DNA from: Isoetes taiwanensis
Taxonomy: Eukaryota; Streptophyta; Lycopodiopsida; Isoetales; Isoetaceae
Assembly (NCBI GenBank): GCA_021234155.1
Contig: JAJEKV010000064.1
Span: 4,836,001 to 4,900,000, forward strand
Length of the DNA: 64,000 nucleotides
Direction of reading: 5' to 3'
Program-made: the position numbers and the translations under genes
Notes under the pieces: generated by a model
Told to the model about the DNA's origin: nothing
Database searches by the model: none
Seen by the model: only the letters and a program-made list of their open reading frames with translations
Shown here: positions 1-64,000 of the stretch, in pieces
Layout of the letters: each line of letters begins with the position of its first letter
How positions within the stretch are numbered: position 1 is the first letter of the stretch

Positions 1-1330
1 ACACAAGGGAAGTAAATGGAACATGTCAAAACTATTAAAACAAATCCAATAATGGATTAAAGCAAACCCAACAAGGGTTTCATGAAACGGAGAGGGTGAA
101 AATGAGGCAACGACAAGAAAGAATGTAATAGGAAACCGCCGGGGATGCGGGGAAAGTTCCAGCGGCGCCGCCTTAATGAGCGGCTGAGCCGCGAAAGTGG
201 TGCGCCGCCACCGAAAGTTTTCCGCCACGCAAACTGAACTGACACGCGGCGGTTCGCCACGTGAAACAACCGGGGAGGGCTTTTTTCCGAGGTGGCGCTG
301 ACGTGTCGCCTACGTGGATTTTTTTTGATGAATTGTCCCCTGTTTCTTTTGAGCGTAAGCTTTGGCGATGGCGTAACTCCGCAGCTTCGAGTCGCTTTTC
401 TCGGCGCCGCTATGGCGCCGCCTGTGATGTAGTTTGACGGTGGCGCCATCCCCTTTAGCTTCATTTTGATGCCCGCTTTGGAGCCGCCTTCAAGCGTTTT
501 GGGAGTTCTTGAAGATCCGCGAAAGATAGAAGATTTGTCCCCGTTCTTGAAGGTTCTTAAGGTTAGTTTTTTGTTTTTTTCTCGATTTAACCGTGCTTTC
601 TTTGTCCTTGTTTAGTTCTAACCGTTCTTGTTTCTTTGTTGCGCTTGGGGGCGCTATGGCGATTTAAAACCGGTCGTGCTTTCTTCTTGTCTTGTTGCTT
701 GCCGAAGCAAGGGGTGTACAAAATATTTCTGCGGGGACCTTAGTTTATCCTTTGTTTGTAGATCGAAGACATCACCGTAAATCGCGGAGCTCCTTTGTTT
801 AAGGGCTGCAAAAGAAATAGATCTTTTTGTTTAGAATGGTTGGAAGGAAAAAGCAGAGCATAATTTGGTGTGGTTTTTTGAAGGTGAAAGACACTTGATC
901 CGGGTTTTGGAAGTCGGGAAACACTAAAGATGCCCAAATTATTGCGATTCGTATAAGGCTTAGAAGCCAAAGAAAACGCTCCATACTCGTGCTTCCAGAA
1001 GAATCCAAAGGCAAGGCCTTATTGTTTCTGACTCGGTTCCCGAGCTTATTCTAATAGTAAAAGTCCCGGATTTGCATGTATCGTGCCATTTAGGGCTTTT
1101 TGGGCAATTTTGGATTTGAGCAGGGGAGTTGTGATCTCCTCGAATCTGCGGATCTCTGTTGTTTTGTGCATAAACTCTTGTATAAACCGTACATGTATTG
1201 TATTCAAAGTGTATCAGATCTGGCGGCGCCGCTTAAGTCGCCAACATCTAAAGTTTCCACCGGTCCGAAACAAAAACAAGAAACCAGGAGGAAAAAAGCC
1301 CTCCCCGTTGTTTACGAATGAAAGAAAGGG
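1..1330. other. GC-rich non-coding block with inverted repeats
   Basis: I see no convincing gene here. The block is much richer in G and C than the rest of the window and repeats the palindromic core GGCGCC several times (near 165, 402, 413, 443 and 1225). A 25-base inverted repeat with about one difference links 264-288 with 1290-1314, and each copy lies near a GGCGGCGCC-type core. This suggests either a GC-rich MITE of about 1.1 kb or the CpG-rich start of a non-coding transcript. The short ORFs in it show no family resemblance. Confidence 0.4.
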
Positions 1331-3560
1331 GATAAGAAAACCAAGGGAAAAAGGACAATCCATAACAAATAAGATGGGACAAGTAGCACTAGAGGTTATC
1401 AAGACACAAACAAAAAAGACACCAAATGTAGAAGCAACATTAAAGAAGCATGCCAAAGTGCGACAATGGAGTGAAAAAGGAGACAAAGGAACAAAATAAA
1501 GCCATAAAATACCAATAGAATGGAAATAATGATGCAACTTGAACTGAAGGAATAGTACCAAATATTACGAGATTCTTGAAAAGACTAGATGTACAAGGGG
1601 GTGTCAAGTCTAGTAAGGATGGGGCAAACAAGATACTTAGAACAAAATGGGTGAATCTAATAACAAGTGCAGATAAAGCCGAGGAGAACGAAAAAATGAC
1701 AAGAGGTGCAACAAGAGCAAAACACACATAAATGCCCAATAAGCAATCTCTTCAGAGTGCAAATGAGAACATAACCAGCATGAACAAGAAATTACTACAA
1801 ATTGGGTCAAAGCGAAAACTATAAAAACATAGAAACCGGAGTAACACAGACAAAAGAAATCTCAAGTGACAATCATGTAAAAAACACCTAGAAACATAAA
1901 ATCTGCTTAGAGTGGAACAGGTAGAGCATGGAGGCTCATGAAACTAATGACCAAACAGAAGTACGGAGAAACATGACTAAAGCAGATGAAAAAGAATGTC
2001 AAGTAGAACGAGATCCGTACAGTAAACAGGACAATGCTAGAGACTAATATATTAGCAACGACAACAACAAAGGGAGCATGGACGCTGGAGCACATCGAAC
2101 CAAACCCAAAGCAATGCAAAGTAAATGAAACAATAGGAGAAACAATGCAAAGTAAATGAAACAGTAGAAGAAACAAGGCAAACGAATAACGACAAAGACA
2201 AATAGAATGAACAGGACAAAAAGGAACAAAGAACAAAAGAACAACAAGAATAAACATGACCAAGTGTTGTGAATGACGTATCCAACCACACCTACCCCAG
2301 ACGCAAGTAATCTAGAAAGGATCCAAATGTGTGTACCAAACCAACAAAGCAATGTCAAAAAACGACCACGGCTTGCAATGCTCTGGACAATCTTCAACAC
2401 ATATTCCCCTACATGGAAAAAAGCAACCATGTAATGCACTAGAGGTAGAAGTAAATATGATGACCAGATGAGACCAAGTAAAATGAACATGTAGTATATG
2501 CCATCAAAAACGTGACAAGAATGTCGTTGTATTGAGCCTCGAAAGAAATCTAGAAATAAAATCATGATATGATAACTACCATCTATCTACTAGCCATGGG
2601 AAACCGATCTGCCGAAAACACAAAATTTGTAAGTGCCAGCAAAGCAATACAAATGTGAAACTTCAATGTGACTTCAATGGAGGGGTGATAGGTGACTTCA
2701 GATGAACATAAAGACGTACGAAGGTTGAAACAAGAAAGGCCACGGAGGATATACAAGAAATTCCAAGCGCGGATCCAAAGATCAAATGCAATAAATGAGC
2801 TATAAAAGAAACCACTACTAAAACGGATCTAATGCTCATTCATATATGGAGAAGCAGAAACCATCTAGGCACATGTAAAAGCTTAAGGCACAACAGACGA
2901 AACCATATACACACCTGTAAAAGCTTAAAGCATGAAGCTCATACATTAGATAAAGCCATCTAGGCACATGTAAAGGCTTAAGGCACAACAAAAGCTATGC
3001 AGTACAAGCATTATACTGAAAGACCAACATATGCATCAAAGATACTGTGTAGAGTGTTGAAACGCACAGAAACTAAATGAAAGAAACTTTGTAAAAAATC
3101 TCAAGAATTGATGAAATGAGAATATCTAAAGTGAATATCACCTACCAAATATACGTAAAACATCACCTACAACCAGAATACAACAAACATGTTATTACAT
3201 AGATCCAAACCCCTACTTAACATGTGCAATGTAACCTAAACTAAATAATAAGCACTTTCCGAGTATGTTGTTGACCCCTGCCCCAACTAACTGCACCATC
3301 AAGTTAGAGAGCCAACAGCTTAGTTAATGGACCAATGACCACTTTTAAAATTTCTCAAACAACACTATGTGAGCAAGATTTTACGATATAAACAAGAACC
3401 AAATCCCAATACATGTATGAATAAAACCAGAATGTGAAAACACCCTAGGGCACCCTTCGTGAAACTACCCCATTGGCATTGTTAGGACGAATAAAATGGA
3501 ATATGAACTAGTAGAATCTCATGGAAAGAACAAAAAATAACTATCGAACTTCCCTTGTTT
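1331..3560. other. A-rich, T-poor non-coding stretch with small tandem repeats
   Basis: No gene recognised. The plus strand is strongly skewed, with roughly half its bases A and few T, for more than 2 kb. The minus-strand ORFs of 60-170 residues here are rich in F, L, C and V only because of this skew. Two local repeats are visible. A 31-bp tandem pair lies at 2113-2174. A 34-bp direct repeat lies at 2861-2894 and 2956-2989, with a start-to-start spacing of 95 bp. The stretch could be a decayed retroelement leader or a long intron. Confidence 0.45.
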
Positions 3561-3709
3561 CTGTGCAAAAACGACGTTAATGTTAGGATTTATATCCTGC
3601 AGTTCTGCTAGTTCCCCAGAAACCTACGTGCCACTTTTTTGGAGCACGCATCAACTAAGAATATTCAAAAGGCAAATTTCTATCACAATTATATATACAA
3701 GAAACTTAT

Positions 3710-3731
3710 CGCGGCGGCCAAGGCCGCCGCG
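3710..3731. repeat. Perfect GC hairpin, 10-bp arms
   Basis: CGCGGCGGCC and its exact reverse complement are separated by AA. The hairpin is isolated in AT-rich surroundings. It is not followed by a T-run, so it is not a simple terminator. Its role is unknown. Confidence 0.85.
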
Positions 3732-3773
3732 AACGTTTCTCTTCCCCGTCTTGTCTATTTTAAGCTAGAACAT

Positions 3774-3790
3774 GCAGGATTTGAACCTGC
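3774..3790 (-). repeat. tRNA-like T-arm (Pol III B-box), SINE relic
   Basis: On the minus strand a 5-bp stem (GCAGG/CCTGC) encloses the T-loop TTCAAAT, so the B-box pattern GGTTCAAATCC is present. No pairing acceptor stem is found on the expected side, so a functional tRNA gene is unlikely. A second tRNA-like unit on the same strand lies about 130 bp away. Confidence 0.4.
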
Positions 3791-3917
3791 ATTTCTGCAT
3801 TTCTTCACTGTGCGTTCAACGCCTGCACGATAGAAGATTGCTGATCATAACGACTATAACATTCCCAATGATAATAAGTGTTATATATTTTTCTTTCAAA
3901 CATGTCATGCAATGATA

Positions 3918-3986
3918 GCTAATGGGGTTTGAACCTTGGCGGGGAACACCCATATCCAGTGGTCTGACCACTAGGCCACCATCGCC
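3918..3986 (-). repeat. tRNA-derived SINE head
   Basis: Read on the minus strand, this 69-bp stretch starts GGCGATGGTGG and has an A-box-like TGGCCTAGTGG about 10 bases in. It ends with a B-box, GGTTCAAACCC. Box order and spacing fit a Pol III internal promoter. The anticodon stem does not fold cleanly, which favours a SINE head over a tRNA gene. Confidence 0.5.
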
Positions 3987-3989
3987 ATG

Positions 3990-5080
3990 AACATAGAACA
4001 TTTACGGCCACCCAAGAGGCTTGGTTGACCCTCCGGAATCAAGCCTCTGGAATCAAGCCTGGAGGGACTTTCTATTATTCAATCTGTTATATATATGCAT
4101 GCTTCTCCTCTCAAAATCTCCACCTTCAAATTCGAATATGCAGGGATATCCCATTTTCACCATAGAGTATGATATAAGAAATTTGTTTGCTTTTAAAAAG
4201 GTATCTACAACACTTCCAATAAAAGACTATATTATCCAAAAGATAGAAGGGTCAGGATACGAAGGGCAGACTGTTGATACGCATTTGGCCTCCCCAAATC
4301 CGCTGCTTTGTGCCTGATTTCGTCCTCCACTTCTTGCCTTCTAAATCCACCTAATTAATCTGGTGGTAGAAACAGAGCTCTGTCGATAATACTGTGAACT
4401 TTCAACTTCCTTGTTTGAAACCGGTAATTGCATTGATCCGCCGGTTTGTTCGTTCCGTAATCATATTTCCTTGAATATCCAAAGATCAATTTTGAATCAA
4501 ATCCCACTCTTTGCTTTGCACATTTGAAGTGGGCATCTCTCTCTTCTTGAATTGGACCTAAAAGTTTCACTTTTTTAACTCCGTGGATCTCCTTCCAGCT
4601 CTTGTTCTTTTGTGTGAAGGATCAATAACTCCGCCATGCAAATCTTTACCTTCAAGAGTTTGATGGAATTTCAAATACTCAAAATCTTCCTTCCCTTGCT
4701 TCCGACTTTTAGTTTCCTATGTGAATGCCCCCGCTTTTTGGGGTTTTTGAGAAAGTGTGCAAATCATGCTATCTTGTATCGACCTGCTGCTTTGCCTTCA
4801 TGAATTCGTTTAATGCATCATTCCATTGGCTTAGTGCCGAGTTGCAAATTCAAAATCTAGGTCTGAGGCCGGAAGACGGATCGCCCATAGCCGAAAGCAA
4901 AAGCAAAGAATCATAGACCGACCCAGGGGTAAGCTTCTTGAGTCTTGGACTGGGCGTGGAAGCATGCAACCCATGGTAATGGAATATGGGGTTTGTGGAA
5001 TATGCCACTTGTAATCCACAAACGTGGATACTGGCGGAGAGCGGACCCAATTAAGCAATTCAATTCCTCTCGGATGTCCC
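3990..5080. other. Intergenic, nothing recognised
   Basis: Ordinary AT-rich plant intergenic sequence. The ORFs at 4021-4317 and 4355-4570 have no recognisable domain. The last 250 bases become C-rich and lead into a plausible promoter for the cytokinin dehydrogenase fragment. Confidence 0.4.
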
Positions 5081-5084
5081 CAAA

Positions 5085-5091
5085 TATAAAA
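5085..5091 (+). promoter_or_regulatory. TATA box of the cytokinin dehydrogenase fragment
   Basis: TATAAAA lies about 200 bp before the ATG at 5287, in a C-rich AT-poor context. This would give a 5' leader of about 170 bases, normal for plants. Confidence 0.45.
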
Positions 5092-5286
5092 CCCACACAA
5101 ATGCCCATCTCCTACCCGCCCATAGCTCCCACATAAATTAATCCCCACCCACTTGCTCCCTGCACAATCATGCGGAAATCACGGACCTCAATTCCCCATA
5201 AATCCTCCCCTTTTCTGCTCAATTCCTTGCCGATCTTCCTTCCCATCCAATTTTTTTCTTCCAATCTCGTATCTTCCCTCCCAGCC

Positions 5287-5523
5287 ATGAATTTCTCTGT
5301 GGGTTCTGCTCTTGCATTGCTGCTTATCCTTATCAGAACCGCCGTAGTTGGATTGGCCACAGATTCCCGCACATGTACTCTGTCATTTGAAGACTGTGCT
5401 CTTCTTACATCGATTAAATTTGATGGGTTTATCTCATTCAGTCATACGCAATCTGCAGCGAAAGATTTCGGTGGTTTGGAGCATCAAATTCCGGCCGCTG
5501 TGCTGTATGGAGGGAAGAGATAA
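5287..5523 (+). pseudogene. Cytokinin dehydrogenase first-exon fragment (signal peptide plus start of FAD domain)
   Basis: The ATG at 5287 opens a 78-residue frame. Residues 1-23 form a hydrophobic secretion signal (ALALLLILIRTAVVGLA). They are followed by a region ending AAKDFGGLEHQIPAAVL. This matches the conserved N-terminal block of plant cytokinin dehydrogenases (CKX, usually about 520-570 residues), which reads roughly AxxDFGNxxxxxPxAVL before the FAD-binding PP-loop. The frame stops six residues later, and no FAD-binding or substrate domain follows in any frame nearby. The full enzyme would be secreted and would cleave cytokinin side chains. This copy is either an exon stranded by insertions or a partial duplicate. 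Identification rests on one motif and the signal peptide, so it is probable rather than certain. Confidence 0.55.
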
Positions 5524-6200
5524 CATCCAGGCGGAAGAACATAAATGCTCATAAATCCGCCATAAATGCTCCTAAATGTCCTGACACAAATTAATGCCTT
5601 GAATAAGTGAGTGCACGTGGCGGGCTGGAGATTTTTCTTTTTATTGGAATTGAAAAATGCAATGGACACATACGTGTCAGGCCCAGGGCTGTGCTCAGCC
5701 CAGAAAAATTACTTCCCCATTTTTTAAGAACAGAAATGTTACTGCTTTATATATGGTATGATATGTTTAGATTAGATCAGACAAGGTTGTAAAATTATTC
5801 TACTCCAAAATGAACGAACGTCCACGGAGAAATAATTGAATCCCCGTCACATTGTTATCATTGAGTCTCCAATGTCTTCAAAATTGTAATCAAACTCTTT
5901 TTTTACATCATCAATGACAGCATATGCTCTATTTGCCGATCAACCATGCGACAGCATATGCTCTATTTGCCGATCAACCATACGAAATGGAGATCCAGGA
6001 GAGGAACCATGGAAACTTCGACTGGACAAAAAATCCAATGTAAGCCCAGACACGATTGTGGAAGTTCTTGAAGCCCTGATACGGTTTCCCCATCTAAGCA
6101 AACGTTGCGAATCTTGGAAAAAGGTTGAGTTATACACACATTATACACCTGCAAAACCCACATAAGAATTGCTACAAAACTGGTTCACATATGGTGAGGA
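5524..6200. other. Intergenic with a 34-bp tandem duplication
   Basis: No convincing gene. A 34-bp unit is duplicated in tandem at 5916-5949 and 5950-5983. The minus-strand ORF 5940-6137 could be read as an extra last exon of beta-amylase after a possible splice donor at 6220, but reading straight to the stop at 6201 gives a normal-length enzyme. Confidence 0.4.
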
Positions 6201-9086
<2,886 letters not shown>

Positions 9087-9757
9087 TTTCGGGAAAAAGA
9101 AAATTGAAGGAACAGCAAAAACGAAAATGTAAACACCCAGAAGCTACGAAAGAGATCTAGAAATGTTCAACTTTTATTCGAGTCACACAGTACTGAACCG
9201 GAAATGGGCCATGGTGGCCAAAGTCCGGCAACAGATGAGGACAGGCAGCCCACATGGAAACTTTGCAGAGAATTTGACTATTGAAAGCCACGCGTTAAAA
9301 CAAGAACACATGCAGGAGATATGACAGATGCCGTGTAAAGATTTGGATGGAAGAAGATTCCTCACGACTGACTTGTTTCGCATTTTAAGGCTGTAGATTC
9401 TGCTGCGCTTCCGACGGGATTGGAACCAAACTTGTGATCAAAGGGCCCGCAGATCCTTGCGTCGGTGGAGCAACTACAGCTACATATATTCTCTCTTTCT
9501 ACATTAACATACAAATATTTGAGTCAGGTGCTATAATTGGATATCCGTCAAAATTACCCTAAAGAGTTATATAACTGGAGGATACCATTTCCGTTCTGCT
9601 CTATTTCCCACTGATACATTCCTACGTCGAGATGTTCTGCTTTTTTTTTCCTAACATTTTTGCTGACATTTATAATCGTGGTAGAATTTTAACATCCATG
9701 AAAGCCTTAGAAGCCTTCTCGGACTCTCTAGTGTAAAGGGAGAGTCTCATAATTAAG
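9087..9757. other. Beta-amylase upstream region
   Basis: This is non-coding DNA 5' of the minus-strand beta-amylase gene. It should hold its core promoter. I could not pick a convincing TATA box. A hairpin with 7-bp arms (GACTCTC/GAGAGTC, 9722-9746) closes the interval. Confidence 0.4.
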
Positions 9758-9910
9758 TTATCACTAGTTATCATACTAAGAGATAATTAGTTATCAGCCC
9801 GATAAGGTGGTTATCAGACCTCGGCCGATAACCAAAAATGCGTGACCGAGGCTGTACGTCCGAGGCTAGATATTTGGCACGTAAGGCCGAGGCCTCGGCC
9901 AGACCGATAA
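9758..9910 (-). promoter_or_regulatory. Dense GATA-box cluster upstream of beta-amylase
   Basis: Eight GATAA/TTATC motifs occur in 153 bp, starting at 9758, 9768, 9782, 9791, 9801, 9811, 9827 and 9906, on both strands and often 9-10 bp apart. GATAA is the core of the plant I-box and of GATA-factor sites, linked to light and circadian control of plastid genes. The cluster lies 0.7 kb upstream of the beta-amylase ATG. It also contains the perfect 16-bp palindrome GGCCGAGGCCTCGGCC at 9885-9900. It could instead be the end of an unrecognised MITE. Confidence 0.45.
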
Positions 9911-10526
9911 CCTTACCTTAACTTATGGGACACCTTCACAACACACCAATTAATGGGACCACTGTAAATATTCGCCACGAAAAATGTTTGAACCACGAAA
10001 AATACACCATATTTTTTAGGGAGTTAGCATATTTTTTCCAGTTTTAGCGCGATTCAAACACGACATTGGCCTATTTTTTACGGCGCTCGTACACATTTCT
10101 GACCTAAACGATTGGATTATAACATGGCACATAATGTAAGAAAGGCGATTGTCAACATTCTTGAAACTTGGCAACATTTTAACACGTTAGCACATTGCCC
10201 TGTTTCCACGCCAAGAATTGTCGACAAGGTCCATTTCATGTATACCATCTATTAACATGTCCTATAGCAACCTACACCTTTTATGTCGTTAAAATATGGA
10301 ATCAACCATAATGGCTAGCATATAAAGGTGAGAGAATATCGATTGTCAAACTTTTTAGGAAAAAGATGTCCAATATGGCCCTCAAGTACCGGGCATAAAG
10401 CAAAATGGCACTTATCTTCTAGATCGTCATCCACTTTTGGCCATATGTTGCCATCCACCATTGCTTTAGAGGAGGAAGAAACAAATTCTAATTTTATTCA
10501 TGACTAAATTAAACACGTTTTGTATA
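9911..10526. other. Intergenic, nothing recognised
   Basis: AT-rich sequence with no gene, repeat or RNA that I can support. Confidence 0.4.
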
Positions 10527-11148
10527 GGGGAATGGAGGCCCCAACCTCCATTCCCCTACAATATAGAAGTTGGGGACGTTTTTTTCCTCATAGATCTGGC
10601 GAAGCTTCAAATGCAACAAAGAGAGCAGGGCTTCAAAAACAGAGCATGGCTTCTTCTTTAATCTGGCAAAGCAGAGTAGGGCTTCAAGATCTGGCAAAGC
10701 AGAGCAAAATAGAGCAGTAGATCCGGCAAAACACAGCAGGGCTTCAAGATCCGGCAAGATCCGGCAAAGCAGATCAAAGCAGGGCTTCAAAAATGCTCTG
10801 GTATGGCGAGCAAAGCAAACAGATTTAAAAGTTCAGAAGATTTACGTTTCTGCTTCTGTGTTACACCGGGGATCTGTGTAAAGAACAAGCTTCATCTGCT
10901 CATCTTCGATTTGCGTGAAGAGCTGATGATCTGTGTGCACCTGCTTCATCTGAAGAACTAGCGATGGCCCTAAAAATGAACCCTAAAAACAAAATGGAGA
11001 ACCCTAATCTGCGCAGCCGGTTAGGCGGAATGCATTAACCCAACTGCCATTCCGCAGTATTGGGCTGCGCCACGTGGCAGCACGAAAATGCACGCCAAAG
11101 AAAAGAACGGACCCAACTTTTATATTGTGGGGCAATGAGATGTTGCCC
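10527..11148. mobile_element. MITE of about 620 bp with hairpin termini
   Basis: A 30-bp terminal inverted repeat with a few differences links 10549-10577 with 11108-11137 (core CAATATA then AAGTTGGG). Outside it, each end folds on itself. On the left AGGGGAATGGAGG pairs with CCTCCATTCCCCT (10526-10557). On the right GGGGCAATG is followed by GTTGCCC. No transposase is encoded. The inside holds a degenerate minisatellite. A target duplication is not certain (a TA or TATA is present on both sides). The element is non-autonomous, superfamily unclear. Confidence 0.65.
10590..10800. repeat. Degenerate minisatellite inside the MITE
   Basis: About seven imperfect units of roughly 20-30 bp are built on the words GATCYGGCAAAGCAGA and GCAGGGCTTCAA. 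They lie wholly inside the MITE, so they probably moved with it. Confidence 0.65.
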
Positions 11149-11457
11149 TTATACTTTCTATGAATTCACATGTCCTAACACATAGAAGATTTGATTTCTT
11201 CAACTAACAAAAAATAAAAGATCATTACATCCATTAGGAAATGCAGAGGCCTATATTTGTAATTATATTGATGTATTTTACCAAAGAAATTTAACACTCG
11301 TAAATTCAACAACGAATCATACTATTTTGCATACATTTTTTACCATGTATAGGGAGTGTATGTTTTAGTCACTACATTTTTTATTTCAAGGTTTTGGTTA
11401 GATGAGATAGGGAATGTTTCTATGAGGGTATTTGCAAAGTGTCTAAGCAAAAAAAGG

Positions 11458-11459
<2 letters not shown>

Positions 11460-11550
<91 letters not shown>
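11460..11550. repeat. (CT)n microsatellite
   Basis: About 90 bp of CT dinucleotide with a single interruption. It lies just outside the proposed left end of the Harbinger element. A longer one lies outside the right end. Confidence 0.97.
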
Positions 11551-11551
<1 letters not shown>

Positions 11552-12065
11552 CGTCGGCCACATGCTCGTAAAAAAATGCATCTCTCGTCACATCCTGGTT
11601 CCTCCCTAAAATGTGCGTATTTTTTTTTGAGGAGAGGAGAGACGATTGTCTCGAGGCTTAACGACCTCTGTTATTGGCGAGAATTTTTTTTTTTACTGCG
11701 GATTTTTCGATCGTGCATCAATTAGGCCGGCGAGAGAAAATGTGGGATAATTCAATCGTGAACGTTCAATTGGCCAAAATTGTGGGATATTCAAGCCTGT
11801 TTTTCTTGGTTCGTGAGGCTATGTGGGATAATTCATTTCTAGTTTTGCCTTCCCATTCTTTTTCGATTCCGGCCACTAAACCATGGATCCGGTCATTCTT
11901 GGTATGATTGCCATGCTTTTTCGGGCTTTGACACTTTCATTTGCATTACGAGATCTCGCGTTTGCGGCTATTGGAACTCAACGAGCTCGAAGATCCAATG
12001 ACCCCGTTCGATGATGATGTTTTAGAAGACAACAATGGTATGTTTTTTTATGATCTGCGGCGTTA

Positions 12066-13239
12066 ATGGTTCTTGGGTTCCAAAGCGAGGTTAGAAGACC
12101 ACCAAGAAGATTTTGGATTGCTCCAAGGCGAGAAACACAATGGGATAATATAGATAACCACGCATGGAATTGTATAGCTTCCTTTGAAGATGATATGTGG
12201 CACCAATTTTACGGGATGAAGAGAGCCACATTTGAGAGACCGGTAGGTTTAATTGTGCCCTATCTTGTCGGGCCCGTATTAAAGTAAGGCCCCCTCAGAT
12301 CCAAGGAAAGCGGTTGCTATGGTTTTGTATTTTCTTGCACACGGATATGCCATTACATGTCCTGGCCGAGATTTTATGTTGGGAAAGCAACAAAGTCGTA
12401 AATATACCAAGAAAGTCACGCTTGTATTGGCTTCGAAGACAATGCTGTACAAACGTTTTGTTGCAATGCCTACAGGTGCAAGATTAATCCAGTGTATTAA
12501 GGAATTCCATGATGCAACTGGGCTGCCCAATGTATATGGTGCAGTTGACGGTTCCCATATTTTTTTATGGAGGAAACCCAAAAAAAAGGACAATGGGGAA
12601 GACTATTACAGCAGACATAAGAGGCACTCATGTCTCATGCAAGGAATTGTTACACATAGCAGATTGTTTATAAATGTTTGTGTGACCAGAACAGGTTCAG
12701 TCCATGATTCCAACCAGTTCAAGAAAAGCTCCATTTACAATAAAATTGCCTCAAAACAAATTTTACAGGAACCTGTGGTGACCCTGAGTGGTAGAAAACT
12801 GAAGAAAGGGCAGCCTACTGACCAGGAAGTTCAGGTAAATATTCCACCATTACTGTTAGGTGATTCAGCTTATTCCAGCAGGCCCTTTCTCCTCAAAGTC
12901 TTTCCTCAAAACCAGGGTGCATATGGAAAGTTTAACAGAAGGATCTGTAGGGGCAGAGTTTGTGTAGAGAATGGATTTGGGATTGTCAAGGAAAAGTTTA
13001 GAATTCTGAAACACTTGCCTGTGCATGTTGGCAAAGCCTCCAAGATTATACATGCATGTTGTGTTCTTTGGAACTTTTGTATAATGGAAGACAAGGGTTG
13101 GGATATGCTGCCAATTGAAGAAGACCCTCCACCAATATATTACTATGAAACAGAAGCCATTAACAGATCCTTAAAAAAACAGGGTGATCAAATGAGGCAC
13201 GTGCTATTTGAGAATTTGGATGGCCATGTCATCCTTTGA
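12066..13239 (+). pseudogene. Harbinger DDE transposase
   Basis: The main frame from 12319 gives 306 residues covering the whole DDE nuclease. The first Asp is in YGAVDGSHIFL, the second in LLGDSAYSSRPF and the Glu in CVENGFGIVKEKFRIL, so the catalytic triad is present. The N-terminal helix-turn-helix part is in another frame (12066-12287, with QFYGMKRATFERP). It joins the main frame near 12285, where PSDPRKAVAMVLYFLA is the expected continuation, so one frameshift separates them. The family cuts and pastes DNA at TWA targets with the SANT-like partner. Confidence 0.9.
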
Positions 13240-13832
13240 ATGAATGAATTTTTGCAACCAAAAGAATGAAATTCATAATCAATTGTATTTGATGTGATCT
13301 CTTTAATTCTGTTTTGTTAATCGATTGTTACAAAATGTTACAAAGTTAAATGTGTTTGTGGCCTGATTTTTGTGCTAGAAAACTGTCATTATCGTGAATC
13401 GAAGCAAAGAAGTCACATGCATTTCTCGAGACAAAATGACTTCACATTGATACACATAAAATATTATAGAATTTGAACAACAGTGGAAAAAGAAGGTAAA
13501 CCAGTTTTATATTCAACAGAAATTTAGTACATTTTTTTTTTTCTTTGCTTTGTTCAAAAGCGGTCGCGATATCTCATCACCGGGTTACAATCAAAGTGCA
13601 TAGGAAAACAAAGAGCATAAGGCACTCCTCCCAAAGGGCATAGGCAATCTGCATGGGAAATATGCACAGGTTTCTTCTGTCAGCAAAACTCAACAAAAAA
13701 AAACATGGCATGCAAGCCATTTTCCACATAACAGATACCTGTTTCAAAATTGAAAATAGGAAACAAAAAAAAAAAGATGTAACATAAACTTTTTTATCCA
13801 CTAGATCCTGGGACAAAGATCACAACGGAAGG
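13240..13832. other. Between the convergent Harbinger genes
   Basis: AT-rich spacer between the 3' ends of the convergent element genes. No further coding signal recognised. Confidence 0.4.
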
Positions 13833-14353
13833 TTATGTTTCGTATCTCTTCAAGGCACCATTTATCATTCTCGCCTTGACGCACCACGGTCTCCATGTGG
13901 GCGGGTCCACCTGTTCTGGCGAAATTAGCAGCCCACTCAAAACCTGCGGATCAATAGAAACCCCATCCAAAAAAAGTTGTGGACTGCCTGTTTGGAGTAA
14001 TTGCGGTGGATCTTCTTGTGGGTCAAAACTTCCACTTCGGTTTGTAGGTCAAATGCGAAGGGGAGGAAAACTGGCTTTCTTGTTCGTCTTCATGAGAAAC
14101 ATAATTTTCTTGAAACTGATTCTCCAAACTTACAGGCATTTCGCTGAACTGCCGAGAATCCCCACTGCTGTCGGGAAGAACTTCCTCACTGGAAGTGGGC
14201 CAGGAATCGTGGTCAGAGTAATAGGGTAACTCTGAGGAAGAAGACGAAGTAGTTGGTGGAGTTCTATAAGATGAGGACTTGGAAGAGCTTGAGCTCGAAG
14301 AGCTCGAGCTAGGGCTTGGAGAGCGTGGGCGCTTTCTGCTCACGACTCTCTCC
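13833..14353 (-). pseudogene. Serine-rich element ORF
   Basis: From the minus-strand ATG at 14353, an NLS-like RKRPRSPSPSSS start is followed by a run of Ser and an acidic middle of about 110 residues. A second frame, starting GSFDPQEDPPQLL and ending near 13833, continues it, so at least one frame change or a missed intron is present. I do not recognise a domain. Low-complexity Ser-rich proteins of this kind are plausible companions or N-terminal tails of the SANT-like protein, but that is inference. Confidence 0.4.
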
Positions 14354-14553
14354 ATTTCTTTCAATAGGCTTGCATGCAAGAATTGGAGGAAGCTTAAGTA
14401 GCCTTTACGAATTTGGATGATCGTGACTAGTAGGCAATATTTAATACTAAAAAAACAGGGCTGTACAACTTCTTTAATATTTAAGAATACTGGTGGGTTT
14501 TGAGACAGTTCCAAAAAAGAATTTCAAAAAAGCAAATAACTGAAAACGAACCT

Positions 14554-15522
14554 TTATTCCTTCTTGTTGGCAGCAAGTTTGGCAATTTCCAGCAATGTCT
14601 CCTTTGTCATTTCACATATGCTTTGAGTCATTGCAGCCATGGACTCTGCAATTTTCAGACTGTTTGCAGACCTTATTGTTTCCAATTCCCTGACCAACTC
14701 AATTTTTCTTGCACTTTCTTCTTTGAGGAAATCTAATTTCTTCACCTCAGTGTCCCCAAATGTGCTTGCCATTTGTGATATTCCCAATGCAATGTCCTCA
14801 TCTATCTGCAAACCGGACTTCTTTCTACTTGTAGGTTTTCCACAAACTCGGTGATTACATGCAAACATCTAGGACTTGAAGAATCTGCATGCGGTTTCCC
14901 TGTTGGTGTTCTATTGATTGGAATTTACGCATCACCGGATTTGCTAGGATTTCCCCGTGTTCACATCATTGTTTGAATTGGGTGGATCAGCAAAGTGGTC
15001 TTCAAATGTCATCTGTTCCAACAGCTTTCAAAAAAAGCGCCATTCATGAAAGATTCGAGTAATTAGTGTGCAAGTCTGCAGCCTCGAAAGCTTCATTGCC
15101 AAAATCACCATCATCACCAGCACCTGGTATTGGATTGTCAGAGGTAACACCATATTTCACTTCTTCCATTCTGTCATACCACTGCCAAGTTGATGGTTCA
15201 GAACTGTATGGCTACAAGCCTCCTTCTCATCTTTAAATTTAGCTTGCAGCTTATCCCACTTGTTCTTTAGTTGTCTCAGCTCCACTAAACCCCCAACAAA
15301 GGGCTGCAATTTCATCATAATTTCCCTCCATTGTGTGTTGGAGAGGTTGAGGGTGCCTCCTGTTACCAATTTCATCTCGCTTCGGAGATTGAGGAATGTG
15401 GAGACACCGTGATCTGTCCATTGCACAGGGGACTTCCTATTCTTTGTGTCTATCACTTTCGAATTTTCCTTCTCATGCACAACAATAGCCAAAGCAGAAT
15501 CGGTTTCTAAAGATTCACTCAC
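14554..15522 (-). pseudogene. Harbinger Myb/SANT-like (trihelix) DNA-binding protein
   Basis: Residues 1-121 (15522-15157) contain a trihelix/SANT-like domain with the expected tryptophans: VQWTDHGVSTFLNL, NTQWREIM and LKNKWDKLQAKFK. A frame change near 15180 leads to WYDRMEEVKYGV. The C-terminal part (14868-14554) starts with a Cys/Lys-rich patch, CGKPTSRKKSG, and ends in a coiled coil with many Leu, Glu and Lys, as is usual in the second Harbinger protein. The normal role is to bring the transposase to the nucleus and to the element ends. It is broken here. Confidence 0.75.
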
Positions 15523-16176
15523 AATATCAGAGGATGCCTGAATTTATTTGAATACACGCTTGGATCTCTTTTCTTTTGGCCGCCTTGAAGAGGGAATTGG
15601 CTCGAAATTAGTCTCCAATTGCACATCCATGGAGATCCGGCCTGTCATTTTCCTGGGTCCTTCTTGGTGCCATTTTTTCAATCCGAGGAGGCACGAAAGG
15701 CTTGGCGGGTTCTTTGGCAAAGCAGTCGAGAGGCCTTAGACATCTGAATCCAAATAGTTGATTGGGAATAAGGGCGACATAAAACGAGATTGACGATCGA
15801 GAACTTAATGAACGAATGCACAAAAACATAATGCAAATGCCTCGTGATCCGATGAATACCGGATCGTGTCGGCTAATTGCTTCGAGAAATTGGATACTCG
15901 AAAGCAAGAATTGGGCGGCCTTGAAGATCAAGAAGCGGGGAAATGGCTACCACGGTTTTGATTAATGGGAAACATTTCGCAGTTTTTCAGGCAAAATAAA
16001 ATTAAGGCTAATTGTTTGGTTAGTGGGCAATGAAAAACCCCTAACGGTACATTAGGGGCGAATCATCTCGAGGTGAGAGTTGGATTTTCCCACTCTCACC
16101 CATCTCTCCCATCTCTCCCCATCTCTCATCTCTCGTATTCTCTCGTATTGTCTCTCGTCATCTCTAAATTGATGTG

Positions 16177-16286
<110 letters not shown>

Positions 16287-16289
16287 CTT

Positions 16290-17630
16290 GCTTCACTTTC
16301 TCTCTCTGAGTCCTCGCTCTACACCTCTTTCTCTCTCTAGCGCCTTCGCCTTGCTCCACTTCCTCTCTCTAGCCTTTGCCTTGCTCCACTTTCTCTCTCT
16401 ACTGCCTTCGCCCTCCTTCTCTCTCTAAGTCATCCCTCTCCACCTTCTCTCTCTACCTCTTTCTCTCTCTAAGTCCTCCCTCTCCACCTTCTCTCTCTAC
16501 CTCCTTCCCTCTCTCTAGCCACCTTATGGTCTCTCTAGCCCCACCAACTCGCTAGCCACCGTATGGTCTCCCTAGCCTTGGACCACACTTTCTAGCTACC
16601 AAGGCGTCCCTCTAACCCTTCACCGCTTTCTCTCTCTAGCCAGGACGACCCATGGCGCGCCAATAAGATGTACCAACTTCTAACACTTTCTTACGCTGGG
16701 TCAGTCGCCTTTTGCTTTTTTCTTGTGTCCAGTCCATTCCAAAAGCCTCTTTGAGCCAAGCCCATCCCAAAAGAATTCTGACGATAGCCGGAACCGAAGC
16801 TCCCCTCCACAAGGTTGAAACCCCCCGTGCCAACCACTGAGGGCGGGCATCGTTTATGTTTTATAAATATTTCTCAATTCTTAATAGCCCCTTACACAAG
16901 GCACCCAAAATTAAAAAACTACATGGTTTTTTCCTTGGTTATGACTAGAAAACCATTCTATAAAACCAATGGGTGTTTGTGGGTTGATATCATTAAAAAC
17001 CATATGTAGCTAAACTAATGGGTTCTCTTGTTAGGTTTGTTAGGGTGGTATTATGGCATGGTAATCGCAGATGGCCTTTTAGTAGAGTTTGTCAAAGTGG
17101 TATTACATATTGGTAAATGAATATGGTATACTTATAGTGTTTAAGTGTACGGTTTGTCCATGTGGTATAACATTATGGTTGTGGATGTGGTTTAATGTAG
17201 TGCTTGTTTTGGATTATTTTATAATGTGGTTGGCTATTGTGGTTTTATAATGTGGTTGGCTATTGTAGTATAATGCATGGCTAAATGTCATGGTAAAGCA
17301 CATGTGTGTTTGTTCTATATGTGCACAGTTTTGTTTTGCATTAGCTATGGTTCTCATTTATAAACCAGAAATGGTATGCTGTTTGAAGCATTTCAAGTTT
17401 TTAAAAATGGTATGCTGTTTGAAGCATTTCAAGTTTTTAAGTATAAGACTATTAAGGACTGTGGATGGTTTCTTATGCATACAAGTAATGGTCTGTTGTT
17501 TGAAACATTTCAAGTATAGAAGACTAAAACTATTAAGGACCGTGTATGGTTTCTTATGTATAGTAGTACTTTTTTACTGTTAATTGTTAATTCATTGTAT
17601 CTATTTTCCTCAATAGCCAAAAAAGAATAG
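16290..17630. other. CT-rich then TG-rich non-coding DNA
   Basis: No gene recognised. 16.29-16.65 kb is decayed CT repeat with TAGCCACC words. 17.03-17.28 kb repeats TGTGGTTGGCTATTGT. A 36-bp tandem pair lies at 17371-17406 and 17407-17442, with a third, diverged unit near 17488. Confidence 0.45.
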
Positions 17631-17637
17631 GGAGCAA

Positions 17638-17652
17638 GGGGATTTGAACCCC
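17638..17652 (-). repeat. tRNA-like T-arm (possible SINE relic)
   Basis: GGGGATTTGAACCCC forms a perfect T-arm on the minus strand (B-box GGTTCAAATCC). No A-box or cloverleaf is found, so I do not call a tRNA. Confidence 0.3.
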
Positions 17653-17759
17653 AACCATTTCCGAAAATCATGAACAATGATAATTTTATTTCCCCAAATA
17701 TGTAGAAAACTAATTTAGATCTAACATCTAAAGCAAAGCAAAAGGTAAACATCTAGTAT

Positions 17760-18790
17760 AGGCGGAAAGTGACGACCTTGCAATACTCTCGTACTCACCT
17801 CTTGCATGTGAGAGAGAGAAATAAAGCACTTCCAGACAGAAATAGTTAATGTTGATGCTGGAAAATTAGAAGCCTTTAGTTTATCATGTGGTATCCCAGA
17901 GGCACTTGCCCCTTTAATAGACTTGCACTTAAGAAATGCATTCCCATCGCCAGAATCAAGTCCATTTGCGGTTCCCTGCGTTACAACAGTAGACACAAGT
18001 TCCAGCAAGGATGGACTCTTCCTCAGCGTCAAACGTCAAACCCAATGGACTAGGTTCATCAAGGGGATTGTAGAAACTAAAAGATGATGTCTCGGCAGGC
18101 AGACACCCACATTTTTTCTTCTGAAACTATATTAGAACTCTCCGGCAAGGACTGCTGAATGTGAACTCCTTTTGTTTGTGTAGGTAAGCACTATGTCTGC
18201 AACAATAGATCAGGATATTAATGTCAGTTAGGAACCTAAGAACATATGAGCATACTAAACAATACAAATGATTCAACCATATGACATGAAAAAATGTTTC
18301 CTATGATCCATTGTTATCAAAATTAAAAAAGCAGCAGCATTACAACTATAATTTAATCGTTACAAGACAGAACCCAGTAAATGGACCATATTTCTTGAAC
18401 TTCATAATCCTGGCGTGGTCAACATCTTAAAATGCAAGAAAATAATCACAAGGTGTGTGCATACCTGACATGGTAAAGTTACTGCAGAATCAAGAGTCCT
18501 TGATCGCTTTACACAACGCATATGCCCATCATACTCCATGGCTTTACACAACGCATATGCCCATCATACTCCATGTCACCTGCTTCTGGTACAGCCAAAT
18601 CTTGCAACCGTAATTTTGGTGATTTCTTGGTCTGATCTGCCACAGAAAAAGCCATGTTCACTCCCACCCAATTACTCTTCGGCCCACTTGTCATGCTGCT
18701 GCCTAGGTTCCTTGAACTCATCTTGTGTTCAGGTCCAGGTCCAGAGAAAGCGTGCACAGAAGATGATGCAGGTAATACTGCAAACAAAAG
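17760..18790 (-). pseudogene. ASG1-like plant protein, broken
   Basis: The pieces recall the plant ASG1 family (altered seed germination 1; function poorly known). The tell-tale strings are FYNPLDEPSPLGL, LRKSPSLLELV and KLKASNFPA. Exon-like parts lie at about 18500-18787, 18060-18210 and 17790-18050, with plausible GT..AG ends. Two small tandem duplications break the frame: 35 bp at 18506-18575, and 7 bp (CGTCAAA twice) near 18025. The end after KASNFPA is badly diverged. I recognise the family from memory of its conserved strings, so treat the name as probable. Confidence 0.5.
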
Positions 18791-19814
18791 TGAAGAAAAT
18801 CATCTACAAAATGTACAGAACAGGGGGTTTTTGTCCTTTTCTCAAATTTAAGCTGCAATAGTAGCAGAAATCCCTTGCAAAACTCCAAGAGCAGCTCGAC
18901 TCCTTTGCATGCTAAAAAAAGAAGGAGCAAAAGTGTCAAGTTTGAGGTTAGATAAGCTTAAATCAAAGATAAAAATCACAAGAAAGGGATAAAACATCTC
19001 ACATCTTGGAAGCTTGCAGCTTCCGTTTCGATCTTAATCATAATTTCTGCAGTGGCTGCATCAGAGCATGTCGACGTAAACGTTGGAGCTTTAGGCCTCC
19101 AGCTTCTAGCTTCGATTTTTGAAGGATGAGTGCCATCGCCAGCTGAGCGTCTACCATCGCCATCCTCACGAAGAAAGCCATCGCCAGGCAGATTAGGGTG
19201 ATCGGCAGATTAGGTTTAGGGTGATCGGCAGGGCACAGAGCAAGCGAAGGGCGTAATCGGCAAAGCACAAAGTAGGCGGGAAAGTAGTAGACCAATAGGA
19301 GCACACTACCAAGATCACCATCTCGACCATCCATCTCAACCAAATCTGGACCATTGTTTTCAACCATTTAATGGGCCAATTTTTTCGCACATATTTTAAT
19401 TTTCATCCTTAATTTTCAACCTATCTACTTACGTTCAGGTCACATGATGTCGTTAACAACGTTCACATGCCGTCAGTGATAAACAAAGATTCCTCCTTCA
19501 TATTTGCAGGTGACGGTAGTGTCATTGAAGTCCCAGTATTGTAATGGCCCAGCTCCATGGGAATTTTAAAGATCGTGTTTTTATATACGCCAAATTTACT
19601 AAACAACAAGAACGAGAATTTGGCGGCAAAGTGAGGAACTACAGGAGTTCAAAATACAGGAGAGTGCAGTGACTTCAAACGAAGAAACTTAAAAGCAAAG
19701 AACAGATATGATGTGCTGCTTATGTTAAAAATAGTTTTTGATTGAAGAAGAAGCAAGTGTAAATTTGTCTATGCTAAACTGGCTACTTGCAATAGAGCAT
19801 TCTAATATTGCCTT
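18791..19814. other. Spacer between two host pseudogenes
   Basis: The minus-strand ORF 19038-19367 has no recognisable domain. It could hold remains of the 5' part of the ASG1-like gene. Nothing else seen. Confidence 0.35.
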
Positions 19815-20556
19815 ATTCAACTTGCTCTGCTCTTTATTGCCCTGGTAGCTGTACCTTGGATGCTGCTTCCCAAGCCCTTACTTCTTCGCAAGCGCCACAT
19901 TGAGGTATCATTCTCTCTTTGACATTAGAATAGTGTGAACTGGATTGAGTACAATGATGGAACCATCCGAATGCAGTTGCGTCACTGATGGGTTTGTTTG
20001 CAGAAGTTGCAGGGACGCTCATATGAAAGAGTCAAGAATCTGGATGATATGTCTGGAGTAAACCATGACGACCATGAGGAGTTTGAATTTGGGGAGATTT
20101 TTATTCATCAACTGATTCATACAATTGAGTTTGTTCTGGGGGCAATCTCTAACACAGCATCGTATCTTCGTCTATGGACATTGAGGTAAATATAAGTCCT
20201 TAATGTGTTCATTGGAGTTCCTTTTGATAACATTATTAATTATGGAGTGATGTTGCAGTCTTGCTCATGCTGATTTGTTAGGTGTCTTCTATGAGAAAGT
20301 TTTAATGCTTGGATGGAAGTATGGTGATCTATTCCTTGTGCCACTTTTAAACTTTTGGATATTAATATGTGCATGTTTTAATTTTGCAGTTCTGGCAATA
20401 TAATTGTCCTAGCCATTTCTTATCATGGAAACATTGAGCGCATTCTTACATGCACTTCGGTTGCATTGGGTGGAATTCCAAAATAAGTTCTATCAAAGGG
20501 ATGGATACAAATTTGAACCTTTCTCTTTTACGACTCTTGAGCAAGAGGAGTACTAG
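19815..20556 (+). pseudogene. V-ATPase subunit a (VHA-a), C-terminal fragment
   Basis: Subunit a is the membrane proton channel partner of the vacuolar H+-ATPase, about 800 residues long. Only the C-terminal part is here. Exons: 19815-19904 (ALVAVPWMLLPKPLLLRK), 20004-20185 ([16 protein letters not shown] then [17 protein letters not shown], with the channel arginine region), 20259-20318 (SLAHADLLGVFYEKVL) and about 20390-20556 ([18 protein letters not shown] to the normal-type end TTLEQEEY). Splice sites are GT..AG. The 5' two-thirds are missing. Just before METLS about 10 extra bases put the last exon out of frame. It is therefore a truncated pseudogene that kept its introns, so it is a DNA-level duplicate and not a retrocopy. 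Confidence 0.85.
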
Positions 20557-23500
20557 ATACCGGATCTTGCATTATTATGCAGAGGCTAACTTATGTACTT
20601 CAATAATGAAGCCCAGGTTCCAATGTTTCTAGAGCACATTTGCTGTTCTTCCCTGGGCAACTTTCATGTCACAGGAACTATTGGTTGCTCCCAATAGAAT
20701 AAGTTGTGTAATTCTATTGTTGAATAAAAGCTCAAGATCTTTCAACTGAAGACATTTTTGGCAGCAATCCTCTCTTTACAAATGAAATTCTCACTGCAAA
20801 TTTGTGTTGCTTCACTAACAATAATGTTTCTTCACTAACAATAATTTTGGTGACCATGAAACAAACATTTGAATGTGTGAATGAAACGAGGACAAAAATC
20901 CACAAGGCATAAAAGTTGTACTTGAAAACAACTCTTTTATGGATTTATTGTTTTAAGCACGACGGTGCAAGCTTCAGTTCAGGATAACTAACAACAAGTC
21001 ACTTAATTTGCATCAAAAAATTTAGAATTAGCATGCCATTTTGCCCCCTTTTTTTTTCAATGATGTACTTGACATATCCATGTTTTAGTTGACATCATGA
21101 CACAGTCTTCTTTGACATTGTACTTCTTTATCATTGTAACGAACACTTTGTCTTCTTGCAGAGGTGCCAGGGTTCTTGGTTTTATTGCCGCCATACTGAT
21201 GTCTTCTAGTAAATCAGGTTGCAGGGTTTAGTTGTTTGCTTCGTGAGGAATTTTTTAGCCCTAATCATCATGTTTCTGTTTGTTCTAAATCTACCCAACA
21301 AGCTCCAATACGAAGGCCTCCATATGAGATTCAATACAAAAGGAATTCCTCCAGGTATTAGAATCTCACAGAATGAATTCCTTCAGGTAGTATAGCTTGA
21401 AGCTTCTAATCCACTAGATATAAAACATCTTTATTGCAATTTCAGTCCTCCTTAACCAGAATCAAAGTGGCTAAATCTTAAAGTGGCCAATTCGTTCAAT
21501 TAGTATTCGACTACCTTTGCTAATTTTCGACAACTGCCAAGGCTTGATATAAAATTGTAGGTGGTAGGGGCTATGGCGAAGGGAGATGGGAAGAATCAAA
21601 GCTATGACGACATATGAACGGAGGTAAAATATTAAAAAATTGCAAGCATGGATCATTTTGACAAGCACGAGAGAAGAAAAGTTTTTTTTTTTTTTTTTGG
21701 GGGCGCTAGCAAGAAAGAGAATTTATATTCGACTAGAGTTTTCACACTGCTTCTAAATATTCTGGCAAATATGGAAGTTCGAATTGCAAGATTGAACATT
21801 TTTAGTTACTTTTATCATGTCCAGAACTGAGATTCTCTTGAATTAACATAAAACCTCTTTTGCAACAAGTTGGATAAATTTCTTGTATTAGTAAGTAGCA
21901 ACTATAGTTTTAGAACACTGATAGAAGATCATGATATAGACCTCAGCTAGTTAATGTAAGAAGTGTGAATGTAAAACCACATATAGCTCTAGAAAACCAC
22001 TATTATATTGCTTTTCTAAAGATGCAAAACAATTTACAAGAGACCAAAAAATAATAAATTACAAAAGATATGTTTTGTGCTTTTATATTTGAATAAGGTA
22101 AAAAATACAAAAGACCATATCTATAGTGGTTTGGTGGTTAATTATGATAATTGTTTTTGGGTGCCTTATGAGTAATCACTATAGATAGCCAAGTCCTCTT
22201 AGGCGAATATCTATGAGTAATTACCATGACAATTAACTTGGTATTGAAATTATAAAATAAACCACAACCATTTTATAACACACACCGTGATATAAAAAAC
22301 TAGCATGAATAATCACCATGGCATTTAAGTTGGTATAAAAAAGCACGCCATAAAGTACTTCAACTTTGTGACAGTAAAAAATCAACATAAAGAACCATTG
22401 CCACATTAAAGTTGTGTTGAAAAACCATGCTACACAACTCTGTCGATTTAATAAACCACGTGACATTAGAAAACCAACATGAATGACCACTGTTGATGCT
22501 AGAAACTATATAATAAAACAATATCGATTTTAATAAACCATGCTATAATAACAAGGTGCTGCGCACGAAGGGTTGCCCTCCGTTGGCCCGAGAGGGTGTT
22601 TTCATGGTTTCTGTTTTGTCATTTCGTGTTAGGTCTGTTTTGTTTTGTGTCGAGGCTTGTGGATGGTATGAACATAGGTTGCTGCTTTTGTAGCCCAGGA
22701 ATTTCGAGTTTTGTTTAAAAAGCTATGGAGGTCAATTCATAGAGACTGAGGAAGGAAAGAGGAATTACCGGTAATCGAAGATCTTTATTCAACAAATAGA
22801 TAGATAGATTTGATCTATATAAGGAATCACAATTGTATTTAATTTTGTAGCAGCCTCTTGACAAATTTTTCCATGTCCCCTTGAGTGGTCAATCATAATA
22901 ATTGTCTCCTTCAAACTTTATAAAAATTATCTTCTTTGTAGTTCATCTTTCTTGTGAACAATTATGGTGCAATCACACGTATATATAGGGGAATCAGAGC
23001 ATTCCAAGAAGCAAAGAGAAGTGGTCTATCTAAATCATGATATGAATTCAAAACCTCCATGCTTAAAGAAACAACTTGAAACATCCTTTGCTCCCTTCTG
23101 CAACAAGTAAACATAGGTTGTGCGCCCACAACAAGCTCCTGATCCAATCAACTATACTGGCATCATGTTATATTGCATGTAATCTTGTACAAAATCCACC
23201 ATATTGCACCACATGGTTTTTCAAATTGGTTTCTTATGCAAAATTCATTTCTAAAATGAATTGAGGAACTAAATACACATGACACATTAACTAGAATTTA
23301 ATAACCGTGATCGGCCATGGCAAATTTCTTGAATTAACATGACAATTGAGCTCTATGACACATCAAATGAAAAAGCTAATATGGACTACAATAAGAGTTA
23401 CCCGGCATCAATATCAATTTCAATCTCATCCGTTGTTGCATTAAACGCATGATCCTTTCTTGCAATAAAGGGACGGGTTAAGGTTAGTCAGACAAACATC

Positions 23501-26244
23501 CCACGCTCTAATAAAATAACATGGAAGATTCCTTACAGAGCTATCAAAAAATTGCCCGAGATATTTTATAGTGATAATAGGTAATTCACTTGTTTGCATA
23601 CCGGCATTCGAGAGGCTTTCCAATGCTTCTTCTCCAGCAGACTCTCATTTCTCGGGCAGCTATTTGCATCAATTTTCATTGTTAATTCCAAATTGGTATA
23701 ACAATCGTTGTTCCAAAGAAGCACCGCATAAGGTCATCCAAGATATAGAAATTGCATCGAAAAACATATTTTTGATCAGATCCTCAGCTTTTTCAATCTA
23801 TCTAGATCGATCAAGGAGGTCCGCCATGCAAATGTAATGATCCGATACTAGCCGGATTTTGCAATGCATGCTTGTGCAAAGGAAGAAATGACAACATCGT
23901 CAAGCCGGGCCAATATGACTACACACGTAAACAACAAGAGTCGCTTTATTTGGCATCATGCTCAAGATTTTTGCATGTCTTGAAAGAGCTGAAGGGCCTT
24001 TTTTCCATCCCCATTTTGATCATAGGTTGTAGTAATAGTATTCCAAAAGCCCGGATCATGTTGATGCATTTCATCAAACAAAATTTGGGCTTCGCTTTAG
24101 ATATCCTACAACCGCAATAAATAATCGATAAGTGTATTTTCAATGTTAACATCTCCAACAAATCTTTTATGGATGGCATACTCATGCAACCTTCTAGCTT
24201 TATCTAATACCCAATGCTCGCATTGGGCATCTAGCATTGTTATGCGCTTACCTTCAAAGAAGTATACCTTCTAGCTCCATTTCCTTGAAAGCTCAAGTGC
24301 TTGGGTGCCATATTTTCCTTGAGTTTACGCAGCAAGCATGGCATTCCGTGAGACCACATCTTTAAGAGGCATTTCATTGAACAATGCATTTCATTGCTAT
24401 AGTTATCGCAATGGCTACTAAAAAGAACCAATCACCAAAATTATTGAATCGTGGATAGTAAACAAGAGGCAATAGGTAACTAGGTGTGGTTGAATTTTTC
24501 CATATTTGTTGCAATGTTTTTTTGTCTTTAGGAAGAATTTATACTTTCTTGCATTCTCTTTGGATGATGCAACTACCCAAAGGTCATGGTACTTTCGTAA
24601 TTCAAGATCCTATCCGCTTTGAAGGTTTTTCAGATTTTAAAAACTTAAAGTCAAGTGTCATGGTACTTACAAATGCATGTGTCATGGTAGTTTCAGGTTC
24701 AAATCCCTATCCGTTTGAAGGTTTTTTGGTATTTTCAAAATTTAAATCCATGTGTATGTTTAAATGTTTCTTCTCATTTTTTTTCAACGTGTTTGCTCCT
24801 TTCCTATCATGTTTTTCCATATACAACAATGTTGTAATTATTATAATAAATAGTTACAGCACATCTCATCTCATGTACAAGACATGTATGAAGGCATGGC
24901 CATTAAGTATATCTACTTGAAATCTTAAGGTATATAACTATTCAGTTGTACCCCACAAATAAGGATCACTATATGCGGCCTGAATCATGGCATAAGTCAC
25001 AAATAACAGTTGAGTTGACGAACATATTTGTTTCTCTATATCTTTATCTCCTTGTCAATGATTCTGACTTAATATGACTCTAGAGACAATGCATCCTCTT
25101 TGCTAACTAGCAAAAATATGCATCATTCCAATTTTAAACCACGAAATTGTACCCAATAATTTTAGCATGGAAAATAGATTCTTGGCTTCAAAATACATGT
25201 TGTGCATATCTGACAACCTTTTTGGAGCTACATCCAGAAAATGAAATACAAATTTGTGCTTTGTGGGGCCATCACCGTATCTAGCATTACTGACTTGACC
25301 TTTACCATCGAAAGCAACTTTGCACATATTCATCCTTTGTCACCTGTATCATTGCAAAGGAAACATAACCAATTACCTCATCCATATATTTCACATGCTC
25401 CATTAAATTATTCAGATGCAAAAGACAGGATGGCAACAACAAGAAAAGAAAGTAAGGAAAGAATTAAACGATGAATAGGGGAAGGGGAAGAGATGAGTTG
25501 AACTGTACACGGACTGTACATTGCTTCTGTTCTTTGGGTTTTAGTGTAGAGAGCTTAGCATAAGGAATTTTGTATATTAGAGTAGAAGAATTATCCTGTT
25601 TCTTTGTCCATTTTTCAATCGAGGCTTCGATGATTCTGAAGCTGGCTTCATGCATGTGGTCTGCGCTGGCTGGAGCAGAGAGGTCTTTCTGATTTGGGTT
25701 TTGGCATGTGTATGGTATGCTGACACGTGCATTAGATTATTGGCAGAAATTTCACATCCAATGGCTGAGAGGACTTCTTGAATTTTTTTTGAAAGCAATC
25801 GAGTTAGTTAGCGATTATCTCGGTCTAAAAAGGTTATAGGTGAATTGTAAATGTAAGTTTTAATTAAGCGCAACCGATAAACCGAATTGAGATAACAAAT
25901 TCTCCAATCTTCACGTTGTTTTGGAGTACATAATGAAATGGTAGGAACAAGATTTCCCACAAGAATCTTGGGTGGTCACCGACCATACTATGCATCTCAC
26001 AAATCTTGACCACTAGAGCCCATCCCTTCCTCTAGATGCGGATGATATGGCATACAATTTCAGCAGCTTTCCTTTGACTTTACTTGACAACACCTCGTGT
26101 ACACCGTACAAGACCGGGGCAAAGACAAAAACAACAATTGCTCCTAAACTAATTATATGATGTCCAACAATGCTCATTCATTTGATCTCCAAATATCCTT
26201 GAGCAAACCACCTCCCCTACACGATATTTTAAAACATCTCGTGA
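20557..26244. other. AT-rich gene desert
   Basis: No gene recognised over 5.7 kb. A T16-17 tract lies at about 21671. 22.10-22.56 kb is full of degenerate AAACCAC/ACCATG words. A block starting TCTATAGTGGTTT (about 22124) recurs in the same orientation near 28024. A small palindrome, CCCAATGC-TC-GCATTGGG, lies at about 24211. The short ORFs show no family resemblance. Confidence 0.45.
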
Positions 26245-26575
26245 AATCGTGGTCCTGCATTTAACAACACAAAGGGTCATCCAACGCTTCGATGCTCGGG
26301 GTTGCCTTATTGATCCTTTCGCAAGCAAATCGAATGATAAATTTTTTGCTTCGCTCAAGGTATCCGGTATGGGTGGAAGCTCCCCACTCTGTACTTTCAC
26401 TAACAACCCCATCCGGGTGAATTATAGCATGTCAAAACCATATACAACCGCTTTATTACGTAAAAGCGGTAACCTACTCACAATGTTGGTGTCACCCAAG
26501 GTGGTTTTCCACTTGCCATTTCAAGTAATTGTACAACCTAAACTACCGAAGTCCGGCCGAGGCCATACTTCCTCT
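26245..26575 (-). pseudogene. MEKK/MAPKKK-type protein kinase relic
   Basis: Read on the minus strand, kinase subdomains IX-XI are visible in pieces: GSLGCTI, then in another frame EMASGKPPW, then ELPPIPDTLSEAKN and RASKRW. These match the run SLGCTVIEMATGKPPW...PPIPDTLS...RPxAxxLLxHPFV seen in plant MAPKKKs. At least two frame changes are present, and the ATP-binding and catalytic loops are absent. It is a host gene fossil with no expected activity. Confidence 0.6.
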
Positions 26576-28071
26576 TATCGATGTCTCTATAACCCGCACT
26601 CAAGTTAAGAGTTGTGCCTCACACGAATGATATTTTTATAGAATCTTGAATCGACTTTGAGATAATATGATATAGTTCCATCAAAATGCAATACACATAA
26701 TGTACACATTAACAAAATCACTTTCATTGATGTAGTATCCGGGTGGCGTAAGACACTCATATGGTCGCGTGAGATGGATGGAGGATCCCAAGTCAAAGAA
26801 CTTAGAGTTGAGGAAAAGGATAGATGAATTTGCTAACACAAAGAAGAAAGACCCATCGGAATGCACATCACCTAGTTGTAGATGCACGGCAAGGGCGCTA
26901 AATGCAAATGCATAACACATGCATGATGTACCAGCCATAAAATATAAAGAACTCGAATGCAAAAAGCAAGTTTTATTCTTTGTATTAGCAAAGGGATGAA
27001 GCAGAATTATAAGAGATAACATGAGAGCAAGGAAGCTTGAGCTGAAGCATCCAATGTTGGAAAAACTTAGGATTTACAATGAAGTGATAATGCCCAACAA
27101 ATAATGGAAACAATCCTCAAAGGTGGCCTTCCCTATGGAAAAGTAACATTAAGAAAATCTAGAATATGAACAAGGGTATGTTCTCATGAGCTCAACCCGT
27201 AGCTTTCTTAGCACGAGACATCAAAAAGAGAAGATCAAATTCGCCATAATATGCGGTGAGCATCAATACAAGACAAAGGCGGATCACTAACCCTTAATCC
27301 CAAAGCACCCAAATTTGAGTGTCATGAGCTTGAATCTACGGCTCCACGATGGTCACGAATCCCTCCCGAATCAGCCTAACTCAATCTAATTGACTTGTTC
27401 AATAGCAATTCCAAGAGGTGCAACACCGCTGCTTTGCTTCTCGCTTCGTTGCAGAACACGAGGGTCCCTTTTGAGCATTGGGCCACATTGTTCTTCACAC
27501 GGGACCGTATCCAACTTCTTAGCACCCTTTTTTTTTTAGGAAAACGAAGCTTCTTTTCCCTAAAATACAATCACCGTGTCACAAGGCTTCATGGTGCTAG
27601 AAGAAATCACATAGAATTTAACCCTACCAGAATAAGAAAAACTTAAACAATTTAGAGCGGATACAATCCTTCCGCCTGGCCACCGTAATGCATGGCACTA
27701 CTCTTCTGCTCGGCCATGGCATTTTAGGGCCCAGTATCGTGGAGTCTGGGTTTGGTCTGTGCTGCCAGTTTACGGTTAGAACATCCGCCATCTAGAACGC
27801 ATGAGACCGCCAGTTTACAGCCTACAATCGGTTTTTAGCAGTCACCGGCATATCCTAGGTATATTCTAACATATACCTAGAATATACCATAAACCCACAT
27901 AAACAAGGGTTTGCCCCCCTAGGGGCAACCCAAAAAAGCAACATGAATAACCACGCACTAGTTATAAAAATCACTATGTTATGTGGTTTTTATTAGGAAT
28001 ACAAATTTTGACATAAAAAACCACATCTATAGTGGTTTCCTAGTGATTTATTATAGTGGTTAAATTTTTGG
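26576..28071. other. Intergenic, nothing recognised
   Basis: AT-rich with many short ORFs of no family. The last 150 bp contain the TCTATAGTGGTTT-type repeat also seen at 22.1 kb and lead directly into the LINE. Confidence 0.4.
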
Positions 28072-28719
28072 GTGTCTTGTGTTAGCTCTCTAATCCCTTC
28101 CATACCATACAACCCCATGGCCACTTCTGTAGCCCCTTGCCCAGACCCCCATTTTGAGGGAGATATTCCCCAGCCCCAGCCCCAGCCCACCTGGGAGAAC
28201 CAGGGGGAGGGACCACCGCGAAAATGGCCCCGATCGGATAACAAGGACAAGGGAGAAACCTCTTCCATGAGGAAGGAGGCACGGGCGAAGGCCCAATCTA
28301 TGAGATCAACCCGGGAGACGGATGAAGGCTGCTCAAGCCCGACAATGCACCAAACGCAGGCGCAGACGAGGGCCATGAAACAAATGGATGAACGAATTGA
28401 GAGCAACAGAACCCAGATTGCAGGACTGGCAGAAGAGATACAATCTTCAGCATCCCACGTGCTCAAAAGACAATTGGCAGCGGAGAGGCAACGAATTGCA
28501 GAGATGGGGACCCACATGCAGCACTTAGAAGACGGGCTTCACTTGACACACTTTGAGAAGCAGGGCCTTGCTGACCTGCGAGCTCGTGTGTATTCCCTCC
28601 TCACCACCATAGAGACCATGGCATGCGCCAGGCAGGGTGTTGAGCAGGATACAACGGCGACTACCTCCCGATTCCAGTCAGAAGCTGAGGGGTCTGCCAC
28701 CATAATACGAAACGTCTGA
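28072..28719 (+). CDS. LINE ORF1-like coiled-coil protein
   Basis: An open frame of 215 residues. A Pro/Gln-rich start (PQPQPQP) is followed by a basic patch (RKWPRSDNKDK) and a long helical stretch from about residue 95 (MKQMDERIESNRTQIAGLAE and on) with coiled-coil spacing. No zinc knuckle or RRM is visible. It stands where ORF1 or the N-terminus of a single ORF would be, so an RNA-binding or trimerising role is likely but inferred. Confidence 0.5.
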   Translation: MSCVSSLIPSIPYNPMATSVAPCPDPHFEGDIPQPQPQPTWENQGEGPPRKWPRSDNKDKGETSSMRKEARAKAQSMRSTRETDEGCSSPTMHQTQAQTRAMKQMDERIESNRTQIAGLAEEIQSSASHVLKRQLAAERQRIAEMGTHMQHLEDGLHLTHFEKQGLADLRARVYSLLTTIETMACARQGVEQDTTATTSRFQSEAEGSATIIRNV

Positions 28720-28798
28720 GCCGCCTTCGCAGCCAGCCAGGCAGAGCTAAGAACCCTACAGAGAAGGGCTGAGACACAAGATCTACTATCATGCAACC

Positions 28799-30598
28799 TT
28801 GGGGCACTCAATCTCGCTGCACAAAACGGACAGGTACAATCGCTACTTGTGGGTGCGCGTACAGCATGACAGTGGCAGCCTCCTCTTCATAGCAACATGC
28901 TACTTTCCACATGTCGAGAGCAACTTTTATAACACTCATTCGGGTGTGGATAGATTGGAGCCCTATGTCGATCTATATGATGACATACAGCAGCACAAAC
29001 AGTTGGGCAAGGTTATGTTGTTTGGCGACTTTAATGCACGCACAGAAGCCGAGCAGGTCCCAAAACTTGAGCCCCTGGCAGAGGACGTCTTGCAGTTGAA
29101 CCCCGCAGAGGTAGCTTGGTCAAGAATATCTTCGCACTATGGCAGGTAGTTGTTGTTGCTGGGTAGTACCTTTGATCTGGTTATTTGTAATGGGTTGGCA
29201 CAATGGCCGTCTTCCAGCCGCTGCACTTGTAAACAGGAGATCCAAGGGGGCGGCTTCAGTGTGATGGATTACCTGCTGGTTGAAGAACATGATCTGCACC
29301 TAGTTACCCATTTTTCCATTGGAACAGACACTCGGGACGAGGAAGTGGACTCAAACCACCAGCCCTTGTTCGTGCATATACATTGGCAGGCTCCCCGTGC
29401 ATCTACTGCCTCAACACCCCGGGTGCCCCAGCTGCGCCTGGACTACGACCGTGCAGGGACCTATGCCCAACTGCTTGAGCATGATCTGGCGAGACTACTG
29501 CAACTCCCGATACTTCAACAACAATCTGTTCAGTTGACTCACCTACTTCTGACAGCTGCTGAGAGATGCTTTGGGAGAGGCCGCTCACGGAGAACCTCGG
29601 GCGCTGCCACCTTCCCCCGCAACAGATGGTTTGATGATGAGTGTCAGGAGCTCAAACGCGAACTCTGGCAAGTCACTGATCCCACCTCCCACCCATAGGC
29701 CATCAATCAATGTCGCTCCTTCCTCAAGAACAAGAAAGCCAGATACCTCGCAGAGCACCAGCAACAGATATCGGCATCCCAAGACATTCTGGAAAAGGGT
29801 ATTGAGCAAGACTGTACAGCCCACAGGGAACATCACCTCTGAGCAATGGGTACAGTACTTGCAATAGCTTTACGACCCACTCGGAGGCCGGGCACTAGTC
29901 CCCCCACAGATAGGCATGGCTCTGGTCATCACAGAGGGGGATGTCATCATGGGCCTACATTGCCTAGCTAATGGGAAGGCAGCAGATTTAGATGGCATGC
30001 AGGCAGAACTTCTGAAGTGGGCTGGGCCTCCACTGGTGCCTGTCCTCGCGGCATTATTCAATAAAGCATTGCAAGAAGGCTTCTCTCCGAAGTGGACCAC
30101 TAGTAGAGTTGTGCCCATATACAAGGCAGAGGACCCTCAATGCCCAGCCAACTATCGTACTATTATAGTCAGCTCTCTCTTTGCAATTGACTGGCATCCT
30201 TGAGCAGCGGCTGACAATATGGGCAGAGGAGGCAGATGTGCGAGCTCTCACATAAGCAGGCTTTCGGCCCAGGCATTCCACCGTTGATCATATCTTCACT
30301 CTGCGCACACTGATTGAAGATAGCAGGAATCATCGACAAAACCTGTACTGTTGTTTCGTGGATTTTGCAAAAGCTTTTGACACAGTGCCCCGGGACAAGT
30401 TATAGGACAGACTGCGGCAGCTGGGGACCCCCATTGACTTGCAGAATGTAATATAGGTAATCAGTAATATTGGAGTGCGTCAGGGTTGCCCCCTCTCCCC
30501 CACACTCTTTGGCATATACATTGATCAGCTGGAAGATTGGCTCTCTGAGCATGGAGGTGTGGGCGGTGTGACGTCCCCTACTCATATACAGTGCACTC
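28799..30598 (+). pseudogene. LINE endonuclease and reverse transcriptase
   Basis: The endonuclease core includes FGDFNART and later VMDYLLV. The RT includes GKAADLDGMQAELLKW (finger region), then FRPRHSTVDHIF, then CFVDFAKAFDTVPRDKL with the first catalytic Asp, then GVRQGCPLSPTLFGIYIDQL. The frame with the second pair of catalytic Asp is not present before the truncation. The frame is interrupted repeatedly, so no activity is expected. Confidence 0.8.
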
Positions 30599-31338
30599 AC
30601 CGTATACAAACAGGAGTTTTTCCTCCGCAGGTTGAATTTCTGAGTGCGACTCATGTTGCTTGGGCTTTGCTTCATTCCGAGGTGCCTCTATTGTGCCTGG
30701 AAGTGTGGTCATCTCCATTGCATCTACCATAGCTCCTTCTGGTCGCCTTTGCATGATTTGTACCTGCTGGCTAGGTCGTCTCCTTCGTCCTTTGGGTCCT
30801 ATCCATTCGATCCTTTGGTTTCTAGGTGTTTTTGGGTCCGGAATTCTCTCCTCCTTGATCTTGCCCCTAATGCTGATATAGGCCTTCAAGTTGGAGATGT
30901 TCCTCATGGTCTCCTATTTTTTGGAACCGATGAAAGTTCTCCTGCTGGTGCAAGGGAGCTGGAAACTCGTCCTGGTCAGCCTTAGGTGCTTTGTGGTTGC
31001 CTAGCTTGGTTGCTCCTTTTGTTGACGTTGCATGACATTCGCTTGAGCTGCTGGGCTGCAAGGTCGTGGTGGTCTTCCCTCCGGTTTCTATACGCTCCTG
31101 TGTCGCCATCACTTCTCTCCTCGACGGAAGATTATGCCCTCTGGCTCTAGCTCGTGATGCTAACGTGGCATCGATGTCTAACGTCTTCCTGCACCTGTAT
31201 TTTGCTGCCTTGCGTTCTTCCATTTACAACTCATGTGCGTCGAGTTGGTGAAGTCGTCGAGATCCTCTTTCTGATGTGAGCTCGTGGACGTGGTAGCCGG
31301 GAGGTTGACATCTAGAAGATTCTTGACGCCGTTGGTTA
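30599..31338 (-). other. Retroelement-like minus-strand relic interrupted by the gypsy element
   Basis: The minus strand has charged low-complexity frames (30578-30907 and 30867-31223, rich in Arg, Glu and Gln) of a Gag-like type but no diagnostic motif. Similar minus-strand coding texture resumes just after the gypsy element at 44046-44330 (QPIFNLHQMGRIFG). The gypsy element may therefore have landed inside an older element. This is inference. Confidence 0.3.
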
Positions 31339-31915
31339 TGTTGGTCCTGTGCCTTCTGGTACAGGACGGACCAAGTCAAGGCCAAGGATCCACAGTCAGG
31401 CACGGGTCAGTCGTCAAAGGCCCAGCAGAAGACCAAGCAGCAGACCACACAGTCAAAGCCTGCGTCTGCTACCAAGAGGCGCCGCTCAGACAAGTGATGG
31501 CCCTCACCGCCTGCGTCAGCGTCAGCGTGATTCCAGGCACTTCAAGAGGCACCGCCAGCATTCCTGCAAATCAGGCCTCCTTCCAGGAGTCGGCACCGAA
31601 ATCAGTCAGAGTGTCTATATTGGGCCAAGGCCATTGTACTATATATATGAGTAGAGCTAGCACATGAGTTCTTAGATGAGTTTTGAGTCTTGTCTCATAT
31701 CAGTTTTCTCTCGATTGCGAGAGCTCATGTATCTTCATTGACATCAAGGAAGTTATTCTCATTTTGTGATCTCATTGTTCTCTTTTGTTCTGTTCTCTCT
31801 TTCTTGTTCTTTTCTTGCAAATCCCGCGTGACATAGTCCCCGGATTCTCCTGTCAAATCCAAGGGTCCTCACAAAGGGCTGTCTTGCAGGAGTTCCCGAA
31901 CCCAGACCTCAAACA
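31339..31915 (+). repeat. 5' LTR of the gypsy element
   Basis: Matches 43451-44045 almost throughout and starts TG and ends CA. The right copy has an extra block of about 18 bp near its start. Confidence 0.93.
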
Positions 31916-31956
31916 CTGTCGCCGCTGCCGCGTCTGCTTTTTCTTTTCCTTCCATC

Positions 31957-33647
31957 ATGTCGGCTCGAGGTTTCACTCCTGAAGAACTTCTTTGCCAAAC
32001 GGCGGCTCGACTGGAGCACCATCAATGACGCGAGGCTGTTAGGGATATGTATGACACTGCTTATGACATTGAGGGCGGTCGTATCCGCTCACGCGCTCAG
32101 TCGGCACCTCCTACCCCTCGTGCTCATTCTCGACCAAGGTCTCTCCCTGTGTGTCGTCATTGTTCCCAACCACAGTCTCCACAACATACCCCTGTTCAGC
32201 CCACGCCTCACTATTTCCAAACTCCTGACAACACCTATATCACTATTTCTTCAGGCCACACACCTCTCCCGTCACAACCATCTTCTCCTCCTGCTGGAAT
32301 GGGCTACCATCATGTCACCTTTGGCCCTTCCTATGTTCATGGCATTCCCACTTCTCCATCTTTTCAGCACGCTCTTCCTGTTTATCAAAACACGGATCTC
32401 AAGCCCAATGAGGATGGCTCTCAAGGCCCTTCCCCACCAGATGCTACTTTTTATGGACCACCGGGTTTTTCAGCCCCACCACCTTGCACTCAGTCTCAGA
32501 CAGTTCCACCTCTCTATGCTTCTGCCTATCCTCAACCAAATCCACCTGTCTATGCTCAAGTTCCGCCTTAATCCCCCACTCATAATTTGAAGCTGACTTA
32601 TCCCACTTTTGGCAACACTAAAGGCAAACCTCTGGATCAAAGTGCTTCGGCACACATGGAGGAATTTGAAGCCTTGGCCATTATGAACGGTCATGCGCAG
32701 CCACAACTCAAATTTCATATCTTTTCGACCACGCTCAGAGGCGCCCCTCATCAGTGGTTAATGGCCAATAAGAGTCACTGGAAACAAAGTTGGCAAGAAA
32801 TGAAAACTGCCTTTCTGTCTCATTATGGCACCACGGACGATGATCAGTTACTCCTCAAGCAACTCGATGACCTTCAACAAGAGCCCACGGAGTCTGCCCG
32901 GGATTTTGCGGACCGTCTTCACATTCTCGTCAGTAAACTCCAGGAGTACCCCACGCAAAGCCAGATCCTCGTCTGGTTTCTGCAGGGCCTTCCTCCTGCC
33001 ATTCGACTCATGACAGAATACCTGCGTCCCAAATCTTTGGAGCAGGCCATTGAATTGGTCAATCACTCGGTCAATGTTTCTTCTCGGGGTGTTGCTCTGT
33101 AGGAACTCCCTTTCATGCCCCCCGTTATGGTTCCTCAGAACTCTGTTCAACCTCAGCAAGCAAATCCACAACGCGCTCACATCTCCTGTGTAATCATGCC
33201 ACGGAAGAATGCACGCGATCTCATCCTACACCTTTTCGTAATAAAATGGTCTTTCAAGTCCAGACCACGCCTCAACAACAACCGTCATATCAGCCTCAGC
33301 AATATCCAGCTCAACAACCGCCGCAGTATCAACAACCGCAGCAGTATCAACAAACGCAGCCATCTCAGCAGTCACAGAGACAAGGCAACCGTCCTCCTTT
33401 TGATCCTTCCAAGGCTCAATGTTATCATTGTCATGAATGGGGTCACACCACCACGGCGTGTCCTCAACTGCCTCAAGTTCAAGTTCAACTTCCAGGTTCC
33501 AATCAACCGGCTTCTGTCCGTCTCACGGCTTATCAACTCTGGGTGGCCAACGGGAAACAGGGCCCTCGTCCTGTTTTGAGAAAGCCTCCTCGGCCGCCTC
33601 AACAACAGCGACCTCAGCAAGCCGCGTCTCCCGGGGGGTGCAACTAA
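31957..33647 (+). pseudogene. Gypsy Gag region (fossil)
   Basis: A Pro/Ser/Gln-rich N-terminal part is followed by the retrotransposon Gag core (residues reading WLMANKSHWKQSWQEMK and FADRLHILVSKLQEYP). A Gln-rich spacer and a zinc knuckle, CYHCHEWGHTTTACP, end it. Together these define a Ty3/gypsy capsid and nucleocapsid region. It is broken. The nested transposon sits at its 3' edge. Confidence 0.85.
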
Positions 33648-34247
33648 TGTAAGGTCTATATGGCATGTGCGTGCACAGGGTTAAAGAAAAAGGCCCTTAT
33701 ACGGTTAAAAAACTAGAAAAAAATCCCCTTATACGGAATTTTTTAGAAACTCTAGATATACCCCCTACCATATATGTACGATGAGTTCTATAAATTCCTT
33801 CAAACCCCCTACCATATTTGTACAATGAATTTTCTAAATTCAACCAAACCCTTACCATATTTTTATAATCAGTTTCATAAATTTAGACATGCCTCATATA
33901 TAAGCCGATACAAGCCCGTCCACAAGTGCCCTCAATCAAATTGTGTAGGGGTTGTGTATATAGTTGACTACTTGATTGACCGGGTTGAGTGTTAAGTAGG
34001 TTTAAGGTTTAACTCGGGCTTAACTTGGGGATGAAGGACAATCATAACCCTCGAGGTGAAGCATATCACGTGAACCATTGGCTTATTTATTGCCATGTGA
34101 ATTGGTCAGTTCTTGAACCTTAAGGGGAAAGTTAACACATGGTCTCACACATGGTCAAATAACTTATAGACAAAATAGAAAGTAGTCATTCGTGACACTC
34201 CAACACCAATTGCATCTATACATTTTTCTAATCCCATTGCAGTCAAT

Positions 34248-34961
34248 TACAAATACATGCTTACAACGGCCCTTTGCCACCTATTAAAAGGATTTAGTTA
34301 ATTATTTTCTAGTTCTTCTAAGGGTTGCACTTGGAATGTTTTTTCAAGATGGAATTTTCACATTTGAATAACAATGGTTTAATTGAACTATTAGTACTCA
34401 TAAGGGATTCAACTCGAAAATCCATGTGAATTGCTCCAGTATATAATGAGCAAGTAATTCTGGAAACCTTACCCAATGTTTGTTAGAAAAACCAAGCTTC
34501 AAACAATTCCTAAGCAATAAGTCTATTTTTAATTGGTGTTTGCAATATCAATGAACCACAAATGCGGTTTCAATTTAATAGGCTAAGGGCCATTGAAATT
34601 TTTTTGCAATACCTGGGGCGATAGCATTGAAGCTCGAACAAGTAGTGCACTATTCACCTACAAATACATGCCTACAACGGCCCTTTGCCACCCACTCTAA
34701 AAGGATTTAGTTATTTATTTTCTAGTTCTTCTAAGGTTTGCACTTGGAAGGAATGTTATTTCAAGATGGAATTTTCACATTAATAACAATGGTTTAATTG
34801 AATATCAGTACTCATAAGGGATTCAACTTAAAAATACATGTGAATTGCTCCAGTATATAATGAGCAAGTAATTCTGGAAACCTTACCCATGTAAACCCTA
34901 CCCATGTAATGTAATGGTTGCTAGAAAAACCAAGCTTCAAACAATTTCTAAGCAATAAGTT
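34248..34961. repeat. Direct repeat of about 280 bp inside the Pack-type element
   Basis: 34248-34520 and 34660-34961 are near copies in the same orientation (both begin ACAAATACATG and end with AAGCTTCAAACAATT.CTAAGCAATAAG). The second has an added CCCATGTAA tandem. The spacing is about 410 bp. Confidence 0.85.
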
Positions 34962-35039
34962 CTAAAATCCAGTTAACCTCTGCAGTTTTATTTAACCTCG
35001 TTGTTACAAACCTCATTGCTCTATCTGAGCTTTACATTC

Positions 35040-35810
35040 GTGACTCTAAACTGAGAGCACCCTTGTCTCCCGAACTAGGTGGACTGCAGAATTTGACAGT
35101 TCTTGATTTGTTGAACAATTCGTTCAATTCCCAACATGGCTTTCAAATTGCAGTACCCTTACTAAGGTAACACTGGCACACAACCATTTCCCAGACACTG
35201 TAATACCTGTTGAACTTTGTCACATGCAGAATTTGGAGTTATTGCCAACATGGTTTTCAAATTGCAGTACCCTTACTAAGGTAACACTGGCACACAACCA
35301 TTTCCCAGACACTGTAATAATACCTGTTGAACTTTGTCACATGCAGAATTTGGAGTTATTGTACATGGATTCAACTATGTTGAGTGGCCAAATACCGGGC
35401 TGCCTTGGAAACCTTACTAGCCTCAGATCTTTTATTGGGTGGCAACAAGTTGGCAGCTTTACCATTGGAGCTTGCCCAGCTGCAGAACTTTATACAATTT
35501 GCAATTGCATTTCAATGCCTTAAGCGGCAACATTCCACCTTGGTTTGGAAATCTCACTCTTCTTCAATATGTTGCCTTGGACAATAATAGTTTTACAGGA
35601 ACTTTGCCAGTTGAGCTTGGGCACCTAAACCGTTTGGTATTCTTCCAACTGTCTGCAACCACCTTGAGTGGCATGATCCTGGCTTCACTTGGAAACTGCT
35701 CATCACTTATACACTTCCCATTGCAGCACTTGATCCTTCTCCACTTGACCCTGCTCCGCTTGTTCCATCGCTGCTACTTGACACTATTGACCAACAAAAT
35801 AAGTTAAACA
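35040..35810 (+). pseudogene. Captured leucine-rich-repeat receptor fragment
   Basis: Plant-type 24-residue LRR units are visible in changing frames: LSGQIPGCLGNLTSLRSF, NIPPWFGNLTLLQYV and SFTGTLPVELGHLNRL. These match extracellular LRRs of receptor kinases. A stretch of about 100 bp is duplicated in tandem (about 35142-35242 and 35249-35352). No signal peptide, membrane segment or kinase is present. The fragment is a passenger in the TIR element. Confidence 0.8.
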
Positions 35811-35869
35811 TTGAACATAAATGAAGATCAGGCCTTTAAAGCAGTGCCTAAGCTGAAAAACCTTACCTC

Positions 35870-36015
35870 GTGGCATGAAAGTAAACAACGATTTCTGATT
35901 TGCCTCTAGAGTGGAGAACTTAGATGGGCGACCAGGTTTCTTTCTATTGTCTTCATATTTCTTAACATGAGCTTGGGATGTAATATGTTCTCTCATTGAT
36001 ACTTTGATATCACCT
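35870..36015 (-). pseudogene. Captured exon of a zinc-finger-like protein
   Basis: The minus-strand exon has an acceptor near 36014 and a donor near 35868. It encodes GDIKVSMREHITSQAHVKKY followed by a Lys/Arg-rich KKPGRPSKF. The His spacing suggests the end of a zinc finger next to an AT-hook-like GRP motif. Upstream Cys residues are not included. Confidence 0.45.
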
Positions 36016-36057
36016 GTAAAAAGACAAATGTTCGTATTAGGTCCACAAAGCTAGAAA

Positions 36058-36500
36058 TTATTGCTCATGAATAAGTCTGCCCTGATCTATTGCTCCAATG
36101 CTTGAACATGCTTTCAAAACGCTCAAAAATGTTATCTCATTCGGCTGCATGCCTTCACACTGCAGCCTTTTAAAACTTTCCAAAGCTAAAAGGTCTTGTC
36201 CATGTTGCACGTGTGCTGCAATGACGGCGTTCCAAGTCACAATGTTTGGCTTTAAACCTTCCTTCTGCATTTCCTCAAAACAATTCATCACTGAAAATGG
36301 TATTGACAAGCTACAAAGCGTTCCAGCCCTGTCAGACATACATTGCTTTGGGATGACACCACATTCCAATTTTCTATCCTTTGGAAGACTGCGAATGCAT
36401 CATCCAGACTCCCGCATTTTAAATACATGTCAATTAAAGAGTTCCCCAAGACATTATCTGATTGAAGGGGTTATGAACAAGACAAGGTTGCATTGATAAA
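36058..36500 (-). pseudogene. Captured PPR protein fragment 1
   Basis: Pentatricopeptide repeats read on the minus strand: CFEEMQKEGLKPNIVTWNAV, then FKRLQCEGMQPNEITFLSV, then LKACSSIGAIDQGRLIHEQ. This is the style of plant organelle RNA-editing factors (PLS class) abundant in ferns and lycophytes. Only about three repeats are present. Confidence 0.85.
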
Positions 36501-36684
36501 GAATTTAAGGACATCCGACTATGTTTCAACTGGAAAGCTATGAAGCAGACCTGCATGACTAGCAGACCTGCATGACTAGATGCAAAAAGAAGATCCACAT
36601 TTACCATATATATTCACAAGTGCAGTCCCAACATTCAGCTACTCTGATTCAAAACCACAGCTTCGCACTTGAGTATGTATTTCT

Positions 36685-36927
36685 TCACCAAATCAGGTAT
36701 GTATGCAAGCAAAGAGCCATCTGGGGAAAAGGCTGGAAAATATCCACTTGATCTAACAACAGATAGCCTAGGAAGTGGTGAAACAAGCTGTGGGGAGAAA
36801 TTTTTCTAGTAACTTCAATAAAAGATTTAGAAGTTAAATCATAAACCTCAATATGTCTGTACTCACCTGTTCTTCTTGTAGCCACTACCAACCACTTGCC
36901 ATCAGCACAGGCAGCAGGAGTAAACAC
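36685..36927 (-). pseudogene. Captured TolB-like beta-propeller fragment
   Basis: The minus-strand frame has ADGKWLVVATRRTGEYRHIE and VYDLTSKSFIEVT, which recall plant TolB/DPP6-N-like propeller proteins. The frame then degenerates. It is a passenger fragment. Confidence 0.5.
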
Positions 36928-37219
36928 ATGGATTCCAGGAGGTGTTATCCTTACAATCTTTAACCTTTTTTCTTCATAGAAACCTCCAAGGAACGTGGGC
37001 TTTCAACAAAGAAATTGAGGTGTTCTCAACAATAGTGGATATGAATTCGTCTCCCATAGTTCAACTATTAGGCCTGTTAATGGTAAAACAGATAGAAGAG
37101 AAGATGCCTTGTTCTTGAACTCATGACTAATAATCTTAGTGCCATTATAGAAAGCAAAAAACTAAAGCCTCTTTCAAAGACTGTAGACACCCTACTACAA
37201 ATTGCAAAAGCTATGAAGC

Positions 37220-37523
37220 AGACCTGCATGACTAGCAAACCTGCATGACTAGATGCAAAAAGAAGATCCACATTTACCATACATATTCACAAGTGCAGTC
37301 CCAACATTCAGCTACTCTGATTCAAAACCACAGGCCAATATTTGAGTATGTATTTCTTCACCACTTTGCAAGGCTGCAAGGCTGCAAGGCTAGAGCAATC
37401 CAAAAACCCCTCCAATCGTTCTGGCCAGCTCGGTAACATGCATTTCTTGAAATAATTGAAAGCATTCTTTGCCACAGTCATTTTGTGCATAGGCAGCCAT
37501 GATGGCATTGTATGCAGATACAT
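37220..37523 (-). pseudogene. Captured PPR protein fragment 2, with local duplication
   Basis: Minus-strand text CSSLAALQPCKVVKKYI and NVGTALVNMYGKCG is typical PPR. A stretch of about 130 bp at 37205-37345 is a near copy of 36547-36690, so part of the PPR piece was duplicated inside the element. Confidence 0.7.
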
Positions 37524-38470
37524 TCTTGGAACAAATATTATCGAATACCATACATGTTTACAAGGGCAGTCTTAACAACAACATCTGTATCAAATGGACT
37601 ATCTAAGCTAGCATGAATACACATTGGCCATTTGACAGGATTATGAGAAATGCTGGCCTGCCGCAGAGACTTCTTCCAGCCAGCAATATATATATAAATT
37701 CTTAGCAAACAAGAAATCTAAAACTCAGAAAGTTTTGGCACATCAGCCATTAAAACTCCAACAACAAATTATATGGAACCTGTCTTAAAAGTTAATGAAT
37801 TACAACATGAGAAAAGAGTTATCTAAGCTCCAGAAACAAGGTATTTGGGAATGAGAGAAAGAGATACAACATATAAAGTATCATGCTTCATATAAAAAGA
37901 GAGAAAGAGAGGGTTTACCACTTGGTGGAAAGAGTTTTAAACCCCTTGAGCAAATGTCACAGGTGATGAGGATCTTCTTGAGCTTGCTGTCGTCTCCAAC
38001 AGATGGGGTGTATAGCGAGAATGAAGTGCCATTTTCCATTGACCATTTTCCATTGACCAAGAAAAAAAAGTTTTTGCCCTTCAAGGTATCTAACTCATCT
38101 ACTTCTATCTCTCTTCGAAGGCCAGTACCTGGAAGAAGTGAATACTGCCAAACCCCTGCCAAACCAAATGACCGGAATACTGCAACTGACCCGGCAACTG
38201 AATACTGCAACTTAATACCGGTGAATACTGCAACTGAGACCGGAAAAAGAGACTAATGCCAGATGTCCAAAAGCTCCCAGGAGCTCTCGAATGCCAGAAC
38301 CTCAGTGGTACTCCGGTGGTACTGCAGACCGCCCGAGATCGGGAGCCCCTCGAAGTTTACTCGACCAAAAAAAAAAAAAAAGCATACCCCTAACGTATAC
38401 AAAAATATTGGGGTAGACCATTGCATCCTACCCCCTAACGTACCTAGGCATTTTTCGACCCCTATGTCAT

Positions 38471-38488
38471 CCGTACGTATACGTACGG
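38471..38488. repeat. 18-bp perfect palindrome near the right TIR
   Basis: CCGTACGTATACGTACGG lies about 70 bp inside the right end of the Pack-type element. It may be a subterminal transposase site. Confidence 0.8.
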
Positions 38489-38581
38489 AAATACCTCAAA
38501 TTAAACCCCTTCCGTACACGCACGTATTTTATACGGTACCATTGTGTGCACCCCCCGGGCCGCGTCTACTTCCAATCCTAT

Positions 38582-40853
38582 GGATCAACAAGCTCAGGAG
38601 GAAATTTATCAGGCTCTCAACCCTCCTGTCCAATATTCAAATTGGGTTGGTCTTGTCTCGCGTCACACACGGGCTTCACGCCCTTTGACCATTATTCCTC
38701 ATGACACGCAACCTGCTTTTGCTGTGGAAACTGTCCCTCATGACGATGATAAAAAAGTTCACTTCGCGCCTGATCTTGACAAACTTATGCCCCACATCAT
38801 GCCTAAAGTGAGACAAAGTATTCTGAAACTCATGCAGGCTGCGGAAGGTCGAACACTGGCAAATGTTCATGCCACCACGAGAGCTCAGCAGCGTCAGGCC
38901 GCACCATCATCATCCACCAGTGCACGCTCTCAGCCATATCCAAATATTGCTGCTGAGGTCGAGCTTCTCAAAGAAGTTTCTGCTTCTTTACCACAGTCTC
39001 CAGCTCCATTCGACCATGCGGACCCCTTTTCACATGTTCCCTTGGAACTTCAGGAAGAACTTGCCAAGATCAAGATTCCTTTGAGCCTGGCCACTATTTT
39101 GAAACTCTGTCTGGCTCTCAAAGATCAGTTACATCTCCCCACAGTTCTGGTTGGAGCTGTTGCGACTTCAACACCCACGGTGCATGCCACGGTGGGCAAT
39201 CAACATATCAATCATGTCCAAATTGATGGTGGTAGTGCCGTCAATCTCATTACTGATAAACTCAGGAAGCAATTGGGCATCAAACAATTATACCGTGCCC
39301 CTTATGACATCAAATTGGCAAATGGCAATATCACGCGCCCTCAAGGCGTCACTCCTCTTCTCCACATCGGCATTGGTGATCTCAAATTCCCCTTGGAATT
39401 TGGTGTTTGGAAAGCAGGAGAAGATCCTGGTGATTATGAAATGCTGGTTGGCCGACCTTTTCTCCGCCAGGCTAAGAGTATTCATTACTGGGCAACGGAC
39501 CAACTTGTTATCACTGATGGCCATCTCAATGCCACAATGGATCTGGAAACTGGCCAATTGATCTCTGTCGAGAATGCTGAATCTTCCATCTCAGACACCG
39601 ACTCTGAAGAAGCCCAAAATATTTATCATGTTCAAGCTCCTCCAGCGGGTCTACCTCTCTCCTCTTACCCTGAGTATGCTGATCCCTGGGGTGACATGAC
39701 GCTCGATCAGGACCAGGCCGTGGCGGCTCTCTTGGACCCTTACCTGGCTTCCTGCAATCGCATTCAACGTCTTGATCATTTCTCTGATCCCCTTCCTTCC
39801 TCAGAGACAGCTGATGTTCAGGCCGTCATGAAGCAACCCTTGCTTGATGACGCTCAGCAGCCTCTTTTCTTGACCACTCAAAATGCTGCTCCTCCCGTCA
39901 TGCTTCAGCCTCCTGCTCATCAGGTTCAGGACACGGAGGTTGTTCCTCATATTCAAACTCCAGAAGTGGAAATCGTGGACATTGGAAACAATCAACCAGT
40001 CTGCTTAGCTGCTAATCTTCCACCTACTTATAAAGCACGCGTTGTGACGCTGTTCAAGAAATTCAAACATATTTTTGTTTGGAGCTACAAAGACCTTCCA
40101 GGTATCAAAAAGGAATTGGGGGAACTCACCATTCCTACCAAACCAGATGCACGCCCAATCTAGCAACGACAGTACAGGCTCAACCCAAATTACCGTGACC
40201 GCGTCAAGGCCGAAATTGACAAACTCTTAGCTGCTGGCCTGATTTATGAGGTCAAACATTCTGAATGGGTGAGCCCCATCGTCATTGCTCTTAAACATAA
40301 TGGTAAGATCCGCGTTTGTGTGGACTATAGAAAACTCAATCAAGCCACGGAGCGTGATCATTTTCCGCTTCCCTTCACAGACCAGGTTCTTGAAGAAGTT
40401 GCTGGTCATGAGATGTACTCTTTCATGGACGGATTCTCTGGGTACAATCAAATCTCTATCAAGAACGAAGATCAACTCAAAACTACCTTCACCACCCCGT
40501 GGAGCACTTTTGCCTACAAGGTGGTCCCTTTTGGTCTCTCAAACTCTCCTTCAACCTTTCAGCGCATCATGCTCTCCGTTTTTCAAGACTTTATGAAGGA
40601 CAAACCTTTTCTTCAGATCTTCCAAGATGATTTTTCTGCCTACAGCTCCATAGATGATCACTTGGAGCTTGTCTTTCAAAAATGTGATGAATCTGGCACT
40701 AGTCTCAATTCTGAGAAGTGCACTTTCTGCGTCACCTCAGGCGTTCTGTTGGGTCATGTGGTCAGTAAAGAAGGCATCACAACGGATCCCGCATGTTGGC
40801 GCTCCTTATCAAGCCAACATGCATCGCCTCACCAATATTGCAAAGACCCATGA
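38582..40853 (+). pseudogene. Gypsy Pol region: protease and reverse transcriptase (fossil)
   Basis: The aspartic protease active site is in VQIDGGSAVNLI. Reverse transcriptase blocks include SPIVIALKHNGKIRVCVDYR, DHFPLPFTDQVLEEVAG, FMDGFSGYNQI and a modified catalytic box, IFQDDFSAY. The order and spacing are those of Ty3/gypsy Pol. It is broken. Later Pol domains are not recognised. Confidence 0.88.
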
Positions 40854-41376
40854 TACTTTTGTCAAGTTTTTGTGGCGCAAATTGCTCGGGTATTCTATCA
40901 AGAACACCCACATCAATAAGCCGTTCTATAATCTGGTGATCACAGCCATCCGCTCCAACCACCACGTTGATTGGCCCCAGCTGTTGTTCTACCGCCTTCT
41001 TCAAGAAGTAGACCGCATTCGGGCTACCCCCTCCTCTGTCCTTGAAGTTTCAGTGGGTGGCCATCTTCAAGCCCTCATCCGTCATTACCTTCCTGTTCCT
41101 GTGTCCGTTTCAAATTCTCATGCATCCACTCAGCACTCCCTACATTCACTTCCTCAAAATCAACAGGCTGGAACTTCACGCCCTTCTTCTTCTGTTCATG
41201 ACCAACATAACACCACGCATGTCACTGTCTCCTCCTCCTCCACAGAAACGAGGTCATCAAGTTCTCATCATGTCTCTCAAACGTCACAAACACGGCAACA
41301 GCAGGCCCCTCCACCTCCACATCCTCGCCAGCTTCTGTATCAATACCAGTAGAATGTTCAAGCTGCTGCTCTCAAG

Positions 41377-43122
41377 TTGCAAGAATCCCAAGACGCTCTC
41401 ATGAATGGGGTTCAAGCATCCCTGGAGGCCTCGGAAGCGGTTCACCGAGACCTTCACGCTGCTACCACGCAAGTTCACACTCTGGAGAACCAGCTTCAAG
41501 CAAAGCACGAGGCTCTTTTACAGGCCCGTGAGGATCTAAAGGCTGCCCACGATCAGCATAGTCTGCTTGCTGATCAGCAGGCTCAATTGCAAACCACCAT
41601 TCAGGAATTGTTGGAGCAGGTCAAGGCAAGGGAGACTCTCTTGGTTGACAAGGATAAAGACATTGCCAAGCTGGACACGCTATATACAGAGCTTTCTCAG
41701 CATTACAACACTCAAGCCCAAGACCTTACAACGCGTGACGCTCAAATAGCCTCTTTAGAAGCTCAGCTTTCCACGCTGACCTCTCAGCTCCCGCCTCTCC
41801 AAGATCAGCTTACGGAGGCTAAGAAACAGAAAATTATTGATGACGCCGAGATTGCCACGCTTCGACTCAATATTCCTGGGCAATCCTCTTCACATGCCAC
41901 GCCTTCTCAGAAACGGGTCCGTGATCAGTCACGCCTTCTGTTAGAAAAGGAGAACCGGATCCGTGACCTCGAACAACAGCTCCAGCAAGCCATTCAGTCT
42001 GCTGATGAGGCCCAGACCAAACAAGAAGGCTACGTTACCATCGCCCTCAACATGTCCGTTGACTTCCCTATTCCTTCCAGTTATCTCGATTATGTGGTTG
42101 CCCGCCGCCACCTCTTTCTTCTGAAGTGGTATGCGGTTGATGGTCCAGTTGATGTCCACCTGCGCACTGAAAATTTTCTTCGGATCTGGCCAGACCTCTC
42201 TGTTGAAGACAAAGGTTTACTCTGCGCCCTTTTAGTCTTTGACCTCATTCACTGTGGAGATCCGGATTTGATCACCTTCAGAGTTGTTCAGCCGATGGCG
42301 TACATTTTCCATGACTTCTATCTGGCTGATACACAGAACAAATTTCGTGATGGGCCACATCAGAACTTTCAGGGTGACTCAACAGTTCAATGGTTGCTCT
42401 TGGACAACAACCCATATCTGTCTGATCATGATCAGACACACACTCTTCATCAAGAGTACATGCATGAGCTTGCTCATCATTTACCTCTATGGCAAGCCGA
42501 AACGCTGCAACAGGTACGGAAGAATCTTGGGCATCCTGAGGATCTTCCATTTGCCCAAGTTTATATGCAGCACTTGGCAGGTTACAATCAACTGCGTGCT
42601 CTTCTGGATAGCAAGACAGTCCCCACGGGTTGGGATAGCCCTCCAGTATACTCTCAGCTCCCTGCTTCTGCTTGGGACCAGTGGTGCAAAGCTCTTGATC
42701 CCAACCTTGTCCGTGAATTCCGGGAGCAGGCTCAGCAGCCCACGCCCACGGGCATGGCTCCCTCTCCATATGCTTCACTGGGTGTCCCTCCACGCCCCCA
42801 GTTCCTCACCTCTGATTGGCGTCTCCCCTTTTGGACCAAGGTCATGGATGGCCACGCTGGGTGGACTCTGCCTCAGATCTCGACGGATCTCAGGTGGGAT
42901 CCCCGTTTTGTCCGCCGCTCCAATTGGGAGGATGGTGCCACCCTGGATGACACTTCAAATTGGATCTATATTGCAAATGAGCGTGGTTGGCAAATGCCTG
43001 CTGATGCTATTCACGGCCTTGATATACCTTCTTGCAGAATGCCGCTACCTCACCCGACCCTTCAGTCCACCGTCAAGCTGGCTTCTGTGCTGCTCTCAAG
43101 TGCATCCTGGTCAGTTCCTTAA
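41377..43122 (+). CDS. Extra 3' ORF of the gypsy element: coiled coil plus globular domain
   Basis: A 581-residue open frame between Pol and the 3' LTR. Residues about 10-235 form a long heptad-rich coiled coil (for example QVKARETLLVDKDKDIAKLD). Residues about 245-560 form a Trp- and Pro-rich globular part (WYAVDGPVDVHLR, FLRIWPDL, ASAWDQWCKAL). I see no signal peptide, membrane segment or enzyme motif. Additional ORFs in this place are known from several plant gypsy lineages, usually without known function. I do not recognise the family. Confidence 0.6.
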   Translation: MQESQDALMNGVQASLEASEAVHRDLHAATTQVHTLENQLQAKHEALLQAREDLKAAHDQHSLLADQQAQLQTTIQELLEQVKARETLLVDKDKDIAKLDTLYTELSQHYNTQAQDLTTRDAQIASLEAQLSTLTSQLPPLQDQLTEAKKQKIIDDAEIATLRLNIPGQSSSHATPSQKRVRDQSRLLLEKENRIRDLEQQLQQAIQSADEAQTKQEGYVTIALNMSVDFPIPSSYLDYVVARRHLFLLKWYAVDGPVDVHLRTENFLRIWPDLSVEDKGLLCALLVFDLIHCGDPDLITFRVVQPMAYIFHDFYLADTQNKFRDGPHQNFQGDSTVQWLLLDNNPYLSDHDQTHTLHQEYMHELAHHLPLWQAETLQQVRKNLGHPEDLPFAQVYMQHLAGYNQLRALLDSKTVPTGWDSPPVYSQLPASAWDQWCKALDPNLVREFREQAQQPTPTGMAPSPYASLGVPPRPQFLTSDWRLPFWTKVMDGHAGWTLPQISTDLRWDPRFVRRSNWEDGATLDDTSNWIYIANERGWQMPADAIHGLDIPSCRMPLPHPTLQSTVKLASVLLSSASWSVP

Positions 43123-43450
43123 ATCGACAGCGTCCCATCTTTTACTGCAACCCGACAAGCGTCAGTGCCTTCGGTCTCCAGACCTGCCTACTAATGGAGT
43201 GCCAGTTCGTCTCTTCGACCGCACATGCTGCCCTGGAAGACATGGTGCGCTCTCATTTCCTCATTGATGCAGATCCTGCCCTTGGGTTCAACACTCCTGC
43301 TGCTCTTCAAATACGTCAGGATCTCATTGGCACTTACCATAATGGTGCCCGTCCTCATTCCCGTGAAGACCACTTTCAGACCGCTGGTTTCCCGCCCTCC
43401 GAAACACGTCCTCCTTTTCTTCACTCTGAGTGTCGTTTGGTGGGGGGGAG

Positions 43451-44045
43451 TGTTAGTCCTGTGCCTCCTGGTACAGGACTATTCATGCACACGACGGACC
43501 AAGTCAAGGCCAAGGATCCACAGTCAGGCACGGGTCAGTGGTCAAAGGCCCAGCAGAAGACCAAGCAGCAGACCACGCAGTCAAAGCTTGCGTCTGCTAC
43601 CAAGAGGCGCCGCTCAGACAAGTGATGGCCCGTCACCGCCCGCGTCAGCGTCAGCGTGATTCCAGGCACTTCAAGAGGCACCGCCAGCATTCCTGCAAAT
43701 CAGGCCTCCTTCCAGGAGTCGGCACCGAAATCAGTCAGAGTGTCTATATTGGGCCAAAGGCCATTGTACTATATATATGAGTAGAGCTAGCACATGAGTT
43801 CTTAGATGAGTTTTGAGTCTTGTCTCATATCAGTTTTCTCTCGATTGCGAGAGCTCATGTATCTTCATTGACATCAAGGAAGTTATTCTCATTTTGTGAT
43901 CTTATTATTCTCTTTTGTTCTGTTCTCTCTTTCTTGTTCTTTTCTTGCAAATCCCGCGTGACATAGTCCCCGGATTCTCCTGTTAGATCCAAGGGTCCTC
44001 ACAGAGGGCTGTCTTGCAGGAGTTCCCGAACCCAGACCCCAAACA
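43451..44045 (+). repeat. 3' LTR of the gypsy element
   Basis: Begins TGTTAG directly after a G-rich purine tract (GGTGGGGGGGAG) and ends CCAAACA. It is the pair of 31339-31915. Confidence 0.93.
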
Positions 44046-44330
44046 TGTTACCAAATATTCTTCCCATTTGATGAAGATTGAAGATAGGCTGGTGGTGTCC
44101 TGTTATACTCGTTTGTCGGTTGAGGTGTTTGTCGTTGTGCTTTCCTCTCTTGGGTCTGCCTTTTCGGTCTCCTCTCCTTATCTGTCTGTACATCGGCTAG
44201 GTCCTCGATGTCTTCAAAAAGTTGCGCCTCTTGCTCTTATGTGGCTCTGGACCTGCACTTCGAAAGCGCTCGTATATCCTAGAGTCTAAGGGTCTACTTG
44301 AAGGGCTCCCCTACAACATTCTGGGCTCTA

Positions 44331-44990
44331 TAAGCAAGCAAGATGGCTCGAGCAACATTACTGGAGACATATCTATAACCTTCAAGTCTATGGACATTAG
44401 GACGTGTGGTATGGCATGAAATGAGGTTTGTTTTACAAGGCCCTCATGGTGTTTGAGACATACTCTAAGGTCCTAGCAAAGTTGGTATGGGGGGTCCAAT
44501 CTCTACACATGGAGTGACTTGGGCAGCTTTAGACTTTAGCTCCTTTCTAGATATCCTGGCAATATGGGGTGTCAATGTGGCGGCTATATAAGTCAAAATC
44601 TATTAGAAGGACACATAATTAGGTCAAGGTTTATGCATGAGCAGAGGTGATATACCAATAATTGAACTTGGGTTGCTATGCTGAGGTCTAGATGACTATA
44701 ACAAAGGGGTGTTCTTGAGCACTTCTATCTAGGAGTAAGGCATCAGCTTTGAGCCGAGAGCAATACTTGCGAGGTACTAATGGGGTATACTTCTATTTAC
44801 AAACAAACCACAGTTTGGAAAAACAATTCAAGGGTTTGAGCAGTTTTGGTCATTTTGAGCTAGGATTTGACATTTTCTAGCCTAATTTGAGGTCATAAAT
44901 GGATTCTATATTGTCTAACGGTCCTATTGCAATAAATTTCAGGCGATTTGGAGCTCTGTAGCTCAAGTTATGGAGGTTCAAAGTTTGGAG
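44331..44990. other. Spacer between the gypsy element and the methyltransferase element
   Basis: No gene recognised. Unique-looking sequence ending at the first 73-bp hairpin repeat. Confidence 0.35.
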
Positions 44991-45063
44991 GTCTCACATT
45001 GTGCGCCCAGGGCTCGACCTAAATTTTAGGTTGATGCTCTGGCGCACAGTGTGAAGACATTTC
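44991..45063. repeat. 73-bp hairpin repeat, left copy
   Basis: TCACATTGTGCGCC pairs imperfectly with GGCGCACAGTGTGA, and the centre is the palindrome CCTAAATTTTAGG. A second copy with about nine differences lies in the same orientation at 54706-54778, 9.7 kb away. It could be a tiny MITE present twice by chance, or the outer boundary of the composite element. Confidence 0.85.
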
Positions 45064-45193
45064 TCACTAATCGATCTAAATATGACCAATTTGGCTAAAA
45101 CAAAAGCCATTAATTGCTAATTCAACTTAATTAAGTAACTTCATACACTTATAATTTACTCTAAAACACTTTGTATTCACAAAATTTATGATT

Positions 45194-45224
45194 TAACAAA
45201 GTTTAAAATGAAACGCACTTATTT
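45194..45224 (+). repeat. Left inverted repeat of the methyltransferase element
   Basis: The 31-bp core pairs with 53869-53899. It is followed by AAACGCACTTATC, a partial second copy of its own inner half, and by the small palindrome GGAATCTTTAAAAGATTCC. Confidence 0.75.
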
Positions 45225-45616
45225 GCTGCAAACGCACTTATCAAGGAATCTTTAAAAGATTCCCTAAAATTCCCTTTAAAAAGTCCATTTTTAAGATTTT
45301 TTTTGTGACAGATGTGACAATTTACGTAATTTAGGTACCATTTTTGAGGGGTTGATTGAACATAACTTTCATGCAAAAATTTTAAATAGCAATTTTCATC
45401 CTCCTAAACTAGAACAAAAAATAATTACTTTTATAAAGTGTAGCAAAAAAGGGGCAAATAAAAAAAATAGCAAGGGTAGTAGAGTGACAAAGAAGTGATA
45501 TATTCATGGTTGTGAAAATTGTACAAAAATTATGAACAAAATTGTCAAAAATATAGGACATTTTGACAAACACTCATGAGTCATCACCTGCACTTTCTGT
45601 TCTTTACATGTTCGAG

Positions 45617-48600
45617 TCATCGGACAAACTTACATTTTGCAGCAAGATCAGGATGCATCTCATCCTCCGACTCATTTAATCCCTGATCACTTGAGCCTTC
45701 ATCCTCAGCTTCACTCTCAAAACTGAATGTACTCGAACGATCTTCTTCCTCAATGTCTACAAGTGAGTCTTCATCATCATCTTTTTTTGCCACCTTTCTA
45801 GGTTGTTTGTCTAATCCACATGCTGACCTTATTAAAGTTTGAGTGACCATACGTAACTTATTAGCAGCAGTCAGAACAAATTCATATGCAAGAACCTTTA
45901 CTTCAGCTAGATCTATGACAGCAGTGCTTGCTTTGGACTTAGCTCTCTTTCCCACTCCTGTTTTTACCATCTCCAAAGTATAACTCCCACTGAAAGCATT
46001 GGCAGCATTCGTTCCCATCCAGTGCACTTTTAATTGAGTGGGAATTCCATCCTCTCTTGTTACCTCCAGTACTTTAGCTAGCCAGAATGGCTTCCCAGAT
46101 TCATCATTATCAGCTTGAACAGCTATGAGCATTCCTTTCTAAATCTCTGAGACTGAACCAGATACTCGAGCAACTTGTTGTCTTTGTCGCGTCAGGGCGG
46201 TGTACATGACTCATCATCTTCATCCGAGCTAGCCAATATCTCTACATGTTCCTCTTGATTCTCAACTTGCACAGGGAGAGTTTGCCTAGATGGCCAGTTG
46301 AATGTAACTGGTCTTCGACCTTGTAATGAAGCTTGCAACATGTCACATTGCCGAGAAAAAAACTGAGGCCACCATAAAGCATCTGCCTCCCCAAAGTGGT
46401 TAGAGCACGACTGAATACTTGTCTCAATAAAATCCAATGATTTGTTTGAGTCAAATGCTCTTCCCTCTTTTTTACTCTTTGTGATTTCTTTCAAGCTTTT
46501 TAGAGGCATTTGCTCTGCAGAGAGCATGGAACTAGTATTGGGGATGGTGCGAATGAATTGAATACCTGCTGCTGGCTGCCACTGCAAGGATGTGGCATAT
46601 TTCTTTCCTTGTAAGATGGCCTTGCCATCTACAAGTGAAATTTTGATCTGATGCTGAAATGTAATGTTTCTCAAGGGCTCAATAGCACAGTGACCCAGTT
46701 GATTTCTCCGAAAAATCCATTCCTTGAAATCATAAGTTTCTTCTAATAACTCGATGTCTGGACGAGAATTGTAGGAATCTTGGATTACCTCAATCATTGC
46801 TGGTAGGCTGAGAGCTTTTTTTCGAGCAAGACGTTTAGAGAACCTACTGAACATGATCAATTTGATCGTGTGTATGACCAACAAGCAGGAAACCAATCTT
46901 CACCTTCTTGAAGATTTGTTTCTCAACTAGCATAGCACAGTAAGCGAACAAGGCCTGATTCTTATTTTCTCTTGTCGTGTTGTCTAGCTGAAGATATAGA
47001 ACCGGTGGTATATGTTCTAGATTGGAAAGAAGCTTAGTCAAGATTGTGATAGTGAGATTTGGATCAGCATAAATGTTTGGATAGTTCAAAAATGCCTTGC
47101 AAGATAGTTTTCCATTAAATACCATAGCACCAACAACATGCAGGTGTATGAAATCTTCTTCAGCAGCATCCTTAGGCACATTGACAAAATGTGGTAGGAT
47201 GGTCTTCTTCTGGTCCATTCCATCAATAACAACCGATATGTAGTTGAGTGGTTGCTCCAGTGCTTTCTTCCTATGTTTTGTCAATTTTCTCCTTTCTAAA
47301 GATTGTTGTTCTCTGTGCTTGTTCAGTTTCTCTTTCAATGCATCTGAAATGAAAACATGTTTAGGAAAGAACCTACTTTTAAGTAGAACTAGGCAAGAAC
47401 ACGTCCTGGAAGCTTACTTTTAGTGTGAAGTGTCCTTGCATTTTGTCTCTGAGCTTTTAATTCAGAGCATGTAGCACAAACAGACATCCGGTGCTTTCTA
47501 GGAATGGACACGCGGGAAAACTCTTTTTTCCAGAGCACAGTGAAGTAAGAGTAGCAGACATGGCGTTCTCCAGCCTCAAAACACATGTCCTTATAATTAT
47601 CCTAGACTTCACGTTTCGTGAAGTTGCCACTCAAGTGGTACATGGGGCTGTTAGGGAGTTTCTCGCAAAACTCCTTAAAGAAACCTTCCATCCAGGAAAC
47701 ACATTGAAGGGCATGAATTCTGGATATACCTCCTGAATGGCAGTAGTCATTAATGCCTGGATTCTTGTCAAGCCTTTTCTTCAGGCGGTCAAGTCGTCTG
47801 CTGCCTAAAGCATGAATCAATTTGAAGGCCGTTTGACAGACGGTGTGACCACCAGCTGTGTAAGTAAACCTCTCACCATAATCGGGCCTAATATTGAAGG
47901 CTAAGTAGCCCCTTTGGTCTAGCAGAGTCATTGAACTGTAACTATCACAAATCAACCTCAATTCCTTTAGTCCAATCTTAAGCAAACAACGTTGAGAACA
48001 ACAGTGCTTTGTATGTGTTGCCCTCAAGTGAGCCTCGTCCATGAGTTTCTTTCTTCTAACGGTTGTACATGCTTTCTTGTGTAAGTTACGCTTAAGATTC
48101 TTACTTGCAGGGGCTTTGAATTCGAACATGGAGTCTTGTGGCTTTGGTAGGTCCTCGTCTGAGAGATCAACATGAGGTGTTTCTTCGTCTGAGAGATCAA
48201 CATGAGGTGTACTAGTAGATGCTGAGAGGTTTGGTGTGGGCAAGTCCTGGGGGGAGGTGCTTTCCCTGTCTCTGGGAAAAAGTAATCGAGGTTGGTGACG
48301 TAATTGACCAGCTCCTGAAGTGTTGTAGAACACAGGAGTTGCATGGCGCTGACTGCTCCCACTTGTTGTAGTACCATTTAGCGAAATGGATGGAGTTGGC
48401 GTGATTTCCCTCCGGGGATGCAGCCTATGGTGGACTATGGGCGACGTGCTAAAATGAACTGGGGGAGGTAGTCTGAGCTCTCTAGCCTGTGGTGGAGTAA
48501 AACGCATTGGTGGGGGCAAACGACGTTCAGGAGCAGGGTGTGGTGGAGTAAATTGAACTGGTGGTGGAAGCCGAGGTGGTCGTGCTGGAGTAAACTCAAC

Positions 48601-48738
48601 AGAGCTGGGGGTTTGAATATCGGAGGCAGAATTTTCGAGGCTACTTCCAGGTGTCAGTTGAGGAGGTGTGAATGTCATTGCAGGAGGAAGCCTGCGAACA
48701 GGAGTTGGAGGCTCTGTAGTTCTTTTTTCTCGAGCCAT
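45617..48738 (-). pseudogene. DUF7869-type transposase-like protein of the element
   Basis: The preferred start is the ATG at 48738 (MAREKR), just below a palindrome cluster. The N-terminal 200 residues are Pro-rich repeats (RLPPPVQFTPPHP type). Then come a Cys/His patch (HTKHCCSQRCLL), FTYTAGGHTVCQTAFKLIHA and WMEGFFKEFCEKLP. After 47586 come VSIPRKHRMSVCATC and, past an intron (47339-47401), VVIDGMDQKK, LYLQLDNTTRENKN and GFLLVGHTHDQID. These last three blocks, with conserved Asp, Asn and His, are the hallmark of the DUF7869 family found in plants and animals, which looks like a DDE/RNase H-fold transposase. A C-terminal part (46132-45617, LIAVQADNDESGKPFWLAKV) looks like an SH3/BAH-type module with an acidic tail. 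The total is about 1000 residues. A few breaks (a stop replacing an expected Trp, a frameshift after the HTHDQID block, and a stop before the last module) make this copy inactive. The enzymatic role is inferred. Confidence 0.7.
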
Positions 48739-48763
48739 ACTCAGAAAGCTAGCGTCACACTGT

Positions 48764-48931
48764 ATAAATTTATACGACAGAAGAGCAGACGGTAAAAGTT
48801 TACACATGGATGGTATAAATTTATACAGAGAAGGCAAACTTGAAGCGGCAGACTGTATAAATTTATACAGAGATGGTATAAATTTATACGGAGGAGGGCA
48901 ACATAGAAAAGAAACGGTATAAATTTATACG
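48764..48931. promoter_or_regulatory. TATAAATTTATA palindrome cluster 1 (5' of the transposase gene)
   Basis: There are five perfect copies of the 12-bp palindrome, usually within GGTATAAATTTATAC, plus one weak copy (GGTAAAAGTTTACAC). They lie immediately upstream of the ATG at 48738. Each palindrome contains TATAAA on both strands, so it could double as a TATA box and an operator. Confidence 0.85.
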
Positions 48932-49031
48932 AAAACTCACAGACAGTTGTATTGAAAACTTTATGGAGAAGCGCTATACGAAACGGAACTTAGCAGAGGT
49001 ACTTAAGCCCGGTGCCGGCCACCCTATTTTC

Positions 49032-49038
49032 TATATAA
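49032..49038 (+). promoter_or_regulatory. TATA box of the ParB-methyltransferase gene
   Basis: TATATAA in CTATATAAGC lies 90 bp before the ATG at 49128. It is the only conventional TATA box between the two divergent genes that is not part of the palindrome arrays. Confidence 0.5.
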
Positions 49039-49127
49039 GCAGCTTATTGTCGAAGGCGCTCGCGGTGCGGCTTATATACCCCCCCTTATTTGCTCTCTAA
49101 AACGTCTATACGCGAGTCCATATTGTC

Positions 49128-52100
49128 ATGGCCACGTAAGTCTACTATCCGTACTGTTTTCGTTTCTCTTTTGTTTTAATCTGTTAGAGTGTAAGCGCCC
49201 ACGGTATAAATTTATACCGATATGGTTCTGGAGCGGTATAAAATTATACCGTTCCAGAACACAGTCGGTATAAATTTATACCGAATGTGTTCTGGAAAAT
49301 TATACCGTTCCAGAACACAGTCGGTATAAATTTATACCGACAGTGTTCTGGAACGGTATAAATTTATACCGCTCGAGCACGAGCGGTATAAATTTATACC
49401 GTTCCAGAACACAATCGGTATCTGGAACGGTATAAATTTATACCGCTTGTGCTCGAGCGGTATAAATTTATACCGTTCCAGAACCATTTCGGAATCTTGG
49501 TGTCTAGTGCTTAAAGAATGGTCCCGAACCTTAATATTTTAGTAATATTGTTGTGTTTTAAGCTTAAATGACACAAATAAAGTGTTAATTTAGTGTGGAT
49601 TTTATGCCCTTTCAGCCTCTTTTTTTTACTGTTTTTGTGTTTCAAAAAGTCGAAAAAGGTTCTGTTTCTTGCGTAAAATGGGTTTTCTTACGCTTTTTTC
49701 AGCCCCAAGATCAAGTTTACACTGAGAGGCCAATCATCAAAGGCTGCACCACCAGAGGCACAGACTTATGAACTGAAAGAACAGACTTGGTACGTCCACA
49801 GGGGCGCAAGAGAGAGCAAACCCACTGAGGCGTACCTTTACTTGTGCCATCAATCAGGGAAGGGCAAGTACAAGTCTGATGATTATTACCCTGCTGGCGA
49901 AATTATAAGCCTTGTTACTACAGAGAACGATGATGAAATTTTGATGAAGTGCAATCATGACAAGGGGGAGGTCTACTATGTTTTGAATAGTAGAATGCTA
50001 AGAATAAGCATGTGCAAGCCCAAAGAAGTGTATGATTACATTGCGGACAATTACAAGAACGGCTTTGTAAGTTATTCTTAGTTGCTTTCCGTATAAATTT
50101 ATACCGTCATTCTCTTAACTTAACCCTGCCTTACAGGACATAGTAGAAATTTTGATGTCAGTAGTGCTGTGTGAAGAAAACGCGTTGGTCAAGTGTTATA
50201 TGGTACCCCCGTACTATGGAAGAGGAAGAGAAGGACGAGGAAGTAGTAGAAGAAGAGGAAGAGGAAGAGGAGGAACCAGTCGTCACAAAGGGAAAGGGTA
50301 GGAAGCATTCCCTGGTAGTAGATACACAGCCTCCTACCAAGAAAAAATCTAGAGCCACAAAGTCCTTGACTATAGAGGAGTCAGCAGAACTCTTCAGAAG
50401 GCTCCTGGGGCAGATATCGTTGTGAAGCCTGCAGATAAGTCAAGTGCTATTCTCAAGCGGGTTAATGAAACTAAACTGCTCAAACAAACTATTTCTTTGA
50501 CATTGAGCACTATAAAAAGGCCGCCTAAGAATGAAGATGGGGTCAGAGTGCTTCAGGTCCGAAAGTTGTACGCGGCACATGTGGCTATCCTTAAGCAAAG
50601 AATGAGAAGGAATCCGCATGCGCATGTGTCGCCACTAGTTGTGATGGTTGATAGAAGTCAGTGCAACCAATTGAAAGATTACAAAAAGGCAGACTTCGAG
50701 GATTACACCTATTATGTACTTGGAGGCACACACAGTTACAAGGCAAGAAAAGAACTATCAAAGGAAGAAAGCCGTAACGAAGTGTGGAAAAGCGTGGAAG
50801 CGCATATTTACGTTGGTGTAACAGACGAAGAGGCAAAAGTCATTGCCGTGAGTCACAATCTCGACAATGACTTTAGACTAAAAATGAGCCTAATAGACAA
50901 GATTCGCTTCATGCACCGAGAGTACGTGGATTTCAAACAAGTGCATGGAGAGGACTTCAAAAAACAAAAGAACAAGCTTCAAGAGCTTCGAGAAGCCTGT
51001 GTGACAGAGTGTTGCCTCAGTTATGATTCGGATAAGAAGCCCATTATAGCTGTCAAACAGTACGATAACTACTTTCAGCTCGCTTTCAGAGATGGTCAAG
51101 TAAGTAAAAGCTTTAATTCAATCTTCTATAGTGTGTTTAGCGTGGTTAGAAGAAGTGTGTAATAGCCTGGTGACGGTATAAATTTATACCGCGCCCGGTC
51201 ATGATATAAATTTGTCTCCGCGTGTCGCGGTATAAATTTGTCCGCGTGCCGGGCGGTATAAATTTATCTGGATTCCGACGCGGTATAAATTTATCACAGT
51301 GCCGGTCCGCGGTATAAATTTGTGCGTGCCGATCGCGGTATAAATTTGTGCTGCACGGTCATGCGGTATAAATTTATCTCGATTCCCTGACGCCTTATAA
51401 ATTTATACCGTGCCGGTCATGATATAAATTTATACCGTTCGGTTTATGGTATAAATTTATACCGTTCCCGGTTGCGGTATAAATTTATACTGTTCCCGGG
51501 CACGGTATAAATTTATACCGTGCTTAGTCGCAGTGTCCTTTCTCTTACGCCAATCAACACTAAACTTCGTTTGACCATTTACAGGTGTGGGATCTTCAAG
51601 AGAGAATTTTTTGTATGTTCGAGGATGGTGAGCTTAAAGAACAAGCTAGCGCCGCAGGAAAGAAACCAAAAAAAGGAGGTGAATCAAAACAAAAAAATAT
51701 GAGCATTGTACCACGGACGCAGCTATTCTGGTCTCAAAAAGCAAAAGAAATATTTGTTCGCCTGTTGGAAAAAGTAGTTGCCAAAGAATTCACATTAGAC
51801 GAGATGGCTAAGGAAGCTAAGACGTAAGCCTCACTTGCTATGCCGTGTTCTTTTCTATCTTTTTTTGTCTTACAATACTTTTCCCTTTGCAGTCAGAAAG
51901 ATATTGTCACCTGCCAGGCCGAACTAATGAAGCAGCTCAACTTAGAGGACTGGGAGGAGTGCAAGCTTTTGTACCCAAGTTGCACCACAGATAGTATTAT
52001 CAGAGAGCACGCTGTTAACTTCAGTGGCTGGGTAGGTTTTGCAGAAAATATGTTCTGTGTTTGTGCCTTTGTCTCACATTATTCTTACAGAACAAGAAGA

Positions 52101-53426
52101 AGGGGCTACCAACTGGATTTTTAAACCTGGTTCGTAGGGCCAAGGAGGAGAGACATAGGCTTAAGGCAATTGAACAGGGTAAAGAGGTCGCCACCTCCAG
52201 TTTTGACACTACTTACGAGAGATTTACTACATTTGGTCAGGACGTCCAGTACAGGGTTGTTCAGGGTGACTGCACGAGGCTGGGGACTCTTTTAGACAAA
52301 CAAAACTTTACATTATGCATTGCAGATATTCCTTATGGCTTCAAAATCAAGGATAGCACTTTTGACGAGGAGGCGTTTACTCACGTGCAAGTCCGTTCTT
52401 TCTTGGATGGCCTAAAAGAAGTCACGGCATCTGAAAACTGGAGGGTCATCATTTTTCATTCCGACCTGCAGACGATGTCGGTGCTTAAACCTATGGGAGC
52501 GGTCTGTAACGCCGGCTTCGAAAACTGCGTTTGGTAAGCATTACATTTAACGCCTTTTTTTTACGGTAACTCCACGGTATAAATTTATACCACATCTGTC
52601 TTAAAGGTTGGAACAACCGTGGTATAAATTTATACAGCAAGGCAACCGTGGTATAAGTTTATACCGCTACACTACTGGGCTAACTTGTTTTCCTTGTTTT
52701 CTTTCTACTAATTTGTAATTGCTGCTTTGCTTGGCAGGCTTAAAACAAACGTCAAGGGTCATGGTGGTGGTCCGCGCTTAGTGAGTTGTTTCGAGCATTT
52801 TCATATAGGTTTTTACAGCGCGGACACCAAAAAAAACCATGGTTCATTTTAACACGCAGAATGAGAAGACTCCTCCCTGCAATGCATTTCAGTTCCCAGC
52901 TGTTTTGCAGAAATTGAGAGACCCACAGCGACAAGGCGCTGTGGTGTCCCATTATCAGAAGCCACAGCGGCTTATTAATAATTTGATACAGTGGTTTTCT
53001 CGCCCTGGAGACTGGATCCTAGATGCCTTTTCTGGATCAGGCACCACAGCAGTTTGCGCCCTTAAGCAGGGGCGCAATGTCGTCTCCGTCGACATAGACC
53101 CAGATAAAGTAAGTTTCATCAGGACCAGGATAAGCTCTTGCGAATCCTTTCCTGATGAAAACGAGGAACTGGGAGCAAAGAACGGTGCCAGCGATGTTAA
53201 GGGCACTTACACAGAAATACAGCCTCCACTTACAGGAAGAAAAGATGAGGAGGTGGAGTTTGTCGACTTGGAGCATGTGGTGCCCGAGCCAGAGAAACCG
53301 CCTGTGCCAATAGGTTTGGAATCAGAAGGAGGCGTCTCTGCTGTTGTAAGCTCGCAAGAGCCAGATCCCAAAGGGTATGAGAGTCCTGTGGACTGGGAAG
53401 AGCCACCTCCCCCACCTCTCGTATAA
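49128..53426 (+). CDS. ParB-like domain plus beta-class DNA amino-methyltransferase, eight exons
   Basis: Exons: 49128-49135, 49703-50066, 50137-50297, 50376-51099, 51585-51823, 51893-52031, 52091-52533 and 52738-53426, all GT..AG, joining to about 920 residues. The N-terminal 160 residues are of unknown type and are followed by an RG-rich tract (RGRGRGG). Exon 4 carries a ParB/sulfiredoxin-like fold: VRVLQVRKLYAAHVAILKQR, then the signature YVLGGTHSYKARKEL. Exons 7-8 carry the methyltransferase in the circularly permuted beta order. Motif IV, ADIPYGF (a DPPY variant), comes first, then motif I, LDAFSGSGTTAV, and SVDID. Such enzymes methylate the amino group of adenine (N6) or cytosine (N4). 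ParB-methylase fusions are known from bacterial phages and mobile elements. Here the gene is fully spliced and eukaryotic. A run of eight A at about 52829 puts the last exon out of step by one base, which could be an assembly error. The stop codon TAA is supplied by a TATAAATTTATA palindrome. Confidence 0.8.
49203..49482. promoter_or_regulatory. TATAAATTTATA palindrome cluster 2 (intron 1)
   Basis: Seven perfect palindromes, one variant (TATAAAATTATA) and one half copy lie in 280 bp, mostly as the 16-mer GGTATAAATTTATACC. The linkers are themselves inverted (GTTCCAGAACAC, GCTCGAGCAC), so the array is palindromes of palindromes. It lies inside intron 1 of the methyltransferase gene. Confidence 0.9.
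50088..50106. promoter_or_regulatory. Single palindrome in intron 2
   Basis: One perfect copy (CGTATAAATTTATACCG) lies within a 70-base intron, between the donor at 50067 and the acceptor at 50136. Confidence 0.85.
51174..51521. promoter_or_regulatory. TATAAATTTATA palindrome cluster 3 (intron 4)
   Basis: About six perfect and eight half or degenerate copies (GGTATAAATTTGT, GGTATAAATTTATCT) lie in 350 bp, spaced about 25-30 bp apart with GC-rich linkers of the CCGTGCCGGTC type. The degenerate copies are concentrated on the 5' side and the perfect ones on the 3' side. Confidence 0.9.
52573..52665. promoter_or_regulatory. Three palindromes in intron 7
   Basis: Two perfect copies (about 52577 and 52623) and one variant (TATAAGTTTATA, about 52652) lie between exons 7 and 8. 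Confidence 0.85.
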
Positions 53427-53436
53427 ATTTATACAG
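53421..53436. promoter_or_regulatory. Palindrome forming the stop codon of the methyltransferase gene
   Basis: The coding frame ends CTC GTA TAA inside CGTATAAATTTATAC. The gene therefore stops within a copy of the palindrome. Confidence 0.85.
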
Positions 53437-53868
53437 ACATAGTTCTTAACTACTTCCATTGTAAACTATATAATTATAATTTATTTTGATGAAGGATTTT
53501 TCAACTGAAAGCTTTGTCTCTTCAACAATGCTTGATTGAAATAACTCTTTCTTGCTCCATGATTTCACACTCTTTATCTTTCCAATGTCTGACTTTCTTA
53601 GTACATATATTAAGCTTGCAAAAAGACAAACTATATTTCCCTCTCTTTTTAACAATAAATATTTACTAAGTTATCAAAATTAAAGTCTCACTCCTCAAAA
53701 CAAGCATTTTTTTTTTTGCCCTCTTTTAAAAATGAAAACGCTTCAAAAATGTTGCTTTTTTGGGGGTGTCCCGAATGCTAATTGCTCAACAATCTATTTT
53801 GCTCCCTATTTTGTGTGTTTTTTTCAAGTTTTTAATTTTTATAAAGGAATCTTTCAAACGCACTTCTT
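53437..53868. other. 3' untranslated and subterminal region of the element
   Basis: AT-rich, with a T-run at about 53709. The minus-strand ORF 53446-53655 has no recognisable domain. Confidence 0.4.
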
Positions 53869-53900
53869 AAATAAGTGTGTTTCATTTTAAACTCTGTTAT
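53869..53900 (-). repeat. Right inverted repeat of the methyltransferase element
   Basis: Complement of the left core at 45194-45224. The stop codon of the histone H3-like gene lies fewer than ten bases outside it. Confidence 0.75.
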
Positions 53901-53908
53901 TTACGAAA

Positions 53909-54461
53909 TTAATAAGGCTTTCCTTTAATATGACTGGCCAAGTGCATATCTTTCTTCATTAGAGTTACTCTCTTGGCGTGTACTATGCAGGCTGTTGAGT
54001 CTTCAAAATGTTGGACCAGCTTCTGCTCTGCTGCTTCTTGAACCTTGGCCTCCCGCTCTCGTTCTGCCCTCTCCTCTTCTTGTATCTCCCGCTCTATTTG
54101 CTCGTACACTTCTTGGGTCTCTTCATCCATTGAACCCGGAGATCCAATGTCCTCTTCCTCTAGTGCTTCCGTTGATCCCTAGGATCCCTACTCCTGGGCT
54201 GGCTGGTCCCCTTCTGTTGGCTTGGAGGAACTCCCTACCTCCAGGTTTGGGTTGAAGTCCTCGTCATCTGAATCATCGGAGGAGGCTGGCTGGTCGGCTG
54301 GCCGTTCCTTGATGACTACCTTGACATTCGGGGTCTTCTTCGTCTCTCGCTTGGGCTCCTCCACGCCTTTGCCCTTCCGCTTCTTCTTTTCTTCGGCCTC
54401 CTTGGCCTCTGGCTGTTTCGCCTTGTCGAGGAAGTCAAGCGGTCTGTTTGGTGCGCGCCAT
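53909..54461 (-). pseudogene. Divergent histone H3-like gene
   Basis: The minus-strand ATG at 54461 opens with the exact histone H3 tail MARTKQTA, then stops. The next frame reads on as LDFLDKAKQPEAKEA and GKGVEEPKRE, which aligns loosely with the rest of the H3 tail (KAPRKQLATKAA, GGVKKPHR) with many Lys replaced by Glu. A putative 60-bp intron (GTAGGG..CCTAG, 54182-54241) removes two stops. The end is unmistakable H3: QEAAEQKLV, HFEDSTACIVHAKRVTLM, KKDMHLA and IKG, covering the end of helix alpha-2, loop 2 and helix alpha-3. The middle is a long acidic insert. A TATA box lies 94 bp upstream. It is either a decayed H3 gene or a strongly changed H3 variant. It lies within the outer hairpin repeats. 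Confidence 0.75.
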
Positions 54462-54554
54462 GTCGATCGGAGGTCGGGCGCCCTAAAATCGCCTCAAAAT
54501 GCGAAGCAAATTTTTAAACAGGAAGTCTACAAATGAGGGGGGGAGGGTCTAGGT

Positions 54555-54564
54555 CTATTTATAG
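54555..54564 (-). promoter_or_regulatory. TATA box of the H3-like gene
   Basis: CTATAAATAG on the minus strand lies 94 bp before the ATG at 54461, the usual spacing for replication-type histone genes. Confidence 0.55.
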
Positions 54565-54705
54565 TTTGGGCAATTTTAGGTCAAATTCTAAGTTACTCTT
54601 AGAATTCTAACTAATCTAACTAATATAACTAATTCTTACCTTAAAACTCGATCTAGCATGTTAACTCGTTAAAATTCGTCAAGTTTCAAGGTGATTATGG
54701 CCAAT

Positions 54706-54778
54706 GTCTCACATTGTGCGCCCACGGCTTGACCTAAATTTTAGGTTGGTGCTTTGGCGCATAGTGTGAGATATTTCT
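54706..54778. repeat. 73-bp hairpin repeat, right copy
   Basis: Same orientation as 44991-45063, with the same TCACATTGTGCGCC arms and CCTAAATTTTAGG centre. Confidence 0.85.
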
Positions 54779-54908
54779 ACTTTTGGTCAAATTTTAGTTG
54801 AACTTTTTAGTTTACTTGGTTTTCAATTCTACTAACTGTTACTAGCTTAACATATATTACAAAAATGAGAAAAAACATTTCCCACTTTTTTCGAGGTTTG
54901 AGGGTACT

Positions 54909-56364
54909 TGTCCCAACACAGAACGATCCCTCTGGTGTGTAAAGCCTACCGGGGATCCCTGTGGACTAGGTCTAATGGCTTGCCACAGCGTGTGGGCAAG
55001 GCATGGGCTCGACACCCATGGAGTGATGCGTCACTCTCCATTGGGTTCAAGTCGAATAAGGGCAGTGGCCCTCTAGTCACCTGTGTTGGGCATGGAAGTC
55101 CCTGGAGGTGAGGCGACTCTCCTCCTGCCTCATCAGGGCTGGGGAGATGCAACCCAGCAGTAGCCCTTTCGGCTATGTACCTGGCAGGCTACGGTCCGGT
55201 CCCAACACCTTTCAACCTACTCTGCAAAGTGTGCACAGGAGGGGCGGATGGAGTGGACTACCCTACGCCATGTTCTTATGCCAGCCAAATCCATTTGCCA
55301 TGAATTCTGTCTGCAATGACCTCTGTGATGAGCCATCCTTCGAGATGGTTATGTGATGTTGATGTTGTATACTGACATGCATGTTTACGCTTCCGCAGCT
55401 AGGTAGGCCCTGAGGGAGACAGGGTAAATGACCCCTTCATTCTTCCCACTGGAACTCATCAAGGTTGCAGTGATACGTGGAGGGCCCTGTATCAGTATGG
55501 AGCTGGTATGGGGGATGAACTCCTGTTTGTTTTGTCGGTCTAGTCCCTCGACCCACAACCAGGTGTGGTTCTTGTACACAGGCCGAATTTACAGTGCACT
55601 AAAGAGGCTAGCTAGGAGCATCAACTACTAGGCTTTAAGGTCTCTACCCCCCTTCCCAATACAATGAGTCCACAGAGATGCATCAGTACATACATATCAC
55701 AGAAGAACTAAAGAACAAGATTTAATCTAAATCACAGAGTTAGGTTCTTTAGTTATGGCTCGATATCTAGGGATCTAGATGGCTGCTATGGGCAAATCAA
55801 TAGGCTAAACCTACTTATTCTATGTCTGGGAGGCGGTTTAGACTATTGATTTGGCAAAATACCTGATTCCTGGCTTGCTCCTCCTGCTCTAAACGCATCC
55901 ATGCTGCCGAACTGCTTGAATATGACGCTAGAAAGGGAAAGTGATAGCCTAGTCTGCTCAGACAGACTTTGGGAGGCGAGATTGGCTCTTGGATCAAGCA
56001 AAACAGAGCCTCAGAAGGCTGTGGATGAAAATGGAAAGTTAGGGTTTCCTATGCCTATATAGACTAAGGGTTAGGGCTAGGGTTTCCCATTATCCCTTTA
56101 AGCATGTGGGATAATTGGATGTGGCCCACTTGCCTTTATTAACTAGGTGGCATAAAGTGTACACATGGGTAAATGTGTACACATGGATAAATGTACACAT
56201 GAGTAAATGTGCACATAAATAAATGTACACACCTTGCAAGTTGCCCCCTAGGGTGCTACTTGCTTGGCTACACGTCGGCGTACACGTCAATCGGGATGGC
56301 GTGTACGCGTGACGAGGCAGTACAGTATACGTCTTAGGACCGTATACTGTGTTGGAACGTCACA
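54909..56364 (-). repeat. LTR of a second LTR retrotransposon (probably 3' LTR)
   Basis: Read on the minus strand it starts TGTGACGTTCC directly after a purine tract (AAGGTGGGGAGAA) and ends TTGGGACA, length 1456 bp. The two ends are imperfect inverted repeats (CCAACACAG / CTGTGTTGGGA), as LTR ends often are. A TATA-like TATATAGG lies about 300 bp in. A tandem of about 18-bp GTACACATG units lies at about 56158-56232. No second LTR is in the window, and the interior is not recognisable, so the element is broken. Confidence 0.5.
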
Positions 56365-58148
56365 TTCTCCCCACCTTAAAATGATGTTGTCCGCAGCATC
56401 GAGGTTCTCCCCACCTTGGGATCTTCCTGTCCTGCAACCAACTTGATGCATACAATTATTATTATAGTTACACAATTATTAGAATTACACTAAGGTAATG
56501 TTTAAGACATTACTGTACTATTTCATTATCCAATTAACTTATCACTTTATAACTTAATCAATGCAAGGTAATTACTAACCTTACTTAATACAACATTTAA
56601 GTTTATCAAAGTTTATCAATTCCATACAAAATTTACACTTCCAAGGTACTCTTCATCCATTGCAACACATTATAACAAAATTTGTGTTGCAAGTCTTTGC
56701 ACCTTGAAATCCTGTATTAATTTTACAATATCTATATAATTACATACTTACTATCTTACACAAGATTTAAGCGATTAGTTTCAATGGTAGAAATCACAAC
56801 TACTCTAGAACTATCTATACAAGTGCTCGTGATGCGACTCCCCGCCGGTTCTTCGTTCTCATTGGCCTCCTGGATTCACACCACGCTAGAATATTAATGT
56901 AAAGTTGGTTATAAGGGAACCACCCCATCTATCTACATGAATGCATAACTAATCTCCGGCGTAGGAATAGGATGCTTCTTCCATCGTGGCCGTGGAGACA
57001 GCGCCCTATAATACCTATATGCCGCTCATGCCTACACCTTTAGTTGCCTGAGACGTGGAGGATAGGGTCCTTCCCGTATTTGGGCGTGAAGGATAGGGTC
57101 CTCCCCGTAGGCATTGACTAGAGGTGCTTTCCTATCAATGCATTCCTGAATGACCTCTTATCTCTCGAGGTCGTCTACTTTCGTGGGACAGAAGTAGACT
57201 TTTTAATCTACCTTCCAACTCATCTAAGCAGAACCGCGGTCATGTCTACAATGACATTGCACCACGTCCTAGAGATCACCGTAGTGGTCCCATCATCGGT
57301 AAATACGCATGCAACCCATACCTAGCATAGGCTGCATGCATAGATTAACTTGAAACCTGCATGATTTCTGCTGGCTCCTTTAATGCATGCGATTAACATA
57401 ATTACCCTAAGGTAATATTTATGAATTAACATTATCATAGTATCGGATACATTACTTTCGATAGTACAATTATATTTACTCTAAGCTTTACAATATTTAA
57501 CGACTTTTAGATCGCGATTATTTAAACAATAACCCTGATTTAGACCTATTGTTACATAGACAAGGTTTTAATTATCATACACAAGAATTAGATGTGCTTC
57601 TTATTCTCTTCCTTGGGTCCTGTATTACCCTTGGAAGTATATCCCTAAGATGCACTTAAGTATATCTGAATTCTATTTTCTATTTATATTTATAAGGACC
57701 CCGAGGTCATATAACTATCCTTGGAAGGAATTGCATCCTTGCAAAGGATTAATTAACATGCTACCTCACATTATCGTTGTTATTTAACTTATTTCCCTAT
57801 GATACATATACGTATACGGCAAATTCTATGCAGTTATTAGGATCTATATTTAACTTATCAATAAGACACATTAAAGCTTATAATACATGCGCACACCTTA
57901 CCTAAAGCTAGAACGCATCCACCCATTGAGCCGGCGTCGAGTAATTTGGAGATGACTTGGTCGTTGCATTGCTCCCATACTTTTGCTCCACTTCATTGGT
58001 GTAGTTAGCTACCACGTCAGTCTCCTCGCATGTTGAAGGCCTCCTGTTCATTCACTTCGGACATTGCCGGAGTGAACTCTATTCGGTCAATTCGATGGCC
58101 CTTCAATCCCTAAGATGCAAGTACGTTCAATCATAAGATTGAGCCCCC
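56365..58148 (-). other. Presumed interior of the second LTR element, no coding recognised
   Basis: The first 100 bp (minus strand) read like the very end of a gypsy polyprotein region (NIILRWGE). Beyond that no Gag or Pol motif is found. A pair of GAGGATAGGGTCC words at about 57058 and 57088 forms a small direct repeat. Confidence 0.35.
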
Positions 58149-58899
58149 CATTAGGGCAGATTTGGGGTCTCAAAATGGCCTCCTATCAGCCATTCCACGT
58201 CATATTTCCGCTCCTTTTTTCCCATGCCACCTAGGATACCAAAATCTCATCATTACAGATTTACTTGGAATATTCTCCCGGAATAAGGGGGATTGCGCAT
58301 TCATGGCGCCATATGTATTTAATTCTGTTGGTTGTCAGACAGGCTGATGCAACATGTGGCGCTTCTAAAAAGCCACTTGCATTATAGCATACCGGCAACT
58401 CATGACGGTGTCTCTTGGTTTGTCAGATACCAAGCGTGCGTGTCACCGATTCTTGCGCTATTTTCATTTAGAGGCCATGGCCATACAAGCTTCCCGCCTT
58501 CCACATTTCAAAATTTGAATGTGTAGGTTGAAGCTTTGTATCAGACTTTTATTTCGAGGCGCTGCGGCTGCGCCTTATGGGTGGTTCACATGGAGAAGTT
58601 TAGGCCCTCCGCTGAGTTCTGGCGGAGTCAGCACTGATTAAAAAATTCAGCGCTGCATCAGCTACGCAAGTTGGATCTTGCAAGGGCTGATTTTCCAAAA
58701 CGGGGCTGAATTTTTTTGCCTCAGCCCAAGTTCAGCAGGTTTTAAGCCAGCGCTTCGCAGTTCGTCCATGTGAACCCAGCATTAACCGGGATCTTTACTT
58801 CATCCCAATACAGGCTTTCCGCCCCCTACAATTCGAAATTTGAATTTGCTTAATGTATAAAAGCATGGATTGTAGGAGAATGGACTTTTCGATTTCCAT

Positions 58900-59349
58900 A
58901 TGCACGTTGCAAATTTCAAAAACGAGGTTAGTACGGACGTTCGGCTCACACGAAGCGAATTGTGCTGGGGCATACAAATTGTACACCTTCATTTCGCGCC
59001 GTGCGATCCACGCAGTATGGAAGCTCCAAATGATGTGTGGATAAGGATCCAACTGACTCACGAATATGCTCCAGTCTTCAATAGCAAAAAAGGAGGTCTA
59101 AAAAATAAGAACTTAAACCTCGACGTGTTGTGTCTTGCAGGCTCAAAAAGTGTCGACATCTGGGCAGATGACAGTTTATATCCATTGGATCCGTTGAGTG
59201 GCAAGAAACTATCATTTCAGGACGTTTCAAGTTTAGTCCGATTTTGTGGTGACGGTAACTCTGGCCTCCTAGGATATTGTGAGAGATTGAGAGAGGATGA
59301 AGGCATTCGAAATCGAATACAGTTCCTTGAGATGAGCTGCTTCCGATAA
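58900..59349 (+). CDS. Hypothetical protein or captured fragment
   Basis: A frame of 149 residues with protein-like composition (IRIQLTHEYAPVF, LDVLCLAGSKSVDIWADD, SLYPLDPLSGKKLSF). I recognise no family. It lies inside the TIR element, so it may be a captured gene end. No promoter or partner exon is evident. Confidence 0.3.
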   Translation: MHVANFKNEVSTDVRLTRSELCWGIQIVHLHFAPCDPRSMEAPNDVWIRIQLTHEYAPVFNSKKGGLKNKNLNLDVLCLAGSKSVDIWADDSLYPLDPLSGKKLSFQDVSSLVRFCGDGNSGLLGYCERLREDEGIRNRIQFLEMSCFR

Positions 59350-59670
59350 GGAAGGGGAAATGTCCGTGAAGATGCTAATAAATGACGGGTTTATACATTC
59401 TTGAAGTACAAAGATTATGGTGTTTGTGTTTAGATACCGCTAATACAAGAAGTCTTTGACTACTTTTAACAATAGATTCCTTTAAAAATCTATTGCTATT
59501 TAAATTATAGCAAAAATGAGTCTTGAAACTCTTTAAGTAGTAGAAGAACTCTTTGACTAGTTATCCATTTGATGACCATTTTTTAAGAAAATATGATATG
59601 TGACATTCTTATATGCAAACATTCATAAAATTTATGAACATTGAAGGTCAAAGCCATCCTTGTTTAAAGA

Positions 59671-61337
59671 GGATCATATGATGCGAAATCTTCTTGCGCA
59701 GAAGTAATTGCATATAAGAAATTCGCTTGGTGTGATCCTTGCGTAAAAAAGTAAATAGAAACACAAATATTGAACTTACAACTTAGCGTAAACAAATAGT
59801 ATTTTAATAAACCAACACTTTATATACTAACACTTTACACTTTAAATAAGATATTTCTTTCTTTCCTTTTACTTGAAAGCTATTTTTTTTTCAAGATGGA
59901 TCACACCAAGCTTTAATAATACATATGCAAAAAAAAACACACACTAAATTCGCATGGTGTGATCCACTTTCTTATTTGTTGTCAAATTAAAATTAAACAC
60001 AAGTACTCATTCCTATTTGTATCTAAAATGCTTTACCACTCTTAAGTACATAAGTCATTATCCCTTTTCAAAGAGCATATTATTTTTCAATAAGGATCAC
60101 ACCAAGCTTAATAGTACATATGCAACAAAAAAAATGGAACACACTAAATTCAAGATCGTGTGATCCACTTTCTTATTTGTTGTCAAATTAAAATTAAACA
60201 CAAGTACCCCTTCTCATTTAATGCTTTACCACCCCAAGTGCATAAAGCTATTAGTCCTTTTCAAAGAGCATATCTTTTTTTAAGAAGGATCACATCAAGC
60301 ATCCTATTTGCATCTAAAATACTTTACAAACTCTAGTAGTACATAAAGTTATTAGCCCTTTTCAAAAAGCAAACACTTTATCAATAAATGAGCACGTCAC
60401 ATATCCACACTTAATTTCAAATAAGACACATATATATTTCTTTTATTAAAAGATAATCAAAGTAATTTTACTATAGGAAGTCATCTTTTTCAAAAAAGAT
60501 CACACCAAGCGAATTTTGTATAAGCTAAAAGGTTGAAATATACTAAATTCGCATGGTGTGATCCACTTTCTTGTTTGTTGTCAATAGATAATAACACCAA
60601 GTCCCTCATCAATAGTCTCACATTTGCATATAAAATATGTATCATTCCAAGTTATATTATGTTTTATGAACTAAAGTTTTTCAAAGAGGGTCCCAAAGCA
60701 AAATACAAACACTTAATCAATAAGCCAACACTTTACCAACAACCAAAGCTTTATTAAATAAGATTTTTATGTTATTTTATCAAACCTAACAATGTTTCCA
60801 TATGTGACACTTTGAGTTAACTGATCCAAAGGCTCATGAAAGCGACATTTTATACAATATGTCTTTGGAGCTTTTGTGTCGTGGCATTAGTAAACACCTC
60901 TAATGGAGCAAATATTTTGTAACTCATTTTTTCAACAACCCTGGATGCACGTCTTATCAAACATTTCTTCATTGCAAGGACACCATTCTCATAACTTTGA
61001 GGCTTGCACAATTCGCTTAAACGAGATCATGGGACGACTTTCAAGCTCGGCTCCCACAACTTTACAACGTAAAACTAGATGCCCATTGTCCTGAATGTAT
61101 ATCTTGGAAAAGCATGTCTCTTATGTCCATATGTTAGACAACAACGATGCGAGTAATGCTTTTCCCTAGTCTCAAATCCCCGACATCTGATAAATATAGC
61201 CCAAAGAAAAATATTTGATTCAGTGAGTGAATGAATATAAATCAAGAAGAGGGAAGAAAAAAGAAGCAAGGATCACATGACGTGAAATCTCACTACACAT
61301 TTACAAAGTGCATATGCATTTTCGCATGGTGTGATCC
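59671..61337. repeat. Array of 68-bp hairpins (GGATCACACCATGCGAA arms)
   Basis: Five units start with GGATCACACCAAGC-like arms and end with the inverted arm GCATGGTGTGATCC: 59671-59738, 59898-59965, 60094-60166, 60498-60564 and 61270-61337. A half unit lies at 60287-60300. The total length of each is 67-73 bp. The intervening DNA from 59.9 to 60.5 kb also repeats (TTTGTTGTCAAATTAAAATT, CTTTTCAAAGAGCATAT), so a tandem unit of about 200 bp carries the hairpin. Confidence 0.85.
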
Positions 61338-62120
61338 ATGTATTATTGAGGGTGCAAATTTGCAAATATCCTCCTCTTCAAATCCCTTACCCCCCTCCCT
61401 TCCCTTTTTTTTTTTGCAATATACTATCCATAGCATTTATTTTGAACCCTATAGTTCTACCTATTCATTGCGTATGAATGTCGCTCCGGCGATGTAACTC
61501 CATAGTCACCCTTCGTTAAGGATAGCATTCTCACCCACGAGCCTATGGATAGATATCCTTCCACCATCAGATCGATCGGTCGTTGAATTGTAAGAATGAA
61601 TGGCAGGGAGCAATACGATGAATGGGAAGAGTGAAAAAGTAGGAAAACTTCGAATGAAAATTTGGGTAGTAAAACATGGCATGTAACGTCACGCTTGCTT
61701 GTCCGCACATCGCCTCGCCGTTGTTGCTTAACTCTATGCTCGCCCAAGAAAAACACGTACACTATTGGAGACTTGGATTCCAAATGAAGAGCCGGGCGAG
61801 AGGATGCACGTAGCGGCGCTAATGTGAACAATGGAAATTTTGGTGCCAAAATTTGATAAGGTGGTTGGTGCATGTGGGCATGTGCAAAGTAGGCGGGAAA
61901 AGAAGCCATTATTTTGGTCCGCGATACGATTTTCGAAAAATGTGGGCCATTAATGTGGTTGCAATGAATGCACAAACATGTCCTATGAAATTTCGCCATG
62001 TGGATGCCAAGTAAGCCTGCTCCTCTTTCTACTTGCCAACTAATACTGACTTTGGAAAAAAATGCGCAAACATCATTGGTCGCGAGAAACATGACGTGGA
62101 ATTCTGACATCCAAGATATG
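61338..62120. other. Right interior of the 4 kb TIR element
   Basis: The minus-strand frame 61457-62110 is 217 residues long but lacks any recognisable domain and runs into the inverted repeat. I regard it as chance. Confidence 0.3.
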
Positions 62121-62152
62121 GGCCATTTTGAGACCCCAAATCTGCCCTAATG

Positions 62153-64000
62153 CCACTTTCTTCGAAAAGAAAATGGTCCTGCACCCCTTCAATGACATTG
62201 TACACAACGTCATATCTATTCTCTCCCCTTAAGAGGTTATACGCATCTAAGATGGATGCACATATTATGTTATCATTTATTTCAATATAGTTATGGGTTA
62301 CCTACTTAGTTAGAACGATTCTAAACCACAAGGTTTTGTCATCATGACAATTCCTTTTGTCTCAAAAGACTATTTGATTACTATAATTCTTATTTTAGAT
62401 GTACCTTACATGTATTATTCTTTTATATTCTAGAGATTCCCCCTTTCTTAGTTATTTAAACTCTTAGAATATTCCTACCAATCGAATTGATGCCATCGTA
62501 ACAAGTTGGCCGGACTGGTTAGATTACTTCTTTTCTTTCGGTTGGATTATTCTTTGGAGGTACTAGCTTTATACATGGTCAACAATTATCCTAGCAATGA
62601 ATCCTTCTTAGCGAGGAGATCAATCTCACCAAGTGGTTTCAATATGTTGGATGTCTGTTAACAATCGTGTATAATTTTAGTTACTCCTATGCATTTCCTT
62701 CCCAATCCTTGACGCTTAGCTCAATATTGGGGCAATCCTTTCAGCGAGAATATCTGGAAATGCCTTCTAATCCCAATATGGATGTTACCGTCCATACATT
62801 TAAGCTACTAGGTCCCATGTCCTTAGATCCTTGAGCTTGCTAGAAGCTCATCCACTCGTTGCCTGCTTGAAGTAGCAAGGTAACGTTCTTCCGAGTCGCT
62901 CGATACTTCAGTCTCCTTGACGCTTTGTCCTCAATTAAATTGTATTGAATAATCTCTCGTTTAGATATTATAATGTATTTCATGAAATGTATTTCTATAT
63001 ACTAATCAATGTCTTACCATGATCTTGACTCGTAAGTGGAATTTTCACATAATTTCGTTTGTACCTAACAACAATATCAATTCAGGAGTCAGAAGAATCA
63101 TCCTCGAATCTCATAACCTTCAAGGCAGATGAGTCAAACACGAAAGATTCTACACAGTGGTGAACATTACCTCCAAGCCTTTGGGATGCAACACCGAGCC
63201 TTATGTCGCCACTACATCAGCAAGTCCACTAAGAGGGATAATGTTAATAAAAATAATCAGCATCAACATTAAGGACGAGCAGAGTCAGAATATGTTCAAT
63301 GAAAGAAGCAAGGCACTTGAATGATCATACAACAACTCCAAGAAGACCAGATTCTTTTCAACAAAGTATGGACCATCGTCTTGCTACTCCAACGACTAAT
63401 GGCTACACCAGCTCTAAGCAAGTTAGAGGACCTATCAGATAGTCGAGTTTCTTAGAATTATGGGTGGTAACATCCATGATGGGATTGGGACGAAATTTCG
63501 AGTAGATTTTTTTTTTCTTTTAGAAAGATGGACCCAAGAATTGAGCAAAGCTTCAAAGATTGGGAAGGAAATGTATGGAGTACAACAATTGTATACATTG
63601 CTGGCAGATATCCAACATATTGGAACCTCTTCGTGAGCTTGATCATCTCGCTAAGAAGGATTCAATAATAGGATAATTGTCGACCATGTATATGACGAGT
63701 ACTTCCGCAGCAGAAGGAATAATCCGACCAAATGAAGAGAAGCAATCTAATAAGTCCGGCCAACTTCTTAGATGGCTTCAACTCAAAGGTGGGACTATTT
63801 CAAGGGGGAAATAATTAAGAAAGGGCAGACCCTAGAGTATAGATTAGATCTAAAACAAGAATAATTATCTAATCATATAGTTTTCTATGTGTGCCCAAAA
63901 ATAATGTCATGCCGACTAAATTTGTGGCCATAGGATTTATGCAAGTAGTTCTTTAACTTGTAATTTTGCACCTTCTAGATGGCGAACACCTTTAAGAGCA
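62153..64000. other. Intergenic or decayed retroelement
   Basis: No gene recognised. A purine tract, TTTCAAGGGGGAAA, at about 63795 may be the polypurine tract of an LTR element whose LTR starts after it, but no LTR pair is in the window. Confidence 0.3.

Follow-up and report, generated by a model that had tools for sequence, protein, structure and literature searches.

Mobile elements that carry a DNA-modification enzyme of their own have been described in several lineages, among them TET/JBP-carrying DNA transposons of fungi (PMC12730594) and DNMT-carrying retrotransposons (PMC5890265), according to the parts of these and the following papers that bear on the question. ParB-methylase genes are already known in algal transposons, one of them lying opposite its transposase, and it has been proposed that their proteins bind the transposon that encodes them and modify it (PMC12477816). 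Self-binding is proposed in particular for the Ectocarpus protein, and green and red algal cases are cited in the same paper alongside the Ectocarpus transposon Sola1-1_Ec32 (PMC12477816). In Arabidopsis, VANC21 binds a short motif that is arrayed in introns and upstream regions of VANDAL21, and VANDAL motifs are absent from the coding probes tested and differ between related elements (PMC5735166). Both the existence and the function of 6mA in eukaryotes are controversial (PMC12695648).

The window analysed here, a stretch of 64,000 nucleotides from the quillwort Isoetes taiwanensis, contains a DNA transposon of 8704 bp that we assign to family A and whose ends are common to other copies. Its limits are as follows.

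45195..53898, unstranded: DNA transposon (family A), from the ends common to other copies and a 4-bp duplication on either side
45191..45194, unstranded: left target site duplication ATTT, from copy comparison
53899..53902, unstranded: right target site duplication ATTT, from copy comparison
45195..45224, plus strand: left terminal inverted repeat AACAAAGTTTAAAATGAAACGCACTTATTT, from inverted-repeat and copy comparison
53869..53898, minus strand: right terminal inverted repeat AACAGAGTTTAAAATGAAACACACTTATTT, from inverted-repeat and copy comparison

The inverted repeats of family A start with AACAA, and a matching 4-bp duplication is found in 13 of the 14 copies with both ends read, the one exception being L062. 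Family A therefore has the terminal inverted repeats and the target site duplication of fixed length by which class II DNA transposons are recognized. A first-pass annotation of this DNA had proposed a unit bounded by inverted repeats at 45183..53910. The unit and its repeats are confirmed and recur with their duplications around homologous copies, while the outer limits must be corrected by 12 bases per side that lie outside the element. A chance inverted repeat was considered and rejected on the target duplications in the 13 copies.

Within these ends lie two divergent genes, with the following features.

45617..48739, minus strand: DUF7869 protein gene, putative transposase (PF25273, 122.8 bits)
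49128..53426, plus strand: ParB-like/DNA methyltransferase gene with seven exons (GT-AG junctions; N6_N4_Mtase, 58.1 bits)
49128-49135, 49703-50066, 50137-51099, 51585-51823, 51893-52031, 52091-52533 and 52738-53426, plus strand: methylase exons (GT-AG junctions)
50353..51099, plus strand: ParB-like region with LGGTHSYKAR and TDEEAKVIAVSHN (weak profile matches)
52322..52342, plus strand: catalytic motif IV, ADIPYGF (copy alignment)
53019..53054, plus strand: AdoMet-binding motif I, LDAFSGSGTTAV (profile match and copy alignment)

The leftward protein scores 122.8 bits against the Pfam profile PF25273 (cut-off 26), and its counterpart in L067, a copy of the sister family B, scores 173.7 bits against the same cut-off. 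Transposases of class II elements have an RNase H fold with acidic catalytic residues; in this protein IDGMDQ, LQLDN and GHTHDQID are conserved among the copies, and the Pfam search of the element proteins reported DUF7869 and no Mutator family. The proposal of a DUF7869-type protein, with the motifs quoted for it, is thus borne out, and we infer that this protein is the transposase of the element. In the window its gene is broken in frame near 46850, and it has stops at 46192-46194 and at 46139-46141 that may bracket a short intron; by eye, another short intron with GT-AG ends can be placed near 47346-47421. In L067 the same gene is a single open frame of 987 aa.

The rightward gene is spliced and divergent, as had been claimed; three of its exon ends were placed by eye, and exons 3 and 5 end one base later than in the first model. 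Its product scores 58.1 bits against the N6_N4_Mtase profile in the window, with a second score of 61 bits (cut-off 26.7), and its best solved relative is CcrM (E 1.8e-8). These scores, with the presence of ADIPYG (motif IV) and AFSGSGTTAV (motif I), uphold the methylase identity given in the first-pass annotation. In family A and in the sister copy L068, motif IV precedes motif I, which is the order of beta-class N6/N4 DNA methyltransferases. The catalytic motif of that class is (D/N/S)PP(Y/W), a pattern not matched by the D(I/L)PY of both families, in which the first proline is replaced. DIPYG is present in 18 of 21 copies (altered in L046 and L063, a gap in L060), and L068 has ADLPYG. The window gene has frame breaks near 50210, 50415 and 52835. 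Because both genes carry such breaks and the open frames of other copies are longer there, the window copy is probably decayed; among 16 other copies, 9 carry stops within the compared methylase segments. Long-read homopolymer errors are a possible source of frame breaks in the window.

A ParB-like part had also been claimed. Its motif YVLGGTHSYKA is present, while the support from ParB profiles is weak. PHROG 723, a ParB-like family, matches weakly at E 0.024, and in the sister family the NCBIfam ParB family TIGR03764 matches weakly at E 0.038 and Pfam DUF6551 at E 0.008; all three matches cover the GGxHS(Y/F)KA region. Alignment with five phage methylases is in the expected register and not significant (E 0.3). 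No Pfam ParB family matches the window or sister-family proteins, nor did a separate DNA-binding domain come to light.

Each of the two genes has at least 143 scored matches in the I. taiwanensis genome, and those of the methylase, at least 150, are dispersed over many contigs, several of them longer than 10 Mb. Among the 150 methylase matches listed, 43 have one of the 150 listed DUF7869 matches within 12 kb, against 0.33 expected, and 107 have no such partner among the matches listed. Every one of the 43 partners lies upstream in divergent orientation, in 33 cases at a distance of 5.4-6.2 kb; the two genes are therefore found side by side elsewhere in the genome, and chance pairing was rejected. 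The methylase domain family is mainly prokaryotic, which would suit a bacterial contaminant or an assembly artefact, an explanation to which we give practically no credence and which we reject in view of the introns, the at least 150 dispersed matches, the contigs above 10 Mb and the target duplications. Outside the plant, prokaryote genomes were scanned narrowly for two peptide patterns; a pattern was present in 32 stretches and no relative was confirmed, which likewise speaks against a contaminant. Phage DNA (near-identity search with the element) and viral contigs (one segment of each protein) yielded no relative. By tblastn in phages, the general methylase domain only was recovered, with a best E of 5e-8 among the matches listed, and the ParB-like exon gave nothing significant.

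Comparison of copies reveals that both genes are under purifying selection, which is stronger on the methylase. The median dN/dS of the methylase is 0.124 (106 of 136 pairs usable), and that of the ParB-like exon 50407-51100 is 0.041 (137 of 171), the lowest of eight segments; the other pairs were undefined or saturated and were dropped. Three segments of the DUF7869 gene have medians of 0.247, 0.364 and 0.398, with 171 of 171 pairs usable in two segments and 153 of 153 in the third. Exons 1 and 5 of the methylase did not enter this comparison, nor did those parts of exons 3 and 7 that precede the frame breaks. Median dS is 0.40 for the methylase and 0.10-0.14 for the transposase segments, a gap that prompted the idea of methylase and transposase halves reshuffled among copies; the pairwise distances of the halves, however, correlate at 0.78-0.85, and for this reason we do not claim it.

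The element also contains a palindrome, GTATAAATTTATAC, in about 24 copies located in introns and upstream regions. Its palindromes, to our mind the most telling feature of the element, were absent from the first-pass annotation. With two mismatches or fewer, 26 sites are found in the whole window, every one within the element, where 0.01 would be expected. The palindrome scan places them as follows, all unstranded.

48761..48931: cluster of 5 sites upstream of the DUF7869 gene
49203..49474: array of 8 sites in methylase intron 1
50090..50105: one site in methylase intron 2
51175..51519: array of 8 sites, with further, more degenerate ones, in methylase intron 3
52576..52665: 3 sites in the intron that precedes the last exon of the methylase gene
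53420..53435: one site that overlaps the stop codon of the methylase gene (GTA TAA)

None of 316 sites (at most one mismatch) in 15 copies lies inside coding sequence, which makes up 68% of their length, the right end of L050 being assumed for this count; in 12 of the 15 a palindrome touches a coding edge. L046 and L064, in both of which part of the element is missing, have 6 and 10 palindrome cores. The core is conserved and the flanks poorly so, and although the sites were chosen by their core, a half-site test agrees: GTATAAA is followed by exact TTTATAC in 718 of 850 cases within family A copies (both strands counted), versus none of the 10 cases elsewhere in the window. Exact family A palindromes also occur in 34 viral-contig stretches, one site each.

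Sites are found ahead of the transposase gene, within introns of the methylase gene and on its stop codon, positions that would fit operators. Through them the methylase protein would adjust how its own gene and that of the transposase are transcribed or spliced, methylation being a switch or a by-product. For an operator, more than 20 sites spread across 4.7 kb is a large number, and we consider this explanation unlikely.

The sister family B reveals a second palindrome, GTATTCCGGAATAC. As whole-genome totals, with sites assigned to elements at the loci read, the 16-bp form of the family A palindrome occurs exactly 7,218 times and the family B 14-mer exactly 3,720 times, and the reversed control of each gives 0. 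No locus among 40 (33 distinct copies, exact 14-mers) has both palindromes. A without B is the rule at all 32 loci of family A, which represent 25 distinct copies, and all eight family B loci lack A, seven of them with exact B and the eighth, L072, with five sites of altered centre. CG-to-CA/TG changes at family B sites suggest host 5mC on some copies. The catalytic part of the methylase is 50% identical between the families (from L068, a copy in which the two genes are likewise divergent and which is flanked by a CATT duplication). L067 has the N-terminal part only of the methylase within the stretch read, and its ends were not found. No copy with exchanged A and B halves was seen among those read.

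Since both proteins diverge between the families, the transposase also (67-69% identity in the segment compared), the palindrome could follow the transposase instead and be the binding site of the DUF7869 protein. Transposase sites are usually terminal or subterminal. In the window copy the nearest palindrome is more than 3.5 kb from the left end and more than 460 bp from the right end, and we regard this explanation as less likely still. The same distance from the ends argues against a role of the methylase and its sites in transposition itself, such as shielding donor DNA from self-insertion or timing excision after replication. Some bacterial transposons are controlled by methylation, and strong constraint on a methylase within a transposon would agree with such a role, which we rate as improbable. 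It is also conceivable that a hairpin-forming repeat has expanded neutrally in introns, with the methylase as a passenger, because the array spacings near 30 and 42 bp resemble tandem expansion. The conserved core between poorly conserved flanks, lone sites at similar places in several copies (such as the one between the two arrays), dN/dS far below 1 and the different palindrome of family B in places comparable to those of family A all make this very improbable.

We consider, with a probability of roughly 0.58, that this is a cut-and-paste DNA transposon with a DUF7869 transposase and a sequence-addressed DNA amino-methyltransferase aimed at the palindromes of its own family. A methylase together with family-specific palindromes in the non-coding DNA of the same element suggests, at the level of sequence, that the element recognizes and chemically marks itself; more broadly, the first-pass inference that the methylase marks its own or host DNA gains indirect support from these palindromes. 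In the mechanism that we propose, either the ParB-like part or some other region of the methylase would bind GTATAAATTTATAC in family A or GTATTCCGGAATAC in family B, and the beta-class catalytic domain would write 6mA or 4mC on or near the palindromes. VANC21 and the self-binding proposed for the Ectocarpus protein are precedents; counting against this reading are the weak ParB-like assignment, the methylase stops in other copies, the lone N-terminal methylase part in L067 and the signs of host 5mC on some copies. The mark may keep promoters and introns of the element open against host silencing, in the manner of VANC of the Arabidopsis VANDAL elements but by adding a foreign mark rather than removing 5mC; alternatively, it may separate self from non-self DNA during transposition. 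We further speculate, with the odds somewhat against it, that a land-plant transposon lineage has its own sequence-addressed epigenetic code, in which a ParB-derived reader fused to a bacterial-type amino-methylase would find the family palindromes in introns and upstream regions of the element and write 6mA or 4mC there, marks unused by plant silencing. Each family would in this way protect itself alone, and reader and address would evolve in step when families diverge.

If this holds, 6mA or 4mC in a vascular plant would have known sites of deposition, and transposon self-recognition would have a second route beside VANC. The named sites make the published proposal of self-binding and modification testable, with two protein families and two palindromes (PMC12477816, in the part that states it). 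The analysis also suggests a transposase function for DUF7869, a domain of unknown function.

Compared with known systems, the quillwort methylase resembles CcrM and other beta-class DNA methyltransferases in its N6_N4_Mtase domain and in motif IV before motif I, and differs by having D(I/L)PY in place of DPPY, by its introns and the large additions at its N-terminus, and by its eukaryotic host. Touem01 and other phage ParB-methylase fusions likewise have a ParB-like part before a beta-class methylase, with GH and E-A motifs in the same register, but the ParB-like similarity is not significant (E 0.3). In ParB-parS systems ParB binds palindromic sites; the quillwort element has palindromes, and their binding would be analogous. 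VANDAL elements are Mutator-like, whereas the quillwort element carries DUF7869 and, by Pfam, no Mutator family. The two share an accessory protein and short non-coding motif arrays that differ between families (PMC5735166, as far as its relevant sections go). VANC brings about 5mC loss without being a methyltransferase, whereas the quillwort protein is predicted to be one, so that the comparison concerns the way of working only (PMC5735166, same sections). The TET/JBP transposons of fungi and the DNMT retrotransposons involve other enzymes and other elements, as the pertinent parts of those reports describe them (PMC12730594, PMC5890265). The element had been called undescribed, which is valid, within the scope of the search, for the element itself and for DUF7869, and does not hold for ParB-methylases in eukaryotic transposons in general, given the algal cases in the relevant part of PMC12477816. 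Sola1-1_Ec32 is similar in having a ParB-methylase gene in a transposon, opposite the transposase in one published case; it is a brown-algal element of 21.5 kb that carries a Sola1 transposase, while the quillwort element is 8.7 kb long, has DUF7869 and resides in a land plant (PMC12477816, in its description of that element). That description mentions no repeated binding sites in Sola1-1_Ec32 (PMC12477816), and what is new here is the presence of family-specific palindromes in the non-coding DNA of a methylase-carrying transposon.

Alignment with copies from elsewhere in the genome (1,658,258,908 bases in 1110 contigs searched) places the borders of the window element, a member of our family A, at about 45195 and 53898, and the family A ends start AACAA. 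Both ends could be read in 14 family A copies, including that of the window, and in 13 of these the element is flanked by a matching 4-bp duplication, identified by eye and varying in sequence among copies (ATTT, AGAC, GGAT twice, TTTT, CCTT, TATG, TTAA, TTGG, GCTG, ACCT, ATAA and TTGT), while one copy, L062, has no matching duplication. The window element is a DNA transposon. Its two genes and the other features in the window are as follows.

Element, minus strand: gene for a DUF7869 protein, the putative transposase (profile search)
Element, plus strand: methylase gene, seven exons
12283-13236: DDE_Tnp_4 transposase (profile search, 89 bits), which we take to be of PIF/Harbinger type
32572-33099 and 40164-40850: retrotransposon gag (with Ty3_capsid) and reverse transcriptase fragments (profile search)
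7927-8355, 35107-35520 and 36061-36399: plant-type gene pieces, namely Glyco_hydro_14 (beta-amylase family), leucine-rich repeats and pentatricopeptide repeats (profile search)

In the methylase gene product, an N-terminal part and an acidic linker are followed by a ParB-like region and then by a beta-class DNA methyltransferase; for the latter, CcrM is the best relative of solved structure. The name ParB-like is tentative, drawn from several weak matches that agree in place without a single significant one. Motif IV, maintained as D(I/L)PY in families A and B, deviates from the usual DPPY, so the enzyme is a putative methylase. By eye, the first large methylase exon (49703-50066) and the DUF7869 protein in its C-terminal part (45617-46138) each resemble a small beta-rich (Tudor or SH3-like) domain, and a Pfam search found nothing significant over either segment.

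Across the whole genome, at least 150 scored matches were obtained for the last methylase exon (3015 candidates), at least 150 for a DUF7869 segment (8666 candidates) and at least 143 for the ParB-like exon (3399 candidates). The pairing of the two genes suggested by the first-pass annotation is borne out by these copies, since a DUF7869 match lies within 12 kb of 43 of the 150 methylase matches listed, against 0.33 expected by chance. Among the matches listed, DUF7869 is upstream and divergent in all 43 pairs, at a distance of 5.4-6.2 kb in 33 of them. The median dN/dS is 0.124 for the methylase (17 copies; 106 of 136 pairs usable), with segment values of 0.280 in exon 2, 0.041 in the ParB-like region and 0.112, 0.114 and 0.160 in the others (18-21 copies), and 0.247, 0.364 and 0.398 for three transposase segments (18 or 19 copies). 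Both genes are maintained, and constraint is stronger on the methylase taken as a whole. Median dS among 17-21 family A copies is 0.40 in the methylase gene and 0.10-0.14 in the transposase segments, a gap that may stem from gene conversion or from unequal rates.

Family A carries a palindromic tag, GGTATAAATTTATACC, with 26 matches in the window at up to two mismatches (0.01 expected), all within 48761-53435. Its 12-bp core occurs 6 to 25 times per stretch in 20 10-kb stretches from the genome, and the exact 16-mer 7,218 times genome-wide against 0 for the reversed control. None of 316 sites (up to one mismatch) in 15 copies falls inside coding sequence, which makes up 68% of their length; a palindrome touches a coding edge in 12 of the 15, in the window at the methylase stop codon. 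Each of the 14 core positions carries 1.7-2.0 bits of information; the value drops below 1 bit at the two positions flanking the core on either side and does not exceed 0.6 farther out. Because these sites had been selected by their core, a half-site test was added: GTATAAA runs on exactly as TTTATAC in 718 of 850 cases in A stretches (each palindrome counted on both strands) and in 0 of 10 elsewhere in the window.

A sister family, B, was recognized from L067 and L068, two stretches chosen for distant DUF7869 matches, whose transposase segments are 67.6 and 68.7% identical to that of the window element. L068 has the divergent two-gene layout, AACAAG ends and a CATT duplication, and its methylase match extends into the C-terminal part (48% identity in the ParB-like and 50% in the catalytic region); in L067 the match within the stretch is limited to the N-terminal part of the methylase, and no element ends were found. 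The family A palindrome is absent from both, which instead bear GTATTCCGGAATAC, in many cases lengthened to CCAAAGTGTATTCCGGAATACACTTTGG. This tag lies between the two genes in either stretch, and L068 has it within a methylase intron as well. Exact GTATTCCGGAATAC occurs 3,720 times genome-wide against 0 for the control. Six further family B stretches, with exon 6 74 to 90% identical to L068, carry this tag or a centre-changed version. Among 46 family B sites (L067-L074), the central CG is frequently CA or TG (14 of 18 changed centres), the pattern expected from 5mC decay; the host may methylate these sites.

By exact 14-mers, the two tags never occur together in 40 loci (33 distinct copies). 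The A tag alone is present in all 32 A loci (25 distinct copies) and the B tag alone in 7 of 8 B loci. Copies within one family are not independent, because the A loci were selected for resembling the window and the B loci either for resembling L068 or as distant matches. The remaining B locus, L072, has neither exact tag and five GTATTC(CA/TG)GAATAC. Both tags share the frame GTAT-N6-ATAC. Since the tag switches with the family, avoids coding sequence and lies within or close to the methylase gene, at a distance from the element ends, it is most likely a self-address of the element. A protein bound there would leave coding undisturbed; we suggest that the methylase binds the tags of its own family and that the resulting methylation would benefit the element.

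The literature searched, which covers few subscription journals, describes neither the quillwort element, nor DUF7869 as a transposase, nor tag arrays in ParB-methylase elements. The first-pass view of an undescribed transposon thus holds for the quillwort element but not for its type of gene: Sola1-1_Ec32 of Ectocarpus is reported to have a ParB-like plus methyltransferase gene opposite its transposase, green and red algal cases are mentioned beside it, and such proteins are proposed to bind the transposon that encodes them and to modify it (PMC12477816). The new, testable feature beyond these known transposons is the tag arrays. In Arabidopsis, VANC21 binds YAGTATTAY motifs arrayed in VANDAL21 introns and upstream regions, and DNA methylation is lost through the action of VANC (PMC5735166). 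In contrast, the accessory protein of the quillwort element looks like a writer, so that its mark would be 6mA or 4mC.
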